Shown: piece after piece, positions 1 to 64,000 of the stretch
Layout: each line of letters begins with the position of its first letter
Numbering within the stretch: the first letter of the stretch is position 1
Made by a program: the position numbers and the translations under genes
Assembly: GCF_040182365.1 (NCBI RefSeq)
Contig: NZ_CP144460.1
Coordinates: 2,728,001 to 2,792,000 of the forward strand
Reading direction: 5' to 3'
DNA length: 64,000 nucleotides
Source of the DNA: Xanthomonas sp. 10-10
GTDB taxonomy: Bacteria > Pseudomonadota > Gammaproteobacteria > Xanthomonadales > Xanthomonadaceae
Notes under the pieces: generated by a model
The model's database searches: none
Told to the model about the DNA's origin: nothing
Seen by the model: the letters and a program-made list of their open reading frames with translations, nothing else

Positions 1-598
1 CAGCCGCTCGTTGCCGCAGGACGACCCGCGCCGGCTGGAGCTCGAACAGGCGGTCGACCTGGCCGAGAATGCGCTGGTCGAAGGCCGCGACCGCGTCAAC
101 GGCCTGCGCGACAGTTATTCGCTGCGCCAGGATCTGGCCGCCGCACTGCAGCGCGCACGCGAGGCCAGCATGCCACCGGCGTCGGCCGACCTGCAGGTGT
201 CGGTGGAAGGACGCCCGGTGGCGCTGCGCCCGCTGGTGGCCGACGAAGTGTTCCAGCTTGGCCGCGAAGCATTGGCCAATGCCGATCGCCATGCCGACGC
301 CACGCGCATCGCGCTGGAACTGCGTTACGGTTCACGTGACTTCGTGCTGCGCATCCGCGACGATGGCTGCGGCCTGGATCCGGACGTGCTGCATGGGCAT
401 GCGCGCACCGGGCACTGGGGGCTGACCGGCATGCAGGAACGCGCCAAACGCATCGGCGCCAAGATGCAGTTGTGGTCGCGTCCAGGCAGCGGCACCGCAA
501 TCCAGATCACGCTTCCGGCCCGCACCGCCTATGCGACGCCACCGCGCTGGTGGTGGCGATTTCGACCTGCACGATCCACGGAGAGCTCCAATGGCTGA
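1..598 (+). CDS. Sensor histidine kinase, NarX/LuxR-system type (C-terminal part only)
   Basis: The reading frame is already open at the left edge, so only about the last 198 residues are visible. The segment holds the end of a HisKA_3-type dimerisation region followed by an HATPase_c domain: an N-box (REALANADRHADAT), a G1 box (RDDGCGLD), a G2-like GHWGLTGMQERAKRIG and a final GSGTAIQITLP strand. This layout is typical of kinases that phosphorylate NarL/LuxR-type regulators, and such a regulator starts 8 bases inside the end of this gene. The overlap implies co-transcription and translational coupling. The sensor domain lies outside the window, so the signal is unknown. About 25 Arg/Trp-rich residues follow the ATPase domain. 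Confidence 0.9.
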   Translation, partial: SRSLPQDDPRRLELEQAVDLAENALVEGRDRVNGLRDSYSLRQDLAAALQRAREASMPPASADLQVSVEGRPVALRPLVADEVFQLGREALANADRHADATRIALELRYGSRDFVLRIRDDGCGLDPDVLHGHARTGHWGLTGMQERAKRIGAKMQLWSRPGSGTAIQITLPARTAYATPPRWWWRFRPARSTESSNG

Positions 599-1232
599 GA
601 TGGTCAAACCGACCGACGTGCTGGTGGTAGACGATCATCCGCTGCTGCGCGACGGTCTCAGCGCCATGCTCGCCGCCGAACACGACATGCGTGTGGTCGG
701 CGAAGCCGAGGACGGCGAACAGGCCGTGGCCTGCTACGCCAGCCTGCGCCCGGACGTGGTGCTGATGGATCTGCAGATGCCGCGCGTGGATGGCGTCGAA
801 GCCATCCAGCGCATCCGCCGTGTCGACCCCGCCGCCAAGGTCATCGTGTTGACCACCTATACCGGCGATGTGCGTGCGGTGCGCGCACTGCAGGCCGGCG
901 CCTGCGGCTACCTGCTGAAGAGCGCGCTGCGCCGCGAGCTGGTCGACACCATCCGCGACGTACGCCGCGGCCAGCGGCGGCATGTGCCGGCATCGGTGGC
1001 CGAAAACATCGCCGCCCACGTGCTCGACGACGCACTATCCGCCCGCGAGACGGAGGTACTGAGCCTGGTGGCCACCGGCTGCTCCAACAAGCAGATCGGC
1101 AACGCCTTGAGCATTTCCGAAGAGACGGTCAAGGCGCATATGAAGAACATCCTGGCCAAGCTCGGCGTGCGCGATCGCACCCACGCAGTCACCGTTGCCC
1201 TGCGCCGGGGAATCCTGTCGCTGGAAACCTGA
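591..1232 (+). CDS. Response regulator, NarL/LuxR family
   Basis: 213 residues. The N-terminal receiver domain has the acidic pair D14/D15, the probable phospho-acceptor D60 (VVLMDLQMP), T88/T89 and K110. A LuxR-type helix-turn-helix follows at about residues 148-205 (LSARETEVLSLVATG, SEETVKAHMKNILAKLG). The reading frame is open from 531, but ATG 591 is preferred: it has GGAGAG just upstream, overlaps the kinase stop by 8 bases, and starts directly in front of the receiver fold. It is the cognate partner of the upstream kinase and is expected to be a DNA-binding transcription factor. The target genes cannot be told from the sequence. Confidence 0.95.
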   Translation: MAEMVKPTDVLVVDDHPLLRDGLSAMLAAEHDMRVVGEAEDGEQAVACYASLRPDVVLMDLQMPRVDGVEAIQRIRRVDPAAKVIVLTTYTGDVRAVRALQAGACGYLLKSALRRELVDTIRDVRRGQRRHVPASVAENIAAHVLDDALSARETEVLSLVATGCSNKQIGNALSISEETVKAHMKNILAKLGVRDRTHAVTVALRRGILSLET

Positions 1233-1645
1233 GCCGCCTGCAACCTGGTAGGTCGCAAGCGTCGGTCGCTCTTCAATCGCCGCTTCATCCGGTCATTGCG
1301 GTAGCACGGCAAGGGCAGGCGGGATGCCAAGACGCACCCCGCGCATCGGCCGGCTCACCCATGGCGCCGCGATGGATCGCCCCATGGAGGACTCCCCCAC
1401 CCCGCTGCCCACCACGCTCGCCAGCGCCAACTCTGTAACCCGGTCCACCATTCTTGAACGCAAGGCGCACAAGGCGATCGACACGCACTGTCAAATCGAT
1501 CGGCTTGAGCTATCTTATGCCCCGCCAAGCGGCATGGGGGCCGCTTCAGCATCTTGTCTGACAGCCGATAACGGCTAGGTCCGACCGCCGCACAGCGCTG
1601 CGGCGGCACTCGATTCAATCACTAAACGCGTTCAGGGGAATTGCG
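1233..1645. other. Intergenic region with a possible sigma-28 promoter
   Basis: 413 bases without a convincing gene. An 84-codon reading frame on the plus strand lacks a ribosome site and family features. The sequence GCCGATAA at 1564-1571 matches the -10 element of FliA (sigma-28) promoters, although the expected -35 TAAA is only weakly represented (TTCA, 1545-1548). It lies about 75 bases before the Cache-HAMP gene. Confidence 0.4.
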
Positions 1646-2773
1646 ATGCTTCGTCACTCTTTGCGGGTGCGCCTGCTGTTGCCGGTGCTGGCCTTGGTGC
1701 TGGTCGTGGTGGTGGCCCTCACGGTCATTCTGGCCATTACCGAAGCGAACCGGGTCAAGTTCGAGACCGGCGACGCGATCGAGCGCCAGTCGGTGTCCTT
1801 GCAGACCTTGTTCGCCGTCACCCGCTCGATGATGCTCGACCGCGTCAATTCCTCGATGCGCCAGTTGCGCAAGGAAGCCAATGCGCAGGGCGCCCCGAGC
1901 ATCGGCAGCGAAATCCGCGTCGCCGACCGCAACGCCAACGACCTGCTGCTGGGCCAGCGCCCGCAGGCAAACGCCTTCACCATGCTGGACGACGTCACCG
2001 CCATTCACGAAGGCACCGCGACCTTGTTCTCGCGTACCGGCGATGAGTTCGTACGCATTTCCACCAACGTCAAGAAGGACGACGGCAGCCGCGCCATCGG
2101 CACCGTGCTCGACCCCAACGGCCAGGCTGCCGCCAAGCTGCGCAACGGCGAGAGCTTCTACGGCGTGGTCGACATCCTCGGCAACCCGTACGTCACCGGC
2201 TATGAGCCGATCTTTGCCGGCAACGACAAGCGTGTCATCGGCGCCTGGTACGTCGGCTACAAGGCCGACACCCAGGCCCTGGAAAACGTGGTCAGCAGCC
2301 GTCGCGTGCTCGATTCCGGCTTCATCGCCGTGTTCGACAGCAAGAACAAGCTGCGCTTCCAGTCCACCACCGGTGCCACCACCGACACCGCCACCATCGA
2401 GCGCATCGTCAAGGACAGCCCGGACGACTGGGTCGTGACCAAGCAGGAAGTGCCCGACTGGGGCTTCACCCTGGTCTCGGCCTATCCCAAGAGCGACGTC
2501 AATGGCGTGATCGTGCGCCAGTCGCTGTGGATCGCCGGCATCGGCCTGCTGGTCTGCGCCCTGTTGCTTGGCCTGCAGTGGGCCCTGATCTGGAACCGCG
2601 TGCTGCGCCCCATCCAGCATCTGACCACCGTGGCCGAAGAACTGAGCCTGGGCAAGTGGAACCACACCATCGAAGAGGTCAACCTCAAGGATGAAATTGG
2701 TACCCTGGCGCGTGCCATCTCCCGCCTGTCCAACAGCGTCCGGTTGGCCATGGAGCGCCTCAGCAAACGCTGA
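1646..2773 (+). CDS. Cache-HAMP membrane sensor lacking a signalling domain
   Basis: 375 residues. A first membrane helix is at about 9-31, followed by a periplasmic domain of about 250 residues that resembles the Cache_3/Cache_2 sensor domain found in chemoreceptors and kinases (for example GDEFVRISTNVKKDDGSRAIG and a GEPIFAGNDKRVIGAWYVG-like stretch). A second helix is at about 290-315 and a HAMP domain at about 316-370, after which the protein stops. There is no methyl-accepting, kinase, GGDEF or phosphatase output. Ribosome site AGGGGAA precedes ATG 1646. The next gene, 44 bases downstream, encodes a small cytoplasmic protein that may supply the missing output. It could be read as a truncated chemoreceptor, but the clean stop and the adjacent partner argue for a designed short form. 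Confidence 0.85.
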   Translation: MLRHSLRVRLLLPVLALVLVVVVALTVILAITEANRVKFETGDAIERQSVSLQTLFAVTRSMMLDRVNSSMRQLRKEANAQGAPSIGSEIRVADRNANDLLLGQRPQANAFTMLDDVTAIHEGTATLFSRTGDEFVRISTNVKKDDGSRAIGTVLDPNGQAAAKLRNGESFYGVVDILGNPYVTGYEPIFAGNDKRVIGAWYVGYKADTQALENVVSSRRVLDSGFIAVFDSKNKLRFQSTTGATTDTATIERIVKDSPDDWVVTKQEVPDWGFTLVSAYPKSDVNGVIVRQSLWIAGIGLLVCALLLGLQWALIWNRVLRPIQHLTTVAEELSLGKWNHTIEEVNLKDEIGTLARAISRLSNSVRLAMERLSKR

Positions 2774-2817
2774 GCCGCTCCGCCCGATTTCGTACCAGAT
2801 GATGCAAGGAAGACGCC

Positions 2818-3447
2818 ATGTCCAATGAATTCCGTCCGCTGATCGAGGTCCTGCGCGAGCTCAGGGCGCTGGCACTGAAGAAGGCGTCCGGCTTTCTGTT
2901 TGTCGTCACCGAAGAAAACCATTCCTGCATCGTCCGCCTCAATGCCGGGCAGATCGAAGAAGTGGTCTTCCGCATGCTGCGCAATGACGAGGCGGTGCAA
3001 CGCCTCACCATGGTCGGGGCCGCGAAGGCCCGCTTCCAGACCGACCCCGGCGCCGGCCTGGGCAAGCCATCCTTGCTGAGCGAAGACTCGCGCCAGTGGT
3101 TAATGGGCGGCTTCGAGCAGGATCTGGGCGGTGCGCCGGCCCCGGTGCGTGCGCCGGTCGCCACCGCTCCGGTGCCGGCACCTGCCGCAGCCAGCGCGGC
3201 ACCCACAACGCCCGCACCGGCGTCTGCCGGCAACGGCGCAGCGCCGGACGAAGCGGTTCGCCAGGCGCTGGAAAAAGTCGCACTGAACTATCTCGGCCCC
3301 ATCGCCGGCATGTTGTGCGATGAAGCCTGGGAAGCCTCCAGCGATATCGAGCAGGTGCTCAGCCAGCTCGGCGCCAATCTTTCCACGCCGCAGGAAGCGC
3401 AGAAGTTCATGGCCGATGCGCGTGTAGCGCTGGCCAAGCTGCGCTAA
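2818..3447 (+). CDS. PATAN/DUF4388-like small signalling protein
   Basis: 209 residues, no signal peptide or membrane helix. The first ~100 residues (LRALALKKASGFLFVVTEEN, VRLNAGQIEEVVF) have the glycine/hydrophobic pattern of PATAN/DUF4388 domains, which occur in response-regulator-associated proteins controlling motility and gliding. An Ala/Pro-rich linker (about 103-140) leads to a helical C-terminal domain (LEKVALNYLGPIAGMLCDEA to the end) that resembles the small DUF8082-type module often found with it. It lies 44 bases after the Cache-HAMP gene and is probably co-transcribed. I infer that it is the cytoplasmic partner of that sensor; the family match is by pattern only. Confidence 0.65.
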   Translation: MSNEFRPLIEVLRELRALALKKASGFLFVVTEENHSCIVRLNAGQIEEVVFRMLRNDEAVQRLTMVGAAKARFQTDPGAGLGKPSLLSEDSRQWLMGGFEQDLGGAPAPVRAPVATAPVPAPAAASAAPTTPAPASAGNGAAPDEAVRQALEKVALNYLGPIAGMLCDEAWEASSDIEQVLSQLGANLSTPQEAQKFMADARVALAKLR

Positions 3448-3656
3448 GGCGAGGCCAAGCTGCCGGCGGTGCACCAAACCATCCAATGCTGATCTAGTCC
3501 TCGTCCACTACTTCACCCATCACTGTCTCCTTCGAAAAAGTAATACTTGAGCAGGAGATCTGCGGGTATTACAGACCAGGCACCGCGTCGGCGGCTTGTG
3601 CACTGATTGCGCAGGATTGAGATACGGCCAACTGCTCGGACACGGCGCGTCCCGCC
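3448..3656. other. Intergenic gap at left border of helicase insertion
   Basis: 209 bases between two converging genes. Base composition falls below the surroundings around 3490-3570. No gene, tRNA or obvious direct repeat with the right border (about 6900-6985) is visible. Confidence 0.5.
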
Positions 3657-6374
3657 CTATGCGCTGCGCGGTGCAGCCGCCCATTGAGCGATGAAGTCGC
3701 CGATACTTTCTGCGATGCCGCTCTTGATCGTGCTTAGGCGAAGGATGGGGATGCCACTTTTCGCCAGAATTCCGTTCTTCAACGCGTCCCGCGCCGCCTG
3801 TTCTGGCCGGTCATGGGAACCACCATCGACCTCGATCACCCCTAAAGGCACCTTGCCCACCTTGAAATAGATGACGAAGTCGCAGCTGGCACGTGCCATG
3901 AAGGCTCGTTCGCGCTGCGTTAAATCCGGATTACTCGGCGATGCGACCTGATCCAGCTTGATCTGATCGTGGTACATCAACGACCGGTATACCGATGCGG
4001 AAAGCGCTTCGCGCAGCAACTGCGCCGCGATCTGTTCGGACTTGTAGCGCGAGTCCTCCGGCCTCAAGCGCGCGTTCAAGCGCGCAAGGGAGTGGTCGTA
4101 CTCGCGATACAGCAGATCGAAGGCCGACACCACCGGCGCACGCACAATCTGCTCGTCCTGCGCGTAATAGCTGACGTAGCGCATCAGAGCCGCGATCTGG
4201 CCGTTGTTGCCGGTGAACACTTCGTCGCCCGTCACCAAGGTGAAGCGGTGCCTGGCTCGCGACACCGCTACGTTGACCATGTGCGGGTCGTCAACGAAAT
4301 CCAGCCGCTCGCGTTGCTGGTTGTAGCGCTTCTTGTCCAGCACGGTGGAGAACACGATCTCGTCGCACTCCCGGCCCTGGAACTTGTGCACGGTGTCCTT
4401 GACGAAATCCTCCGGCAAGCAGGTACCCGAGAGATCAACCTGCGCTCGGAACGGGGCGATGAAGCCACGGCCGTCGCGGTCCATCCCGACGGGCTCGCCC
4501 TCGTCGTCAAGCAACTTGAGCAGGGAATCCAGCTCCCTGAGGTTGGTGTTGTTGCGGGTATGGTTCCCCCTGGCAGTCACCACCAGGCGTAGAGGCGACT
4601 CACCTTTATCTTCGGTCATTGGTACCAGTGCATTGTCGTAGAACTGCTGGTTGCAGAACTGGATGATCCTGGGGTGGCAGCGATAGTGCTCTTTCAACAG
4701 CGTCCTGGGTATCGCAGCCCCGAATACATTGATGCACGAATCGAGCAAACTGTATCGCTCGCAATCGTAGGCAGCGGCGGGCGCAGGCAGGCCGAGAGCA
4801 ACCGGAATGTGCGCCAACTGGCGGTTATCGCCGACGACGATCAGGTTCTTTGCGCAGCCCAGAGGTAGGATGCCCGGCACAATGTCCTGCAATGAAGCCT
4901 CGTCGATGATCACATAATCGAGGATTGCGCCAGACGCGATCGAATTGACAAGGGAGTGCGTACCGCTGCCCAGAATCGGGAAACGCCGCAGAAAGGCATC
5001 GAACTGTTGTTGATGCCGGTACGTGTTGGCATCGAAGCTGTCCGAAGACCGCACCTGAGCTTGCAGATGTTGCTTCAGGTGACGCATCGATGCCGCCTTC
5101 AACGTCTCCAGCGAAACATCGAAATCAGCCAGTGCCAGCGAGTCGCGGCACTTCTGCAACTCCGCTTCCTTGTCTCGTGACGCCTTGTCGTAATAGTGCA
5201 TCTGCAGGGCATGGAAAACGCTCAGGCGCGCATCGCCATCGGTGAACGGCTTGGTGCGGAAAATCTTGAACTTGAACAGCAGCTCGATGCGATCTTTGAG
5301 GCGGATGCGCTGCTCACCGAGATGGGCCAGGTAGGCCATCAGATCCGTGGTCTTGGGCGGCGACAGTCCGTACTTGTCCAGCGAGACGGTCACCTGCACA
5401 CCGCTTTCTGCTTGCCACTGCTGCAGATAGCGCCGCTCGACGGTCAGCTCGTCTAGCTCGACCTGCAGTTGCGCCACCCGATTGCGATCGTGTAAGTGCT
5501 GTTTCACGCGGTCGAGCAGGACCTGGACTTCCTCCAACGACGGCGCAGGCTCGGATTCGATGGATGGCCACGGCGCTAGATCGGCGAAGAAGTCCTTGCG
5601 GTTGTTCTGGTTACCGAGCTTGGCGACCAGGTGACCCAGGCCGCACTTCTCCAGCTTCTCGTAGACGTTTTCCACCGCCGCATTGTTGTTGGACAGTACC
5701 GCCACCGTCTGCCCACGCAGCAGGATATTGGCGAGGATGTTGAGGATGGTCTGGGTCTTGCCGGTCCCTGGTGGGCCCTCGATGACGCTTACCTGCGCAC
5801 GAAACGCCTGCTCGACCGCCGCAAGCTGGCTCTCGTTCAACCCGAACGGATAGATCAGCCCCTGACCTGCCGCTAGTACGCCGTTACGCCCCGTGCAATA
5901 GGCCTGCAAGGCAGTGTCGGCACTGGCGGGCAGTTTTCCCAATTGGTGCACGACATTTGCAGCGATTTTGCGGTCAGTCTCGGATTTCGCGCTATCGCGC
6001 CGGGCATTCGCCACGACTGAGAAGTAATGGAAGATCGGCGTATCTTTTATCGCCGTTGGCGCGACAAGACCGATACCTTCCATCTTATAGACGTAGGGCC
6101 TATTGGTGCCCGGATAGTGCACGACCGCATACCGTTCGTCATAGATCGTCACCTTGGAGATGGGCTTGACGATCGTGCTACCTGGTTTTGTCAGTAACAT
6201 CGCGCCCAACTCGCGCGTTGGAGAAACGCGACAGTTGCCAAGTGGGCGGGTGTAGGTTTTTTTTGAAGGGTAATGACAAACCAGTTGCAGGGCTTTGTAC
6301 TTGTCGCTCCAGCAAATCACCCAATCACTGATCTTCGCAGTCTTATCTTCGCCATCCACATGGATAGAAACCAT
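3657..6374 (-). CDS. SF1 helicase fused to a restriction-endonuclease-like domain
   Basis: 905 residues from ATG 6374, which has AAGGGA just upstream; the frame stays open to a TTG at 6431. All SF1 (Upf1/Dna2-like) motifs are present: LNESQLAAVEQA before motif I, GPPGTGKT at about 200-207, DEAS at 491-494, GDNRQL at 515-520, VHKFQGRE at 662-669 and VAVSRARHR at 702-710. A roughly 280-residue mostly helical insert separates motifs I and II. The last ~110 residues resemble DUF2726/DUF559 (Vsr-like) nuclease domains, with D832 in CDFVIYF and E848/D850 in VIEVDGGSHD, then RDALKNGIL. The first ~170 residues are an uncharacterised N-terminal region. The gene stands alone between housekeeping genes, is AT-richer than its neighbours and adjoins non-coding AT-rich DNA. 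Helicase-nuclease activity on nucleic acid is expected; a role in defence against foreign DNA is inference. Confidence 0.85.
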   Translation of the reverse strand: MVSIHVDGEDKTAKISDWVICWSDKYKALQLVCHYPSKKTYTRPLGNCRVSPTRELGAMLLTKPGSTIVKPISKVTIYDERYAVVHYPGTNRPYVYKMEGIGLVAPTAIKDTPIFHYFSVVANARRDSAKSETDRKIAANVVHQLGKLPASADTALQAYCTGRNGVLAAGQGLIYPFGLNESQLAAVEQAFRAQVSVIEGPPGTGKTQTILNILANILLRGQTVAVLSNNNAAVENVYEKLEKCGLGHLVAKLGNQNNRKDFFADLAPWPSIESEPAPSLEEVQVLLDRVKQHLHDRNRVAQLQVELDELTVERRYLQQWQAESGVQVTVSLDKYGLSPPKTTDLMAYLAHLGEQRIRLKDRIELLFKFKIFRTKPFTDGDARLSVFHALQMHYYDKASRDKEAELQKCRDSLALADFDVSLETLKAASMRHLKQHLQAQVRSSDSFDANTYRHQQQFDAFLRRFPILGSGTHSLVNSIASGAILDYVIIDEASLQDIVPGILPLGCAKNLIVVGDNRQLAHIPVALGLPAPAAAYDCERYSLLDSCINVFGAAIPRTLLKEHYRCHPRIIQFCNQQFYDNALVPMTEDKGESPLRLVVTARGNHTRNNTNLRELDSLLKLLDDEGEPVGMDRDGRGFIAPFRAQVDLSGTCLPEDFVKDTVHKFQGRECDEIVFSTVLDKKRYNQQRERLDFVDDPHMVNVAVSRARHRFTLVTGDEVFTGNNGQIAALMRYVSYYAQDEQIVRAPVVSAFDLLYREYDHSLARLNARLRPEDSRYKSEQIAAQLLREALSASVYRSLMYHDQIKLDQVASPSNPDLTQRERAFMARASCDFVIYFKVGKVPLGVIEVDGGSHDRPEQAARDALKNGILAKSGIPILRLSTIKSGIAESIGDFIAQWAAAPRSA

Positions 6375-6984
6375 ACGTCCCTTATGCGTGCGCGAACGGC
6401 ATCTTGATTTCGCTTTGCGGCGAACATCCAATGCAATTCTCTGTGCCGATAAGGATTTATCTTGCCATTACCGCCTTGTGGAAAAATATGGCTGTATGGT
6501 CAGCAAGAGGCAATCTGTGACGCAAGGCAATTAGCGCGCAGCTGCAAACCGGCGCGCGGGACTCTTCTATATTTCTCAGGCACTGCACCATTGCATGCCT
6601 TCAGCGCCACGGCGCCACTTCAGTATGCACGCCCACCGGAATGTCGATCAGAAGCGCTCCGGCGCTGAAAGATTGTTGGCGTCGAGCAAGTTTTCGCGAG
6701 CTAGCATCAGCGAGAGGCCGCCACAGCCCCCTGCCCGACCTTGGCAGCCTGTGGGCAGCAAGGTCGGGAGTGTCGTTCTGGCTAATGGATAGTTCCTCCA
6801 CGCTACACCATCGGTGCGCTCAATCCGCTGCCATCACCGGCTTGCCGCAGTTCGGCTGCGCCATACAGGCGATCCATGCTCTAACCGGTGATAGCCACCA
6901 CTAGCTCTGGTGACGTACTTTTTTAAAACAATACGTTACGAGGATTTTTCGATAGTCTGCGATAACCCGCCCGAAGGACCAGTC
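6375..6984. other. AT-richer gene-free stretch beside the helicase gene
   Basis: About 610 bases without a supported gene. 6420-6530 is clearly AT-richer than the window and should contain the helicase promoter. The small reading frames here lack ribosome sites and have shadow-like composition. One inverted repeat is visible at 6734-6768. A second AT-rich patch (6915-6960) lies just before the guaA stop codon. Confidence 0.6.
6734..6768. repeat. Inverted repeat (10-bp arms)
   Basis: CCCGACCTTG (6734-6743) and CAAGGTCGGG (6759-6768) are perfect complements around a 15-base loop. No T-run follows on either strand, so it is not a standard terminator. It may be a relic of the insertion event or a regulatory hairpin. 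Confidence 0.5.
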
Positions 6985-8550
6985 TCACTCCCACTCGATC
7001 GTCGCCGGCGGCTTGCCGGAGATGTCGTAGACCACGCGCGAGACGCCGCGCAGTTCGTTGATGATGCGGTTGCTCACCGTGCCGAGGAAATCGTACGGCA
7101 GGTGCGCCCAGTGCGCGGTCATGAAGTCGATGGTCTCCACCGCACGCAGCGCGATCACCCACTCGTAGGCGCGTGCATCGCCGACCACGCCGACCGACTT
7201 GACCGGCAGGAACACCGCAAACGCCTGGCTGGTCTTGTCGTACAGGTCGGCCTTGCGCAGTTCGTCGATGAAGATCGCATCGGCCTTGGCCAGCAGCTCG
7301 GCGTATTCGCGCTTCACTTCGCCCAGGATGCGCACGCCCAGGCCCGGGCCCGGGAACGGATGGCGATAGACCATGGTGCGGGGCAGGCCCAGTTCCACAC
7401 CGAGGCGACGCACTTCGTCCTTGAACAGTTCGCGCAGCGGTTCGACCAGGCCCAGCTTCATGTGTTCCGGCAAGCCGCCCACGTTGTGGTGGCTCTTGAT
7501 CACGTGCGCCTTGCCGGTCTTGCTGCCGGCCGACTCGATCACGTCCGGGTAGATCGTGCCCTGCGCCAGCCACTTGGCATTGGCCAGCTTGTTGGACTCT
7601 TCATCGAAGATGTCCACGAACAGGTTGCCGATGATCTTGCGCTTGGCTTCCGGGTCGCTCACGCCTTCGAGCTTGGCGAAATAGCGGTCGGCCGCGTTGA
7701 CGCGAATCACCTTGACGCCCATGTGCTCGGCAAACATCGCCATCACCTGGTCGCCTTCCTGCCAGCGCAGCAGGCCGGTATCGACGAACACGCAGGTCAG
7801 CTTGTCGCTGATCGCCTTGTGCAGCAATGCAGCGACCACCGACGAATCCACACCGCCGGACAAACCCAGGATCACTTCGTCGTCGCCGACCTGCGCGCGC
7901 ACGCGCGCAATCTGGTCGTCGATGATGTTGGCGGCGGTCCACAGCGTCTGGCAGCCGCAGACATCGACCACGAAGCGACGCAGCAAGGTCTGGCCCTGCA
8001 GCGTGTGGGTGACCTCGGGGTGGAACTGCACGCCGTACCAGCGCTTGTCCTCATTGGACATCGCCGCCACCGGAATGCGGTCGGTCACGGCAGTAATGGT
8101 GAAGCCGGGCGGCACTTGCGACACGTGGTCGCCATGGCTCATCCACACGTTCAACCGCGATGCGCCCGCATGGTCGGTCAGGCCGGAGAACAGCGCATCG
8201 GCCGCGACGACATCCACCTCCGCATGGCCGAATTCGCGTTGATCGGCCGCTTCGGTGGCGCCGCCCAGCTGCGCAGCCAGGGTCTGCATGCCGTAACAGA
8301 TACCGAACACCGGCAAGCCGCTGTCGAACACTTCCTGCGGCGCCACCGGCGCGCCCGGCAAGGTGGTCGACTCCGGGCCACCAGACAGAATGATGCCTTT
8401 GGCACCGAAGCCGGCAATCTCGGACGGATCGTGATCCCAGGCCCAGATCTCGCAGTACACACCGATTTCGCGAATGCGCCGCGCGATCAACTGCGTGTAC
8501 TGCGCGCCGAAATCGAGGATGAGGATCTTGTCGTTATGGATGCTGGTCAT
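6985..8550 (-). CDS. guaA: GMP synthase (glutamine-hydrolysing)
   Basis: 521 residues, full length for the family. It converts XMP to GMP with ATP and glutamine in the last step of guanine nucleotide synthesis. The N-terminal class-I amidotransferase has nucleophile C85 (VFGICYGMQ) and a FHPEVTH catalytic pair. The ATP-pyrophosphatase domain has the P-loop [12 protein letters not shown]. The C-terminal dimerisation domain includes FPGPGLGVR and ends in ATIEWE. It follows guaB on the same strand, as in many bacteria, here separated by a 121-base spacer that holds a dispersed repeat pair. Confidence 0.98.
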
Positions 8551-8556
8551 TGAGAG

Positions 8557-8671
8557 CCGGGAATCGAGAATCGGGATTGGGGAATCGCAACAGCAAACGC
8601 GGCGCCAGCCGCTATCGGACGAGGAACCGCCGGGCTTTTACGATTCCCGATTCGCGATTCCCCATTCCCGA

Positions 8672-8672
<1 letters not shown>
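8557..8672. repeat. Paired GGGAATCG/CGATTCCC intergenic repeat
   Basis: A tandem run of GGGAATCG-like heptamers or octamers (8557-8587) faces its inverted counterpart of CGATTCCC-like units (8641-8672), with about 53 unrelated bases between. RNA from either strand could fold into a long hairpin. The same arrangement recurs at about 10181-10344, 47688-47790 and 48587-48717. Here it fills the guaB-guaA spacer and its right arm touches the guaB stop codon. Confidence 0.75.
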
Positions 8673-11222
<2,550 letters not shown>

Positions 11223-11271
11223 GGGGCGTCAGGTGTAGAGTCGAAGGCCGTCTATTGTCCCCGATTCCGTC

Positions 11272-11592
11272 ATGACCGACACCACCTCGCCCACCGATTC
11301 GACCACCACCGCCATCGAAGCGGCCGCATTCCGCCGCTTGCTGCAGCATCTCAACCAGCAGCGCACCGATGTGCAGAACATCGACCTGATGATCCTGGCC
11401 GGCTTCTGCCGCAACTGCCTGGGCGACTGGTACCGCGAAGCGGCCGAGGCACAGGGCCAGCCGATGAGCAAGGAGCAGGCACGCGAGGCGGTCTACGGCA
11501 TGCCGTTCGCGCAGTGGAAGCAGCAGCACCAGAAAGACGCCACTGCCGAACAGCTCGAAGCATTCGCTGCGGCCCAGCGCAAACACGGCTGA
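11272..11592 (+). CDS. DUF1244 family protein
   Basis: 106 residues, cytoplasmic. It matches the small proteobacterial DUF1244 family by the core VQNIDLMILAGFCRNCLGDWY and a helical remainder ending in AAQRKHG. The function is unknown. It is divergent from folD, with only 49 bases between the two start codons, so the promoters overlap. A short Thr/Ser/Pro-rich stretch precedes the conserved part, and the exact start could be somewhat further in. Confidence 0.85.
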   Translation: MTDTTSPTDSTTTAIEAAAFRRLLQHLNQQRTDVQNIDLMILAGFCRNCLGDWYREAAEAQGQPMSKEQAREAVYGMPFAQWKQQHQKDATAEQLEAFAAAQRKHG

Positions 11593-12261
11593 TCGTTGGT
11601 CGGGACGCGCGGCTGGCGTGACTGCTACGCGTCCGCTGCGCCTGTCTCGAACCTGCGCGCCATCGGGCGGCTGCGCTGCTCCTTGAGGCGGTTCGCAGCC
11701 GTGGCTGGGGGTGACTTGGTGTTGAGTGCACGGCCTCACCTGACTGCTTGCTGTAGGCAATGTCTTGTCGATCACGTCAGGAGCTGGAGACGTTGGTTGT
11801 TTGGGAAAGTCGGACGTCGTGGGTAGACGTAGTGCAGAGCACATGATCTGCGCACTGGCTGCAGGCCCCTTGCCCGCCTACCGCCGCGGGACACGCCGTG
11901 AATCCATCCGTGGAGGCTCTTATGCGGCACCCATCCCGCATAAGGTCCCGGGGCGGCAGGTGGGCAAGAGCCAATCGAGATGATCGCTGTGCATGGTTGC
12001 AAGCAAGCATGAGTGCAGTCGTCTGACTGCTGACGATTCATCGCAGTGAGCTGGAGTGCCGCCAGCTGTTGACGTGGCTGTTACGTGGTCACCGACCAAG
12101 GTCCTGGCGCGGTAAGGGCACCGCGCGCCCGACGACTCGACATCACCATCGGGCCACTCCAACAAGCACCAAGCAACTGCACTACCGCACGCCAGGTTCA
12201 TACGCCCGCACAGCCGGTTCCCGCGCAGCCCCCACACCCACCTGACGATTGCGAGGTGTTG
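11593..12261. other. Gene-free spacer with a fragment of a dispersed repeat
   Basis: About 670 bases with no supported gene; reading frames on both strands look like shadows. 11866-11965 holds GCGGGACACGCCGTGAA followed by related sequence and a short inverted TATGCGGCA/CCGCATAA arrangement, clearly akin to the repeat units at 57285-58015. The rest shows no recognisable element. Confidence 0.6.
11866..11965. repeat. Diverged fragment of the 57-kb repeat family
   Basis: The stretch GCGGGACACGCCGTGAA(T/C)CC, followed by a hairpin-forming segment and TCCCG near 11936, repeats the order of motifs seen around 57356-57421. Identity is partial and the hairpin bases differ, so this is an older or different family member. 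Confidence 0.55.
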
Positions 12262-14118
12262 TCAGCCGCGGTTGGTCTCTGCTGCGGTCTCTGCACTGGC
12301 CTGCGGCAACGCATCGCGGTTGAGCGACCGGCTCTCCCGGCGCGGCGGCGTAAACGGCGTAGGCTTGGGCACCGTCGGCGTGATGTTGCCGAACATCAAC
12401 CCTGCCCCGGCACGGACATTCCCCGCGGCGATTTCCAGCTCCAGCCGCTCCGCATCGCGGCGGCGGATCTCGCGTGCGATCGTGCCGGCCTCGTCCTCAT
12501 CCACGCCCAGCTCGACCAGCGCCATCTGGCCGAAGGTCACCGCCGACTCGAAGGTTTCGCGGATCTGGTAATCCACACCGGCCGCGATCAGTTGCAGCGA
12601 ATGCTCACGATCGAACGAACGCACCAGCAGGCGCGCATGCGGAAACTCGCGGGTCGCCAGCTCGACGATGCGGTTGGCCGCTTCGCGATCGTCGATGCAT
12701 ACCGCGATTGCGCGCGCACTGTGCGCGCCGGAGGCGTGCAGCACATCGAGCCGCGTGCCGTCGCCGTAATAGATCTTGAAACCGAACTCTTCTGCGCTCT
12801 GGATCATCTCGATGTCGTTATCGATGATGGTCACGTCCACGTCGCGCGCCAGCAGCGACTGGCTGGCCACCTGGCCGAAGCGGCCGAAGCCGATGACCAG
12901 CACGCTGCCGGTCTGACCGTTGGCCGCTTCCACTCCCTCCAGCGACACCTCCGGCGCGGGCGTCAAACGCCGCTGCACCAGGACGAACAACGGCGTCAGC
13001 GCCATCGACAGCACCACGATGGCAGTGAGAGTGGCATCGATCTGCGCATCGATCACGCCCGATGCCGAGGCCGCGGCAAACAACACAAAGGCGAACTCGC
13101 CACCCTGCGCCATCAGCACACCACGGTCCATTGCCTGGCGATGATCGCTGCCCATCACCCGCGCCACCGCATAGATGCAGATCGCCTTGCCCACCATCAG
13201 CGCCAACACGCCGACGAGGATGAGCCGCCAGTCGGCTGCGACCACGCGCAGGTCCAGGCTCATGCCCACACCCAGGAAGAACAGGCCCAGCAGGATGCCG
13301 CGGAACGGCTCGATATCAGCTTCGATCTGATGACGGAAGGTGGATTCGGACAACAGCACCCCGGCGAGGAAAGCGCCCATCGCCATCGACAACCCGCCTA
13401 CCTGCATTAGCAGCGCCGCGCCCAACACCACCAGCAGCGCCGCGGCCGTCATCACCTCGCGCGCCTTGGACGCAGCCAGGACCCGGAACAGCGGATTGAG
13501 CAGCCAGCGCCCGGCAACCAGCAGGCCGACGATGCAGGCCAGGCCGATGCCGATGTCGTGCCAGCGCTGCGACGCGGCCTGCGGGTCGCCACTGGAACCC
13601 ATCCAGGCCACGATCGCCAGCAACGGGACGATCAGCAGGTCCTCGAACAACAGGATCGCCACGATCTTCTGCCCGGAGGGCAAGGCCACGTCGCCGCGCT
13701 CGGCCAGCAACTGCATCACCACCGCCGTCGAGGTCAGCACGAAACCGGACGCGGCCACGAAGGCGACCGGTGGCGGAAAACCCAGCAACATCCCGATACC
13801 GGTCAGCACCAGTGCGCACAGGCAGATCTGCACGGTGCCCAGGCCGAAGATTTCCTTGCGCAGGCTCCACAGATGCGACGGCCGCATCTCCAGCCCGATC
13901 ACGAACAGGAACATCACCACGCCCAATTCGGCGACATGCAGGATCGCCTGCGGGTCGTCGAACAGGCCCAGTCCGAAGGGCCCGATCGCCAGCCCCGCTG
14001 CCAGATAGCCAAGCACCGAGCCCAGGCCCAACCGGCGAAAGAGCGGGATAGCAACAACCGCAGCGCCCAGCAGAGCGACAACGTTGATCAGTTCACTGGC
14101 GTGCGCAGATTGGCTCAT
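12262..14118 (-). CDS. CPA2-family potassium/proton antiporter, KefB/KefC type
   Basis: 618 residues. The first ~385 form about 12 membrane helices typical of monovalent cation:proton antiporter-2 proteins (LGYLAAGLAIGPFGLGL, GVVMFLFVIGLEM, RGVLMAQGGEFAFVLF). A cytoplasmic TrkA-N/RCK domain follows from about 405 (VLVIGFGRFGQVASQSLLAR; IDDREAANRIVELA), then a ~60-residue polar tail. Members exchange K+ for H+ across the inner membrane and protect against electrophiles or alkali. KefB and KefC cannot be separated by eye, and no KefF/KefG partner is adjacent. Confidence 0.9.
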   Translation of the reverse strand: MSQSAHASELINVVALLGAAVVAIPLFRRLGLGSVLGYLAAGLAIGPFGLGLFDDPQAILHVAELGVVMFLFVIGLEMRPSHLWSLRKEIFGLGTVQICLCALVLTGIGMLLGFPPPVAFVAASGFVLTSTAVVMQLLAERGDVALPSGQKIVAILLFEDLLIVPLLAIVAWMGSSGDPQAASQRWHDIGIGLACIVGLLVAGRWLLNPLFRVLAASKAREVMTAAALLVVLGAALLMQVGGLSMAMGAFLAGVLLSESTFRHQIEADIEPFRGILLGLFFLGVGMSLDLRVVAADWRLILVGVLALMVGKAICIYAVARVMGSDHRQAMDRGVLMAQGGEFAFVLFAAASASGVIDAQIDATLTAIVVLSMALTPLFVLVQRRLTPAPEVSLEGVEAANGQTGSVLVIGFGRFGQVASQSLLARDVDVTIIDNDIEMIQSAEEFGFKIYYGDGTRLDVLHASGAHSARAIAVCIDDREAANRIVELATREFPHARLLVRSFDREHSLQLIAAGVDYQIRETFESAVTFGQMALVELGVDEDEAGTIAREIRRRDAERLELEIAAGNVRAGAGLMFGNITPTVPKPTPFTPPRRESRSLNRDALPQASAETAAETNRG

Positions 14119-14238
14119 GCCTGGATTCTAACGACACGCACGCGCCGACGCCTTGCATCTGCTTGCTTGTTGCACCGGCCAGCCCGGATGCCGACGTTTC
14201 CACGAAGCCTCACCCCCCGTGATCGGGGCGCCAAAACG

Positions 14239-14266
14239 ACGAACGACGCCAGTTGGCGTCGTTCGT
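14239..14266 (-). terminator. Hairpin terminator after galU
   Basis: A perfect 12-bp stem, ACGAACGACGCC and GGCGTCGTTCGT, around an AGTT loop; on the minus strand a short TTTT run follows. It lies 22 bases past the galU stop codon and is well placed to end the capD-galU transcript before the antiporter gene. Confidence 0.75.
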
Positions 14267-14287
14267 GATGAAGCATTCGTGGCGCAA

Positions 14288-15181
14288 TCAGCCGCGCGCG
14301 TCGGCCTGGGCCAATGCGTTGCGCAGGATTTCCTTCGCCGGCCCACCATGCTTCTCATGCTCGAGCGCAAAGTGGACGGTCGCCTCGATCAAACCGATGT
14401 GCGCGCCGCAATCGAAACGACGGCCTTCGAAACGGAACGCGTCGACCTGCTCTTTCTTCAACAACTCGGCAATGGCATCGGTCAGCTGGATCTCGCCGCC
14501 GGCACCTGCACCGGTGGCTTCGAGCAACTCGAAAATCTTCGGGCTGAGCACATAGCGACCGACCACGGCCAGATTGCTCGGGGCCACTTCGGGCTTGGGC
14601 TTTTCGACGATCGCATTGATGCGACCCTTACGGCCGTCGAATGCGTCGGTGGACACGATGCCGTAGCTGGCGGTCTTGTCGTGCGGCACGTCTTCCACGG
14701 CGATGACGCTGCCACCGGATGCTTCGGCCACATCGGCCATCTGGGTCAGCGCGGCGTCGCCACGGTTCCACATCAGATCGTCCGGCAACAGCACCGCAAA
14801 CGGCTCATCGCCGACCACGGCCTTGGCACACAACACCGCATGACCCAGACCCAGCGCCTCGGCTTGCGTCACGAAAATGGCGCGCACCCCTTCCGGCAGC
14901 GCATGCCGCACCAGCTCCAGCTGCTCCAGCTTGCCCGCACGTTCGAGCTTCTGCTCCAGCTCGTAGGCCTTGTCGAAGTAGTCGGCGATCGAGTGCTTGT
15001 AGCGATTGGTCACGAAGATCAACGTATCGCAGCCGGCCTGGATGGCCTCGTCGACGGCGTACTGGATCAATGGTTTGTCGATGATTGGCAGCATTTCCTT
15101 CGGCACCGTCTTGGTCGCCGGAAGAAAGCGGGTCCCAAGACCTGCGACGGGGAATACGGCCTTGCGAATACGCTGGCTCAT
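14288..15181 (-). CDS. galU: UTP--glucose-1-phosphate uridylyltransferase
   Basis: 297 residues. It makes UDP-glucose, the precursor of xanthan, LPS sugars and periplasmic glucans. The nucleotidyltransferase signature AVFPVAGLGTRFLPATK is at the N-terminus, with KEMLPI, the substrate-binding AVLLPDDLMW and the C-terminal RFEGRRFDCG. Its ATG overlaps the TAA stop of the upstream capD-like gene by one base (TAATG), so the two are translated as a coupled pair. A strong hairpin follows. Confidence 0.98.
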   Translation of the reverse strand: MSQRIRKAVFPVAGLGTRFLPATKTVPKEMLPIIDKPLIQYAVDEAIQAGCDTLIFVTNRYKHSIADYFDKAYELEQKLERAGKLEQLELVRHALPEGVRAIFVTQAEALGLGHAVLCAKAVVGDEPFAVLLPDDLMWNRGDAALTQMADVAEASGGSVIAVEDVPHDKTASYGIVSTDAFDGRKGRINAIVEKPKPEVAPSNLAVVGRYVLSPKIFELLEATGAGAGGEIQLTDAIAELLKKEQVDAFRFEGRRFDCGAHIGLIEATVHFALEHEKHGGPAKEILRNALAQADARG

Positions 15182-17088
15182 TACAGTCTTCTGACCTCAC
15201 GTGCGGGGAATGGAACGACCGTATCAGATCGCGCGTCGACTTTCCGTCGAGCAGCCGCAAAATCCGGCATCAGGCTGCCCAGCACAGTCTCCATTGCCTT
15301 GATGTCATAGCGATTAACCGCCTCGCGCAGACGCGTCACCAGCTGCAGCACCTGCTCGTGCGAGAACTCACGCACGCCGGCTTCCAGGATCTTGGGATGC
15401 GCGGTCGGGCGGTAGTCTTCGTCGGAGTAGAACAGCGTCTCGTGCAGCTTCTCGCCCGGACGCAGACCGGTGTAGAGAATCGCCACATCCTTGCCCGGCT
15501 GCTTGCCGGCAAGACGGATCATCTGCTCGGCAAGCAGCCGGATCGGCACCGGCTCGCCCATGTCCAGCGTATAGATCGCGCCATGCGAGGCCGAGGCAGC
15601 TGCCTGGATCACCAACTGGCAGGCCTCGGGGATGGTCATGAAGTAGCGCGTCACATCCGGATGCGTCACGGTGACCGGGCCACCCTGGCGGATCTGCTCG
15701 CGGAACAGCGGCACCACGCTACCGGCCGAATCCAGCACATTGCCGAAGCGCACGGTGATGAAGCGCGTTGGCGCATCACGCGCGTCAAGACTCTGGCAGA
15801 TCATCTCCGCGTAGCGCTTGCTAGCGCCCAGCACGTTGACCGGCTCGACCGCCTTGTCAGTGGAAATGAACACGAACGTTTCGATGCGTGCACGCTGACA
15901 GGCACGCGCCACGTTCTCGGTCGCCAGCACATTGTTGCGCACGGCCTCGCGCAGCTGCTCTTCCAGCAAGGGCACCTGCTTGTACGCGGCGGCATGAAAC
16001 ACCGCGTCAGGGGCCGCGGTATTCAATGCGTGCGCCACCACGGCCGGATCGCCGCAATCGCCGAGCACCCGTACCACTTCGATATCCGGAAACAACCGAC
16101 GCAGGTCCGAATCGATGGTCAACAGCGCCAGCTCGTCGATTTCCAGCAGCACGATGCGGCGCGCCCCATGGCGCGCGCACTGACGGCAGACCTCCGAGCC
16201 GATCGACCCGCCGGCACCGGTCACCATCACGGTCTTGTTGGTCAGCCAGTCGCGGATCAGGCGCCAGTCCGGCGTCACCGGCTTGCGATTGAGCAGGTCC
16301 TCGATGGCGACTTCCTTCAATTCGCCGGGCAGCGAGCGGCCTTCCAGCACATTGATCAGCTTGGGCACCATCCGGAACGGCAGTCCGGTACTCTCGCAGA
16401 TCGCCACCACGCGCTGCATGCCGGATGCATCGAGCGACGGGATCGCGATCACCAGCAGCTTGGCGGCGGTCTCTTTCGCGATCGACGCGGCCTGATCCAG
16501 ATTGCCCAGCACGTTGAGGCCCTGAATCTTTGCGCCATGCAGGTTGTTGGCATCGTCCAGAAAGCCGACCGGAACGAAGGTGCCGGTGCGGCGAAGGTCG
16601 CGCACCAGACCTTCGGCAGCCCGCCCGGCGCCCAGGATCAGCACGCGTTGCGCCGCATCTCCGGAGTGCGCAATCTGGTAGTCCTTCCAGGCGCGATACA
16701 GCAGGCGTGGCGTCCCCAGCAGCGCAGACAGCGCAAACGGATAGACCACCAGAACCGACAACGGCACGCCGTCCAGGCGGTCGTACGACAGCGCCAATAC
16801 GATCGCCACCAGGCCGAGAAAGCTCGACTTGAAGATATTCCACAGGTCGGGCACCGACGCGAAGCGCCACAGCCCGCGGTACAGCCCCATCTTCCAGAAC
16901 ACCAGGCCCTGTGCCACCAGGACCACGGCGGTGCGCCAGTCCCACAGCGGAAGATCCGGCGCCTCGCGCAACATCGAGTAGCGGCCCGCATGCAGCAGCT
17001 GCCAGCACACCCAGACCATCAAAAGGTCGTGTAACACGACTGCCACTTGCGGCAGCGCCTTGGTCAAACGGTCACGCCAGGAAATCAT
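15181..17088 (-). CDS. CapD/WbpM/FlaA1-family nucleoside-diphosphate sugar dehydratase
   Basis: 635 residues. Four membrane helices within the first ~130 residues are followed by a CoA-binding-like/Rossmann segment (RVLILGAGRAAEGLVRDL) and then the polysaccharide-synthesis dehydratase domain with VTGAGGSIGSEVCRQ, AAAYKQVPLLEEQ, FISTDKAVEPVNVLGASKR and TRYFMTIPEA. Enzymes of this type remove the C4/C6 water from UDP-N-acetylhexosamines to feed O-antigen or capsule synthesis. It is located just downstream of a WbpL/WecA-like gene and overlaps galU, so all three are probably one surface-polysaccharide operon. Confidence 0.93.
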   Translation of the reverse strand: MISWRDRLTKALPQVAVVLHDLLMVWVCWQLLHAGRYSMLREAPDLPLWDWRTAVVLVAQGLVFWKMGLYRGLWRFASVPDLWNIFKSSFLGLVAIVLALSYDRLDGVPLSVLVVYPFALSALLGTPRLLYRAWKDYQIAHSGDAAQRVLILGAGRAAEGLVRDLRRTGTFVPVGFLDDANNLHGAKIQGLNVLGNLDQAASIAKETAAKLLVIAIPSLDASGMQRVVAICESTGLPFRMVPKLINVLEGRSLPGELKEVAIEDLLNRKPVTPDWRLIRDWLTNKTVMVTGAGGSIGSEVCRQCARHGARRIVLLEIDELALLTIDSDLRRLFPDIEVVRVLGDCGDPAVVAHALNTAAPDAVFHAAAYKQVPLLEEQLREAVRNNVLATENVARACQRARIETFVFISTDKAVEPVNVLGASKRYAEMICQSLDARDAPTRFITVRFGNVLDSAGSVVPLFREQIRQGGPVTVTHPDVTRYFMTIPEACQLVIQAAASASHGAIYTLDMGEPVPIRLLAEQMIRLAGKQPGKDVAILYTGLRPGEKLHETLFYSDEDYRPTAHPKILEAGVREFSHEQVLQLVTRLREAVNRYDIKAMETVLGSLMPDFAAARRKVDARSDTVVPFPAREVRRL

Positions 17089-17101
17089 AAGAATCCATTA
17101 T

Positions 17102-18076
17102 TCAGGAATTGCGCAATCCATCGCGCAGAAAATACCAGCTGGCACTCGCACCCAGGCCCCACACAACTGCCGCCCAGACTTGCTGACCGAACACATCATG
17201 ACGAAGTAACACAGACAAGCAGACGGCAGCGAGGCTGAAAGCGAAATAAACGGCGGTTACCGGAACGTGCGTCCCAAGCCGGCGCGCCAGACGCTGATAG
17301 ACGTGCTGGGCGTGAGGCTCCCACCAACGCTGCCCGGCGAGCATGCGAGACAGCAGCGTGAAGCCGGCGTCGACAAGGAACGCCGTCAGCGGCAACCAGC
17401 CGATCCACCAGCTCATCTGCCCGCCCGCCACGCTCAGGGCAAGCAACGCAGCCAGCACATAGCCAAGCGCACCGCTGCCACCGTCGCCCAGGAAGATGCG
17501 CGCGCGCGGAAAATTGAACGGAACAAACCCCAGGCATGCTGCCGCCACCGCCAGGCCGGCCAACGACCAACCCGCCGGAGCCACCAACGCGAAGGCCAGC
17601 GCAGCCAGCGCGGCCTGCGTGGCGGCCAGTCCGTTGATGCCGTCCATGAAGTTCCAGACGTTGATCAACACCACCGACGCCACCGCGCTGAGAATGCCGT
17701 CCACGACGTTGCCTGTGGAATAAATGACCAGCGCACCAAGCGACGCGGAGGCGGCCAGATGGATCGCAAACCGCAGCCTGGCCGACAACGGCCGATGGTC
17801 GTCCCACCAACCCACGCCCGCCACCAGGATCAAGCCGATCGCGAACCAGCCGACCACCATGCGCGCCGCCGGCCACAGCAGGCTGGCCGCCACGCACCCC
17901 GACAGAATTGCAGCGACGATCGCCATGCCGCCGCCGCGCGGGGTGGCGACCACATGGCTGCGTCGCTCACCGGGTTCATCGAGCAGACGACGATGCAAGG
18001 CATAACGGCGCAGCAGCCACGTTCCCAGCGCCGCAACGCTCACGTGCAAGGCGCACCAGAGCCAGATGTGAGGCAT
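17102..18076 (-). CDS. Undecaprenyl-phosphate glycosyl-1-phosphate transferase, WbpL/WecA type
   Basis: 324 residues with about 10 membrane helices. MraY/WecA family motifs are clear: RRSHVVATPRGGG, GWWDDHRPLS with the catalytic Asp pair, NVWNFMDGINGLA, FPRARIFLGDGGSGALGY, and HAQHVYQRLARR matching the HxxHxYQ signature. It would transfer an HexNAc-1-phosphate to undecaprenyl phosphate in the inner membrane and so start an O-antigen repeat. It is 14 bases upstream of the dehydratase gene. The WbpL/WbpM-like pairing is familiar from Pseudomonas O-antigen loci, but here it is separate from any glycosyltransferase cluster. Confidence 0.93.
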   Translation of the reverse strand: MPHIWLWCALHVSVAALGTWLLRRYALHRRLLDEPGERRSHVVATPRGGGMAIVAAILSGCVAASLLWPAARMVVGWFAIGLILVAGVGWWDDHRPLSARLRFAIHLAASASLGALVIYSTGNVVDGILSAVASVVLINVWNFMDGINGLAATQAALAALAFALVAPAGWSLAGLAVAAACLGFVPFNFPRARIFLGDGGSGALGYVLAALLALSVAGGQMSWWIGWLPLTAFLVDAGFTLLSRMLAGQRWWEPHAQHVYQRLARRLGTHVPVTAVYFAFSLAAVCLSVLLRHDVFGQQVWAAVVWGLGASASWYFLRDGLRNS

Positions 18077-18357
18077 CAGCGCCGATCACCGCTTCGGGAA
18101 CCACAGGCACGGGATCGACGCATGTGCGATGCAGCCACAGAAAAGCAGCACGGCGGCAAGCCGGCCCGGCCAAGCATGAAGTTGACGGGCAAACCAAGGC
18201 GTAGGGTTCGCGGCTGCATCTGCACATCCGCGGACCTGCGATCTACGACCCTGCAATCTACGACACAGTGTGATCGCCACCGACGCAGGCTGCGAAGGCG
18301 CACCACCCCAGCGTCCAGTGGACCCAATGCACACTGCCGAAAAGACAAAGACACGCC

Positions 18358-19536
18358 TTACACCACCGCGTAGTTCAACAGCGGCTTGACGGTGCCCCAC
18401 TCCTTGCAGCTCGGGCATTGCCAATGATGAGTCTTTGCCCCGAACCCGCAACGGGTGCAGCGGTAGCTGGGGTTACGCACCAACAGCTGATCGGTGATGT
18501 GCTTGAGATCGTTCAAGGTGCCCACCGGATCACTGCCTTCGGCAAGCGTCAGATCGATCAGCGCCGACTCGCCGCGCACCGATGGCCGGTCCTTGAGCTG
18601 ACGACCGAGATAGGCCAGTGCGGGCGCAACCCCATCCTGCGCTTCCATCAACTGGGTCAGCGCCAGCACCGGCGCGATACCGCGATAGTGCTCGGTCATC
18701 TCCGACAGGAAATTGCGTGCACCGGCGATGTCGCCCACCCGCCGATAGGCGGCCATCAAGGCAGGAATGATTTCCGGCAGGTATTCCGGATCGTGGCGTG
18801 CGGCACGCTCGAAGGCGCGCACGGCGGCCTCGTCATGGCCGCGCTCGGCTTCGATACGCCCCTCCAGGATGCCGGCGCGCACGGACGTGCCGTCGGCCTG
18901 GTACGCACGCGCAATCGCCTGCAAGGCTTCGTCGGCCTTGCCCAGGCCACGGTATCGATCGGCCAGTTCGCATTCGAACTGCGAGATCAGCTTGCCCATC
19001 GGCTCGCCGGTGACTTCTTCGTAGCGGGTGGCGTTGTCGATCGCCTTTTCCCAGTCGCGCTCGGCCTGGTAGATCCCGATCAGGTGACGCAGGGCCTGCG
19101 GCGCACGCTGATCCAGCTGCGCAAGCTCGGTAAAGACCGTTTCGGCGCGATCCAGCAGGCCAGACTTCATGTAGTCCTCGCCCAGCGCCAGCAAGGCCTG
19201 CACGCGCTGCTGGTCGGTCAGGTCGGCGCGCTGCACCAGCCCCTGGTGCAGCCGGATGGCACGATCGACCTCACCGCGGCGGCGGAACAGGTGACCCAGC
19301 GCGACCTGGGTCTCGAAGGTTTCCTTATCCAGCTCGGCGATATGCAAAAACAGCTCGATCGCCTTGTCCGGCTGCTCGTTGAGCAGGTAGTTCAGACCAC
19401 GGAAATAGGTGCTGGACAGTCGACTGACCTGGGTATCGCCATGACGCTGACCACCGCGGCGGCCGACGATCCAGCCACTGAGCGCTGCCAGCGGTAAAAA
19501 CAGGAAAAACCAGAACCACTCGGTCAGGAAGTCCAT
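18358..19536 (-). CDS. lapB: Lipopolysaccharide assembly protein B (TPR/rubredoxin protein)
   Basis: 392 residues, the usual length. An N-terminal membrane anchor (WFWFFLFLPLAALSGWIVG) is followed by about nine TPR-like repeats (residues ~40-340) and a C-terminal rubredoxin-type zinc module with CTRCGFG and CPSCKEWG. LapB controls LPS synthesis by presenting LpxC to FtsH and regulating the PbgA/YejM pathway (knowledge from E. coli). It is 6 bases after lapA on the same strand, in the conserved order ihfB-lapA-lapB. Confidence 0.97.
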   Translation of the reverse strand: MDFLTEWFWFFLFLPLAALSGWIVGRRGGQRHGDTQVSRLSSTYFRGLNYLLNEQPDKAIELFLHIAELDKETFETQVALGHLFRRRGEVDRAIRLHQGLVQRADLTDQQRVQALLALGEDYMKSGLLDRAETVFTELAQLDQRAPQALRHLIGIYQAERDWEKAIDNATRYEEVTGEPMGKLISQFECELADRYRGLGKADEALQAIARAYQADGTSVRAGILEGRIEAERGHDEAAVRAFERAARHDPEYLPEIIPALMAAYRRVGDIAGARNFLSEMTEHYRGIAPVLALTQLMEAQDGVAPALAYLGRQLKDRPSVRGESALIDLTLAEGSDPVGTLNDLKHITDQLLVRNPSYRCTRCGFGAKTHHWQCPSCKEWGTVKPLLNYAVV

Positions 19537-19542
19537 ACGTGC

Positions 19543-19848
19543 TTAGAGTCCATCGAGAGGGCGCGGCTCGACTGCGGCAGGCGTGACGGGCCTTGCATCG
19601 GCGCGGCTGACCGCAGCAGCCTTGTTGGCCTGACGCAGCTTGGAATAGAGAGGAATGACTACACTGACCAGCACCATGCCGGCACCGATCAACACACCGA
19701 GCAGCAGCGCGACGATGATCGCCACCCCGGAACTGGTGTGGACACTGGAAAACAGGAAATCGAGAGTGATGTCCTGGGAATTGACCGCACCGATGATCAG
19801 GCCGACCAACAGGAAAGCCAGCATCACCAGCAAGCGAAACACCTTCAT
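19543..19848 (-). CDS. lapA: Lipopolysaccharide assembly protein A (DUF1049)
   Basis: 101 residues. Two membrane helices (about 5-25 and 40-65) flank a short loop containing NSQDITLDFLF, as in the LapA/YciS family, followed by a cytoplasmic tail rich in Ala/Arg. It sits between ihfB and lapB and works with LapB at the inner membrane in LPS assembly. Confidence 0.95.
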   Translation of the reverse strand: MKVFRLLVMLAFLLVGLIIGAVNSQDITLDFLFSSVHTSSGVAIIVALLLGVLIGAGMVLVSVVIPLYSKLRQANKAAAVSRADARPVTPAAVEPRPLDGL

Positions 19849-19915
19849 CGCGCGACTCCGTCGGGAAGGCGCCTAGCTTAACCGAGCCGACATAAACGCA
19901 GCGCTAGAGCCGTCG

Positions 19916-20227
19916 TCACTCGGCGGCATCGGCCAGATCGACCGGGACCACGGAGCTGACACGCTCGCGCAATTCCTTGCCCGGCTTGAAATGCGGAACA
20001 TGCTTGCCTGGCAGCGCAACCGATTCTCCGGTCTTGGGATTGCGGCCCAGACGTGGCGGACGGTAATGCAGCGAAAAGCTGCCGAACCCGCGGATTTCGA
20101 TCCGATCACCATCGGAGAGCGCCTGCCCCATCATTTCCAGCAGTGACTTCACCGCCAGATCCACGTCGTCCGACTTCAGATGCGCTTGGCGTCGCGCCAG
20201 GATTTCAATCAATTCGGACTTGGTCAT
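19916..20227 (-). CDS. ihfB: Integration host factor subunit beta
   Basis: 103 residues. HU/IHF fold with [17 protein letters not shown] at the start, [20 protein letters not shown] with the DNA-intercalating turn, and GRNPKTGE. With IhfA it bends DNA at specific sites for transcription, replication and recombination. It lies downstream of rpsA as in many gammaproteobacteria. The C-terminal tail (about residues 95-103) extends slightly past the E. coli protein. Confidence 0.98.
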
Positions 20228-20260
20228 GGGAACTTGCTTTTTTCGACTGACACATCGGAA

Positions 20261-20284
20261 TCGGCCCGGGCAAGCCCGGGCCGA
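20261..20284. terminator. Perfect 11-bp hairpin between rpsA and ihfB
   Basis: TCGGCCCGGGC, AA, GCCCGGGCCGA form a very stable stem with a two-base gap. It lies 30 bases after the rpsA stop codon (20314) and 34 bases before ihfB. No T-run follows on the minus strand, so it may attenuate or protect the rpsA message rather than terminate fully. Confidence 0.6.
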
Positions 20285-20313
20285 TCCATCACGCTCTTGC
20301 GAGCGCTACGCGC

Positions 20314-21999
20314 TTACTCGGACTTGTTGCTGTTCAACTGTGCACGCAGCAGAGCGCCCAGCTGAGTCATGCCGCCCGACGCAGCGGAGGACTGGTATTC
20401 CTCCAGCGTTTCGCGCATTTCGGCATCGTCCTTGGCCTTGATCGACAGCTGCAGGGTGCGGCCCTTGCGGTCCATGCCCACAAACTTGGCTTCGATCTTG
20501 TCGCCGACCTTCAGGTGCTGGGTCGCATCGTCGACGCGCTCGTTGGCGATATCGCGTGCAGCGACGTAGCCTTCGATGCCGTCGGCCAGGTCGATCGTGG
20601 CGCCCTTGGCATCCACTTCACGCACAACGCCTTCGACCTTGGAACCCTTCGGGTTGGACGCCATGTACTGACCGAACGGGTCCTGCTCCAGCTGCTTGAC
20701 GCCCAGGCTGATGCGCTCGCGCTCCGGGTCCACTGCCAGCACAACGGCTTCCAGCGTGTCGCCCTTCTTGTAGTTGCGCACGACATCTTCGCCGGTGGTG
20801 TTCCAGCTGATGTCGGACAGGTGCACCAGACCGTCGATGCCGCCGTCCAGACCGATGAAGATGCCGAAGTCGGTGATCGACTTGATCTGACCGGACACCT
20901 TGTCGTTCTTCTTGTGGGTCGCAGCGAAGGTTTCCCACGGATTGGCGGCAACCTGCTTCATGCCCAGCGAGATGCGGCGACGCTCCTCGTCGACATCCAG
21001 CACCATCACCTCGACTTCGTCACCAACCTGCACAACCTTGGACGGGTTGACGTTCTTGTTGGTCCAATCCATCTCGGAGACGTGCACCAGACCTTCGACG
21101 CCCGGCTCGATCTCGACGAATGCGCCGTAATCGGTGACGTTGGAGACCTTGCCGAACACGCGGCTGTTGGCCGGGTAACGACGGGCGATGTTGTCCCACG
21201 GATCTTCGCCCAGCTGCTTCAGGCCGAGGCTGACGCGGTTACGCTCGCGATCGAACTTCAGCACGCGCACGTCCAGCTCGTCGCCGACGTTGACGACTTC
21301 GGACGGATGGCGCACGCGCTTCCAGGCCATGTCGGTGATGTGCAGCAGGCCGTCGATACCGCCCAGGTCCACGAACGCGCCGTAATCGGTCAGGTTCTTG
21401 ACGACACCCTTCAGGATCGCGCCTTCCTGCAGCTTGTCCATCAGCTGCTCGCGCTCTTCCGAGTGCTCGCTCTCGACCACGGCACGACGCGAGACCACCA
21501 CGTTGTTGCGCTTGCGGTCCAGCTTGATCAGCTTGAACTCGAGTTCCTTGCCTTCCAGGTAAGCCGGGTCGCGCACCGGGCGCACATCCACCAGCGAACC
21601 GGGCAGGAACGCGCGGACATCCTTGATGTCCACGGTGAAACCACCCTTGACCTTGCCACTGATGCGGCCGGTGATGGTTTCGTTCTTTTCCAACGCTTCT
21701 TCCAGCTCGTCCCAGACCATTGCGCGCTTGGCCTTCTCGCGCGACAACACGGTCTCGCCAAAGCCGTTTTCGATCGAGTCCAGCGCAACCTTGACCTGGT
21801 CGCCCACACCCACATCGATCTCGCCAGCGTCGTTACGGAACTGCTCGATCGGCACGATGCCTTCGGACTTCAGGCCAGCGTTGATCACCACCACGTCGCC
21901 GCGCACTTCCACGACGGTACCGGTGACGATGGAGCCCGGCTTCAGCTTCGCCAGATTGGCTTGACTGGCTTCGAACAGTTCAGCAAAAGATTCTGTCAT
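20314..21999 (-). CDS. rpsA: 30S ribosomal protein S1
   Basis: 561 residues with six S1 RNA-binding repeats, the usual count for proteobacteria (for example [21 protein letters not shown] in repeat 1 and [20 protein letters not shown] in repeat 3). It binds mRNA on the small subunit to aid initiation. ATG 21999 starts [10 protein letters not shown], the conserved beginning; the upstream open frame to 22086 is leader. It follows cmk on the same strand, with a leader of 183 bases that may hold autoregulatory structure. Confidence 0.98.
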
Positions 22000-22182
22000 T
22001 TGGATTTTACTCAGTTGAACACACGGGCGCCGGTCGTCGGGTTGCGACAGAGACGGACCGCCCAGCCTGTTGGTCGACCCCAACAACGAGTCGGTTTAGA
22101 AGTAGTAGAACCGCCACGCAGGATGCGCGACGGAGCCTTGGAACGCCTTACGGTCGGCGGGACCTGCCCGCTTGCGGAACGC

Positions 22183-22866
22183 TTACGACGACGTGCGGGC
22201 GGACAACACCCCGACCACACGCTGGACGACATCCTCGATCCCTATGCCGCTGGTATCGATCAGCACGGCGTCTTCGGCCGGCCGCAATGGCGCCACCACC
22301 CGCTGGGCATCTCTGGCATCTCGGGCCATGATCTCGCGCAGCAGGTCGTCAAAGATAACCGAAACACCCTTTTCCATCAACTGTTTATGGCGACGGCCCG
22401 CACGTTCTTCGGCACTGGCGGTCAGGAAAACCTTAAATGCGGCATCCGGGAAGATCACCGTCCCCATGTCGCGCCCATCGGCGACCAGGCCGGGAGCGCG
22501 CCTGAATGCGCGTTGGCGCTCCTTCAGCGCGCTGCGCACCTCGGGAATCGCCGCAATCGCCGAGGCCAGGGCGCCGGTGGTTTCCAGGCGCAGTTCGCCG
22601 GTCGCATCCACGCCATTGACCAGCACCCGCAGCCCCGCCTCGCCCGCATCGTCGAACTCGACCCTGGTGTCGAAGGTGCAGCGCACCAGCGCGGCCGGGT
22701 CGGAGACATCCAGATCGGCCCAGCTCGCCGCCACGCCCACCGCGCGGTAGAGTGCGCCCGAATCGAGGTAGTGCCAGCCCAGCCGGGCAGCCACGATGCG
22801 GCTGACCGTGCCCTTGCCGGCGCCGGAGGGACCATCGATGGTGAGGACGGGCGAGAGGTCGGTCAT
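22183..22866 (-). CDS. cmk: Cytidylate kinase
   Basis: 227 residues. It phosphorylates CMP and dCMP. The P-loop GPSGAGKGT is at residues 12-20; [15 protein letters not shown], the [13 protein letters not shown] motif and the RxxRR-like lid segment ([12 protein letters not shown]) are all in place. It heads the cmk-rpsA-ihfB-lapAB cluster. Confidence 0.97.
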
Positions 22867-23038
22867 TCATGTTTCCGGAAGGTCATCAGGCGATAGTGTA
22901 GCGCCGCTCGCAGCGATTGCGATGCAACCACTTGAAAGCACGACGAAAAGCCGGTTAGAATTGCCGGCTTAATTCCGGGTGCAGCCTCGATCGCGCGCAC
23001 TCTTCCATCGAACCCAACCGTTTACGCCGAGGTGTGCC

Positions 23039-23164
23039 ATGAAAGTCCTGTCCTCCCTGAAGTCTGCGAAGACCCGTCACCGCGACTGCAAGGTGGTCCG
23101 CCGCCGCGGCAAGGTCTTCGTGATCTGCAAGTCGAACCCGCGTTTCAAGGCGCGTCAGCGCTAA
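23039..23164 (+). CDS. rpmJ: 50S ribosomal protein bL36, zinc-free type
   Basis: 41 residues, [14 protein letters not shown] at the start and NPRFKARQR at the end. This is the slightly longer paralogue type of L36 with an [13 protein letters not shown] insertion; it has only two cysteines (C17, C30) rather than the C-C-C-H zinc site. The start at 23039 is set by the family N-terminus; the frame is open 20 codons further up. A terminator follows within 35 bases. Confidence 0.93.
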
Positions 23165-23194
23165 GTAATTGCTGCGCGTGCCAGACCCGAGAAA

Positions 23195-23217
23195 GCCGCC
23201 TCCGGGCGGTTTTTTCT
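23195..23217 (+). terminator. Rho-independent terminator of rpmJ
   Basis: CCGCC-TCCG-GGCGG hairpin at 23196-23209 followed by a run of six T (23210-23215), 31 bases past the rpmJ stop codon. Confidence 0.85.
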
Positions 23218-23374
23218 TGGCCGATGCCTGATGCGCCGCCGTCCCTGGCGCGTTGAGACGCGGCCTGCGGCCACACGCTGACGCGGCCGCCGATCGGTAT
23301 GCACCGCGCCGACGCCTGCTGTGGTTTTTTGCTGTAATCACCGTCCGAATCTTGTCCACTGGGGAGTAGATGAC

Positions 23375-23704
23375 ATGCGCAACCGTTTGTTAGTCCTGCC
23401 GCTGATCGCGCTGATGGGGATCAGTGCCGCCGCGTCTGCCGAAACGCTGCTGGTCGATCGTGCACAGCAAAAGCCCGCCGCCGCCCTGCCCCTGCGTGGC
23501 GACAGCATGAGCCAGGTCGAAGGCCGCTACGGTGCGCCGCAGGAAAAGCTCGACCCGCGCGGCGGTCAGAAGCGCCAGTGGCCGACGATCCACCGCTGGG
23601 TGTATCCGGCATTCACCGTGTACTTCGAAAAAAGCAAGGTGATCGATGTGGTGGCCAACCAGGCCGACGCCAACGAGATCGGGCCGAAGCCGCCGATCAA
23701 GTAG
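23375..23704 (+). CDS. Small exported protein of unknown function
   Basis: 109 residues from ATG 23375, with GGGGAG nine bases upstream. A Sec signal peptide (MRNRLLVLPLIALMGISAAASA) is followed by about 85 residues with RGDSMSQVEGRYGAPQEK, the kind of 'SMxxVExRYGxP' segment seen in BamE/SmpA-like or other small periplasmic proteins, and WVYPAFTVYFEKSKVIDVV. The pattern suggests an outer-membrane- or periplasm-associated mini-domain of the SmpA/OmlA type, without a lipobox. It stands alone on the plus strand. Confidence 0.7.
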   Translation: MRNRLLVLPLIALMGISAAASAETLLVDRAQQKPAAALPLRGDSMSQVEGRYGAPQEKLDPRGGQKRQWPTIHRWVYPAFTVYFEKSKVIDVVANQADANEIGPKPPIK

Positions 23705-23932
23705 GACTTGAGATCACCTCGGCCAGTTTGCAGACATCGCGCTGCAGGTCCGGCCCAATGCGTCGCATCACAACGTAGCTGGTCCGTCAGCACTCGGACA
23801 TGCGTTGCTGCGAATCTGCATCAATGCCTGGCGCGGCAACCTGCGCCAGGATCGCAAGAGCCTGCACTCGGGTGCGGGGTATCGATGAACGTCCGGGCCG
23901 CTGTCCGGACACCAAGATGAGTATTGCCTGGC

Positions 23933-24967
23933 ATGACCGACCGTCTTCGCTTTCCCGCCGAGTGGGAACCCCAATCCGCCGTGCTGCTTGCGTGGCCGCA
24001 TGCCGGTACCGATTGGGCCGAGCGCCTGGCAGATGTGGAAGAGACCTACATCGCGCTGGTCACCGCGATCTCCCGCTTCGAACCGGTGGTCATCTGCGTG
24101 GCCGATGACGATCTGCAGATCTATGCCGAAGCGCGGCTGCGTTCGGCGCGGGTGGACATGACACGCGTGCGGTTCGTGATCGCCGCCTACAACGACACCT
24201 GGCTGCGCGATTCCGGCCCGATCACGCTGCGCCAGGATGGCGGCTTCCGCCTGATGGACTTCCGCTTCACCGGCTGGGGCGGCAAGTTCGAGGCCGGCCT
24301 GGACGACCAATTGGTGAGCTCGCTGGAAGCGGCACAGGTCTTCGTGCCCGCCCCGGTGCAGACGGTGGATTTTGCGCTGGAAGGTGGTGCGATCGAGACC
24401 GACGGCGCCGGCACCCTGCTCACTACCTGGACCTGCCTGCACGAACGTCACCCGCAGCGCACCCGTGAGTCGCTGAGCAGCGATCTTGCTGCATGGCTGT
24501 CGCAGGATCGGGTGCTGTGGCTGGACCATGGCTACCTCGAGGGCGACGACACCGACGCGCATATCGATACGCTGGCGCGCTTTGCCGGCCCGGATGCAAT
24601 CGTCTACCAGGGCTGCGATGTTCCGGGCGATTCGCACTACGCCGAACTGCAGGCGATGGGCAACGAGCTGGCAGCGCTGCGCACCGCCGACGGCCAGCCG
24701 TACCGCCTGTTCGTGCTGCCGTGGGCCGAGCCGATCCTGGATCAGGGCCGTCGCCTGGCCGCGTCGTATGCCAACTTCCTGATCGTCAATGGCGCGGTGC
24801 TGATGCCGGCGTATGGCGACAAGGCCGATGCGACCGCGCAGGCAGTGCTGGCCGAAGCGTTTCCGCAGCACGAAATCGTGCCGGTGCCGTGCCGTGCGCT
24901 GATCTGGCAGAACGGCAGCCTGCATTGTCTGACCATGCAGCTGCCGGCCGGCCTGCTCGCCGCCTAG
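23933..24967 (+). CDS. aguA: Agmatine deiminase
   Basis: 344 residues. It hydrolyses agmatine to N-carbamoylputrescine and ammonia. Guanidino-group-modifying (GME) fold motifs: NDTWLRDSGP, FALEGGAIETDGAGTLL, LDHGYLEGDDTDAHID and the catalytic cysteine near the end in NGSLHCLTMQ. ATG 23933 is chosen; the open frame starts three codons earlier at TTG. Its product is the substrate of the enzyme encoded 112 bases downstream. Confidence 0.96.
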   Translation: MTDRLRFPAEWEPQSAVLLAWPHAGTDWAERLADVEETYIALVTAISRFEPVVICVADDDLQIYAEARLRSARVDMTRVRFVIAAYNDTWLRDSGPITLRQDGGFRLMDFRFTGWGGKFEAGLDDQLVSSLEAAQVFVPAPVQTVDFALEGGAIETDGAGTLLTTWTCLHERHPQRTRESLSSDLAAWLSQDRVLWLDHGYLEGDDTDAHIDTLARFAGPDAIVYQGCDVPGDSHYAELQAMGNELAALRTADGQPYRLFVLPWAEPILDQGRRLAASYANFLIVNGAVLMPAYGDKADATAQAVLAEAFPQHEIVPVPCRALIWQNGSLHCLTMQLPAGLLAA

Positions 24968-25079
24968 GCGTTGCGTTTGACGCGGCTGCACACGCTGCGT
25001 CGTTTCTTGTTCCGGCCGGCAGGCCGGTGTTATGCCATGGCGCGCTACCTTAGTGCGCACCTTTGCAGGATGAGATGCC

Positions 25080-25964
25080 ATGTCCGGTCACGTTCTTTCT
25101 GTCGCGCTGATTCAGGAGCGCAACCACGGCGACGCCGAGGCCAACCTGGCCATCATCGAATCGCGCGTGGCCGAAGCCGCCGCACAGGGCGCCAAGCTGG
25201 TGCTGCTGCAGGAGCTGCATAACGGCGCATATTTCTGTCAGCACGAGTCGGTGGACGAATTCGATCTGGCCGAGCCAATCCCCGGCCCGAGCACCGAGCG
25301 CCTGAGTGCGCTGGCCAGACAGCACGGCGTGGTGCTGGTCGCCTCGTTGTTCGAGCGCCGTGCCGCCGGCCTGTATCACAACACAGCAGTGGTGTTCGAA
25401 AAGGACGGCCGCCTGCTCGGCAAGTACCGCAAGATGCACATCCCCGACGACCCGGGCTTCTACGAGAAGTTCTATTTCACGCCGGGCGATCTGGGCTTCA
25501 CGCCGATCGACACCTCGGTGGGCCGCCTGGGCGTGCTGGTGTGCTGGGACCAGTGGTATCCGGAGGCCGCGCGCCTGATGGCGCTGGCCGGTGCGGAACT
25601 ACTGCTCTACCCCACCGCGATCGGCTGGGATCCGGACGACCAGCAACCCGAGCAGGAGCGTCAGCGCGATGCGTGGATCCTGAGCCATCGTGGGCATGCG
25701 GTTGCCAATGGCGTGCCGGTGCTGTCGTGCAACCGCGTCGGCCATGAGCCCTCGCCGCTGGGCGCGTCCGGCATCCAGTTCTGGGGCAACAGCCATGTGC
25801 TGGGGCCGCAAGGCGAGTTCATCGCCGAAGCCGGCCAGGACCCGACCGTGCTGATCTGCGATGTCGATCTGCAGCGCAGCGAGCATGTGCGGCGCATCTG
25901 GCCGTTCCTGCGCGACCGTCGCATCGACGCGTATGGCGACCTGCTCAAGCGTTACATCGACTGA
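25080..25964 (+). CDS. aguB: N-carbamoylputrescine amidase
   Basis: 294 residues, nitrilase superfamily. It converts N-carbamoylputrescine to putrescine, CO2 and ammonia. The catalytic Glu (VLLQELHNGAYF), Lys (GKYRKMHIPDD) and Cys (VLVCWDQWYPEAARL) are all present. It is the second step after aguA, giving an arginine-decarboxylase-dependent route to putrescine. It starts after GCAGGATGAG-type ribosome sequence and is followed four bases later by a GNAT gene. Confidence 0.96.
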   Translation: MSGHVLSVALIQERNHGDAEANLAIIESRVAEAAAQGAKLVLLQELHNGAYFCQHESVDEFDLAEPIPGPSTERLSALARQHGVVLVASLFERRAAGLYHNTAVVFEKDGRLLGKYRKMHIPDDPGFYEKFYFTPGDLGFTPIDTSVGRLGVLVCWDQWYPEAARLMALAGAELLLYPTAIGWDPDDQQPEQERQRDAWILSHRGHAVANGVPVLSCNRVGHEPSPLGASGIQFWGNSHVLGPQGEFIAEAGQDPTVLICDVDLQRSEHVRRIWPFLRDRRIDAYGDLLKRYID

Positions 25965-25968
25965 TCGC

Positions 25969-26496
25969 ATGCCCGTCGAGCTGCGTGCAGTCCGCGATGC
26001 GGACATCCCGGCGATCACCGCGATCTATGCGGAGCAGATCGCCGGGTTCAACACCTACGAATACAGCGCGCCGTCGAGCGCGGAAATGCATGCGCGCATG
26101 CGCGCGATCGTGGATGCCGGTTACCCGTATCTGGTGGCAGAACATGATGGCGCCGTTGTCGGCTACGCCTACGCCAGCGCCTATCGCGCACGTGCGGGCT
26201 ATCGCTGGACGGTGGAGAATTCGATCTATCTCGCTGCCGACATGCAGGGCCGCGGGATCGGCAAGGCGCTGCTGGGCGAGCTGATCGCACGCTGCGAGCA
26301 GCGTGGCGATCGGCAAATGATTGCGGTGATCGGCGATGCCGGTAACCAGGCATCGCTGCGGCTGCATGAACGTTTTGGATTTCGCACGGTCGGAGTGTTC
26401 ACCGGTATCGGCCGCAAACAGGATCGCTGGCTGGACGGCGTGCAGATGCAACGCGCGCTCGGCCCAGGCGACACCGTCCCCCCTTCTGATGAATGA
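25969..26496 (+). CDS. GNAT N-acetyltransferase, phosphinothricin acetyltransferase-like
   Basis: 175 residues from ATG 25969, four bases after aguB. GNAT motif A is QGRGIGKALLGELI; N-terminal LRAVRDADIPAITAIYAEQI, YRWTVENSIYLAADM and LRLHERFGFRTVGVF fit the Pat/YncA subgroup that acetylates phosphinothricin, methionine sulfone/sulfoximine and related amino acids. The neighbouring polyamine genes raise the alternative of a polyamine acetyltransferase, but the motif layout favours the Pat-like group. Confidence 0.88.
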   Translation: MPVELRAVRDADIPAITAIYAEQIAGFNTYEYSAPSSAEMHARMRAIVDAGYPYLVAEHDGAVVGYAYASAYRARAGYRWTVENSIYLAADMQGRGIGKALLGELIARCEQRGDRQMIAVIGDAGNQASLRLHERFGFRTVGVFTGIGRKQDRWLDGVQMQRALGPGDTVPPSDE

Positions 26497-27721
26497 CCCC
26501 ATGACCGAGCAGACTCCCCACCTTCTGGACGATGCACTGTCCGGCCAGCCGCACCGCATCGTCGAACGCGACGGCGTGCGCTACACCTTGCTGGGGACTG
26601 CCCACGTCTCGCTGGCGAGCGTCGCCGCGGTGCAGCGGGCGATCGGCAGCGGCCGCTACGATGCGGTAGCGGTGGAACTGGACGCGCAACGGCTGCAGGC
26701 GCTCAGCGACCCGGACGCACTGGCCCGGCTGGATCTGGTGCAGGTGATCCGCAAGGGGCGCGTGGCCTTGTTTGCCGCCAACCTGGCATTGGCCGCCTAT
26801 CAGCGCCGGCTGGCCAAACAGCTCGGCATCGAGCCGGGCGCGGAATTGAAGGAAGCGGTGAATCTGGCGCGTGCGCAGGGACTGCCGGTGCACCTGATCG
26901 ATCGCGAAGTCGGGCTGACCTTCAAGCGTGCGTCCGGGCGGTTGGGATTCTTCGGCAAGATGAAACTGGCTGGCGGCCTGCTCGGCGGCCTGTTTGCGGC
27001 CGACGAGGTGGGCGAAGAGGAAATCGAGAAGCTCAAGCAGGGCGACATGCTGGAGGCAAGCTTCGGCGACTTCGCCAGCGAGAGCCCGGAGCTGTACGAG
27101 ACGGTGATTGCCGAGCGCGATCGCTACATGGCCACGCGCCTGCGCGAGGAAGCCGGTGCCGGTCAGCACGAAGTGCTGGCGGTCGTCGGCGCCGGACATC
27201 TGGCCGGGCTTGCGCGGCATCTGGAACAGGACACCGATGCGCCCGGCCCGCTGCGCGAGTCGCTGGAATACGTGCAGCAGCGCAAGCGCGTTCCCTGGAT
27301 CACGCTGGGCATCCTGGCGGTGATCATTACCGGCATCGGCATCGGCTTCTGGCGCGGCGGCCTGAGCATGGGCACCGACCTGTTGCTGCAGTGGGCGATG
27401 TACACCGGCGGCCTGGCCGCGCTAGGCTGCCTGCTGGCCGGCAGCCACCCGCTGAGCATCCTGACCGCAGCACTGGTTGCACCGTTCAAGCCGTTCCGGC
27501 TGAGCGTACCGACCGGTGCCTTCGCGGCGTTGGTCGAAGTGCATATGCGCAAGCCGGCTTATGGGGATTTCCTGTCGCTGCGCGACGATGCGCAGACCCT
27601 GCGCGGCTGGTATCGCAATCGCGTGTCGCGGGTGGTGCTGACGTTTCTACTGACCAACTTCGGCAGCATGGCCGGGGTGTGGCTGGCCGGCGTGCAGATC
27701 TTCAATCGCCTGCATGGGTGA
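26489..27721 (+). CDS. TraB-family membrane protein
   Basis: 410 residues from ATG 26489 (an ATG at 26501 is equally possible). The TraB domain spans about residues 25-280: LLGTAHVSLASV, YDAVAVELDAQRL, KEAVNLARAQGLPVHLIDREV and VVGAGHLAGL carry the family's GTAH, E-L-D and GAGH signatures. Several membrane helices follow (about 300-320, 330-350, 355-375, 390-410). TraB/PrgY proteins are linked to pheromone inactivation in enterococci and to mitochondrial roles in eukaryotes; the function in Xanthomonas is unknown. It overlaps the GNAT stop by 8 bases, so the two are coupled. Confidence 0.88.
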   Translation: MNDPMTEQTPHLLDDALSGQPHRIVERDGVRYTLLGTAHVSLASVAAVQRAIGSGRYDAVAVELDAQRLQALSDPDALARLDLVQVIRKGRVALFAANLALAAYQRRLAKQLGIEPGAELKEAVNLARAQGLPVHLIDREVGLTFKRASGRLGFFGKMKLAGGLLGGLFAADEVGEEEIEKLKQGDMLEASFGDFASESPELYETVIAERDRYMATRLREEAGAGQHEVLAVVGAGHLAGLARHLEQDTDAPGPLRESLEYVQQRKRVPWITLGILAVIITGIGIGFWRGGLSMGTDLLLQWAMYTGGLAALGCLLAGSHPLSILTAALVAPFKPFRLSVPTGAFAALVEVHMRKPAYGDFLSLRDDAQTLRGWYRNRVSRVVLTFLLTNFGSMAGVWLAGVQIFNRLHG

Positions 27722-27750
27722 TTGAAAACCCTGTGGTCCATCGACGCAAC

Positions 27751-27816
27751 GTAGGAGCGCACCTGGGCGCGACGGGCGTTATCGATAGTGCGAGTCGCGC
27801 CCGGGTGCGCTCCTAC
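27751..27816. repeat. GTAG-type REP palindrome
   Basis: GTAGGAGCGCACCTGGGCGCGAC pairs with GTCGCGCCCGGGTGCGCTCCTAC over 23 bases with one G:T position, around a 20-base loop. It is the stem-loop type known from Stenotrophomonas and Xanthomonas, and lies between converging genes. A second copy is at 41202-41266. Confidence 0.8.
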
Positions 27817-27826
27817 GACGATGGCG

Positions 27827-28807
27827 TTACGGGGCAGCTGGCTGATCGGGCGCCAGCTGCAAGCGTACCCACACACCGTAGTGATCCGATGCCCAGCGGC
27901 CCTCGGCGTAAGGCGTGTCGAACAGGATGCGGGCCTCGCGGGCGAGCAGGCGGTTCTGCTGGAAGAAGACATGGTCGATCCGCGCCGGCGTGTCGAAGAC
28001 ATGCAGATTCAAGGTGCTGACCGAGGCATCGCTGTTGCGGTGCACGCTGCCATAGCTGTCGCCATAGCCTTTGCGTAGCGCCTCCAGATCCAGCGCGTCG
28101 GCGGCAGTATTGAAATCCCCGGCGATCACCACCGGCGCCTGCGCGCTGGTGGCAGCAATGAAGTCGAGCAGGTCCCCGACCTGGCGCGTGCGCGTTGCGG
28201 TACCGCGCGCATCGGCGCGTTCGTTGAGATGGGTGACGTAGACATTGACCGGCTGGCCATCCATGTCCACCTGCAGGTGCGCGGCAACCCGGTAGTCGTC
28301 CAGCGGTTGCAGCAGGCGCTGATGCCGCGCCAGCACCTTGCGCCGGCTCAGTAACGCATTGCCGTAGCGCTTGGGGGCGCCGGCAGGATCGACCGAGGCG
28401 AAGATCACCTCGTACCCCAGCTTGCGCGCCAGCCAGGCAGCCTGGTTTTCCACGCTGCCGCGCCGCTCGATGGCCTCCTGCAAGGCGATGACATCCGGCG
28501 CCAGTTGCTTGAGTTCCTTGGCGATGTAGGCGCGGCGCGCGGGCCAGTCTTCGCGATCGTGATGCAGGTTGAGCGTGACCAGGGTCAGTCCACGCGCAGA
28601 CGGGACTGAAACTGCCCGCCCTGCCCGGTCGCCGGCAGCCGTAGCGCCGCCCTGCCTTGACTGCACCGCAGCGGTCGATGGCCCAGCTTGACGCCGCTGG
28701 CCTGCCTGCGCGTGTGCGCAGCACACCGCCAGTGCGACGACGACGGCACCCAGGCTGGCGCAGCGCCTTTGCGGCCCTGCCCGTCCCGGCCAAGGCGCAG
28801 GCGTCAT
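27827..28807 (-). CDS. Secreted endonuclease/exonuclease/phosphatase-family protein
   Basis: 326 residues. The N-terminus has a signal peptide (about residues 14-36, ending AHAQA). The EEP fold is complete: VTLNLHHDRED, DVIALQEAIERRGS with the catalytic Glu, YVTHLNERADARGTATR, VIAGDFNTAADALDLE and RIDHVFF, ending GRWASDHYGVWVRL. Such enzymes are Mg2+-dependent phosphodiesterases acting on DNA, lipids or phosphorylated glycans. Its ATG overlaps the stop of the upstream glycosidase (ATGA), so it belongs to the carbohydrate operon, suggesting removal of phosphate-linked substituents from a glycan (inference). Confidence 0.85.
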   Translation of the reverse strand: MTPAPWPGRAGPQRRCASLGAVVVALAVCCAHAQAGQRRQAGPSTAAVQSRQGGATAAGDRAGRAVSVPSARGLTLVTLNLHHDREDWPARRAYIAKELKQLAPDVIALQEAIERRGSVENQAAWLARKLGYEVIFASVDPAGAPKRYGNALLSRRKVLARHQRLLQPLDDYRVAAHLQVDMDGQPVNVYVTHLNERADARGTATRTRQVGDLLDFIAATSAQAPVVIAGDFNTAADALDLEALRKGYGDSYGSVHRNSDASVSTLNLHVFDTPARIDHVFFQQNRLLAREARILFDTPYAEGRWASDHYGVWVRLQLAPDQPAAP

Positions 28808-31800
28808 TGCGTGGCGCGCTCTGCCCGCCGCACCGCGCCGGGCACATCGATCTGCACGGTGGCCGGCATCTGCTGGATCCGCAGCTCGCCATTTTGCCAA
28901 TCCACGGTTTCGCCGTTGACACTGGCCTTGCCGGGTTCGCCCTGATACGGCCAGACAAACACCACGCCACCTGGCGGCATCAGCAGGCCGGGTTGCAACT
29001 GCAGCGACAGCTGCTTTTCGGTGCGCTGCAAGGTGTAGTTGAGGCGGCCGTACGGGGTGCGCAATTCGGCAATGCCGATGCCCTTGCCTTCGAACCAGCG
29101 CGTCGGCGTGCCGGCGGCGATCACGATGCTCTGATCCGACTCGCGCATGTACGCGAACATGTCCAATACCGAACGGACGAAATCCGATGCCACCCAGGCA
29201 TGCGGCAGGTCGCCGACGAAGAACGGCGTGCGCGGCGTGCGAGAGACCACCTCGGCCCACTGATTCCAGGGCTGCGGTGCGCGATCCTTGAAGAAGAATG
29301 CGGTCGCGTCCCAGGCGCGCTCGCGCCAGCCCAGCCGCACGAACGCGGCGACGTTGCGCCACTCGTACGGGGTGTAGTCCTTCCACTCGCGCTTGCCGTC
29401 GCGACGGTCGGAGAACTCTTTCCAATAGCGTTCGAAGGTGTTGGCCAGCAGGTCCTGCGGCAGGCGCTGCTGCTCGCCTCCCGGCGTCAGCGCGATGGTG
29501 GTCGAGGTCGCATCGAAATCGCCGAGCTCGGCCGAACCGGGCAGGAAATCGAGCTTGTGCTCACGCACCGCCGCACCCAGCGAGGCGATCAGGTCGCCGC
29601 TGAACTCGTCGCGGGCAGCGCTGAAACGGGTGACGTCCTCCGGCCTGTCGAGGGCGCCGGCCAGCAGGGTGGCGTCCTTGTAACCTCGCAGTGCCCAGAA
29701 GTTGTCCCAGTACGAATGCACTGGCTTGGCCGAATAGCCCTCATGGCTGATCGACACCGGCATCATTCCGTAGAAGGCCGGGTTGCGCATGAAGTTGTCT
29801 TCGGTGCGCTCGCTGGCGCGCAGCTTTTCCATGTAGTCGAAGGCACCGGCGACATGCGGCCACATCTTCTCCAGGAACGACCTGTCGCCGGTGTAGCGGT
29901 AGTACTCGGCGATGTTGTAGATCAGCTCGCCATGGCTGTCGTTTTCCGGCACCGGGTCGCTGCCGCGGTCGTCCACGCAGCACGGCACCATGCCGTCGGC
30001 AAACTGATACGGCGCAAACCAGTCGACGTAGTCGCGCACCACGTCTTCGCGGCCGAGCCGCAGCAGGCCTTCGGAGATCATTGCGCCGTCGCGGATCCAG
30101 CTGCGCGAGTACGAGCGTGTGCCCGGCTGCAGACGCGGACCGATGCGCGAGATCAGCATGTGCGCCAGCGCGGTACGCAGCGTATCGACCACCGGCTTGC
30201 CCTCGGCCGGCACGCTGATGCGCACGCGATCGAGCTTGCCACGCCATTGCTGGGCCACCTGCCGCTGCGCCTGCTCGGCATCGAAGCCGGCCGGAAGTTG
30301 CGCAGCACCGGTCTGCGGAATCACCAAGGCCACTTCACGTTTCTGGCCGGGTTCCAGCGTCCAGCGATACATCAGCACGCCCGACGCCAGGCCGGTTTCG
30401 TCCTTGACCTGGGTGACGGTGGGCGGCGTGGCGGCGGTGAGATGGCTGACATCCATACCGCTATCGAAGGCGCTGGCAAAGCCGGCATCCGGCCGCTGCA
30501 CGGCGAACACGCGCGGCTTGCCGTTAACGCTGACCTGCGCGCCGTCCACCGCCAGTTGTTCGATCCGGCTGACGCCACCCAGGGTATTGAGGAACTGCGC
30601 CGGCGGGTTGACCTGGAACGGCCGCACTGCCAACGCCAGGGTGAAGTCGCGCGCCTGCTTGCCGGTGTTGTGCAGCTGATAGCGTGCGACCAGTTGCGCC
30701 TGATCCGGGGTGCCCTGCACGAACGCGGTGACGCGCAGGTTCATCAGGTCGTGATGCCAGTCGACGCTGGGGATCGGCAGGTAATCGTCCTGCAGGCTTT
30801 GCTCGCTGCTGACGTCGGACCAGTGCAATACTTTGCCGCCGGTGACCACGAACGGCTCGATGCTGAAGCCGCCCTTGCCCACTTCCACCGCGCCGTCCTC
30901 GCCGATCAGGCCCTGCTCGGTGCCGCCATCCAGACCCAGGATGGTCCAGTACGGCTGCTCGCCGGAAAACCCCCGTGGATAACTGCCGCGCGGCAACTGA
31001 CCGGCCAGCGATTTGATGAAGTCGTTGGGCGTTGCCGCAAATGCCAGCGGCTGCAGCTGGACCTCTTTGATGCCGTAGCGCCAGTTCGGGCCGTCCTTCA
31101 GGTCGAAACGCAGGTAGCGCGCTTCGGTGTCCGGCAGTGCCAGCCAGTCGGTCCCACCGGCGCCGGCGGTGACGGTGCGCAGATCGCGCCAGCTGCGGCC
31201 ATCGGCCGATGCACGCACTGCGTACTGCGAGGCCTGCAGGCCGGGCACCCACTGCACCACCGCGCCCCCGAATTCGCGCACCTTGCCCAGATCCAGCGTG
31301 ACGGTCTGTTGCTTCACCGCGCCGCTGAGCCAGAAGGTGTCGGGCTTGCCATCGGCCAGGCGTTGTTCCAACGCCGGCGCCGTGTCGGTGATCGCCTCGG
31401 CCTTGAGCGGCGAGGTGTCTTCCGGCGGCAATGGGGTGAGCGTCAGGCGGTCGAAGCACACCGTGCCCTTGCCGCCGACCTTGTTGTAGATGGTGAACTC
31501 GACATCGGCGCTGCTGCGCAGCTGCTTGTCCGCACCCGGTCCCCAGGCCTTTTCGATGTTGCGCTTGCGGTAGTTGAAGGTGGTCCAGTTCTTCGGGAAA
31601 TTGAAGCCCGGCCGGTTGACCCACCACACGTTGTCGCCGCTGGCATCGATCAGCTTGAGCTGCAGATCGTTGGACGGCGATTCGCCACGCAGCGAAAACC
31701 CGATGCGATAGTTCTCGGGGTAGTCGAGCGGCAGTGTGCGGCGGATGCCGACGTAGCCGGACACGCCGTTGAAGTTGTAATCCAGGCACAGCGCATGCCC

Positions 31801-31971
31801 ACCGGAGGGCGTTGCCACCGGGCGCAGCGAGCCGCTGACCTGGTTGGATACCACCAGACGCCAGGCGCCGATGTCGTTGAAGCCGTCGAGCACGCGCTCC
31901 TGCGCCTGCGCCGCGCCCGCAGACGTGACGAAAGCGGCCATGGCACACAGTCGCAGGAACACTGGTTTCAC
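28804..31971 (-). CDS. Secreted discoidin/six-hairpin glycosidase-like protein
   Basis: 1055 residues from GTG 31971, which overlaps the TGA of the upstream permease; the alternative ATG is 11 codons in. A signal peptide ends around AGAAQAQ. A carbohydrate-binding-like region (~30-170), an F5/8-type C (discoidin) domain (~180-320: VTLDLGKVREFGGAVVQW, DTEARYLRFDLK) and a large C-terminal (alpha/alpha)6 domain (~330-1055) follow, with YSRSWIRDGAMISEGLL, GMVPCCVDDRG, NDSHGELIYNIAEYYRYTGD. The last part looks like six-hairpin glycosidases acting on glucans or mannans; the exact GH family cannot be fixed by eye. It is the second-last gene of the operon. Confidence 0.8.
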   Translation of the reverse strand: MKPVFLRLCAMAAFVTSAGAAQAQERVLDGFNDIGAWRLVVSNQVSGSLRPVATPSGGHALCLDYNFNGVSGYVGIRRTLPLDYPENYRIGFSLRGESPSNDLQLKLIDASGDNVWWVNRPGFNFPKNWTTFNYRKRNIEKAWGPGADKQLRSSADVEFTIYNKVGGKGTVCFDRLTLTPLPPEDTSPLKAEAITDTAPALEQRLADGKPDTFWLSGAVKQQTVTLDLGKVREFGGAVVQWVPGLQASQYAVRASADGRSWRDLRTVTAGAGGTDWLALPDTEARYLRFDLKDGPNWRYGIKEVQLQPLAFAATPNDFIKSLAGQLPRGSYPRGFSGEQPYWTILGLDGGTEQGLIGEDGAVEVGKGGFSIEPFVVTGGKVLHWSDVSSEQSLQDDYLPIPSVDWHHDLMNLRVTAFVQGTPDQAQLVARYQLHNTGKQARDFTLALAVRPFQVNPPAQFLNTLGGVSRIEQLAVDGAQVSVNGKPRVFAVQRPDAGFASAFDSGMDVSHLTAATPPTVTQVKDETGLASGVLMYRWTLEPGQKREVALVIPQTGAAQLPAGFDAEQAQRQVAQQWRGKLDRVRISVPAEGKPVVDTLRTALAHMLISRIGPRLQPGTRSYSRSWIRDGAMISEGLLRLGREDVVRDYVDWFAPYQFADGMVPCCVDDRGSDPVPENDSHGELIYNIAEYYRYTGDRSFLEKMWPHVAGAFDYMEKLRASERTEDNFMRNPAFYGMMPVSISHEGYSAKPVHSYWDNFWALRGYKDATLLAGALDRPEDVTRFSAARDEFSGDLIASLGAAVREHKLDFLPGSAELGDFDATSTTIALTPGGEQQRLPQDLLANTFERYWKEFSDRRDGKREWKDYTPYEWRNVAAFVRLGWRERAWDATAFFFKDRAPQPWNQWAEVVSRTPRTPFFVGDLPHAWVASDFVRSVLDMFAYMRESDQSIVIAAGTPTRWFEGKGIGIAELRTPYGRLNYTLQRTEKQLSLQLQPGLLMPPGGVVFVWPYQGEPGKASVNGETVDWQNGELRIQQMPATVQIDVPGAVRRAERATQ

Positions 31972-32804
31972 CCCTTCACACTCCCCAGCAGAAGACCTTG
32001 GATGTAGTAACGCTGCAGCGCCAGGAACAATAGCAGCACCGGAATCACCGTCACCACCGCGCCGGCCATCATCAATTCCACGTCCATGATGTGCTCGCGC
32101 GACAACGCCGCCAGCGCCACCGGCAAGGTGTATTGCTCCTGATCGGTCAACACGATCAGCGGCCACATGAAATCGTTCCACGAGCCCATGAAGGTGAAGA
32201 TGGTCAGGGTGACCAGCACCGGCTTGAGCATCGGCAGCACGATCTGGAAGAAGATCCGCATCTCGCTGGCGCCGTCGATGCGGGCGGCCTCGATCAACTC
32301 GTCGGGAATGCTGCGCGCGTACTGGCGCACCAGGAAGATGCCGAACACGGTGGCCAGTGCCGGCACCACCACCCCGCCGATGTTGTTGACCAGGTGCAGC
32401 TGCTTCATCAGCAGGAACAGCGGCAGCATCGCCACCTGTGCCGGAATCACCAACGCCGCCATCAGGATCTTGAAGATGCGCTCGCGGCCGACGAACTGCA
32501 GCTTGGCGAAGGCATAGCCGGCCATGGTGTTGATCAGCAGCGAGCCCAACGTGATCAGCCCGGACACCAGCAGGCTGTTGGCGAAGTTGCGCGCCATGCC
32601 GGTGCGCGCGAACAGCTCGTGGTAGTTGGCGGTGGTGAACGCCGACGGCAGCATCGGCGGCGGAAACCGGCTGGCTTCGCCAGTGGGCATGAACGACACC
32701 GACAGCATCCATAGCAGCGGCGCCAGGCTGATCAAGGCCAGCACCAGCAAGCCGCCGTTGATCAGCACGCCGTTCCAGCGCGATTCGCCGACATCACGAC
32801 TCAT
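31968..32804 (-). CDS. Sugar ABC transporter permease, MalG type
   Basis: 278 residues with six membrane helices. The EAA loop is ELIEAARIDGASEMRIFFQIVLP. The start at 32804 (ATG) overlaps the upstream permease stop (ATGA), replacing the longer frame that runs upstream. With the other permease and the binding lipoprotein it forms a CUT1-type importer for oligosaccharides. The gene ends in GTGA, which also begins the glycosidase gene. Confidence 0.95.
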   Translation of the reverse strand: MSRDVGESRWNGVLINGGLLVLALISLAPLLWMLSVSFMPTGEASRFPPPMLPSAFTTANYHELFARTGMARNFANSLLVSGLITLGSLLINTMAGYAFAKLQFVGRERIFKILMAALVIPAQVAMLPLFLLMKQLHLVNNIGGVVVPALATVFGIFLVRQYARSIPDELIEAARIDGASEMRIFFQIVLPMLKPVLVTLTIFTFMGSWNDFMWPLIVLTDQEQYTLPVALAALSREHIMDVELMMAGAVVTVIPVLLLFLALQRYYIQGLLLGSVKG

Positions 32805-33685
32805 ATCAGGTCCTTCTTGCGGCCGAAGCGCAGCATCACGGTGGTCACCGCCAGGATGATCAGGAACAACAGGAACGCCACCGCCGACGCGCGGCCGAGG
32901 TTCCACCACTTGAAGCCTTCCTCGAACATGAAATACAGCACGCTGACGGTGCTCTGCAGCGGGTCGCCGCGGGTCATCACGTAGGGCTCGGCAAACAGCT
33001 GGAAATAGCCGGAGATGGTGATCACCCCGACCACCATCAGCACCGGGCCGAGCATCGGCAGGGTGATATGCAGGAACTGCTTCCAGCGTGAGGCGCCATC
33101 GATGCGCGCAGCCTCATACAGGTCCTGCGGAATCGCCTGCAGCCCGGCCAGGAAGATCACCATGTTGTAGCCGAAGTTCTTCCATACCGCGAACAGCATG
33201 ATGGTGGGCATGGCCCAGCGCGGATCGCCCAGCCAGTCGATGGGGGCGATGCCCAGATGGCTCAGGCCGAAGTTCACCAGGCCGTACTTGATGTGGAACA
33301 GGTAGCGCCAGATCACCGCCACCGCCACCAGCGTGGTCACCACCGGCGCGAACAAGGCGGTGCGGAACAGCGCCTTGAAGCGCGAGGCCTTGGCGTTGAG
33401 CAGCAAGGCCGCACCGAGCGACACGCCGATCGACATCGGCACACCCAGCAACACGAAGTAGGTGGTGTTCCACAACGACTTCCAGAACAGCGGCGTCTGC
33501 AGCAGATCGATGTAATTGCCCAGGCCGACGAAGCGCAGGTGGCTGCTGTCGGCCAATGCGTACAGGTCGAAGTCGGTGACGCTGAGCACCAGCGCGGCGA
33601 ACACCGGCACGCCGAAGAACATGCCCAGCACCAGGATCGACGGGGCTGCGAATACCCAGCCGGCGACGGAATTGCGCTTCATCAT
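32801..33685 (-). CDS. Sugar ABC transporter permease, MalF type
   Basis: 294 residues, six membrane helices, EAA loop DLYEAARIDGASRWKQFLHITLP. It is the first of the two inner-membrane permeases of a CUT1 oligosaccharide importer. ATG 33685 (or the next codon, also ATG) overlaps the end of the binding-protein gene by four bases. No ATPase gene is found anywhere in the cluster, so a shared MsmK-like ATPase must act in trans (inference). Confidence 0.95.
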   Translation of the reverse strand: MMKRNSVAGWVFAAPSILVLGMFFGVPVFAALVLSVTDFDLYALADSSHLRFVGLGNYIDLLQTPLFWKSLWNTTYFVLLGVPMSIGVSLGAALLLNAKASRFKALFRTALFAPVVTTLVAVAVIWRYLFHIKYGLVNFGLSHLGIAPIDWLGDPRWAMPTIMLFAVWKNFGYNMVIFLAGLQAIPQDLYEAARIDGASRWKQFLHITLPMLGPVLMVVGVITISGYFQLFAEPYVMTRGDPLQSTVSVLYFMFEEGFKWWNLGRASAVAFLLFLIILAVTTVMLRFGRKKDLI

Positions 33686-35064
33686 CGTGCCGCCTCCTTG
33701 TCCGCTGCTGCGGCTGGCGTCGCGGCTGGTGGTGCGTCTGGTCGTGCGTCTGACCCACCAGCAGGTGCAGTGGATTCACCAGCGGGGCCGACATGCCCGC
33801 CCTCCTGTTCGAAGATCCAGCGGCGCTTGGCCAGTATCTCGTCCACGCGTTTGTCCAGTTCCTGCACGGCGGCCTCGTGCGATTGACCGCCGCGCACCAC
33901 GCGCTCGGTCACCAGGCGCATTTCCTGCACGATGCGCTCCCACTCCAGCACCTTGGGCGTGGCCTTGACCCGCTCCAGCTGATCGCCGAAGGCGTGCGCC
34001 AGTTCGTCGTTGGCCAGCGATGGCAGCTTCCAGGTGCTACGACGCGGCGGCAGGTCGCCGATGATGGCGTGGAAGCGCGCCTGTACCGTGGGCTGCGACA
34101 GGTATTCGATCAGCTTCCAGCTGGCATCCTTGTGTTGCGACGACTTGAAGATCACCAGGCTGGAGCCGCCGGCAATGCCCGCGCCCAGGCCGTTGGGTCC
34201 CGGCAGCGGCGCGGTGCCCCACTTGCCTTCCATGCCCGGCGGCTGGCGCAGCTTGAACTCGCGCACGTTCCACGGGCCGGACAAGTAGAACGCGTAGTAA
34301 CCGTTGAAGAATTCGTACCAGACGTTGGAGACCTGGGTCTCGGACACCTTCGGCGCCCATCCGTTCTGGTACATGGTGTCGTAGAAGCCCAGCGCCTTGC
34401 GGAAGCCTTCGCCGCGGAAGTTGCCGTAATTGTCGTGGTCGCGCAGCAGGCGGTCGTCCTGCTGCAGCGCGAACGACAGCTGCTGCTCGAACTCGTTGAG
34501 CGGCATCAGGATGGCGTAGCGGTCCGGGCCGACCTTGCGCTTGATCGCTGCCATCACCTGTTCCATCTCGGCCCAGGTCTTGGGCATTTCGTTGTAACCG
34601 GCCTCGCGCAGCAGATCCTTGCGATAGAACAGCAGCCGGGTGTCCACATACCACGGCACGCCATACAGGGTGCCATCGACCAGATTGGTGTCCCACACGC
34701 CGGGGAAATAATCCTGCGGGTCGACGATGCTGGACCGCGCCACGTATGGCTGCATCGGCTCCAGCGTATCCAGCAGGGCGAACTCCGGCAGCCAGGTGTT
34801 GCCGAGTTGGCACACGTCCGGCAAGCCGTCGGCGGCGAAGGCGGTCAGCAGTTTCTCGTGCGCCGCCGTCATCGGGATGTTCTGCACATCGACCTGGATG
34901 TCCGGGTTCTGCTTCTCGAAGTCGGCCACCAGTTCGGCAACCACTTCGGCCTCCTTGCCCATGGCCCAGAAGCGCACGGTGGTCTTGGCGGGATCGGAGC
35001 GGTCACATCCCGCCGCACCTGCACACAGGGCGGCGGCCAACATCAACAGTTTCAAAAGGCGCAC
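33682..35064 (-). CDS. Sugar ABC transporter substrate-binding lipoprotein
   Basis: 460 residues. Signal peptide with a likely lipobox ending at C20 (CAGAAGC). The periplasmic binding fold is of the extracellular solute-binding family 1: TTVRFWAMGKEAEVVAELVADFEKQ-like start, DVCQLGNTWLPEF, YYAFYLSGPWNVREF, GGSSLVIFKSS. The C-terminus carries an unusual ~50-residue Pro/Ala/Glu-rich tail not seen in typical members. It begins four bases after the GH144-like gene and overlaps the first permease. It should deliver oligosaccharides to the two permeases. Confidence 0.93.
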   Translation of the reverse strand: MRLLKLLMLAAALCAGAAGCDRSDPAKTTVRFWAMGKEAEVVAELVADFEKQNPDIQVDVQNIPMTAAHEKLLTAFAADGLPDVCQLGNTWLPEFALLDTLEPMQPYVARSSIVDPQDYFPGVWDTNLVDGTLYGVPWYVDTRLLFYRKDLLREAGYNEMPKTWAEMEQVMAAIKRKVGPDRYAILMPLNEFEQQLSFALQQDDRLLRDHDNYGNFRGEGFRKALGFYDTMYQNGWAPKVSETQVSNVWYEFFNGYYAFYLSGPWNVREFKLRQPPGMEGKWGTAPLPGPNGLGAGIAGGSSLVIFKSSQHKDASWKLIEYLSQPTVQARFHAIIGDLPPRRSTWKLPSLANDELAHAFGDQLERVKATPKVLEWERIVQEMRLVTERVVRGGQSHEAAVQELDKRVDEILAKRRWIFEQEGGHVGPAGESTAPAGGSDARPDAPPAATPAAAADKEAAR

Positions 35065-35067
35065 GGA

Positions 35068-36687
35068 TTACTCGGGTTTTTGGCGTTGCGAGGGGTCTTG
35101 CTGGGCCTGGGCGGCGGCGGCACGCGATTCGGCCATGCCCAGCGAGCGTGCGGCGGCCTTCTGCTCGTCCTTTTGCGGCAACGGCTGCGGCTCGCCCTCG
35201 GGGGTGAGCCAGCCGCCGGTGAAGCCGGCGCGTTCCAGACCGGCGCGGATGTAGGGGTTCTTCTTCATCACCGTCCAGACGAATTCGTTCTGGTAGTTGG
35301 CGATCATCGCCAGGATCGGGCCCTGGTCGATGGCGATGTAGTCGCTGGCCACCCAGCCGCGGTCCGGCACCATGCGCCCGGTCTTGAGCGGGATGTCGTA
35401 GTTGAAGCTGGGGTTGAACGAATCCAGGAAGCCGTAGCTGGAATACAGGAAGTCGCCATAGCGCTTGTGCATCTCTTCGGTGGCCGGGATCACTACTTCC
35501 GGGGCGAATACGATCGAGGAGATCGCCGCCGATGGCACGATGGTGCCGTCGTCGAAGTTCTCACGCAGGCCGGCGCCGCGCGAGGAGTAGTGGCGGAACT
35601 GGCGCTGCTCGCCACGATATTCCTGGCTGGTGTTCTGCGGGCCGTCGCCAGCGGTCAGGCCCCAGACGTTCTCGCCGTAGTCCTTCCACTTCATCGGGTT
35701 GTCGATGGCGTAGTCGCGCTGGGCCAGGGTGGCGCGGCGGCTGTTGAGGAAATAGTCGATGCCGCGTTCGCGCATGTACTGGTCCTGGATATCGCGGAAG
35801 TCGATCCAGACATGGCTGTACTGGTGGCCGAACAGCGGGCCGAAGGACAGGTACTCCTGCCCCTGGTAGACGCCCCAGTCGTTGTTGTAGGTCCGCGTCC
35901 AGCTGGTCCACGCCTCCGGGTCCACGCCATGGGTAGGTGAGCCCAGCGCGAGGATGTACAGCATCATCGCTTCGTTGTATCCCATCCAGTCGTGGTCGAT
36001 GAAGCCGCTCTCGGGGAACCAGCCCATCGAGATCAGTGGTGCGCGTTGCTGCAGCCAGCGCCAGTCCACGCGCTTGTACAGCGTGTCGGCGATCTGGCGG
36101 ATTTCTTTTTCGCGCGGGTCGTCGCCGTCGTAATACGACTGGGTGAACAACACGCCCATCATCAGCAGCGCGGTGTCCACGCTCGACAGCTCGACCCAGC
36201 TGTCGTAGCGGTTGCCCTGCTGCATATCCAGAAAGTGATAGTAGAAGCCCTTGTAGCCGGCCCTACCGGTCCGCTGCGGCCCCATGGGCGCATCGCGGAA
36301 GAATTTCAGCGTGGTCAGGGTGCGATCGATCGCCTGATTGCGGCTGACCCAGCCATTTTCGATGCCGATCGGATACGCGGTCAGCGCAAACCCCACCGAG
36401 GCAATGCTGGCGAACGGACGCGATGGAAATCGATCCGGCGCCAGTCCGTTGAGTTCGTTGGTGGTGTCCCAGAAGAACTGGAAGGTGCGTCGCTCGATGT
36501 CCGAAAACAGGGGCGGCAACGGCGGTTTGACCGGCTTGGGGGGGATTTGCGCTTCGATCAGGATCACTTTTACGGGTGCCTTTTTTTCAGCGACCTTGGG
36601 CTCCTCGGCCTGCTTGCAGGACGCCAGCAACAGCGCTCCCAGCATGAATGGAACGATCAACCACCGCGATGTGTTGCCCCTGTTCAT
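35068..36687 (-). CDS. GH144-like glucoamylase-family lipoprotein
   Basis: 539 residues from ATG 36687 (the frame is open to 36723). The start is a lipoprotein signal with a classic lipobox LLASC. A Lys/Pro-rich linker leads to a glycoamylase-like (PF10091) domain of ~430 residues, for example ERRTFQFFWDTTN, DRFPSRPFASIASVGFALTAY, GYKGFYYHFLDMQQG, SWVELSSVDTALLMMGVLF, GWFPESGFIDHDWMGYNEAMM, FGHQYSHVWIDFRDIQD, NENVWGLTAGDGP-like. Characterised GH144 enzymes cut beta-1,2-glucan. It leads the ABC operon and has a perfect operator palindrome 15 bases in front of its start codon. Substrate assignment is inference. Confidence 0.85.
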   Translation of the reverse strand: MNRGNTSRWLIVPFMLGALLLASCKQAEEPKVAEKKAPVKVILIEAQIPPKPVKPPLPPLFSDIERRTFQFFWDTTNELNGLAPDRFPSRPFASIASVGFALTAYPIGIENGWVSRNQAIDRTLTTLKFFRDAPMGPQRTGRAGYKGFYYHFLDMQQGNRYDSWVELSSVDTALLMMGVLFTQSYYDGDDPREKEIRQIADTLYKRVDWRWLQQRAPLISMGWFPESGFIDHDWMGYNEAMMLYILALGSPTHGVDPEAWTSWTRTYNNDWGVYQGQEYLSFGPLFGHQYSHVWIDFRDIQDQYMRERGIDYFLNSRRATLAQRDYAIDNPMKWKDYGENVWGLTAGDGPQNTSQEYRGEQRQFRHYSSRGAGLRENFDDGTIVPSAAISSIVFAPEVVIPATEEMHKRYGDFLYSSYGFLDSFNPSFNYDIPLKTGRMVPDRGWVASDYIAIDQGPILAMIANYQNEFVWTVMKKNPYIRAGLERAGFTGGWLTPEGEPQPLPQKDEQKAAARSLGMAESRAAAAQAQQDPSQRQKPE

Positions 36688-36701
36688 CCGCCCCCCACTT
36701 G

Positions 36702-36715
36702 TGTAATCGATTACA
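36702..36715. promoter_or_regulatory. LacI-type operator palindrome before the GH144-led operon
   Basis: TGTAATCGATTACA is a perfect 14-bp palindrome with a central CG, the form of LacI-family operators. It fits TGTAANCGNTTNCA together with the two sites at 40945-40958 and 40991-41004. It lies in the 100-base spacer between the TonB receptor and the GH144-like gene. Confidence 0.7.
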
Positions 36716-36787
36716 TCCCGCACGCCAACCTACCCTATCCAAGCGCCGAGTTCGACCGCCCTGGCCTGCGCCAGGGCGGTCGGGTCC

Positions 36788-39775
36788 TCACCAGTTCAGG
36801 CCAAAGGCCAGCCGGAAGGTCCGCATCGGCGATGCCAGCACGCCGGTTGGCGTGCCGTAAGCCGTGTTCAAGTCACCGAGTGTCCCGGTCTCGCCGTTAA
36901 AGTCGGCGTAGTTCACCCAATTGAACACGTTGAGGATATCCGCACGGACGTTGAATTTGACACCGCCGCCGGTATCCCATTCTTTATTGGCCGCAATGCT
37001 GAACTCCTTGTAGCCCAGCGTGCCGTCCGGCTTGAACTGGACGATGTAGCACTGGTCGTTGCCGGCCACGCAGTTCTGCCCGTAGCGCGCGGTCTGGCTG
37101 GCCAGCGACAGCTTGCCGGACAGCTTGACCTCGTACGGCAGCTCGTAGATGCCGGTGACCACCAGACGGTTCTTGGCGATGCCACCGGCCTCGCGCCAGC
37201 CGTAGTCCTGGACGCGCTCGCGATCCAGCGCGTAGTGCTCGCCGAACTGGCGGTTCTCCTTGGCATCGGAATAGGTGTAGGCCACGGTCAGGCCCCAACC
37301 GGATTCCTCATCGAAGGGCTTTTCGACCTGCAGGGCCAGCTGGTTGTTGCGGGTCTCCACGCCATTCGTGCCCAGCACGATCGCGCTATAGCCGTCCGGG
37401 CCGTCGTTCGGCGAACCGGAGGTGGTACCCGGCAGGAAGAACGAGCCGTCCGGCAGACGGTTACCGCGCACGAACGCGAAACCGTCGTGGCTTTCGATGC
37501 GGCTCAGGGTCACGTCGGTGAACCAGTCCTGGCCCCATAGCGGCACCATGTTGCGCATGCCGATGCTGAATTGGTCGGAGTACGGGGTCTTGATGTTGTT
37601 GTCGATCAGATAGATTTCCCGCCCGCCGCCGCCAGCGCTGGTCGCCGCCAGTGCATCGAGCCCTTCCTGGGTGTTGTAGGCCGGATTCCATGCGGTGCAC
37701 GGGTCGCCCAGGCAGGCCTGGCCGTTCTGGGCGTTGGGGTTGGTGAAGTAGTAGCTATAGGACTTGAACGAATTGTTGAGCTGTTCGAGCGCCAGGTAAT
37801 CGAAGATGTTGCGGTCGTAGGCACGGCCGGCACCGCCGTAGATCACGTGGGCCTGGTCGCCAAACAGGTCGTACGAGGCACCAAGACGCGGCTGCCAGGC
37901 ATTCTTGAACGCCTTGCGGTTGTTGCCGGTGCTGATGAAGTTGTTGATGTCGTAGTTGGCATTCTGCAGGTTCGGCCAGTTCTGCAACGCACCGGCTACA
38001 TCGGACGGCGTGACGAAGTCCAGGAACGCAGGGGTTTCTTCGTAGTCGTAGCGCACGCCCAGGTTCAGGGTCCAGTGCTCGTTGACCTCCCAGTCGTCCT
38101 GCAGATAGATGCCGTACTGCTTGTTATTGGACACCACCGAACCACCACCTTCGACCAGCGGCGCACCGAAGCGCACCCGGTACGGCGTTTCGAGATCGCC
38201 GAGGATGTTGTAGTAGTACTGCGGGTTGGCCGGATTGAACTGGGTCGAATCCAGATCGATGCTCTTGAACTTCACGCCCATCTTGACGGTGTGCGCGCCG
38301 TGCCATTCCAGGCTGTTCAAGGTCAGGTCGTCCTGGAAGGTCCAGCCCTTCTGCCCCTTGCGCTGGAAGCTGCTGCCGGCGCCCGCGGACAGCACTTCGT
38401 CCTCGATTCCGCGCACTGGCGCATAACTCAGCACATAACCGGTGCCGTTGTTGATCGGCGCCTGGTTCCAGAACGCGCTCTCGTAGCTGAGGTTGGCTTC
38501 GTTGAGGAAGTTGGCACCGCTGTACTGCCAACGCAGGTTGGCGCGCTTTTCTTCCTGGCCGTTGATGCTGCCGTGCTCGAGGGTCGAGGTGCCGCCGACA
38601 TCGTTGAGCTCGTCTTCCTTGCGGTACTTGCCACTCAGCTCGAACAGGTTGTTCTCGCCGATGGTCCAGTCGATCTTGCCGAAGTACAGGTCTTCCTTGA
38701 ACGGGGTGCTGTAGGTGGCAACCAGCGGCTGCAGCTGCGCAGGCAACTGGTCGACGCGGTCGGAATAGATCGAACCGGGGATCACCACGTTGGGGGTGGT
38801 GTATTCCTTGGCCTCATAGGCGATGAAGAAATGCGCCTTGTCCTTGAGGATCGGGCCGCTGAAGGTGGCGCCGTACTGGGTCTCCTCGAAGTCGTCGCGC
38901 ACGCCGGCCTTCTTCTCCAGCGGGCTCTCTTCGCGCCAGCCGTCGTTGCTGGTGTCCCAGAAGAAGCTGCCGTGGAAATCGTTGGTGCCGGACTTGGACG
39001 AGGCCACGATGGCCGCGCCGCTGACCTGGTCGAACTCGGCCTTGTAGTTTGAGGTGATGACCTTGTATTCGCCGATCGCCGACTGCGGGAACGGGTTGCC
39101 GCGGCTGGAGTCCTGGCCGCTGACGCCGCCGGTGAGCACGTAGTTCTTCTGGCTCACGCCGTCGATATAGACGTTGGTGCCTTCGGCCGAGGTGGCGCCC
39201 GAACGGACCTTGGTGGTGCCGTTGGCATCGCGGGTGAACTGCACGTTCGGCACGGTGTCGGCCAGTTCCAGGAAGTTGCGCGTGGCACGCGGCAGGTTCT
39301 GGATCTGCACGTTGGAGATGTACGTGGCGTTCTCGGAGGTGCGCGTTTCCACCAGCACCGGCGGCGCCTTGACCTGCACCGCGTCCAGCGTGGTGGCGTT
39401 ACCAGCTTCGGCCGTGGCCGGCTCGCCGCCGACGCCCAGGTTCAAGGTCGCCGTCTGGCCGACCTGCACGGTCACATTCTGCGAGCTGGTCTGACCATTG
39501 GCGGTGACGTCGATGCGGTACGAGCCCGGCGGCAGACCGCCGACCGAATAACCGCCGTTGCTGACCTGTACGGTGCGGGTCAGGCCGGTCGCCAAGTTGG
39601 TGGCCGTCACCTGCGCCTGGGCGGCGGGAGCGGAGTCGACGCTGACCTGGCCGCGGATGGTCGCGGCAGTGCTCTGCGCAAATGCAGGCGCGGCGCCCAG
39701 CAGCAGGCAGCTGGCCAGAGCACAGCTGAGCAGCTTGCGCGACGGGCGGGCGGAATGGGGGTGGTGGTGGCGCAT
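36788..39775 (-). CDS. TonB-dependent receptor with carboxypeptidase-regulatory-like N-terminus (Oar-like)
   Basis: 995 residues from ATG 39775, preceded by a strong GGAGGGACCA ribosome site; the open frame reaches 15 codons further. A signal peptide (ending APAFA) is followed by a CarboxypepD_reg-like/Cna-B-type Ig domain (~27-110), a plug domain with TRTSENATYISNVQIQNL and KVRSGATSAEGTNVYIDGVS, and a ~750-residue barrel ending in the outer-membrane signature MRTFRLAFGLNW with a terminal aromatic. This is the SusC-like/Oar class common in Xanthomonas carbohydrate-utilisation loci. It imports a glycan at the outer membrane in a TonB-dependent manner. Confidence 0.93.
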   Translation of the reverse strand: MRHHHPHSARPSRKLLSCALASCLLLGAAPAFAQSTAATIRGQVSVDSAPAAQAQVTATNLATGLTRTVQVSNGGYSVGGLPPGSYRIDVTANGQTSSQNVTVQVGQTATLNLGVGGEPATAEAGNATTLDAVQVKAPPVLVETRTSENATYISNVQIQNLPRATRNFLELADTVPNVQFTRDANGTTKVRSGATSAEGTNVYIDGVSQKNYVLTGGVSGQDSSRGNPFPQSAIGEYKVITSNYKAEFDQVSGAAIVASSKSGTNDFHGSFFWDTSNDGWREESPLEKKAGVRDDFEETQYGATFSGPILKDKAHFFIAYEAKEYTTPNVVIPGSIYSDRVDQLPAQLQPLVATYSTPFKEDLYFGKIDWTIGENNLFELSGKYRKEDELNDVGGTSTLEHGSINGQEEKRANLRWQYSGANFLNEANLSYESAFWNQAPINNGTGYVLSYAPVRGIEDEVLSAGAGSSFQRKGQKGWTFQDDLTLNSLEWHGAHTVKMGVKFKSIDLDSTQFNPANPQYYYNILGDLETPYRVRFGAPLVEGGGSVVSNNKQYGIYLQDDWEVNEHWTLNLGVRYDYEETPAFLDFVTPSDVAGALQNWPNLQNANYDINNFISTGNNRKAFKNAWQPRLGASYDLFGDQAHVIYGGAGRAYDRNIFDYLALEQLNNSFKSYSYYFTNPNAQNGQACLGDPCTAWNPAYNTQEGLDALAATSAGGGGREIYLIDNNIKTPYSDQFSIGMRNMVPLWGQDWFTDVTLSRIESHDGFAFVRGNRLPDGSFFLPGTTSGSPNDGPDGYSAIVLGTNGVETRNNQLALQVEKPFDEESGWGLTVAYTYSDAKENRQFGEHYALDRERVQDYGWREAGGIAKNRLVVTGIYELPYEVKLSGKLSLASQTARYGQNCVAGNDQCYIVQFKPDGTLGYKEFSIAANKEWDTGGGVKFNVRADILNVFNWVNYADFNGETGTLGDLNTAYGTPTGVLASPMRTFRLAFGLNW

Positions 39776-39878
39776 TGGTCCCTCCAGGGATCGGTACAGA
39801 TTGTTGTTGTGGTGTTGCAAACCAGCAGGAACGACCGCTGCGGGGGAGCAGCGGGAGCGGACAGAACGTCCGCGAAAG

Positions 39879-40901
39879 TCAGGGGCCGGACTCGCCGGCG
39901 CCGCAGGAAGTCCGTATCACCAGCTCGGGCGTCAGCAGTTGGCGGCTACCGTCGTCATGGCCGGGCAGTTCCACCAGCCGCATCAATCGGGTCATCGCCT
40001 GTTCGCCCAGACGCGCGATGCTGACCCGCATCGTGGTCAGCGCCGGGTGGACGAAGCGCGCCAGCGGAATGTCGTCGAACCCTGCCAATGCCACATCGCC
40101 AGGTACCGACACCTCGGCCTGCGCAAACGCGTACAGGCAGCCGAGCGCGGTCATGTCGTTGGCGGCGAACACCGCATCGGGCAATGCGCCGGCGGCCAGC
40201 ATCGCCAGCCCGGCGCGATGCCCGGAGGCTTCGTCGAAGTCGCCGGCATACTCGATTCCCTGCGCCTGGTCGCCGAATCCGGCAATCGCGTCGCGGAAAC
40301 CGCGCAGGCGTTCGCGCGCATCGAAATTGAGCGAAGGCCCGCCGATGAAGGCGATGCGCCGGTGGCCCGCACCCAACAGGTGCTCGGTCATGGCCATGGC
40401 GCCGGCATGGTCATCGATGCTCAGCACCGGATAACCGGCGCCGGGCAGATGGGCATTGATCAGCACGGTGGGCAGCGCCTGCGGCAGGTTGTCGGTGAGA
40501 AATCCCGGCTGCTCGGCATACGGAGAGAGCACCAGCAGGCCGTCGACGCGCCCGCGCATCGACCGCAGCGCCCTGCCCTGGGCTTCCGGGTCGCCGTGAT
40601 AGCTGGACACCAGCAGGTGCTGGCCGGCAGCGCGCGCCGCGCCGTCGATGCCGCGGATCAACTCGGAAAAGAATTCGCCGTACAGGTCAGGCAGCACCAC
40701 GCCCAGGGTCTGCGACCGCCGGCTGCTCAGGCTACGGGCTGCCGCATGCGGGCTGTAGCGCAGCCGTTCGGCCACGTCCATGACCTGCTGACGCACCGGC
40801 CCGGCAACGTTGTCGTGCCCATTGAGCGCACGCGACACGGTGGCGACAGAGACCTGCGCTTCCCGAGCGACATCTTTGATGGTGACCGCACCCTTGGCCA
40901 T
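39879..40901 (-). CDS. LacI-family transcriptional regulator
   Basis: 340 residues from ATG 40901 (the frame runs upstream to 40931). N-terminal helix-turn-helix with VTIKDVAREAQVSVATVSRALNG, hinge YSPHAAARSLSSRRSQTLGVVLPD, and a periplasmic-binding-like sensor domain (VDGLLVLSPYAEQ, HRRIAFIGGPS, AVFAANDMTALG, VALAGFDDIPLARFVHP). It lies just upstream of the TonB receptor, separated by about 100 bases. Two inverted copies of its probable operator are in its own promoter region, so autoregulation is likely. Confidence 0.96.
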   Translation of the reverse strand: MAKGAVTIKDVAREAQVSVATVSRALNGHDNVAGPVRQQVMDVAERLRYSPHAAARSLSSRRSQTLGVVLPDLYGEFFSELIRGIDGAARAAGQHLLVSSYHGDPEAQGRALRSMRGRVDGLLVLSPYAEQPGFLTDNLPQALPTVLINAHLPGAGYPVLSIDDHAGAMAMTEHLLGAGHRRIAFIGGPSLNFDARERLRGFRDAIAGFGDQAQGIEYAGDFDEASGHRAGLAMLAAGALPDAVFAANDMTALGCLYAFAQAEVSVPGDVALAGFDDIPLARFVHPALTTMRVSIARLGEQAMTRLMRLVELPGHDDGSRQLLTPELVIRTSCGAGESGP

Positions 40902-40944
40902 TCGTGTCGCCCTCCGCGACCGACTTCCCAAAACTGGCGCGGAC

Positions 40945-41004
40945 TGTAAGCGTTTTCATAAGCAGGCGTAAACCCCCATCTTCACACCCGTGAAAACGCT
41001 TACA
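40945..41004. promoter_or_regulatory. Two inverted LacI-type operators upstream of the regulator gene
   Basis: TGTAAGCGTTTTCA (40945-40958) and its exact reverse complement TGAAAACGCTTACA (40991-41004) flank 32 bases. Their centres are 46 bp apart, and they lie 44-103 bases upstream of the regulator start codon. Both halves fit TGTAANCGNTTNCA, as does the palindrome at 36702. Confidence 0.75.
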
Positions 41005-41288
41005 GATCAAGCATCTGCAAGTGATGAATGCGTGAATGAATGTGCTGCGACGCAACAAACCCGCACCCACGTCTCCACAAACGAAGGTGAACGGCGATCA
41101 CGGTTGGGGATGGCTGGGCCTGCTCATGGATCGGGAGCGGAGGATGGCTTGCCAATCGGTCGGTCGCTCCGGCGCTGCCCAACTTTGCAATGTCCTCCTG
41201 CGCAGGAGCGCACCGGGGCGCGACGGCTTTACCGGTAAGGCCCGTCGCGCCCAGGTGCGCTCCTACGACAGCGGTCTGTCGGATTGGC
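41005..41288. other. Spacer between the carbohydrate locus and bolA
   Basis: About 280 bases beyond the operators and up to the bolA stop codon. It contains a REP palindrome at 41202-41266 and no supported gene. Confidence 0.6.
41202..41266. repeat. GTAG-type REP palindrome, second copy
   Basis: GCAGGAGCGCACCGGGGCGCGACGG pairs with CCGTCGCGCCCAGGTGCGCTCCTAC apart from two mismatches (base 2 and one in the centre of the stem). It is near-identical in layout to the copy at 27751-27816. Both are in spacers flanking the carbohydrate locus, about 13.4 kb apart. Confidence 0.75.
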
Positions 41289-41558
41289 CTACCCAGCCTC
41301 GCCCGGCGCGATCGCCTCGATCGACAAGGCGTGAATGTCGGTCTGCATCATCTCTCCCACCGCGGCGTAGACCGCGCGGTGACGCGCCAGCGGCGGCTTG
41401 CCGGCGAAGACGGCGCTGACCACGCGCACATTGAAATGGCCGCGGCCGTCGCGGGCGCCGGCGTGGCCGGCATGCCGATGGCTGTCGTCCACCACCTCCA
41501 GCTCGGTCGGCGCCAATGCCGCTTGCAACGCTTGGCGAATCCGCTCGACCCGGCTCAT
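41289..41558 (-). CDS. BolA-family protein
   Basis: 89 residues. The BolA fold signature is clear: [26 protein letters not shown]-type segment, then [27 protein letters not shown] and IHALSIEAI. BolA proteins bind monothiol glutaredoxins with an Fe-S cluster and influence cell shape and stress responses. The ATG at 41558 overlaps the YciI-like stop by four bases (ATGA), replacing a much longer spurious frame. Confidence 0.93.
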
Positions 41559-41866
41559 GGCAAGACCCTGCGGAACGGCCGGACGTCCGTGCGCACGTAA
41601 ACGCCGGCGGCCACATAGGGGTCGGCATCGGCCCAGGCGCGTGCGTCCTGCAAGGCGTCGAACTCGGCAATCACCACACTGCCGCTGAAACCGGCCGGAC
41701 CCGGATCTTCGGCATCGATGGCCGGGCACGGGCCTGCCACCAGCAACCGCCCTGCCGCAGCCAGCGCCTGCAGGCGCGCCAGATGCGCCGGTCGCGCCTG
41801 CTGCCGCGCGGCCAGTGCATCGGCCCCGTCATACCCTTCGATTACGTACCACACATGCCACCTCAT
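41555..41866 (-). CDS. YciI-family protein
   Basis: 103 residues. The YciI fold (ferredoxin-like) is indicated by [67 protein letters not shown] and [16 protein letters not shown]28 and the D in DADPY match the conserved pair proposed as active site in some members. It overlaps bolA. The biochemical role of YciI is not settled. Confidence 0.92.
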
Positions 41867-42221
41867 CCAGGACTTGAAGATCACCGCCGAGATTCTAGCC
41901 GCGTCAGCGCTGGACACCGCCCCCGCGCACGCATTACCCTTGGCGCTACTGCACACGCAACCGGACGCAGCGGCCCGTCGGCCCAGGCCCCATGCCTCAT
42001 TCGACGACCGAATCGCTGCCCACCGCCGGCTCGCGTAGACGACCTCCTCGCTATTCCGTCGCCGCCTGCCACGCGGCGCCTGATGATATGCGGACCGGCG
42101 GATGTGAATTTGTGGGATCGTGCCGAAGCAGGCACGACATTGATCGCAATAACTCAAGGCAAAGCCCTGCAGGCGCGGCTTAAGACCGCGGCCGGCGACC
42201 GTAAGACCCGATGTCGACCTG
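41867..42221. other. Divergent spacer between yciI-like gene and scpA
   Basis: 355 bases holding the promoters of two divergent units. No gene or repeat is recognisable. The segment 42060-42180 is less GC-rich than its surroundings and should include the scpA promoter. Confidence 0.5.
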
Positions 42222-43127
42222 ATGAATTCCGAACTCGCGCACGTCGCGACTCCGCCAGCCACAAGCGCTCATCCACAGCAGCAGGAAATGCCGCTGGCGG
42301 TGGTGCATGGGCAACCGGTACTGCAGATCCCCCAGGATCTGTATATCCCGCCGGATGCGCTGGAAGTGATTCTGGACGCGTTCGAAGGTCCGCTCGACTT
42401 GTTGCTTTACCTGATCCGCCGCCAGAACCTGGACATCCTGGATATCCCCGTGGCCGAGATCACCCGGCAATACGTGGACTACATCAATGTGATGCAGGAG
42501 CTGCGCTTCGAACTGGCGGCCGAATATCTGGTGATGGCCGCGATCCTGGCCGAGATCAAATCGCGCATGCTGTTGCCGCGCCCACCCAGCCAGGACGGCG
42601 AAGAAGAAGACCCGCGCGCAGAGCTGGTGCGCCGTCTGCAGGAATACGAGCGTTTCAAGCAGGCCGCCGAAGACCTGGACACCCTGCCCCGCATGGGCCG
42701 CGACAGCGCCCCGGTGCAGGCGCATCTGCCCGAGCGCGCCGCGGTCAAGCTGCCGCCACCGGTGGAACTGAAAGAAATGCTGATGGCCCTGTACGACGTG
42801 CTCAAGCGCGCCGAGCTGTTCACCGGCCATGCGATCAAGCGCGAGGCGCTGAGCGTGCGCCAGCGCATGGGTGATGTGCTGAGCCGCCTGGACGACGGCA
42901 AGTTCTACCGTTTCGAATCGCTGTTCACTGCCGAAGAAGGCAAGCTCGGCGTGCTGGTCACCTTCCTGGCGCTACTCGAATTGGCCAAGGAGCAGTTGCT
43001 GGACATCGTGCAGGAAGCGCCGCTGGCGCCGATCTACGTGAAGTCGCTGGCGTTGGGCAATACCAATGCGCCGCTGCAATTCTCCAGCGAATTCGATGAC
43101 AGCGACGCTGCCAACGAACCTATCTGA
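42222..43127 (+). CDS. scpA: Segregation and condensation protein A
   Basis: 301 residues. ScpA-family kleisin that joins SMC and ScpB in chromosome compaction. The conserved N-terminal [27 protein letters not shown] and Y-V-D-Y helix, the RMLLP motif and the C-terminal winged helix ([15 protein letters not shown]) are present. The first ~40 residues extend beyond the family core. scpB starts 14 bases after the stop codon. Confidence 0.96.
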
Positions 43128-43140
43128 AGCCGATCACCGA

Positions 43141-44313
43141 ATGGATCAAGCGCTGATCACCCGCATTATCGAAGCCGCCCTGTTGGCCAGCAGCCAGCCG
43201 TTGACGCTGGCGCAGCTGCAGGGGCTGTTTCCCGAAGAAGAGCCGGCGCCGCCCGGCAGCGTCGAGCGCGCGCTGGAACTGCTGCGCGAGGGTTGCACGG
43301 AGCGCGGCGTGGAGCTGGTCGAGGTGGCCTCGGGGTTCCGTTTCCAGGTCAAGGCCGATGTGCACGGCTGGGTCGCCCGTCTGTGGACCGAACGCCGCAC
43401 CAAGTACACCCGCGCCACGCTGGAGACCCTGGCGCTGATCGCCTACCGCCAGCCGATCACCCGCGGCGAGATCGAACAGGTGCGCGGCGTGGCGGTCAGC
43501 AGCAACATCATCCAGGCACTGGAAGAACGCGAGTGGATCCGCGTGGTGGGCCACCGCGACGTGCCAGGCAAGCCGGCGCTGTTCGGCACCACCAAGGGCT
43601 TCCTGGATTACTTCGGGCTCAAGCGATTGGACGAGCTGCCGCCATTGTCTGAGTTGAAGGACATTGCCGAGCTGGAACCGCAGCTGCCGCTGGATCGCGA
43701 CGGGCAACTGGATGGCGCGGTGCCGGCATCGGCGGCGATGGATGCGGAGCTTGCCGAAGCGGGTCCGGATGCGGATGCGGAGCTGGCGGATGCGGAGGGC
43801 GCTGGTGCAGCGACCGACGCGGCAGCCGGCGTGCACTCGGAGGCGGATGTTGGCGCGGATGCCGACCCGAGCGACGATGCGCCGGAACGCCGCGATGCGG
43901 ACGTTTTGCCAGCAGCGGACAGCACGCCCGACGCAACCAGCGACACCGATGATGCAACGCACGTCGATGCCGAGATGGATGTCGATGTCGACGGTCAGGC
44001 TGCCGGCACCGCAACTGCAGTCGACGAAGAAAACGAACACCACGCCGACGCGGCCGATGACGATGCCAGCACGGATGCGTCGCGTAAGCAGACAACGCAA
44101 CACCCCGAGCCTGTCTCGGCGCAGGACCCGAACACGCTGGACCCAGACGACGCCCGTGAGGGCGACCCCGACACCGCGCCGGGAACGCGCGCGGATGCAG
44201 TGAACGAAGACGAAGACAACGCCGTCGCGACGACGACCGTGGCTGTTGACGAAGCCGATTCCGACCCAGAGGCCGACCCAGAGCGCGTCGGCCGGAGCCA
44301 GACACATGAGTGA
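43141..44313 (+). CDS. scpB: Segregation and condensation protein B with a long acidic tail
   Basis: 390 residues from ATG 43141. The first ~180 form the usual two winged-helix domains (ALLASSQPLTLAQLQGLF, LALIAYRQPITRGEIEQVRGV, FGTTKGFLDYFGL). The remaining ~210 residues are an Asp/Glu/Ala-rich, apparently disordered, strongly acidic tail without repeats of fixed length. Normal ScpB is about 180-220 residues, so this tail doubles the protein. It overlaps the next gene (rluB start 44306) by 8 bases. SMC-ScpAB assembly is the core function; the tail's role is unknown. Confidence 0.94.
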   Translation: MDQALITRIIEAALLASSQPLTLAQLQGLFPEEEPAPPGSVERALELLREGCTERGVELVEVASGFRFQVKADVHGWVARLWTERRTKYTRATLETLALIAYRQPITRGEIEQVRGVAVSSNIIQALEEREWIRVVGHRDVPGKPALFGTTKGFLDYFGLKRLDELPPLSELKDIAELEPQLPLDRDGQLDGAVPASAAMDAELAEAGPDADAELADAEGAGAATDAAAGVHSEADVGADADPSDDAPERRDADVLPAADSTPDATSDTDDATHVDAEMDVDVDGQAAGTATAVDEENEHHADAADDDASTDASRKQTTQHPEPVSAQDPNTLDPDDAREGDPDTAPGTRADAVNEDEDNAVATTTVAVDEADSDPEADPERVGRSQTHE

Positions 44314-45943
44314 CACCCCCCGCAAGCTGTCGTTGAACAAGCTTTCCCTCAAGCGCGACAGCGCGCCCGAAGCGCCCAAGCTGGAAGAGCGCCTGCACAA
44401 GGTGCTGGCCCAGGCCGGCCTGGGCTCGCGCCGCGCGCTCGAGCAACGTATTGCCGATGGCCTGATCAAGGTCAATGGCGCCGTCGCGCAGACCGGCATG
44501 TCGGTGCGCAGCGGCGACAAGATCGAGCTGGATGGCCGCAGTTTCGTGGCCAGCGCGCTGACCGAACCTTCGCGCGTGCTGATCTACAACAAGCCCGAAG
44601 GCGAAGTGACCACCCGCGAAGATCCAGAAGGCCGCCCGACCGTGTTCGAGTCGCTGCCGGCACTGAAGGGTTCGCGCTGGATCGCCATCGGCCGCCTGGA
44701 CATCAACACCACCGGTCTGTTGTTGCTGACCACCGACGGTGAGCTGGCCAACGCGATGATGCACCCCTCCTACGAGGTCGAACGCGAATACGTGGTGCGC
44801 ATGCGCGCCCCGGAAGGCGAGGAAAAGGTCTCCGACGCCATCATCGAGCGCCTGTCGCGCGGTGTGCTGCTGGAAGACGGCGGCGCCAAGTTCGACGAGA
44901 TCGAGCGCATCGGCGGCACCGATTCGCACGACTGGTTCCGCGTGGTGGTCAAGGAAGGCCGCAACCGCGAAGTGCGCCGCCTGTGGGAATCGCAGGGCTG
45001 CCAGGTCAGTCGCCTCAAGCGCAGCCGCTACGGCAAGATCTCGTTGCCGCGCGAACTGCTGCGTGGGCAGTCGGTGGAAGTGGCGCAGGACAAGGTCGAC
45101 GCCCTGCGCGCCGAACTCAAGCTCGAAGAAGGCGCGCCGTCGGCATTGACGCTGCAGCCGGTGATCGGCCAGCGTCGCGCTGCCAAGTCGACCGTGCACG
45201 TCTCGCGCGATGGGCGCAGCAACGCCTACGTCAACGGCCAGACTTCCGGCGCCGATGAAGGCCGCGAGCTGCGTCGCTTCGACAACCTGCGCGAGGATCG
45301 TGGCGGCCGCGGTCGCGGCAAGCCCGGCGGCTTCAAGGGCGGCCTCACCGTCAGCGGCGAAGCGGCCGCCAAGCAGTCGCAGCAGCGCCCGTTCAAGCAG
45401 CGCGGCCCGGCCAAGGGGGACCGCTCGTTGCCGGACGGCAACCCGGCCGCGTTCCGTAGCTGGTATGTGCCCGATGGCGTGAGCACCGGCCCCAGCGGTC
45501 ACCGCAATGCCGGCCCCAGCGGCCCCGGCACCGGCCAGGCGCGTCCTTATGCCAAGAAGGGTCCGGGTGGCGCGCGTCCAGGTGCCGGCGGCCCAGGCAA
45601 TGCACGTCCCGGCGCAGGTGGCCCCGGGCGCGGCGGTGCCGGTGGCGGACAGGGCCAGTCGCAGGGCCAGGGTCAGCGCAAGCATCCGTACGGGCATCCG
45701 GGCAATGCACCGAGCTTTCCGTCCGATCATGCCAATCCGGGCTTCAGCCCGTATGGCGCGGCGCGTCCAGCAGGTCGCCCGACCGGTGCACGCGCCGGCG
45801 GCCCGGGTGGTAGCCGTGGTCCGGGCGGCAATCGCGGTCCCGGTGGCCCGGGTGGCGCACCGCGTGGCGCAGGCGGCCCGGGTGGGCGCCCGCCGGGCGG
45901 CGGCAACCGTCGTCCGCCAGGCGGCGGCAATCGCGGCCGCTAA
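44306..45943 (+). CDS. rluB: 23S rRNA pseudouridine synthase RluB with a long basic, glycine-rich tail
   Basis: 545 residues from ATG 44306. An S4 RNA-binding domain (LEERLHKVLAQAGLGSRRALEQ) is followed by the RsuA/RluB catalytic domain with the active-site aspartate in GRLDINTTGLLLLT and the KEGRNREVRRLWE motif. From about residue 340 the protein is a ~200-residue Gly/Arg/Pro-rich, unstructured and basic tail (for example RPPGGGNRGR at the very end). E. coli RluB has about 290 residues. The tail resembles RGG-type RNA-binding extensions. A hairpin terminator follows at once. Confidence 0.94.
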   Translation: MSDTPRKLSLNKLSLKRDSAPEAPKLEERLHKVLAQAGLGSRRALEQRIADGLIKVNGAVAQTGMSVRSGDKIELDGRSFVASALTEPSRVLIYNKPEGEVTTREDPEGRPTVFESLPALKGSRWIAIGRLDINTTGLLLLTTDGELANAMMHPSYEVEREYVVRMRAPEGEEKVSDAIIERLSRGVLLEDGGAKFDEIERIGGTDSHDWFRVVVKEGRNREVRRLWESQGCQVSRLKRSRYGKISLPRELLRGQSVEVAQDKVDALRAELKLEEGAPSALTLQPVIGQRRAAKSTVHVSRDGRSNAYVNGQTSGADEGRELRRFDNLREDRGGRGRGKPGGFKGGLTVSGEAAAKQSQQRPFKQRGPAKGDRSLPDGNPAAFRSWYVPDGVSTGPSGHRNAGPSGPGTGQARPYAKKGPGGARPGAGGPGNARPGAGGPGRGGAGGGQGQSQGQGQRKHPYGHPGNAPSFPSDHANPGFSPYGAARPAGRPTGARAGGPGGSRGPGGNRGPGGPGGAPRGAGGPGGRPPGGGNRRPPGGGNRGR

Positions 45944-45964
45944 GAGGCGGCACGCGCAATAAGA

Positions 45965-45993
45965 AAACGGCCCTGCAAAGGGCCGTTTTTGTT
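45965..45993 (+). terminator. Rho-independent terminator of scpA-scpB-rluB
   Basis: AAACGGCCCT and AGGGCCGTTT pair around a short loop (45965-45988), followed by T-rich sequence to 45993. The run of A before the stem means it could also work on the other strand. Confidence 0.9.
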
Positions 45994-46315
45994 TATGCAC
46001 TCAATGGCGCTGCGCGTCATGTTCAATTGCAGCGGCAGTGAAGCGACGATTTCGATTGCAGCGGCAGTGAAGCAACGATGACCTCGCATCCACGCGACGG
46101 GGGTCCGATTCGCCAGGCCCATCGCAGCGACGCAGGCAGCAGTCGAACGCCACGCGCCACTGGCACGATGCGCAAGCGCGTGAACTGGCGCAAGGCACAC
46201 CGCAAACCATCGGTCATCAGACGCGCACGGATGGCGCGAAGACACGCAGCTCAGATGCCGCGCAGGTAGCTGTCGCGCCCATCTGACATCAAGCGCAGCA
46301 GGCTACCGGCTGCGC
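45994..46315. other. Spacer between rluB and the secreted-protein gene
   Basis: About 320 bases. It holds a 25-bp direct repeat (46026-46050 and 46055-46079) and no supported gene; the small plus-strand frame over 46078-46269 is Arg/His/Ala-rich and shadow-like. Confidence 0.55.
46026..46079. repeat. 25-bp direct repeat
   Basis: ATTGCAGCGGCAGTGAAGCG followed by ACGAT (46026-46050) is repeated with a single change (G to A) at 46055-46079, four bases apart. Confidence 0.8.
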
Positions 46316-46753
46316 TTACTTGCGGCGTTCGATGACGAAGTTACCGACGTTGATGCCCAGATCGACGCCCTCGCCCGTACCCGCCAGGGCCAGCGAGATA
46401 TCACCCTTGGTGACCACCTGCGCGGTACTGGACTTGACCACGCCGGCATGCGCCTCGGCAGCGGCGTAGGTGCCGAACAGATCATTCAGGCTGTAAGCGC
46501 CGGAGAACGAACCGCGGCCGCCGGTGATCTTGGATTTGCCAACGGTCAGGCCGCCACCCTTGCTGGAGATCTTGACCGGAATGACCGCGCCGTTATCGCA
46601 GGTGATGGTGCCGGTGCCGCTGGCGGTCTTGTAGAACACCGACCACCCGGACAGGTTGAACTTCAGCTGGCAATCGATGTTGCCGGCGGCCTGCGCCTGC
46701 GGCGCCAGCGTTGCCGCGCCGAGCAGGGCGAAAAGAGACAGTGACTTGATCAT
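46316..46753 (-). CDS. Small exported protein, unrecognised
   Basis: 145 residues. A cleavable signal peptide (MIKSLSLFALLGAATLAPQAQA) is followed by a mature ~123-residue beta-rich and glycine-rich chain with two cysteines (C28 and C52 approximately), which could form a periplasmic disulphide. Segments include SGWSVFYKTASGTGTITCDNG, GGGLTVGKSKITGGRGSFSG and TKGDISLALAGTGEGVDLGI. It vaguely resembles EipA/DUF1134-type envelope proteins, but I would not assign it. It is divergent from the glutaminyl cyclase gene across 162 bases. Confidence 0.75.
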   Translation of the reverse strand: MIKSLSLFALLGAATLAPQAQAAGNIDCQLKFNLSGWSVFYKTASGTGTITCDNGAVIPVKISSKGGGLTVGKSKITGGRGSFSGAYSLNDLFGTYAAAEAHAGVVKSSTAQVVTKGDISLALAGTGEGVDLGINVGNFVIERRK

Positions 46754-46915
46754 GTGTGCGTAGCCGGTGGTGGACGTGGCGCGAGACTAGCAGCGCCGAC
46801 GTAGCAGCCGCGACAAGGTCACGACAGCTCTCCAACCCGCGTTCAGCGAATGATTATTCCGGCGCGCGTATGGCAGCGCGCTGCAGAAGCAGCGCCGGCA
46901 TGGGATCATTCGTGC

Positions 46916-47686
46916 ATGTCACACATCGCCCACAGACTCTTCTTCGCCGCCCTGCTGCTGCCTTCGCTCGCGCATTGCAGCGACACGATTCCGACCCGGG
47001 GCTACACCGTCGTCAACAGTTATCCGCACGACACCGCCGCCTTTACCGAGGGCCTGTTCTATCTCGATGGGTACCTGTATGAGAGCACCGGCGAACTGGG
47101 CCAGTCCAGCGTGCGCAAGGTCGAGCTGGAGACCGGCCGCGTGCTGCAGCAAGCCAATACCCCCGCGCCCTACTACGGCGAAGGCATCGTGGCCTGGGGC
47201 GACCGGCTGATCCAGTTGACCTGGCGCAACCAGCAAGGCTTCGTCTACGACCTGGCCACGCTGACACCGCGCTCGCACTTCGCCTATGCCGGCGAAGGCT
47301 GGGCGTTGACCAGCGACGAGCGCAGCCTGTACATGAGCGATGGCACTTCCCGCATCCGCCGGCTGGACCCGCAAACGCTGCAGCAGACCGGCACCATCAA
47401 GGTCACCGCCCGCGGCAAGCCGTTGGACAATCTCAACGAACTGGAATGGGTCAAGGGCGAGCTGTGGGCCAATGTCTGGCTCACGACCCGCATCGCGCGG
47501 ATCGACCCGGCCAACGGCAAGGTGATCGGCTGGATCGATTTGAAGGCGCTGGTGCCCGATGCCGACACGCTTACCGATTCCAGCAACGATGTACTCAACG
47601 GCATCGCCTACGACGCCAAGCACGATCGACTGTTCGTCACCGGCAAGCGTTGGCCGAAGATCTACGAGATCAAGCTGGGTGAGTAG
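46916..47686 (+). CDS. Secreted glutaminyl-peptide cyclotransferase (bacterial/plant type)
   Basis: 256 residues from ATG 46916; a signal peptide (ending near AHC-S) is present. The five-bladed beta-propeller type of glutaminyl cyclase is recognisable by FTEGLFYLDGYLYESTGELGQSSVRKV, GEGIVAWGDRLIQLTWR, GEGWALTSDERSLYMSDGTSRI, LNELEWVKGELWANVW and DVLNGIAYDAKHDRLFVTGK. It forms N-terminal pyroglutamate on peptides in the periplasm. The Xanthomonas campestris enzyme of this type has been studied structurally (established knowledge). Confidence 0.94.
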   Translation: MSHIAHRLFFAALLLPSLAHCSDTIPTRGYTVVNSYPHDTAAFTEGLFYLDGYLYESTGELGQSSVRKVELETGRVLQQANTPAPYYGEGIVAWGDRLIQLTWRNQQGFVYDLATLTPRSHFAYAGEGWALTSDERSLYMSDGTSRIRRLDPQTLQQTGTIKVTARGKPLDNLNELEWVKGELWANVWLTTRIARIDPANGKVIGWIDLKALVPDADTLTDSSNDVLNGIAYDAKHDRLFVTGKRWPKIYEIKLGE

Positions 47687-47687
47687 C

Positions 47688-47790
47688 CGGGATTGGGGAT
47701 TTGGGATTGGGGATTGGCAACGGCGGGTGAGCGGAAAGTTATGCCTTGCCTGCTTGCACCAATCCCTAATCCCCAATCTCTAATCCCTGA
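47688..47790. repeat. Paired GGGATTGG/CCAATCCC repeat between converging genes
   Basis: The left arm (47688-47718) is built of GGGATTGGGGATTTGGGATT-like units and the right arm (47759-47790) of CCAATCCCTAATCCCCAATC-like units, with 40 bases between. The right arm extends into the 3' end of the amidase gene and supplies its stop codon (47780-47782 on the minus strand). Confidence 0.8.
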
Positions 47791-48580
47791 TCTCAAAGGC
47801 ATCGGCATCCAGCATTGCCGGGAAGCGTGCGCGATGCTCGGCCAGGGCCGCAGCGCTGAGGGTGGTGGTGACCACTTGCGGCTGCTCGCGGATTTCCACC
47901 TGCGGCTGGCCGAGAAAATCGATCACCGCGCTATCGCCGGCGTAGTGCAGCTGATTGCCATCCACGCCGACGCGGTTGACCGCCGCCACGAAGCACAGGT
48001 TTTCGATCGCGCGCGCGCGCAGCAGCGTTTTCCAGGCATATGCGCGTGCAGACGGCCAGTTGGCGACGAACAATTGCAGGTCGAAATCCAGCTGACCCGG
48101 CCGCTCGACATCGAAGCGGTTGCGGCAGAACACCGGGAACCGCAGGTCGTAGCAGACCTGCGGATTGATCCGCCAGCCCTTCCATTCCACGCACAGGCGA
48201 TCGCGCCCGGCCGCATAACGCAGATGCTCGTTGCCGAAGCGGAACAGATGGCGCTTGTCGTAATACTGCAGCGCTCCGTCCGGCGTGGCCCACAGCAGCC
48301 GGTTGAATACGCCTTCGGGCGTGCGCAATTGCACGCTACCGGTGACGGCAGCACCCAGCCGCGCCGCCTGCGCACGCACCCAGGCCACGGTCGGCCCGTC
48401 CATGTCCTCGGCCTTGTCGATGGCGTCGTTGGAGAACCCGCTGGTGAAGGTCTCCGGCAGGATCACCAGATCGGTCTGCCCGGCCAACGGCTGCAGCAAT
48501 GCGCCGTAGTAATCGCGATTGCCAGCCGGATCGTGCCAGCGGGTGTCGCCTTGGATCAAGGAGATGCGAAGGTCGTGCAT
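47780..48580 (-). CDS. Omega-amidase, nitrilase superfamily (YafV-like)
   Basis: 266 residues from ATG 48580. The nitrilase triad is visible: Glu in VILPETFTSGF, Lys in YYDKRHLFRFG, Cys in INPQVCYDLRFPVF. YafV-type enzymes hydrolyse alpha-ketoglutaramate and alpha-ketosuccinamate. The gene is 141 bases after a methionine/glutamine-type transaminase on the same strand, which matches the glutamine transaminase-omega-amidase pathway. Its last codons and stop lie within a dispersed repeat arm. Confidence 0.92.
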   Translation of the reverse strand: MHDLRISLIQGDTRWHDPAGNRDYYGALLQPLAGQTDLVILPETFTSGFSNDAIDKAEDMDGPTVAWVRAQAARLGAAVTGSVQLRTPEGVFNRLLWATPDGALQYYDKRHLFRFGNEHLRYAAGRDRLCVEWKGWRINPQVCYDLRFPVFCRNRFDVERPGQLDFDLQLFVANWPSARAYAWKTLLRARAIENLCFVAAVNRVGVDGNQLHYAGDSAVIDFLGQPQVEIREQPQVVTTTLSAAALAEHRARFPAMLDADAFEIRD

Positions 48581-48586
48581 TGAAGG

Positions 48587-48717
48587 CTCGGGAATCGGGA
48601 ATCGGGAATCGGACAGCGGTTTGGTGAGCACGTTATGTCATCGGGCCAAGTGCAGATTCGGATCGAAAAGCGACCAACCGCTCTTACGATTCCCGAATCC
48701 CCATTCCCGAATCCCAG
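48587..48717. repeat. Paired GGGAATCG/CGATTCCC repeat between transaminase and amidase genes
   Basis: Left arm 48587-48612 (three GGGAATC units in tandem) and right arm 48688-48717 (CGATTCCCGAATCCCCATTC and on) flank about 75 bases. It fills nearly the whole spacer, ending five bases before the transaminase stop codon, so a shared transcript would carry this hairpin. Confidence 0.8.
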
Positions 48718-48721
48718 CTGT

Positions 48722-49870
48722 TCAGAGCTTCTGCAACCGCGCGATCGCCGCATCCAAGGTTGCATCGTTCTTGGCGAAGCACAGCCGTGCCAGTCGTTGC
48801 CCTTGCGGCGCGGTCTCGTAGAACGGCGACAGCGGAATCGCGGCCACGCCCTTCTCCACCGTCAGCCACTTCACGAATTCGGTGTCGGGCAGATCGCTGA
48901 TCGCCGAGTAATCCACCAGCTGGAAATACCCGCCGGGCACCGGCAACGGCTTCAGGCGCGTGGTCAGCAACTGCTCGCGGAAACGGTCGCGCTTGGCCTG
49001 ATAGAACGCGCCAAGTTGCTCGTCGTGCTCGGGCTCGTCGCGGATCATCGCAGCGAACGCATGCTGGGCCGGGCCGAAGCTGGTAAAGGTGTTGTACTGG
49101 TGCACCTTGCGGAATTCGCCGCTCAGTGCCGGCGGCGCGATGGCGTAGCCAATCTTCCAGCCGGTGCAGTGATAGGTCTTGCCGAAGCTGGAAATCACGA
49201 ACGCGCGCTCGCGCAATTCCGGCCAGCGCAGCACCGATTCGTGGCGGTGGCCGTCGAACACGATGTGTTCGTAGACCTCGTCAGAGAGCAGGAAGATATC
49301 GGTGCCACGCAGCAGTTCGGTCAGCGTCTGCAGGTCGGCGGCCGAGAGCATCGCGCCGGACGGGTTATGCGGCGAGTTGATCATCAGCAGGCGCGTCTTG
49401 GGCGTGATCGCCGCGCGCAGCGCGTCCCAGTCCACGGCGAAAGTCTGCGGGTGCAGCGCCACATGGATCGCGCGCGCGCCGGCCAGATCGATTGCCGGCT
49501 CGTAGCAGTCGTAGGCCGGGTCCAGCACGATGACCTCTTCGCCCGCGCGCACCACCGCGTGAATGGCATTGAAGATCGCCTCGGTGGCACCGCTGGTGAC
49601 GGTGATCTCGCTGTCGGCATCGACCTGCGCGCCGTAGCAGCGCTGCGCCTTGCCGGCGATGGCCTGGCGCAGGGCCGCCACGCCGGTCATCGGCGGGTAC
49701 TGGTTGTGGCCGGCGCGCATGGCCGCCTCCAGTTCATCGACCAGGCGCTGCGGCACCGCGAAATCGGGGAAGCCCTGGCCCAGGTTGACCGCGCCGTGCT
49801 CGGCCGCCAGTTGCGACATGACGGTGAAGATGGTGGTGCCCACCTTGGGCAGCTTGGTCGTGAGGGGCAT
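48722..49870 (-). CDS. Methionine/glutamine-type aminotransferase (YbdL-like)
   Basis: 382 residues from ATG 49870. PLP-dependent class I/II transaminase: [69 protein letters not shown] and the PLP lysine in [17 protein letters not shown]. The closest described relatives are methionine aminotransferase YbdL and kynurenine/glutamine transaminase K, which use glutamine or methionine and keto-methylthiobutyrate. With the downstream omega-amidase this gives a methionine-salvage module. A promoter region lies before it, divergent from ccmA. Confidence 0.92.
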
Positions 49871-50066
49871 CGCGCCTGTCCGGTCAGCAATCGGGGACCG
49901 CGAGTGTACGCAAAGCGGCCGCGCGGGTGCGCCAGGCCCGGCGCAAAACAGCGTTCCCGGACACATCGCGCCGCTGAAGCGCGCCCGTGCCGCGGCCATC
50001 GTCGCTACAATGCGCGCCCTGCCCGCCCTTCCTTATGCCGTCCTGCGACGGGAGCCCGCTGCGCCG

Positions 50067-50711
50067 ATGATCGAACCGCTGCACACTGCGCCTCCGCTGC
50101 TGGCGGCGCGCGCGCTGGCTTTCAGCCGCAACGAAGAGCCGGTCTTCGGCCCGCTGGATTTCCATGTCGATGCCGGCGAAGCCCTGCTCGTGCAGGGCGA
50201 CAACGGCGCCGGCAAGACCACCTTGCTGCGGGTGCTGGCCGGCCTGCTGCATGTGGAACAGGGCCAGATCCAGATCGACGGCAAGACCGCCCGGCGCGGC
50301 GACCGCAGCCGCTTCATGGCCTACCTGGGGCATCTGCCCGGCCTGAAGGCCGATCTGAGCACCCTGGAGAACCTGCATTTCCTGTGTGGACTGCATGGAC
50401 GGCGTGCCAAGCAGATGCCCGGCAGCGCGCTGGCGATCGTCGGGCTGGCCGGCTACGAAGATGCCCTGGTGCGGCAGTTGTCGGCCGGGCAGCGCAAGCG
50501 TCTGGCGCTGGCGCGACTGTGGCTGTCGCCTGCGCCGTTGTGGCTGCTGGACGAACCCTATGCCAACCTCGACCTGGATGGCATCACCCTGGTCAACCGG
50601 ATGATCTCCGCGCATCTGCGCGGTGGTGGCGCGGCGCTGGTCACCACCCATGGCGCCTATGCGGCCCCGCCGGTGCGCACCCGCATGCTCACCCTGGAGG
50701 CTGCGGCATGA
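50067..50711 (+). CDS. ccmA: Cytochrome c maturation ABC transporter ATPase CcmA
   Basis: 214 residues. ABC signatures: Walker [26 protein letters not shown] and Walker [12 protein letters not shown]. With CcmB it uses ATP to release holo-CcmE from CcmC. ATG 50067 is chosen because the longer upstream frame lacks conservation; an ATG at 50009 cannot be excluded. It overlaps ccmB (ATGA) and heads the nine-gene ccm operon. Confidence 0.95.
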
Positions 50712-51403
50712 GCACGCCGTCGCCACAACCCTCGTTGCTTCAGGCCGCGCGCGCGCTGCTGCGCCGCGATCTGCAATTGCTGTGGCGCCGTCGCAGCGAC
50801 GCCCTGCAGCCGGCATTGTTCGCGTTGTTGATCGTGGTGTTGTTTGCGCTGGGCCTGGGCGGCCGCCCCGACCTGCTGGCGCAGGCGGCACCGGCGGTGC
50901 TGTGGCTGTCGGTGCTGCTGGCCGGCCTGTTGTCGCTGGACGCGCTGTTCCGCAGCGACGTGGAAGACGGCTCGATGGAGCAATGGTTGCTGGCACCGGT
51001 GCCGCTGGCGTGGTTGATCGCCGTGCGGGTGCTGCTGCATTGGGCGACCAGCGCGCTGCCGTTGATCGCAGTGACACCGTTGCTGGGCGAATTGCTGCAC
51101 CTGCCACATGACCAACTACCGGTGCTGCTGGCATCGTTGGCGCTGGGCACACCTTTATTGAGTCTGCTCGGCGCCGTGGTTGCGGCACTGACGGTGACGA
51201 TGAAACGCTCTGGTATTCTCGTGGCGTTGCTGGCGCTGCCGCTGTATGTGCCGGTGCTGGTGTTCGGCGCCGGCAGCGTTGCGGCCAGCGGGCAAGGACA
51301 GGATGCGGTGGGTGCGTTGTTGTTGTTGGGCGCCGGGTTGGTGATCGGTATCGTGCTGGCACCGTTGGCGGCAGCGGCGGCGATCCGGATTTCGCTCAGC
51401 TGA
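50708..51403 (+). CDS. ccmB: Heme exporter/maturation membrane protein CcmB
   Basis: 231 residues with six membrane helices. Family features include [19 protein letters not shown] and [20 protein letters not shown]. It forms the CcmABCD complex at the inner membrane. Its start overlaps ccmA. A 112-base spacer with a short CCATCGCCAT-type repetition precedes ccmC. Confidence 0.95.
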
Positions 51404-51515
51404 TCGATGTTGCAGATGCGCCGTTGATGGGACACCGTAGGTCGTACGGCGGTGTCGTACCGAGAGCAGTCTCCATGCAAGAAGCCATCGCCATGCCAAG
51501 AGCCATCGCCATCGC

Positions 51516-52887
<1,372 letters not shown>

Positions 52888-53211
52888 CGGTCCGAAGCGA
52901 TGGCGGCCGACATGAAGACCGGCAGACGCAGGCAATGGAGCCTCAACGCAGCGGCGCGGATCGTACCGTGGCGGCGGCTTGCCGGCCGTTGTTACTCTCG
53001 CTCCGGCTCCGCCAGGCAGCACGTCGCTGCGCGGGCGCGCTGACCAAAGAACGTGACACGACGACAGGACCGGCGGGTTCCAACAGTGGGCGCGGCGCGG
53101 CGACGGGAAACCCGTGTTCCGCCAACGCCCCTGTGCCCGGCCCTCTCCGGCGCTTGATGGCCGGCTCCCGGCAATGCGCTGCGATGCCCTGCTGCCAACC
53201 GCGAGTTCTGC
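52888..53211. other. Spacer inside the ccm operon
   Basis: 324 bases between ccmE and ccmF, unusually long for this operon. GC-rich and without a supported gene; the overlapping frames lack conserved features. No hairpin with T-run is seen, so read-through is expected. Confidence 0.55.
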
Positions 53212-55149
53212 ATGCTGCCTGAGCTCGGTACCTTTCTGCTGGTGCTGGCCTTGCTGGTCGCGTTGATGCAGGCCGCATTGCCGCTGGCCGGCGCGCAGCG
53301 CGGGCGCGACAGCTGGATGGCGGTGGCGCGCCCGGCGGCGTTGGTGCAGCTTGGCCTGATCGCTGCGGCCTTCGCGCTGCTGACGCATGCGTTTTTGGTG
53401 CAGGATTTTTCGGTGCGCTATGTCGCCGAGAATTCCAACAGCCTGTTGCCGGTGATCTACCGCTACTCGGCGGTCTGGGGTGCGCACGAAGGATCGCTGC
53501 TGCTGTGGACGCTGGTGCTGGCGCTGTGGACCGGCGCGGTGGCGCTGTGGTCGCGGCAGTTGCCGGCGCAGGTGGTCGCGCGCGTGCTGGGGGTGATGGC
53601 ACTGATCAGCATCGGCTTCCTGGCGTTTTTGCTGTTCACCTCCAATCCGTTCGCGCGGCTGCTGCCGGTGCCGCTGGAAGGCGCCGACCTCAATCCGCTA
53701 TTGCAGGACCCGGGGCTGATCATCCATCCGCCGATGCTGTATTGCGGCTACGTCGGCTTTGCGGTGCCGTTCGCCTTCGCCATCGCCGCGCTGCTGGAAG
53801 GCCGCATGGATGCGCGCTGGCTGCGCTGGACACGGCCGTGGACCAACGTGGCCTGGGCGATGCTCACCGTCGGCATCGCGCTCGGCAGCTGGTGGGCGTA
53901 TTACGAACTGGGCTGGGGCGGCTGGTGGTTCTGGGACCCGGTGGAAAACGCCAGCTTCATGCCGTGGCTGGTCGGCACCGCGTTGCTGCATTCGCAGGCG
54001 GTCACCGAAAAACGCGGCAGCTTTGCCAGCTGGACCTTGCTGCTGGCCATTGCCGCATTTGCGTTGTCGTTGCTGGGAACCTTTCTGGTGCGCTCGGGCG
54101 TGCTGACCAGCGTGCATTCGTTTGCCGCCGACCCGTCGCGCGGGCTGTTCATCCTGGTGTTCCTGCTGGTGGTGGTGGGCGGCGCATTGCTGCTGTACGC
54201 CATCCGCGCGCCGGGCATGTCCGCCAGCAACGACCCGCGACGCGCCTTTGCCGGCAGCTCGCGCGAAACCTTGCTGCTGTTGAACAATCTCCTGCTGACC
54301 TGCGCCTGCGCGATGGTGCTGCTGGGCACGCTGTACCCCTTGCTGGCCGATGCGCTTGGCCTGGGCAAGCTGTCGGTTGGGCCGCCCTACTTCGGGACCT
54401 TGTTCGTGGTGTTGATGGCACCGCTGGTGGCATTGCTGCCGTTCGGCCCGCTCACGCGCTGGCAGCGTGAGCAGGCCTCGCGGTCGCTGGCGCTGCTGGC
54501 ACCGTGGGCAGGCCTGGCGCTTGCCGCAGGCGCGCTGGCCTGGTTGATGGCGCCGCAAGGCCAGCTGAAAACCGCGATCGGCGTGGCCGGTGCGGTGTGG
54601 GTACTGCTTGGCACGGCACGCTTCCTGTGGACCCGTCGCGCGGCCAAGGGGCGCAAGTTCACTGCAGAAATGCTGGGCATGGTGCTGGCGCATATGGGCG
54701 TTGCGGTGTTTCTGGCCGGCGCCTTGCTGGTGGAGTCGCTGAGCCTGCAACGCGAGGTCGCATTGGCGCCGGGCCAGCAGGTGCAGATCGGCCGCTACGC
54801 GCTGCACTTCGATACCGTGGAAGAACTGCGCGGGCCCAATTACGTTTCAGACCGCGCCAATCTGCAGGTGTTCAAGGACGATGCGCCGGTCGGCCTGCTG
54901 CATGCGGAAAAACGCCGCTATGCCAGCGGCGGACAGACCCTGACCGAGGCGGCGATCCGCCCCGGCCCGTTCGGCGACCTGTATGTCGCCCTTGGCGAAC
55001 CGCTGGGCAACCAGGCCTGGGCGGTGCGCGTCCACCTCAAACCGTTCGTGCGCTGGATCTGGCTGGGGGCGCTGCTGATGGCGCTCGGTGGCCTGGTCAC
55101 CGCGGCCGACCGGCGTTTTCGTCGTTCTCCGGAGATCCAAGATGGTTGA
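53212..55149 (+). CDS. ccmF: Cytochrome c heme lyase subunit CcmF
   Basis: 645 residues with about 15 membrane helices. Family motifs: YSAVWGAHEGSLLLW, GWGGWWFWDPVENASFMPWL (the WWD heme domain) and LHSQAVTEKRGSFASWT. With CcmH and CcmI it attaches heme to the CXXCH of apocytochromes in the periplasm. It overlaps ccmG by 8 bases. Confidence 0.97.
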   Translation: MLPELGTFLLVLALLVALMQAALPLAGAQRGRDSWMAVARPAALVQLGLIAAAFALLTHAFLVQDFSVRYVAENSNSLLPVIYRYSAVWGAHEGSLLLWTLVLALWTGAVALWSRQLPAQVVARVLGVMALISIGFLAFLLFTSNPFARLLPVPLEGADLNPLLQDPGLIIHPPMLYCGYVGFAVPFAFAIAALLEGRMDARWLRWTRPWTNVAWAMLTVGIALGSWWAYYELGWGGWWFWDPVENASFMPWLVGTALLHSQAVTEKRGSFASWTLLLAIAAFALSLLGTFLVRSGVLTSVHSFAADPSRGLFILVFLLVVVGGALLLYAIRAPGMSASNDPRRAFAGSSRETLLLLNNLLLTCACAMVLLGTLYPLLADALGLGKLSVGPPYFGTLFVVLMAPLVALLPFGPLTRWQREQASRSLALLAPWAGLALAAGALAWLMAPQGQLKTAIGVAGAVWVLLGTARFLWTRRAAKGRKFTAEMLGMVLAHMGVAVFLAGALLVESLSLQREVALAPGQQVQIGRYALHFDTVEELRGPNYVSDRANLQVFKDDAPVGLLHAEKRRYASGGQTLTEAAIRPGPFGDLYVALGEPLGNQAWAVRVHLKPFVRWIWLGALLMALGGLVTAADRRFRRSPEIQDG

Positions 55150-55744
55150 GTCACGTTCGCCCCGCCTGCCCACTGCGGTCCTCGTGGGCGCCATCGTGCT
55201 GCTGCTCGCACTCGCAGCGCTGCTGGTCTACGCGGTGGTGCGCTCCGGTCAGGACGATCGCGATGCCCTGCCCTCGGCGCTGATCGGCAAGCCGGCGCCG
55301 GCGTTCGCGCTGCCGCTGCTGCACGACCCCAGCATCGTGGTGCATGCGCGCGAGCTGCGCGGCGCCCCGTACATCATCAACGTGTGGGGCAGCTGGTGCC
55401 CGGCCTGCCGCGAAGAACACCCGGTGCTGAGCCGCTTTGCGCTGACCAAGCGCGTGCGCGTGATCGGCTACAACTGGAAGGACGAGCAAGCCGATGCGCT
55501 GCGCTGGCTGGAACAACTGGGCAATCCGTATCTGTTGGTGGTGGCCGACAAAGACGGGCGCACCGCGATCGATTTCGGCATCGCTGCCGCACCGGAAACC
55601 TTCCTGGTCGACGGGCGCGGCGTGGTGCGCTGGAAATACAGCGGCATGCTCACCCAATCCATCATCGACACCCAGCTGATTCCGATGCTGAGCAAGATCG
55701 AGCGCTCGCCCACCGCCGCCCCGGACCTGCACGCCAGCCCATGA
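55142..55744 (+). CDS. ccmG: Thiol:disulfide interchange protein CcmG (DsbE)
   Basis: 200 residues. One N-terminal membrane helix, then a thioredoxin domain with the active site WGSWCPACREEHP and the cis-proline loop PETFLVDG. It reduces the CXXCH cysteines of apocytochrome c. ATG 55142 follows the ccmF coding end with an 8-base overlap; it overlaps ccmH by four bases. Confidence 0.96.
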   Translation: MVESRSPRLPTAVLVGAIVLLLALAALLVYAVVRSGQDDRDALPSALIGKPAPAFALPLLHDPSIVVHARELRGAPYIINVWGSWCPACREEHPVLSRFALTKRVRVIGYNWKDEQADALRWLEQLGNPYLLVVADKDGRTAIDFGIAAAPETFLVDGRGVVRWKYSGMLTQSIIDTQLIPMLSKIERSPTAAPDLHASP

Positions 55745-56175
55745 AGCGCACTTGGCTGCTGACGCTGCTGCTGTTGCCCTGGCTGGCCCTGGCCCAGCCG
55801 GTCGGCGACCCGGCGCCGCTGCAATATCGCTCTGCGGCCGAAGAAGCGCGCTTCCACGCGCTGACTGCCGAGCTGCGTTGCGTGCAGTGCCAGAACCAGT
55901 CGCTGGCCGACTCCAACGCGCAGATCGCGCAGGACCTGCGCCGCGAGGTCCTGGCCTTGATGCACGAAGGCCGCAGCGATGCGCAGATCCGCCAGTTCCT
56001 GGTCTCCCGCTATGGCGAGTTCGTGCTGTATCGCCCGCAGGTGGAATCGCGCACCTGGCTGCTGTGGTTCGGCCCGCTGCTGGTGTTGTTGCTGGGGGCC
56101 GGCGCGGTTGTCTTGGTGGTGCGTCGACGCAGCGCTGCCGCGCCCGCGTTGCCCGCCGATGAGCAGGAGTGGTGA
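55741..56175 (+). CDS. ccmH: Cytochrome c maturation protein CcmH
   Basis: 144 residues: a signal peptide (ending LALAQ), the redox motif LRCVQCQNQSLADSNA, then VSRYGEFVLYRPQ and a membrane helix (LLWFGPLLVLLLGAGAVVLV). It receives electrons from CcmG and forms a mixed disulphide with apocytochrome. This is the short, TPR-less form; the TPR part is encoded by the following gene. Confidence 0.96.
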   Translation: MKRTWLLTLLLLPWLALAQPVGDPAPLQYRSAAEEARFHALTAELRCVQCQNQSLADSNAQIAQDLRREVLALMHEGRSDAQIRQFLVSRYGEFVLYRPQVESRTWLLWFGPLLVLLLGAGAVVLVVRRRSAAAPALPADEQEW

Positions 56176-57188
56176 TGGTCGGCTTCGTCCTGGCGGTTGC
56201 CGTGATCGCGCTGCTCGCCTTCGGCGTGGCGCTGCGCCCGCTGTGGCGCCAGACGCGCGGCCTGGCGGCCAGTGTGGCGCTGCTGTTGCTTGCCGCAAGC
56301 GCGTCGCTGTACTGGCTGGTCGGCACGCCGTCGGCGATCGAGCAGGTGGCCGACCGCCCGGCCACGCCACGCACCCTGGACGAGGCAATCGTGCAACTGC
56401 GCAGCGCCCTGGCGCGTAACCCCGACCAGGCCGAAGGCTGGGTGCTGTTGGGGCGCTCGCTGTCCAGCCAGCAGAAATTCGCCGAGGCCAGCGACGCGTT
56501 TGCGCGTGCGGTGGCGCTGCGCCCGGACGAGCCGGACGTGCTGGTAGCGGCCGCGCAGTCGCGCATGCTCGCCGACGACAGCGGGCGACCGGACCCGCAG
56601 GCCATGCGCCTGCTCGAACACGCGCTGGCGGTGCAGCCTGACCATCAACGCGCACGCTGGTTTCTCGGCGTGGTGCAGCGTCAGGCCGGCCAGCCGGCCA
56701 AGGCCAGCGAGACCTGGGAACCGCTGCTGAGCGTGGTCGACGCCGCCACCCGGCCCGGCCTGCTCGAGCAGCTCAATGCTGCGCGACAGGAGGCCAAACT
56801 GGAACCGATCAAGGCACCGGCTGCGCCTGCCACCAATGCAGCCAGCGGCAAACGCATCCAGGTGCGGGTGACGCTGGATGCCGCATTCGCCAAGCGCGCC
56901 GGATTGCCCGGCGATACCAGCGTCTTCGTCATCGCACGCGCTGCAGACACCCCGATGCCGGTGGCAGTGGAAAAACACGCGCTGAGCGAGCTCCCGTTGA
57001 CCATCACCCTGGACGATGGCGACAGCCCGATGCCGACGCGCGCGCTGTCGTCGCTGGAAAAGGTGCAGGTGCTTGCACGGCTATCGCGCAGTGGCAACGC
57101 AATGCGTCAGGCAGATGATGTCGAGAGCGTGCCGGTGATGGTTGAACTGTCGGCAGGCATGCCAGTGGACCTGGTCATCGGCCGCTGA
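56175..57188 (+). CDS. ccmI: Cytochrome c maturation protein CcmI (TPR)
   Basis: 337 residues from ATG 56175, which overlaps the ccmH stop (TGATG). Two membrane helices (about 2-22 and 35-52) precede TPR repeats (LDEAIVQLRSALARNPDQAEGWVLLG, FAEASDAFARAVALRPDEPDVL) and a C-terminal Ig-like domain (RVTLDAAFAKRAGLPGDTSVFVIARA) as in NrfG/CcmI proteins. It presents the C-terminus of apocytochromes to CcmF/H. It is the last gene of the operon; a repeat array follows. Confidence 0.93.
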   Translation: MVGFVLAVAVIALLAFGVALRPLWRQTRGLAASVALLLLAASASLYWLVGTPSAIEQVADRPATPRTLDEAIVQLRSALARNPDQAEGWVLLGRSLSSQQKFAEASDAFARAVALRPDEPDVLVAAAQSRMLADDSGRPDPQAMRLLEHALAVQPDHQRARWFLGVVQRQAGQPAKASETWEPLLSVVDAATRPGLLEQLNAARQEAKLEPIKAPAAPATNAASGKRIQVRVTLDAAFAKRAGLPGDTSVFVIARAADTPMPVAVEKHALSELPLTITLDDGDSPMPTRALSSLEKVQVLARLSRSGNAMRQADDVESVPVMVELSAGMPVDLVIGR

Positions 57189-57284
57189 TTGCTCGCCAGC
57201 CTGCGTTGCAATGCCTGGGGGGCAACGGACGAAGAGCGCCAACCAAACGCAGCGAGCAAGCGCAAGGCAGGTTTGGTCGAATGT

Positions 57285-58015
57285 GTCCTGCGATGGTCCG
57301 GGCAAGGGCCCTGCAGCGGGCGCGAAGACCTCGAGGGCGCGGTGCCCTCGCCGCTCGCGGGACACGCCGTGAACCCGTCCATGGGGGCTCGATGGCGGCA
57401 TCCATGCCGCCAACGGTCCCGCAATCGGCGAGGACACCGCACCAGACAGTTGGCTGGTGGTTTTGTTGAAGAACGAAACCACCGCCTCGTGCGGTTTGCG
57501 GGTTGCGGGTTGCTGTGCTGAAACTTCACGCACCGATCAACTCGATTGGTCCTTGTCCGCTCACCGTCGCGGGACCCTTGGCGGCATGGATGCCGCCACG
57601 GAGCTTACAGGGACGTACTTGCAGCGTGTCCCGCGATGGTGGGCGGGCAAGGGCCCTGCAGCGGGCGCGAAGACCTCGAGGGCGCGGTGCCCTCGCCGCT
57701 CGCGGGACACGCCGTGAACCCGTCCATGGGGGCTCGATGGCGGCATCCATGCCGCCAACGGTCCCGCAACCGGCGAGGACACCGCACCAGACAGTTGGCT
57801 GGTGGTTTTGTTGAAAAACGAAACCACCGCATCGTGCGGTTTGCGGTCTGCTGTGCTGAAACTTTGCGCACCGAAACTTTGCGCACCGATCAACTCGACT
57901 GGTCCTTGCCCGCCCACCGTCGCGGGACCTTTGGCGGTATGGATGCCGCCAAGTAGCTTACAAGGCCGTACTTGCAGCGTGTCCTGCGATGGTGGGCGGG
58001 CAAGGGCCCTGCAGC
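57285..58015. repeat. Tandem array of ~345-bp dispersed-repeat units
   Basis: Two full units (57285-57626 and 57627-57979; 342 and 353 bases) and the first 36 bases of a third (57980-58015), all beginning TGTCC(T/C)GCGATGGT. Each unit holds two self-complementary hairpins (GGCGGCATCCATGCCGCC at 57394-57411 in unit 1, and GGCGGCATGGATGCCGCC at 57580-57597) in inverted order, plus GGGCAAGGGCCCTGCAGCGG. Unit 2 has a 15-base tandem duplication, GAAACTTTGCGCACC at 57858-57887. A diverged relative is at 11866-11965. No transposase is linked. Confidence 0.85.
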
Positions 58016-58040
58016 AAAGCCGCAGATCAACAGCGTTAAA

Positions 58041-58054
58041 AGGTGACATCACCT
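58041..58054. promoter_or_regulatory. Palindrome upstream of metX
   Basis: AGGTGACATCACCT has perfect 6-bp arms around CA. It lies 75 bases before the metX start codon and just after the partial third repeat unit. It may be an operator; no SAM riboswitch is seen in the 113 bases from 58016 to the start codon. Confidence 0.4.
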
Positions 58055-58128
58055 AACGCAAGGGCTCAAACCGAGTCCCCATCCCGATTCACCATGCCGC
58101 CCACCGCCACGCCGGATAGAATTGCGGC

Positions 58129-59331
58129 ATGACCGAATTCATTCCCCCTGGCACGCTATACCACTCCCTGCCTTCGCCGTTTCCGATGAAGCGCGGTGGT
58201 GAGCTGCATCAGGCTCGTGTGGCTTACGAAACCTGGGGCACGCTGGCTGCCGATCGCAACAACACGGTGCTGATCGTCACCGGCTTGTCGCCCAACGCGC
58301 ATGCGGCCGCAAATCAGGCCAACCCCGAGCCGGGTTGGTGGGAGGCGATGCTGGGGCCGGGCAAGCCGATCGATACCGAACGCTGGTTCGTGGTGTGCGT
58401 CAATTCGCTGGGCAGCTGCAAAGGTTCGACCGGGCCGGCCTCGATCGATCCGGCCACCGGCGAGCGCTATCGGCTGCGCTTTCCGGACCTGTCGATCGAA
58501 GACGTGGCCGATGCCGCCGCCGATGTGGTGCGCGCACTGGGCATCGAACAGCTCGCCTGCCTGATCGGTAACTCGATGGGCGGCATGACCGCACTGGCGC
58601 TGTTGCTGCGGCACCAAGGCATCGCGCGCAGCCACATCAACATCTCCGGCAGCGCGCAGGCGTTGCCGTTTTCCATTGCCATCCGCTCGCTGCAGCGCGA
58701 AGCGATCCGGCTGGATCCGCACTGGAACGGCGGCCACTACGACGACACGCGCTACCCGGAATCGGGCATGCGCATGGCACGCAAACTTGGCGTGATCACC
58801 TACCGCTCGGCGCTGGAATGGGACGGCAGGTTTGGTCGCGTACGCTTGGATTCCGAACAGGCCGACGACGACCCGTTCGGGCTGGAATTCCAGGTCGAAA
58901 GTTATCTGGAAGGCCACGCGCGCCGCTTCGTGCGCTTCTTCGATCCCAACTGCTATCTGTACCTGAGCCGCTCGATGGACTGGTTCGATCTGGCCGACTA
59001 CGCCGAGCCGACTCCGGGCGCACAGACGCCATTGGCTGGCGCCCGCGGCCCCGGCGCGCCTGTTGGCATTGCGTCGGCAAGCCAGGGCTCCAGCGATGGC
59101 GAGGTGCTGGCCGGCCTGTCGCGCATCCGCATCGCACGCGCGCTGTCGATCGGCGCCAACACCGACATCCTGTTCCCGGTGCAGCAACAGGAACAGATCG
59201 CCGATGGCCTGCGCGCCGGCGGCGCCGATGCCCGTTTCATCGGCCTGGATTCGCCGCAGGGCCACGACGCCTTCCTGGTGGATTTTGCACGGTTCGGCCC
59301 GGCGGTCCGCGATTTTCTGGACGCCTGCTGA
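58129..59331 (+). CDS. metX: MetX-family O-acyltransferase (homoserine O-acetyl/succinyl or serine O-succinyltransferase)
   Basis: 400 residues, alpha/beta hydrolase fold. Nucleophile in LIGNSMGGMTAL, catalytic Asp in ANTDILFPVQQQEQIADGL and His in GHDAFLVDFARFG; early motif NAHAAANQANPEPGWWE. The family activates homoserine for methionine synthesis, with either acetyl- or succinyl-CoA, and some xanthomonad members act on serine instead. Which one applies cannot be decided here. The spacer between the Asp and His regions contains an extra Gly/Ala/Pro-rich stretch (PTPGAQTPLAGARGPGAPVG) not seen in E. coli-type proteins. It is transcribed away from the repeat array. Confidence 0.9.
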   Translation: MTEFIPPGTLYHSLPSPFPMKRGGELHQARVAYETWGTLAADRNNTVLIVTGLSPNAHAAANQANPEPGWWEAMLGPGKPIDTERWFVVCVNSLGSCKGSTGPASIDPATGERYRLRFPDLSIEDVADAAADVVRALGIEQLACLIGNSMGGMTALALLLRHQGIARSHINISGSAQALPFSIAIRSLQREAIRLDPHWNGGHYDDTRYPESGMRMARKLGVITYRSALEWDGRFGRVRLDSEQADDDPFGLEFQVESYLEGHARRFVRFFDPNCYLYLSRSMDWFDLADYAEPTPGAQTPLAGARGPGAPVGIASASQGSSDGEVLAGLSRIRIARALSIGANTDILFPVQQQEQIADGLRAGGADARFIGLDSPQGHDAFLVDFARFGPAVRDFLDAC

Positions 59332-59432
59332 TTGCCAGGTCCAGAGCCACATCCAGAGCCAGATCACGCCCCTCGCAGACCGCCAGCAGCGTACTGCCGC
59401 GCCGGCTGCTGGCCGGCCTGTTCGCGGTCGGC

Positions 59433-59732
59433 ATGCTCGGCCTGGTGCTCGCAGAACGGCTACCGGCTGCGATTGCGCTCTGGTACGCGGCAACCAGCAT
59501 TGCCGCGCTGATCGCCTATCGGCTGGACAAGACCGCAGCCACACGCGGCCAGCGCCGCACCCCGGAAGCCACCCTGCATGCCATCGCCTTGCTCGGTGGC
59601 TGGCCCGGCGCGCTGCTGGCGCAATCGCTGTTCCGGCACAAGACCGTCAAGACCTCGTTCCAGATCGCGTTCTGGGTCAGCGCGCTCGCAAACGCCGCGG
59701 CCCTGGCCTGGGCGGTGTATCTGACGCGCTGA
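59433..59732 (+). CDS. DUF1294 membrane protein
   Basis: 99 residues from ATG 59433, with YRLDKTAATRGQRRTPEATLH and GGWPGALLAQSLFRHKTVKTSFQ, the DUF1294 signature, and two or three membrane helices. In other bacteria this domain often follows a cold-shock domain; none is present here. The frame is open upstream through the metX end; an earlier non-ATG start (for example around 59390) could add about 15 residues that would complete the first membrane helix. Confidence 0.75.
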   Translation: MLGLVLAERLPAAIALWYAATSIAALIAYRLDKTAATRGQRRTPEATLHAIALLGGWPGALLAQSLFRHKTVKTSFQIAFWVSALANAAALAWAVYLTR

Positions 59733-59902
59733 GGCGCGCCATGCCTGCGCTTCGACTGCGCAACAGCGATACAGGCGCGGCCGGTGCTCGGTACGGCATG
59801 CCCACGCGTCCCCCCGGTCATGAGCGCGCCATCCACGCCCACCTTACGACTGCGCGCTTCGTTCTGTTGGTCGCTCCAGGACCCAGCCATGGCGAAGGCC
59901 GC
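59733..59902. other. Converging spacer DUF1294/cydC
   Basis: 170 bases between converging genes. No clear terminator hairpin with T-run is seen on either strand. Confidence 0.4.
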
Positions 59903-61579
59903 TCACTCCAGCGGCTGCAGCGTTCCATCACGCATGCGGTAATGCCGGTGCACCACACCGGCAGGCACGCTGTAGTGGGTGATCATCACCAGGCTGCGCT
60001 CGCCGAGTGCGGCGGCCAGATCCAGCAGCAAGGCGTGGGCGGTGTCCACGTCCAGGCCGTCGGTGGGTTCGTCGAGCAGCAGGATGGGAGCATCGCGCAA
60101 CAGCGCGCGCGCCAGCGCGAGGCGACGTGCCTGGCCTGCGGAAAGCGTAGCGCCGTTTTCGCCCACCCAGGTGTCCAGACCACGTTGCGCGCGGGCCCAG
60201 TCGTGCAGGCGCACCTGCTCCAACGCCTGCCACATCGCCGCATCGTCGGCAGCGGCATCGCCGATGGCCAGATTCTCGCGCACGCTGCCGGCAAAAACCG
60301 GGGCGTTCTGCGGCAGCCAGGCGATGCGGCGATGCCATTGCGCCTGTGCGCAGTGACGCAGATCGATGCCGGCGTAGCGCACCTGCCCGGCCTGCGGATC
60401 CCATAGCCGCAGCAGCAATGCCGACAAGGTGCTCTTGCCGCTGCCGCTGTCGCCACTGATGGCGATGCGCTCGCCAGGCGCCAGGGTCAAATCGAGTGCG
60501 TGCAGCACCGGCCGTACGCCACCGGGCCACGCAAACGACACCTGCTGCAGTTGCAGCGTGCCAGTCCGTGGCATGTCGATGGCCTGCACGGGATCGGCGA
60601 CCGACGGGGCTTGATCGACGATGACCTGCAGGCGCCGGGCAGCGACGCGCGCGCTTTGCAGCGACTGCAACGCAAGCCCGGCACCGGCCCATACCTCCAG
60701 CAGCGCCATGGTCAGAAACACCAGGCCGGCAGCCATGTCCGCTGCGATCAGCCCTCGCTCGGCGGCGTGCAGCGCAAGCCACAGCATGCCGGCCAGACCG
60801 AAGGCAGCGCAGACCGCGTGCAGCAGGTTGCCGGCGATCAGGCGACGCCGTTGCAGGCGGTCGCCCTGCCCCACGGCCGCCGCAGTGGCGTGAAGCCGAT
60901 GCAGCCAGGTGCCTTGCGCATCGACCGCGGCCAGGTCGGCCGCACCTTCCAGGCCTTCGAACGCCTGCGTGCGCAATGCCGTGCGGTGCTGCGCACGCAA
61001 CTGCTCGCGCTGCGCGCCGCCACGTGCGACCTGCCAGGGCACCAGCCCGCCGATCAACCCACCCAGCGCCAGCAACAACAGCGCCGCGGGCGGATAGATC
61101 AAGGCAGCGGCAACCACGCCGGCCAGCCAGATGCCGAGCAGCGCCGACAGCGGCGCCAGCGCACGCACGCTCAGGCCATCGACTTCGCCGATGTCCGACA
61201 TCAGGCGCGCCAGCAGATCGCCGGTGCGCGTGGCCGACAGCCGCCCCGGCGCCAGCGGTAACGCACGACGGAAGAACCACACCCGCAGATCGCGGGCGAT
61301 GCGCAAGGTGGCATCGTGGCCGATCAATTTTTCGCCATAGCGCGACACGATGCGCGCAAACGTCAACGCACGAATGCCGGCCGAAGGCGAGAAGAAATTG
61401 AAGCCGGCCCCCATGCCGGCAACGCCAGCCAATGCCGCCGCCGTGAGAAAGCTGCCGGACAGGCTCAGCAGGCCAACCCCGGCCAGCATGGTAACCAGCA
61501 CCAGCAGCGCAGACAGCAACAGCCGCCAGGCGTGCCGGCGAAACACCCCGCTCAGCCGATCGTGGCGTGTGTCGTTCAT
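59903..61579 (-). CDS. cydC: Thiol reductant ABC exporter subunit CydC
   Basis: 558 residues. Six membrane helices (~15-310) precede the ATPase domain with Walker A ISGDSGSGKST, signature LSAGQARRLALARALL and Walker B PILLLDEPTDGLD. CydDC exports glutathione/cysteine-derived thiols and is needed to assemble cytochrome bd. The ATG overlaps the cydD stop by four bases. Confidence 0.95.
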   Translation of the reverse strand: MNDTRHDRLSGVFRRHAWRLLLSALLVLVTMLAGVGLLSLSGSFLTAAALAGVAGMGAGFNFFSPSAGIRALTFARIVSRYGEKLIGHDATLRIARDLRVWFFRRALPLAPGRLSATRTGDLLARLMSDIGEVDGLSVRALAPLSALLGIWLAGVVAAALIYPPAALLLLALGGLIGGLVPWQVARGGAQREQLRAQHRTALRTQAFEGLEGAADLAAVDAQGTWLHRLHATAAAVGQGDRLQRRRLIAGNLLHAVCAAFGLAGMLWLALHAAERGLIAADMAAGLVFLTMALLEVWAGAGLALQSLQSARVAARRLQVIVDQAPSVADPVQAIDMPRTGTLQLQQVSFAWPGGVRPVLHALDLTLAPGERIAISGDSGSGKSTLSALLLRLWDPQAGQVRYAGIDLRHCAQAQWHRRIAWLPQNAPVFAGSVRENLAIGDAAADDAAMWQALEQVRLHDWARAQRGLDTWVGENGATLSAGQARRLALARALLRDAPILLLDEPTDGLDVDTAHALLLDLAAALGERSLVMITHYSVPAGVVHRHYRMRDGTLQPLE

Positions 61580-63294
61580 GGCGCGCTCGCCGTCACGGTT
61601 GTGCCACGCAGATCGATCACCACATCGGCCCAGCGCATCACCGCGGGGCTGTGCGTTGCCAGCACCACCGCGCGGCCACGTGCAAATACGCCAAGCGTGC
61701 GCAGCAATTCGGCTTCGGTGTCCGGATCGAGAAACGCGGTGGGTTCGTCCAGTAGCAGCAGATCCGGCTCGCGCAGCAGCAGCCGCGCCAATGCCACACG
61801 CCGCGCTTCGCCACCGGACAGGCCGAAGCCGCGCTCGCCGATCAGCGTGTCCAGGCCGGCCGGCAACTGCGCGGCGAAGCGCAGCACCTGCGCGGCATCG
61901 GCCACCGCGTGCAGGCGTGCGCTGCTGGCCTGCGGATCGGCCAGCCGCAGATTGTCGGCAATGCTGCCGTGAAACAGGTACGGCCGCTGGGTGGCATAGC
62001 CCACACGCGTGCCCGGGCGCAGCACTACACTGCCCGCTTCGGCTGGCAGCCAGCCGGCAAGCCCTTCCAGCAAGGTGCTCTTGCCGCTACCGCTGGCTCC
62101 GATCACCGCCACGCGCTGCCCGGGCTGCAGGTCCAGCGAGAATTGCGTGATCACCGTGTGCGGCGCACCGGCCGGACGCAGTGCCAGAGCACGTGCCTGC
62201 AGCAACGGCGCATGCGCCTGTGCAGGCTCCAGGGCGTGTTGCGACAGCGCCGAGTCCGGCGCACTGCCATCAACATCGTCGGGGAAGCCTTCCAGCAACC
62301 GCTCGGCCTCCGTCACTGCGGCCAGCGCGTTGGCGCGGTCGTGGTAATGCGCTGCCAGACGCCGCAACGGCGCAAAGAATTCCGGCGCCAGCAGCAGGCA
62401 GAACATGCCCGCACCCAGCGACGGCAGCCCATGCAAGTCGAGCATGCCCAGATAGCTCAAACCGAAATACAAGGCCACGATCGCCACGCTCACCGAGGCG
62501 AAGAATTCCAGCACCGTGGACGACAGGAACGCGATGCGCAGCACCTTGAGCGAACGCTCGCGCACGCCCTCCGCCGCCGCGGCAATGCCGCCCAGTTCGG
62601 CCTGGCCACGGCCATACACCCGCAGCAAGCCCAGGCCCTTCAGACGGTCGGCAAAGTGCCCGCCCATCCGTGCCAGCTCGCCGAGTTGCTCGCGACCTGC
62701 AGCTTCCGCACCCCATCCCACCAGCATCATGAAAAATGGAATCAACGGCGCGGTGAGCAACAGCACCAGGCCCACCACCCAATCGACCGAAAACACCGCA
62801 ATCAGGATCACCGGCGGCACCAGCATGATCTCGGTGCGTGCCAGCTGATAGCCGACGAAATACCCTTCCAGCGCATCGGTGTGCGCCAGGCTCAACTCGC
62901 CCAGTTCGCCGCTGCGTTGCCGGCGTAGCCAGAGCGGGCCGTGCTGCACCAGACGGCGCGCGATGCGGGCACGCAATTCTTGCTTGGCCGCATCGGCCAC
63001 CTCGCCGGTCAGCGATTGCGCACAGCCGTTGAGCAGTGCACGCCCGAGCAGCGCGACCAGCAACCCCACGCCCACGTTGCGTAACTGCGCCAAGGCCACG
63101 TGCTGCACCAGTACCGCTTGCACCAACCATGCGATGGCCGCCGACTGCGCCAGCAACAACACCCCAGACAACGCCACCGCCACAGCGGACAGCCGACGGG
63201 CACGCGCAGCGGGTGCGGCAAGCGCATCCAGCCACTGGCCGCGTTGACGGCGCTGGGCGGGCGTTTCGCTGACTTGCACGCTGGGCTGGCTCAC
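61576..63294 (-). CDS. cydD: Thiol reductant ABC exporter subunit CydD
   Basis: 572 residues from GTG 63294, with AAGAGAG upstream; the frame is open to 63387. Six membrane helices, then Walker A IGASGSGKST, signature LSGGEARRVALARLLL and Walker B LLLLDEPTAFLD. It pairs with CydC, encoded next. It is divergent from cydA with an FNR-type site between, consistent with joint control under low oxygen. Confidence 0.94.
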   Translation of the reverse strand: MSQPSVQVSETPAQRRQRGQWLDALAAPAARARRLSAVAVALSGVLLLAQSAAIAWLVQAVLVQHVALAQLRNVGVGLLVALLGRALLNGCAQSLTGEVADAAKQELRARIARRLVQHGPLWLRRQRSGELGELSLAHTDALEGYFVGYQLARTEIMLVPPVILIAVFSVDWVVGLVLLLTAPLIPFFMMLVGWGAEAAGREQLGELARMGGHFADRLKGLGLLRVYGRGQAELGGIAAAAEGVRERSLKVLRIAFLSSTVLEFFASVSVAIVALYFGLSYLGMLDLHGLPSLGAGMFCLLLAPEFFAPLRRLAAHYHDRANALAAVTEAERLLEGFPDDVDGSAPDSALSQHALEPAQAHAPLLQARALALRPAGAPHTVITQFSLDLQPGQRVAVIGASGSGKSTLLEGLAGWLPAEAGSVVLRPGTRVGYATQRPYLFHGSIADNLRLADPQASSARLHAVADAAQVLRFAAQLPAGLDTLIGERGFGLSGGEARRVALARLLLREPDLLLLDEPTAFLDPDTEAELLRTLGVFARGRAVVLATHSPAVMRWADVVIDLRGTTVTASAP

Positions 63295-63386
63295 ATGGCT
63301 CTCTTCAGGCGCTGCATCGCAGGCGATTGTAAGTCGCCACTGCCCACTGCGGGATGGACAGTGTGCCGCACCGGAGCGGGGCCGCA

Positions 63387-63400
63387 TTGATTTGGATCAA
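63387..63400. promoter_or_regulatory. FNR/ANR box between cydD and cydA
   Basis: TTGATTTGGATCAA is a perfect match to TTGATNNNNATCAA. It lies 70 bases upstream of the cydA start codon and 93 bases upstream of the cydD start, so one site could serve both divergent promoters. Confidence 0.85.
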
Positions 63401-63469
63401 CGCGCGCGGCGCGGCGGCGGCAGATGATCCGCCATGTTCCTCACCGATACTCAACCAGGCCACCCCGCC

Positions 63470-64000
63470 ATGATCGACTCGACAGTTGTCGAACTGTCGC
63501 GGCTGCAATTCGCAGTCACCGCGATGTACCACTTCATCTTTCCGCCGCTGACCATGGGCCTGTCGTTCCTGCTCGGCATCATGGAAAGCGTCTACGTCAT
63601 GACCGGCAAGCCGATCTGGCGGCGCATGACCATGTTCTGGGGCGTATTGTTCGGCATCAACTTCGCCATGGGTGTCGGCACCGGCATCGTGATGGAGTTC
63701 GAGTTCGGCATGAACTGGTCGTACTACAGCCATTATGTCGGCGACATCTTCGGCGCGCCGCTGGCGATCGAAGGGTTGATGGCGTTCTTCCTGGAGGCGA
63801 CGTTCCTGGGCCTGTTCTTCCTGGGCTGGAACCGCCTGAGCAAGCTGCAGCACCTGATCACCACCTGGCTGGTGGCCTTGGGCAGCAACTTCTCTGCGCT
63901 GTGGATCCTGATCGCCAACGGCTGGATGCAGAACCCGACCGGCGCGGTGTTCAACCCGGACACCATGCGCATGGAAGTGGTCGATTTCATGGCGGTGCTG
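63470..64000 (+). CDS. cydA: Cytochrome bd ubiquinol oxidase subunit I (5' part)
   Basis: 177 residues are visible before the window ends. The start [20 protein letters not shown] matches CydA, including the heme b595 histidine in [10 protein letters not shown]; further [31 protein letters not shown] and [13 protein letters not shown] segments follow. It reduces oxygen to water at the inner membrane with ubiquinol. ATG 63470 agrees with the family; an in-frame ATG at 63434 exists. Whether the Q-loop is long (CydA) or short (CioA) cannot be seen, but the adjacent cydDC genes favour the classical type. Confidence 0.9.

Follow-up and report, generated by a model that had tools for sequence, protein, structure and literature searches.

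In Xanthomonas campestris pv. campestris, XcSGL (XCC2207; structure 8XUL) is a proven endo-beta-1,2-glucanase that is specific for beta-1,2-glucan, and its residues E239, F286 and Y367 define a beta-1,2-glucanase clan (PMC12102758). The Listeria innocua cluster lin1839-1841 encodes a 1,2-beta-oligoglucan phosphorylase (SOGP) for the phosphorolysis of short chains (Sop_n), a GH3 enzyme and a solute-binding protein, Lin1841, that binds Sop3-5 (PMC12369401). The Streptomyces griseus cluster SGR_2422-2427 encodes a Lin1841-like binding protein, permeases, the endo-beta-1,2-glucanase GH193 and the beta-glucosidase GH1 (PMC12369401). In Xanthomonas, a CUT locus is defined as a TonB-dependent receptor, a degradative enzyme, an inner-membrane transporter and a regulator side by side, and the sux, maltodextrin, xylan and pectin loci follow this plan (PMC1790865).

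Beta-1,2-glucan is the same chain type that Xanthomonas makes to damp plant defences. XccOpgD makes CbG16a, an alpha-1,6-cyclised beta-1,2-glucohexadecaose, and this glucan reportedly suppresses PR proteins and callose (PMC11228985). According to a review (PMC11842490, citing Fuertes-Rabanal 2024), the backbone trimer Sop3 acts as a trigger of plant immunity. In the available text of the open-licence PMC literature, no description of the breakdown or uptake of this glucan by Xanthomonas was found.

The window is the whole stretch of 64,000 nucleotides from the plant-associated Xanthomonas sp. 10-10 that was analysed. Its minus strand carries an eight-gene locus that is very probably a LacI-controlled beta-1,2-glucan utilisation regulon.

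Gene order and its conservation

Each of the eight reading frames is open where it had been placed beforehand, and the genes and coordinates of the preliminary description are real. From first to last they encode a LacI-family regulator (LacI; 39879..40901; PF00356 and Peripla_BP_3), a TonB-dependent receptor (TBDR; 36788..39775), a GH144 lipoprotein (35068..36687), the solute-binding lipoprotein of an ABC importer (SBP; 33682..35064; SBP_bac_1), two permeases (permF, 32801..33685, and permG, 31968..32804; one BPD_transp_1 domain each, PF00528), a secreted enzyme of 1055 amino acids (GHX; 28804..31971) and a secreted endonuclease/exonuclease/phosphatase-fold enzyme (EEP; 27827..28807). The UgpA/MalF-like permF matches the NCBIfam model UgpA at 130 bits, and the MalG/UgpE-like permG, which starts with ATG at 32804, has UgpE as its best model at 134 bits; both are under the cut-off. 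The preliminary description was right to name a carbohydrate locus of the TonB type, with a GH144 lipoprotein and a LacI regulator. Receptor, degradative enzyme, inner-membrane transporter and regulator are adjacent, as in a CUT locus.

The TBDR contains CarboxypepD_reg, OMP_b-brl_4 and TonB_dep_Rec_b-barrel domains, and the Pfam profile search gave no Plug match. XCC2208 is described as a receptor without a canonical plug in its single mention in the main text of PMC1790865. The TBDR is taken as the counterpart of XCC2208, and the neighbours of XCC2208 are assigned to the same locus, because of this description and the position next to XCC2207.

The six genes from GH144 to EEP form the compact unit that had been proposed, with junctions of -4 bases (EEP/GHX, GHX/permG, permG/permF and permF/SBP) and +3 bases (SBP/GH144). 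The GH144/TBDR and TBDR/LacI junctions are +100 and +103 bases. The interval from the TBDR stop to the GH144 gene holds a perfect 13-bp hairpin without a T run (36753..36782, minus strand) and then an operator (36702..36715), so the TBDR and LacI genes are probably outside the six-gene transcript. The hairpin is a possible transcript boundary; it was not listed by a terminator scan that asked for a T run. No sigma-70 consensus promoter was found in 27500-41100.

The same gene order was sought in relatives, as proposed earlier, and is kept in 80 named Xanthomonadaceae loci, which were retrieved with GHX as bait and searched for the other genes by tblastn. The recurrent order is LacI-TBDR-GH144-SBP-permeases-GHX. 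Matches were found for permG in 80 loci, SBP in 79, GH144 in 78, TBDR in 73 (including a remnant in L090), LacI in 70 and EEP in 38 (including a remnant in L094). permF is undercounted in this search, where the two permeases compete for matches, and both loci without GH144 stop at a contig end. Six loci (L090, L094, L097, L116, L125 and L127) have lost or reduced the TBDR and kept GH144-GHX. Alignment A3 covers 40 of the 80 loci, with L140, L142, L152, L154 and L158 omitted because their tblastn range extends beyond the stop codon; the remaining loci were outside the input set or were excluded by size. Among 40 stretches hand-picked from the GHX match sites, the 34 with GHX orthologues all carry GH144, SBP and a permease, arranged alike. 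The other six contain GHX paralogues (~34% identity); in L067 and L068 these adjoin LacI and TBDR genes without GH144, and the remaining four have no LacI or TBDR neighbour.

Within 10 kb behind GHX, homologues of Edd and Glk are each present in 35 of the 80 loci, the ATPase homologue in 33 (that of L137 is only 33% identical) and GH1 in 10. No other recurrent same-strand gene was found within 6 kb behind GHX (mechanical open reading frames, many overlapping; clusters in at least four loci). The probability that the locus is a chance neighbourhood of unrelated genes is practically nil: the order is kept in the 80 named loci, operators are common to several of the genes, and the synteny refutes this explanation. 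The combination of genes had been considered unusual. This does not hold, as the set recurs throughout the Xanthomonadaceae loci and EEP alone is a lineage-specific addition.

EEP is present as the last gene of the six-gene unit, as first described, but it is outside the conserved core. A role as a core step was rejected, since 42 of the 80 loci gave no EEP match (L145 is uninformative and ends 132 bases behind GHX); EEP is an accessory gene. Its sequence matches PF03372 (Exo_endo_phos) at 91 bits against a gathering score of 24.5. Residues E111, D231, N233, D278, D308 and H309, taken here to be catalytic, are invariant in 29 rows, window included. Profile score and conserved acids place it in the endonuclease/exonuclease/phosphatase family. 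The best Foldseek match of its AF2 model (pLDDT 70.9) is TDP2 (7e-17). TDP2, nocturnin and sphingomyelinase-like enzymes come up in profile and fold searches, which single out no substrate, and any role in glucan use is presumed.

Operator sites in and outside the locus

A conserved operator, TGTAANCGNTTACA, is present upstream of lacI and GH144 in the locus, upstream of an ATPase gene ~79 kb away and where the gene for a secreted GH3 beta-glucosidase begins. The GH144 site (TGTAATCGATTACA; 36702..36715) lies 28 bases upstream of the GH144 start and is the sole perfect match of the pattern in the genome. Two sites are upstream of lacI, the first at 40945..40958 (TGTAAGCGTTTTCA) and the second at 40991..41004 (TGAAAACGCTTACA). 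A search for perfect 14-bp palindromes alone is too strict for this operator.

The operator is conserved across the relatives. It occurs upstream of lacI in 70 of 70 regions (at most one mismatch; shuffles give 0.4 expected at up to two mismatches). With up to two mismatches allowed, 63 of 79 regions have it upstream of GH144 (shuffles give 0.15 expected), with no site found in the other 16, and 29 of 32 have it upstream of the ATPase homologue (0.05 expected). These counts cover regions of at least 60 bases for lacI, GH144, TBDR and controls, and of at least 100 bases for the ATPase. The two coding control regions contain no site (0/79 and 0/73). Upstream of the TBDR the operator is present in only 10 of 72 regions, none of them from Xanthomonas. 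In X. albilineans and GPE 39, neither lacI, TBDR nor operator was found; X. cucurbitae (L094) has kept the operator, and its lacI was not found.

The genome of the window contains nine sites with at most one mismatch. The backwards control pattern gives two sites against these nine, so some of them may be chance matches or sites of other LacI proteins. One site is 115 bases upstream of the ATPase gene, on the glk/edd side; glk and edd are divergent from this gene and the operator lies in between. The ATPase is of the MalK type and is the one OB_MalK match in the genome. The site at the GH3 start recurs close to the start in 7 of 9 GH3 loci, counting that of the window's genome. Three further operator-like sites adjoin genes for an aldolase, a GH92 and a PD40 protein. 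A search of the window's genome, without a positive control, did not find the GH1 that other genera have.

The locus was at first called self-contained. It is not, because no ATPase gene lies within it, and the OB_MalK gene and the GH3 gene elsewhere are linked to it through the same operator; one operator brings in the missing ATPase and a beta-glucosidase. A conserved palindrome lies both at the regulator gene and at target genes, as in a LacI repressor regulon, and LacI would bind this site.

Predicted substrate and route

The GH144 protein is an orthologue of XcSGL. It matches PF10091 (Glycoamylase) at 302.1 bits against a gathering score of 27 and aligns with 8xul_A over 523 residues (1201 bits, E 0). 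The three clan residues are the same and identically numbered, which places the protein in the clan. It most likely hydrolyses beta-1,2-glucan, as is proven for the orthologue. Its lipobox is LASC-K, and a lipobox-like pattern is present in 78 of 78 GH144 orthologues. The +2 residue of lipoproteins acts as a sorting rule. Outer-membrane sorting through this residue was rejected, with Asp at 1 of 78 lipobox-like sites of GH144 and 5 of 74 of SBP, and nothing is concluded on the SBP.

The SBP is an orthologue of 3UOR (Xac-MalE; 2.5e-283). The next solved structures are Lin1841 (5ysb; 1e-68) and GacH (4.7e-35). Among solved structures with a known ligand, the SBP is closest to Lin1841. Import of maltose or trehalose through a MalEFG system, following the label of 3UOR, is very improbable and was rejected as the main reading. 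The published annotation is a putative maltose/trehalose binder, and GacH and other maltose binders are likewise among the matches of the SBP; yet the same publication gives the binding specificity as unknown, Lin1841 reaches 235 bits and GacH, the next relative, 124, and the neighbours in the locus are beta-1,2-glucan enzymes. The maltodextrin CUT locus of X. campestris pv. campestris is also separate, with XCC2469 as its receptor (PMC1790865, as far as available). A solved structure without a known ligand is thereby re-assigned to a testable one.

The substrate had been left as an unspecified glycan. The glycan assignment stands but is too weak, as the class can be named: it is most likely beta-1,2-glucan, given the orthology of GH144 to a proven enzyme, the resemblance of the SBP to a beta-1,2-glucooligosaccharide binder and the position of GHX beside SOGP or MdoG in four of eight genomes outside the family.

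The locus offers candidates for the path from cutting to glucose. In the route that we infer, the GH144 lipoprotein would cut beta-1,2-glucan to Sop_n, and the TBDR would carry the glucan or Sop_n over the outer membrane. In the periplasm, GHX and the secreted, operator-bearing GH3 beta-glucosidase may trim or debranch the chains. The SBP and two permeases would import the oligosaccharides, powered by the distant MalK/UgpC-type ATPase, and glucose would enter glucokinase and the Entner-Doudoroff pathway (glk, edd). LacI would repress the set through the TGTAANCGNTTACA sites until bound by a glucan fragment. A term search of PMC10714752 (starch/glucan RNA-seq) and PMC9040725 (Tn-seq) found nothing on the locus.

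GHX and comparison with described systems

GHX contains an N-terminal beta domain, an F5/8 type C module, a beta-supersandwich, an (alpha/alpha)6 barrel and a C-terminal beta domain (confidently predicted model, pLDDT 83.5, pTM 0.82). The predicted fold of residues ~330-1040 places it in the beta-supersandwich and (alpha/alpha)6-barrel superfamily of glycosidases and phosphorylases. In the catalytic part, no Pfam or NCBIfam model is above its cut-off. Outside it, F5_F8_type_C is matched; GDE_C is below threshold (20.2 bits against a gathering score of 21). For GH15 there is no Pfam row at E 0.001, and TIGR01577 reaches 34 bits against 820.7; for GH94 there is no profile match at E 0.001, and GH94-type chains have the same fold. 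Filing under GH15, GDE_C or GH94 was rejected, as no profile exceeds its cut-off. GHX is a candidate new glycoside hydrolase family, and alignment A4 covers 21 catalytic domains. Residues D756 and E907, putatively catalytic by analogy with GH15, are invariant.

Other families, too, have this unclassified enzyme next to beta-1,2-glucan genes. Among eight genomes outside Xanthomonadaceae, GHX is beside SOGP in three, all of one family, and behind two MdoG (opgG/opgD-type) genes on the same strand in one (G369). In G391 it is near an ABC importer and GH94. No beta-1,2-glucan gene was found near it in G264 and G332, where four and three neighbouring open reading frames were scanned. Among 198 genomes, 76 contain both a GHX orthologue and MdoG, 8 only MdoG, 22 only GHX and 92 neither. 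By genus, 16 have both, 2 only MdoG, 13 only GHX and 23 neither (p 3.6e-4). Two genomes with only a ~34% paralogue (G016 and G091) were scored as GHX-less, which reduces the GHX genomes from 100 to 98.

The glucan may be the cell's own or a neighbour's. GHX may be an exo-acting beta-1,2-glucanase or other oligosaccharide-processing enzyme on linear Sop_n, in a locus that takes the beta-1,2-glucans of other bacteria; this is a serious possibility, somewhat short of even. The SOGP neighbours, the importer and GH94 in G391, the 22 genomes with GHX and without MdoG and the TBDR match in most of the loci are consistent with it, as are the best Foldseek matches of GHX, which include GH94-type phosphorylases and a cyclic glucan synthase. 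The weak glycosidase neighbours of GHX by sequence are, however, named as alpha-glycan enzymes.

Among these neighbours are GDE_C, dextran dextrinase at E 0.008 and, at E 0.03, isomaltose glucohydrolase. Because they include alpha-1,6-glucan enzymes, GHX may cleave the one alpha-1,6 linkage in the Xanthomonas cyclic glucan. It is tentatively possible that the regulon mainly degrades the cell's own CbG16a or NdvB-type cyclic glucan, with GHX as the alpha-1,6-glucosidase for the bond spared by GH144 and beta-glucosidase. The co-occurrence of GHX and MdoG over genera and their arrangement in G369 favour such turnover, and loss or reduction of the TBDR in six loci is expected for a substrate that is already periplasmic. 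It is rather unlikely that GHX founds a new glycoside hydrolase family hydrolysing that single alpha-1,6 bond and that the regulon is a disposal route for the cell's own ring glucan coupled to Sop_n uptake. If true, the regulon would dispose of the cell's own immune-suppressing glucan and take up Sop_n, including Sop3, the reported trigger of plant immunity.

Compared with glucodextranase, dextran dextrinase and isomaltose glucohydrolase, GHX is 11-15% identical, lacks a GH15 profile match and has an additional N-terminal beta domain and F5/8C module. These three are GH15-type alpha-1,6 enzymes. Like the Listeria cluster, the regulon has a Sop-binding-type SBP and a beta-glucosidase; it has GH144 and GHX where Listeria has SOGP. 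Listeria is Gram-positive and hence without a TonB receptor. The S. griseus cluster, also Gram-positive, has GH193 and GH1 where Xanthomonas has GH144, GH3 and GHX. The available text on XcSGL treats the isolated enzyme, without discussion of locus, regulator or GHX (PMC12102758). The locus shares the plan of the described Xanthomonas CUT loci, and differs from them in having a bacterial glucan, rather than a plant sugar, as its predicted substrate.

Gene content and conservation of the locus

The window (G000:C1:2728001-2792000) comes from a complete Xanthomonas chromosome of 5.17 Mb, and the locus occupies 27827-41004 on its minus strand. It encodes a LacI regulator (39879-40901), a TonB-dependent receptor (TBDR; 36788-39775), a GH144 lipoprotein (35068-36687), a solute-binding lipoprotein (SBP; 33682-35064), two ABC permeases (permF and permG, the latter starting at 32804), the 1055-aa enzyme GHX (28804-31971), whose matches to named Xanthomonas records at 93-100% give the genus, and an enzyme of the endonuclease/exonuclease/phosphatase (EEP) fold (27827-28807). 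GH144, EEP and the four genes between them form the tightly packed unit of the preliminary description, as every measured junction is a 4-base overlap or a 3-base spacing. The TBDR gene is separated from this unit by 100 bases. Because a perfect 13-bp hairpin (36753-36782) and the perfect palindrome TGTAATCGATTACA (36702-36715) sit in this gap, TBDR and lacI are, judging by sequence, probably a separate unit.

In the Xanthomonadaceae, GHX is detected in 100 of 198 genomes and 29 of 54 genera. Of 40 fetched stretches, 34 contain a GHX orthologue and six a paralogue only. The proposed check for a common gene order in other genomes turned out positive, with GH144, SBP and permease in the same order in all 34 orthologue stretches. 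Another scan, baited with GHX, gave 80 named loci, in which tblastn finds GHX in 80 (by construction), permG in 80, SBP in 79, GH144 in 78, TBDR in 73 (a remnant in L090), LacI in 70 (the flank limit accounts for some of the misses), permF in 68 (an undercount, as the two permeases compete for hits) and EEP in 38 (a remnant in L094). Both loci that lack GH144 are cut off by the end of their contig. In six loci (L090, L094, L097, L116, L125 and L127), TBDR is lost or reduced while GH144, SBP, the permeases and GHX are kept. These belong to X. melonis, X. cucurbitae, a Stenotrophomonas, X. albilineans, strain GPE 39 and a Pseudoxanthomonas, and in L094, L116 and L125 lacI is lost or reduced as well.

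EEP is carried by Xanthomonas near the window species, [Pseudomonas] boreopolis and many of the Stenotrophomonas loci. The gene combination earlier called unusual thus shrinks to a lineage-specific EEP addition. The model of this protein (pLDDT 70.9, with values under 50 for residues 8-70) shows the EEP fold and is nearest to TDP2-like enzymes, and its acids are invariant in the 29 rows of the alignment. One guess at its function is that it takes a phosphodiester-linked substituent off the glucan; we know of no such substituent on a Xanthomonas glucan.

Substrate class and source of the glucan

The GH144 lipoprotein matches XCC2207 (PDB 8XUL) at 1201 bits and has the three clan-defining residues at the same numbers. 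XCC2207 has proved specific for beta-1,2-glucan, with a solved complex with the beta-1,2-glucooligosaccharide Sop7 (PMC12102758). The SBP is the orthologue of PDB 3UOR (Xac-MalE), which is labelled maltose/trehalose and whose binding specificity is given as unknown in PMC7676653. The next best solved relatives are Lin1841 (1e-68, 235 bits), with Sop3-5 as reported ligands (PMC12369401), and GacH (4.7e-35, 124 bits). By homology, 3UOR probably binds beta-1,2-glucooligosaccharides. The preliminary list of candidate glycans did include beta-1,2-glucan; the XCC2207-like GH144 and Lin1841-like SBP fix the substrate class much better.

The window genome contains a single gene of the MdoG family and a single open frame of NdvB size that carries PF10091, and XccOpgD of X. 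campestris is reported to produce alpha-1,6-cyclised beta-1,2-glucohexadecaose (PMC11228985). The substrate could be the cell's own glucan or a foreign one; the more specific reading of alpha-1,6 ring opening of the cyclised form we consider rather unlikely. MdoG and the GHX orthologue do co-occur (both in 76 genomes, MdoG only in 8, neither in 92; by genus, both in 16, MdoG only in 2, GHX only in 13, neither in 23; p 3.6e-4, ancestry not corrected), and the six loci with a lost or reduced TBDR fit a periplasmic substrate. However, most loci keep TBDR, and 22 genomes contain GHX without MdoG.

The assignment of GHX to beta-1,2-glucan draws on genomes outside the Xanthomonadaceae. A survey of 369 genomes from the class gave a GHX match of some kind in 47 and a full-length match (>900 bits) in 12, four within the family and eight outside it. 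In three of these eight, all from one family, GHX adjoins a 1,2-beta-oligoglucan phosphorylase (PF21958/PF21250; 5h3z at 6.7e-172 for one). In another (G369; L208:5466-12496), two MdoG (opgG/opgD-type) genes precede it in the same orientation, and the three may form an operon for glucan synthesis or trimming. In one genome GHX is accompanied by SBP, permeases, an ATPase, GH94 and GH1, and in one by permeases where the contig ends; for the remaining two, scans of 4 and 3 ORFs show none of these neighbours. On these neighbourhoods, GHX is with fair confidence a beta-1,2-glucan enzyme.

Operator and wider regulon

The operator pattern proposed for LacI, TGTAANCGNTTACA, has three window sites with at most two mismatches (36702, 40945 and 40991; 0.4 expected). 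Regions from the 80 loci and the window were surveyed at this threshold, with expectations from shuffles. All 70 regions before lacI contain the operator (0.4 expected), in each case with at most one mismatch, and it is present before GH144 in 63 of 79 (0.15 expected). It precedes TBDR in just 10 of 72 regions, none from Xanthomonas, and SBP in 1 of 79. It is absent from the 81 regions before GHX, the 39 before EEP and two sets of coding control regions (0/79 and 0/73). No lacI, TBDR or operator is found in X. albilineans or strain GPE 39. The operator is kept where TBDR alone is lost or reduced (L090, L097 and L127). The exception is X. cucurbitae L094, with an operator and no lacI found.

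Across the window genome, there are one perfect match and nine sites with at most one mismatch; the backwards control pattern gives two. One site lies 115 bases before the sole OB_MalK ATPase gene of the genome, on the side of divergent glk/edd homologues. Where an ATPase homologue lies close behind GHX, 29 of 32 upstream regions contain the operator with at most two mismatches (0.05 expected). Of the 80 loci, 35 have an Edd homologue and 35 a Glk homologue no more than 10 kb behind GHX, and 10 have a GH1 there. The Edd/Glk/ATPase block is seen at this distance in about 35 loci (L130, L124, L128 and others), 10 of them with GH1, and lies about 79 kb from the locus in the window genome.

At a secreted GH3 beta-glucosidase gene (G000:C1:1889967-1892225), the operator overlaps the first codons. 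Such a position is unusual for a repressor site; the site recurs in orthologues. Among nine GH3 loci with at least 64% identity, including that of the window genome, it is near the start in seven, elsewhere in one and absent in one. Another operator-like site, in the stretch G000:C1:5007618-5015264, accompanies a second LacI (63%), two TBDR paralogues (46-47%) and a tryptophan-halogenase-like gene. A sister regulon may exist, since LacI, TBDR and a ~34% GHX paralogue occur together in two g7 genomes (L067 and L068). The three remaining operator-like sites, by an aldolase, GH92 and a PD40 protein, may be due to chance.

The locus is a real, conserved regulon with a nameable substrate. It is of the same kind as the TBDR carbohydrate utilisation (CUT) loci, with one unclassified enzyme.
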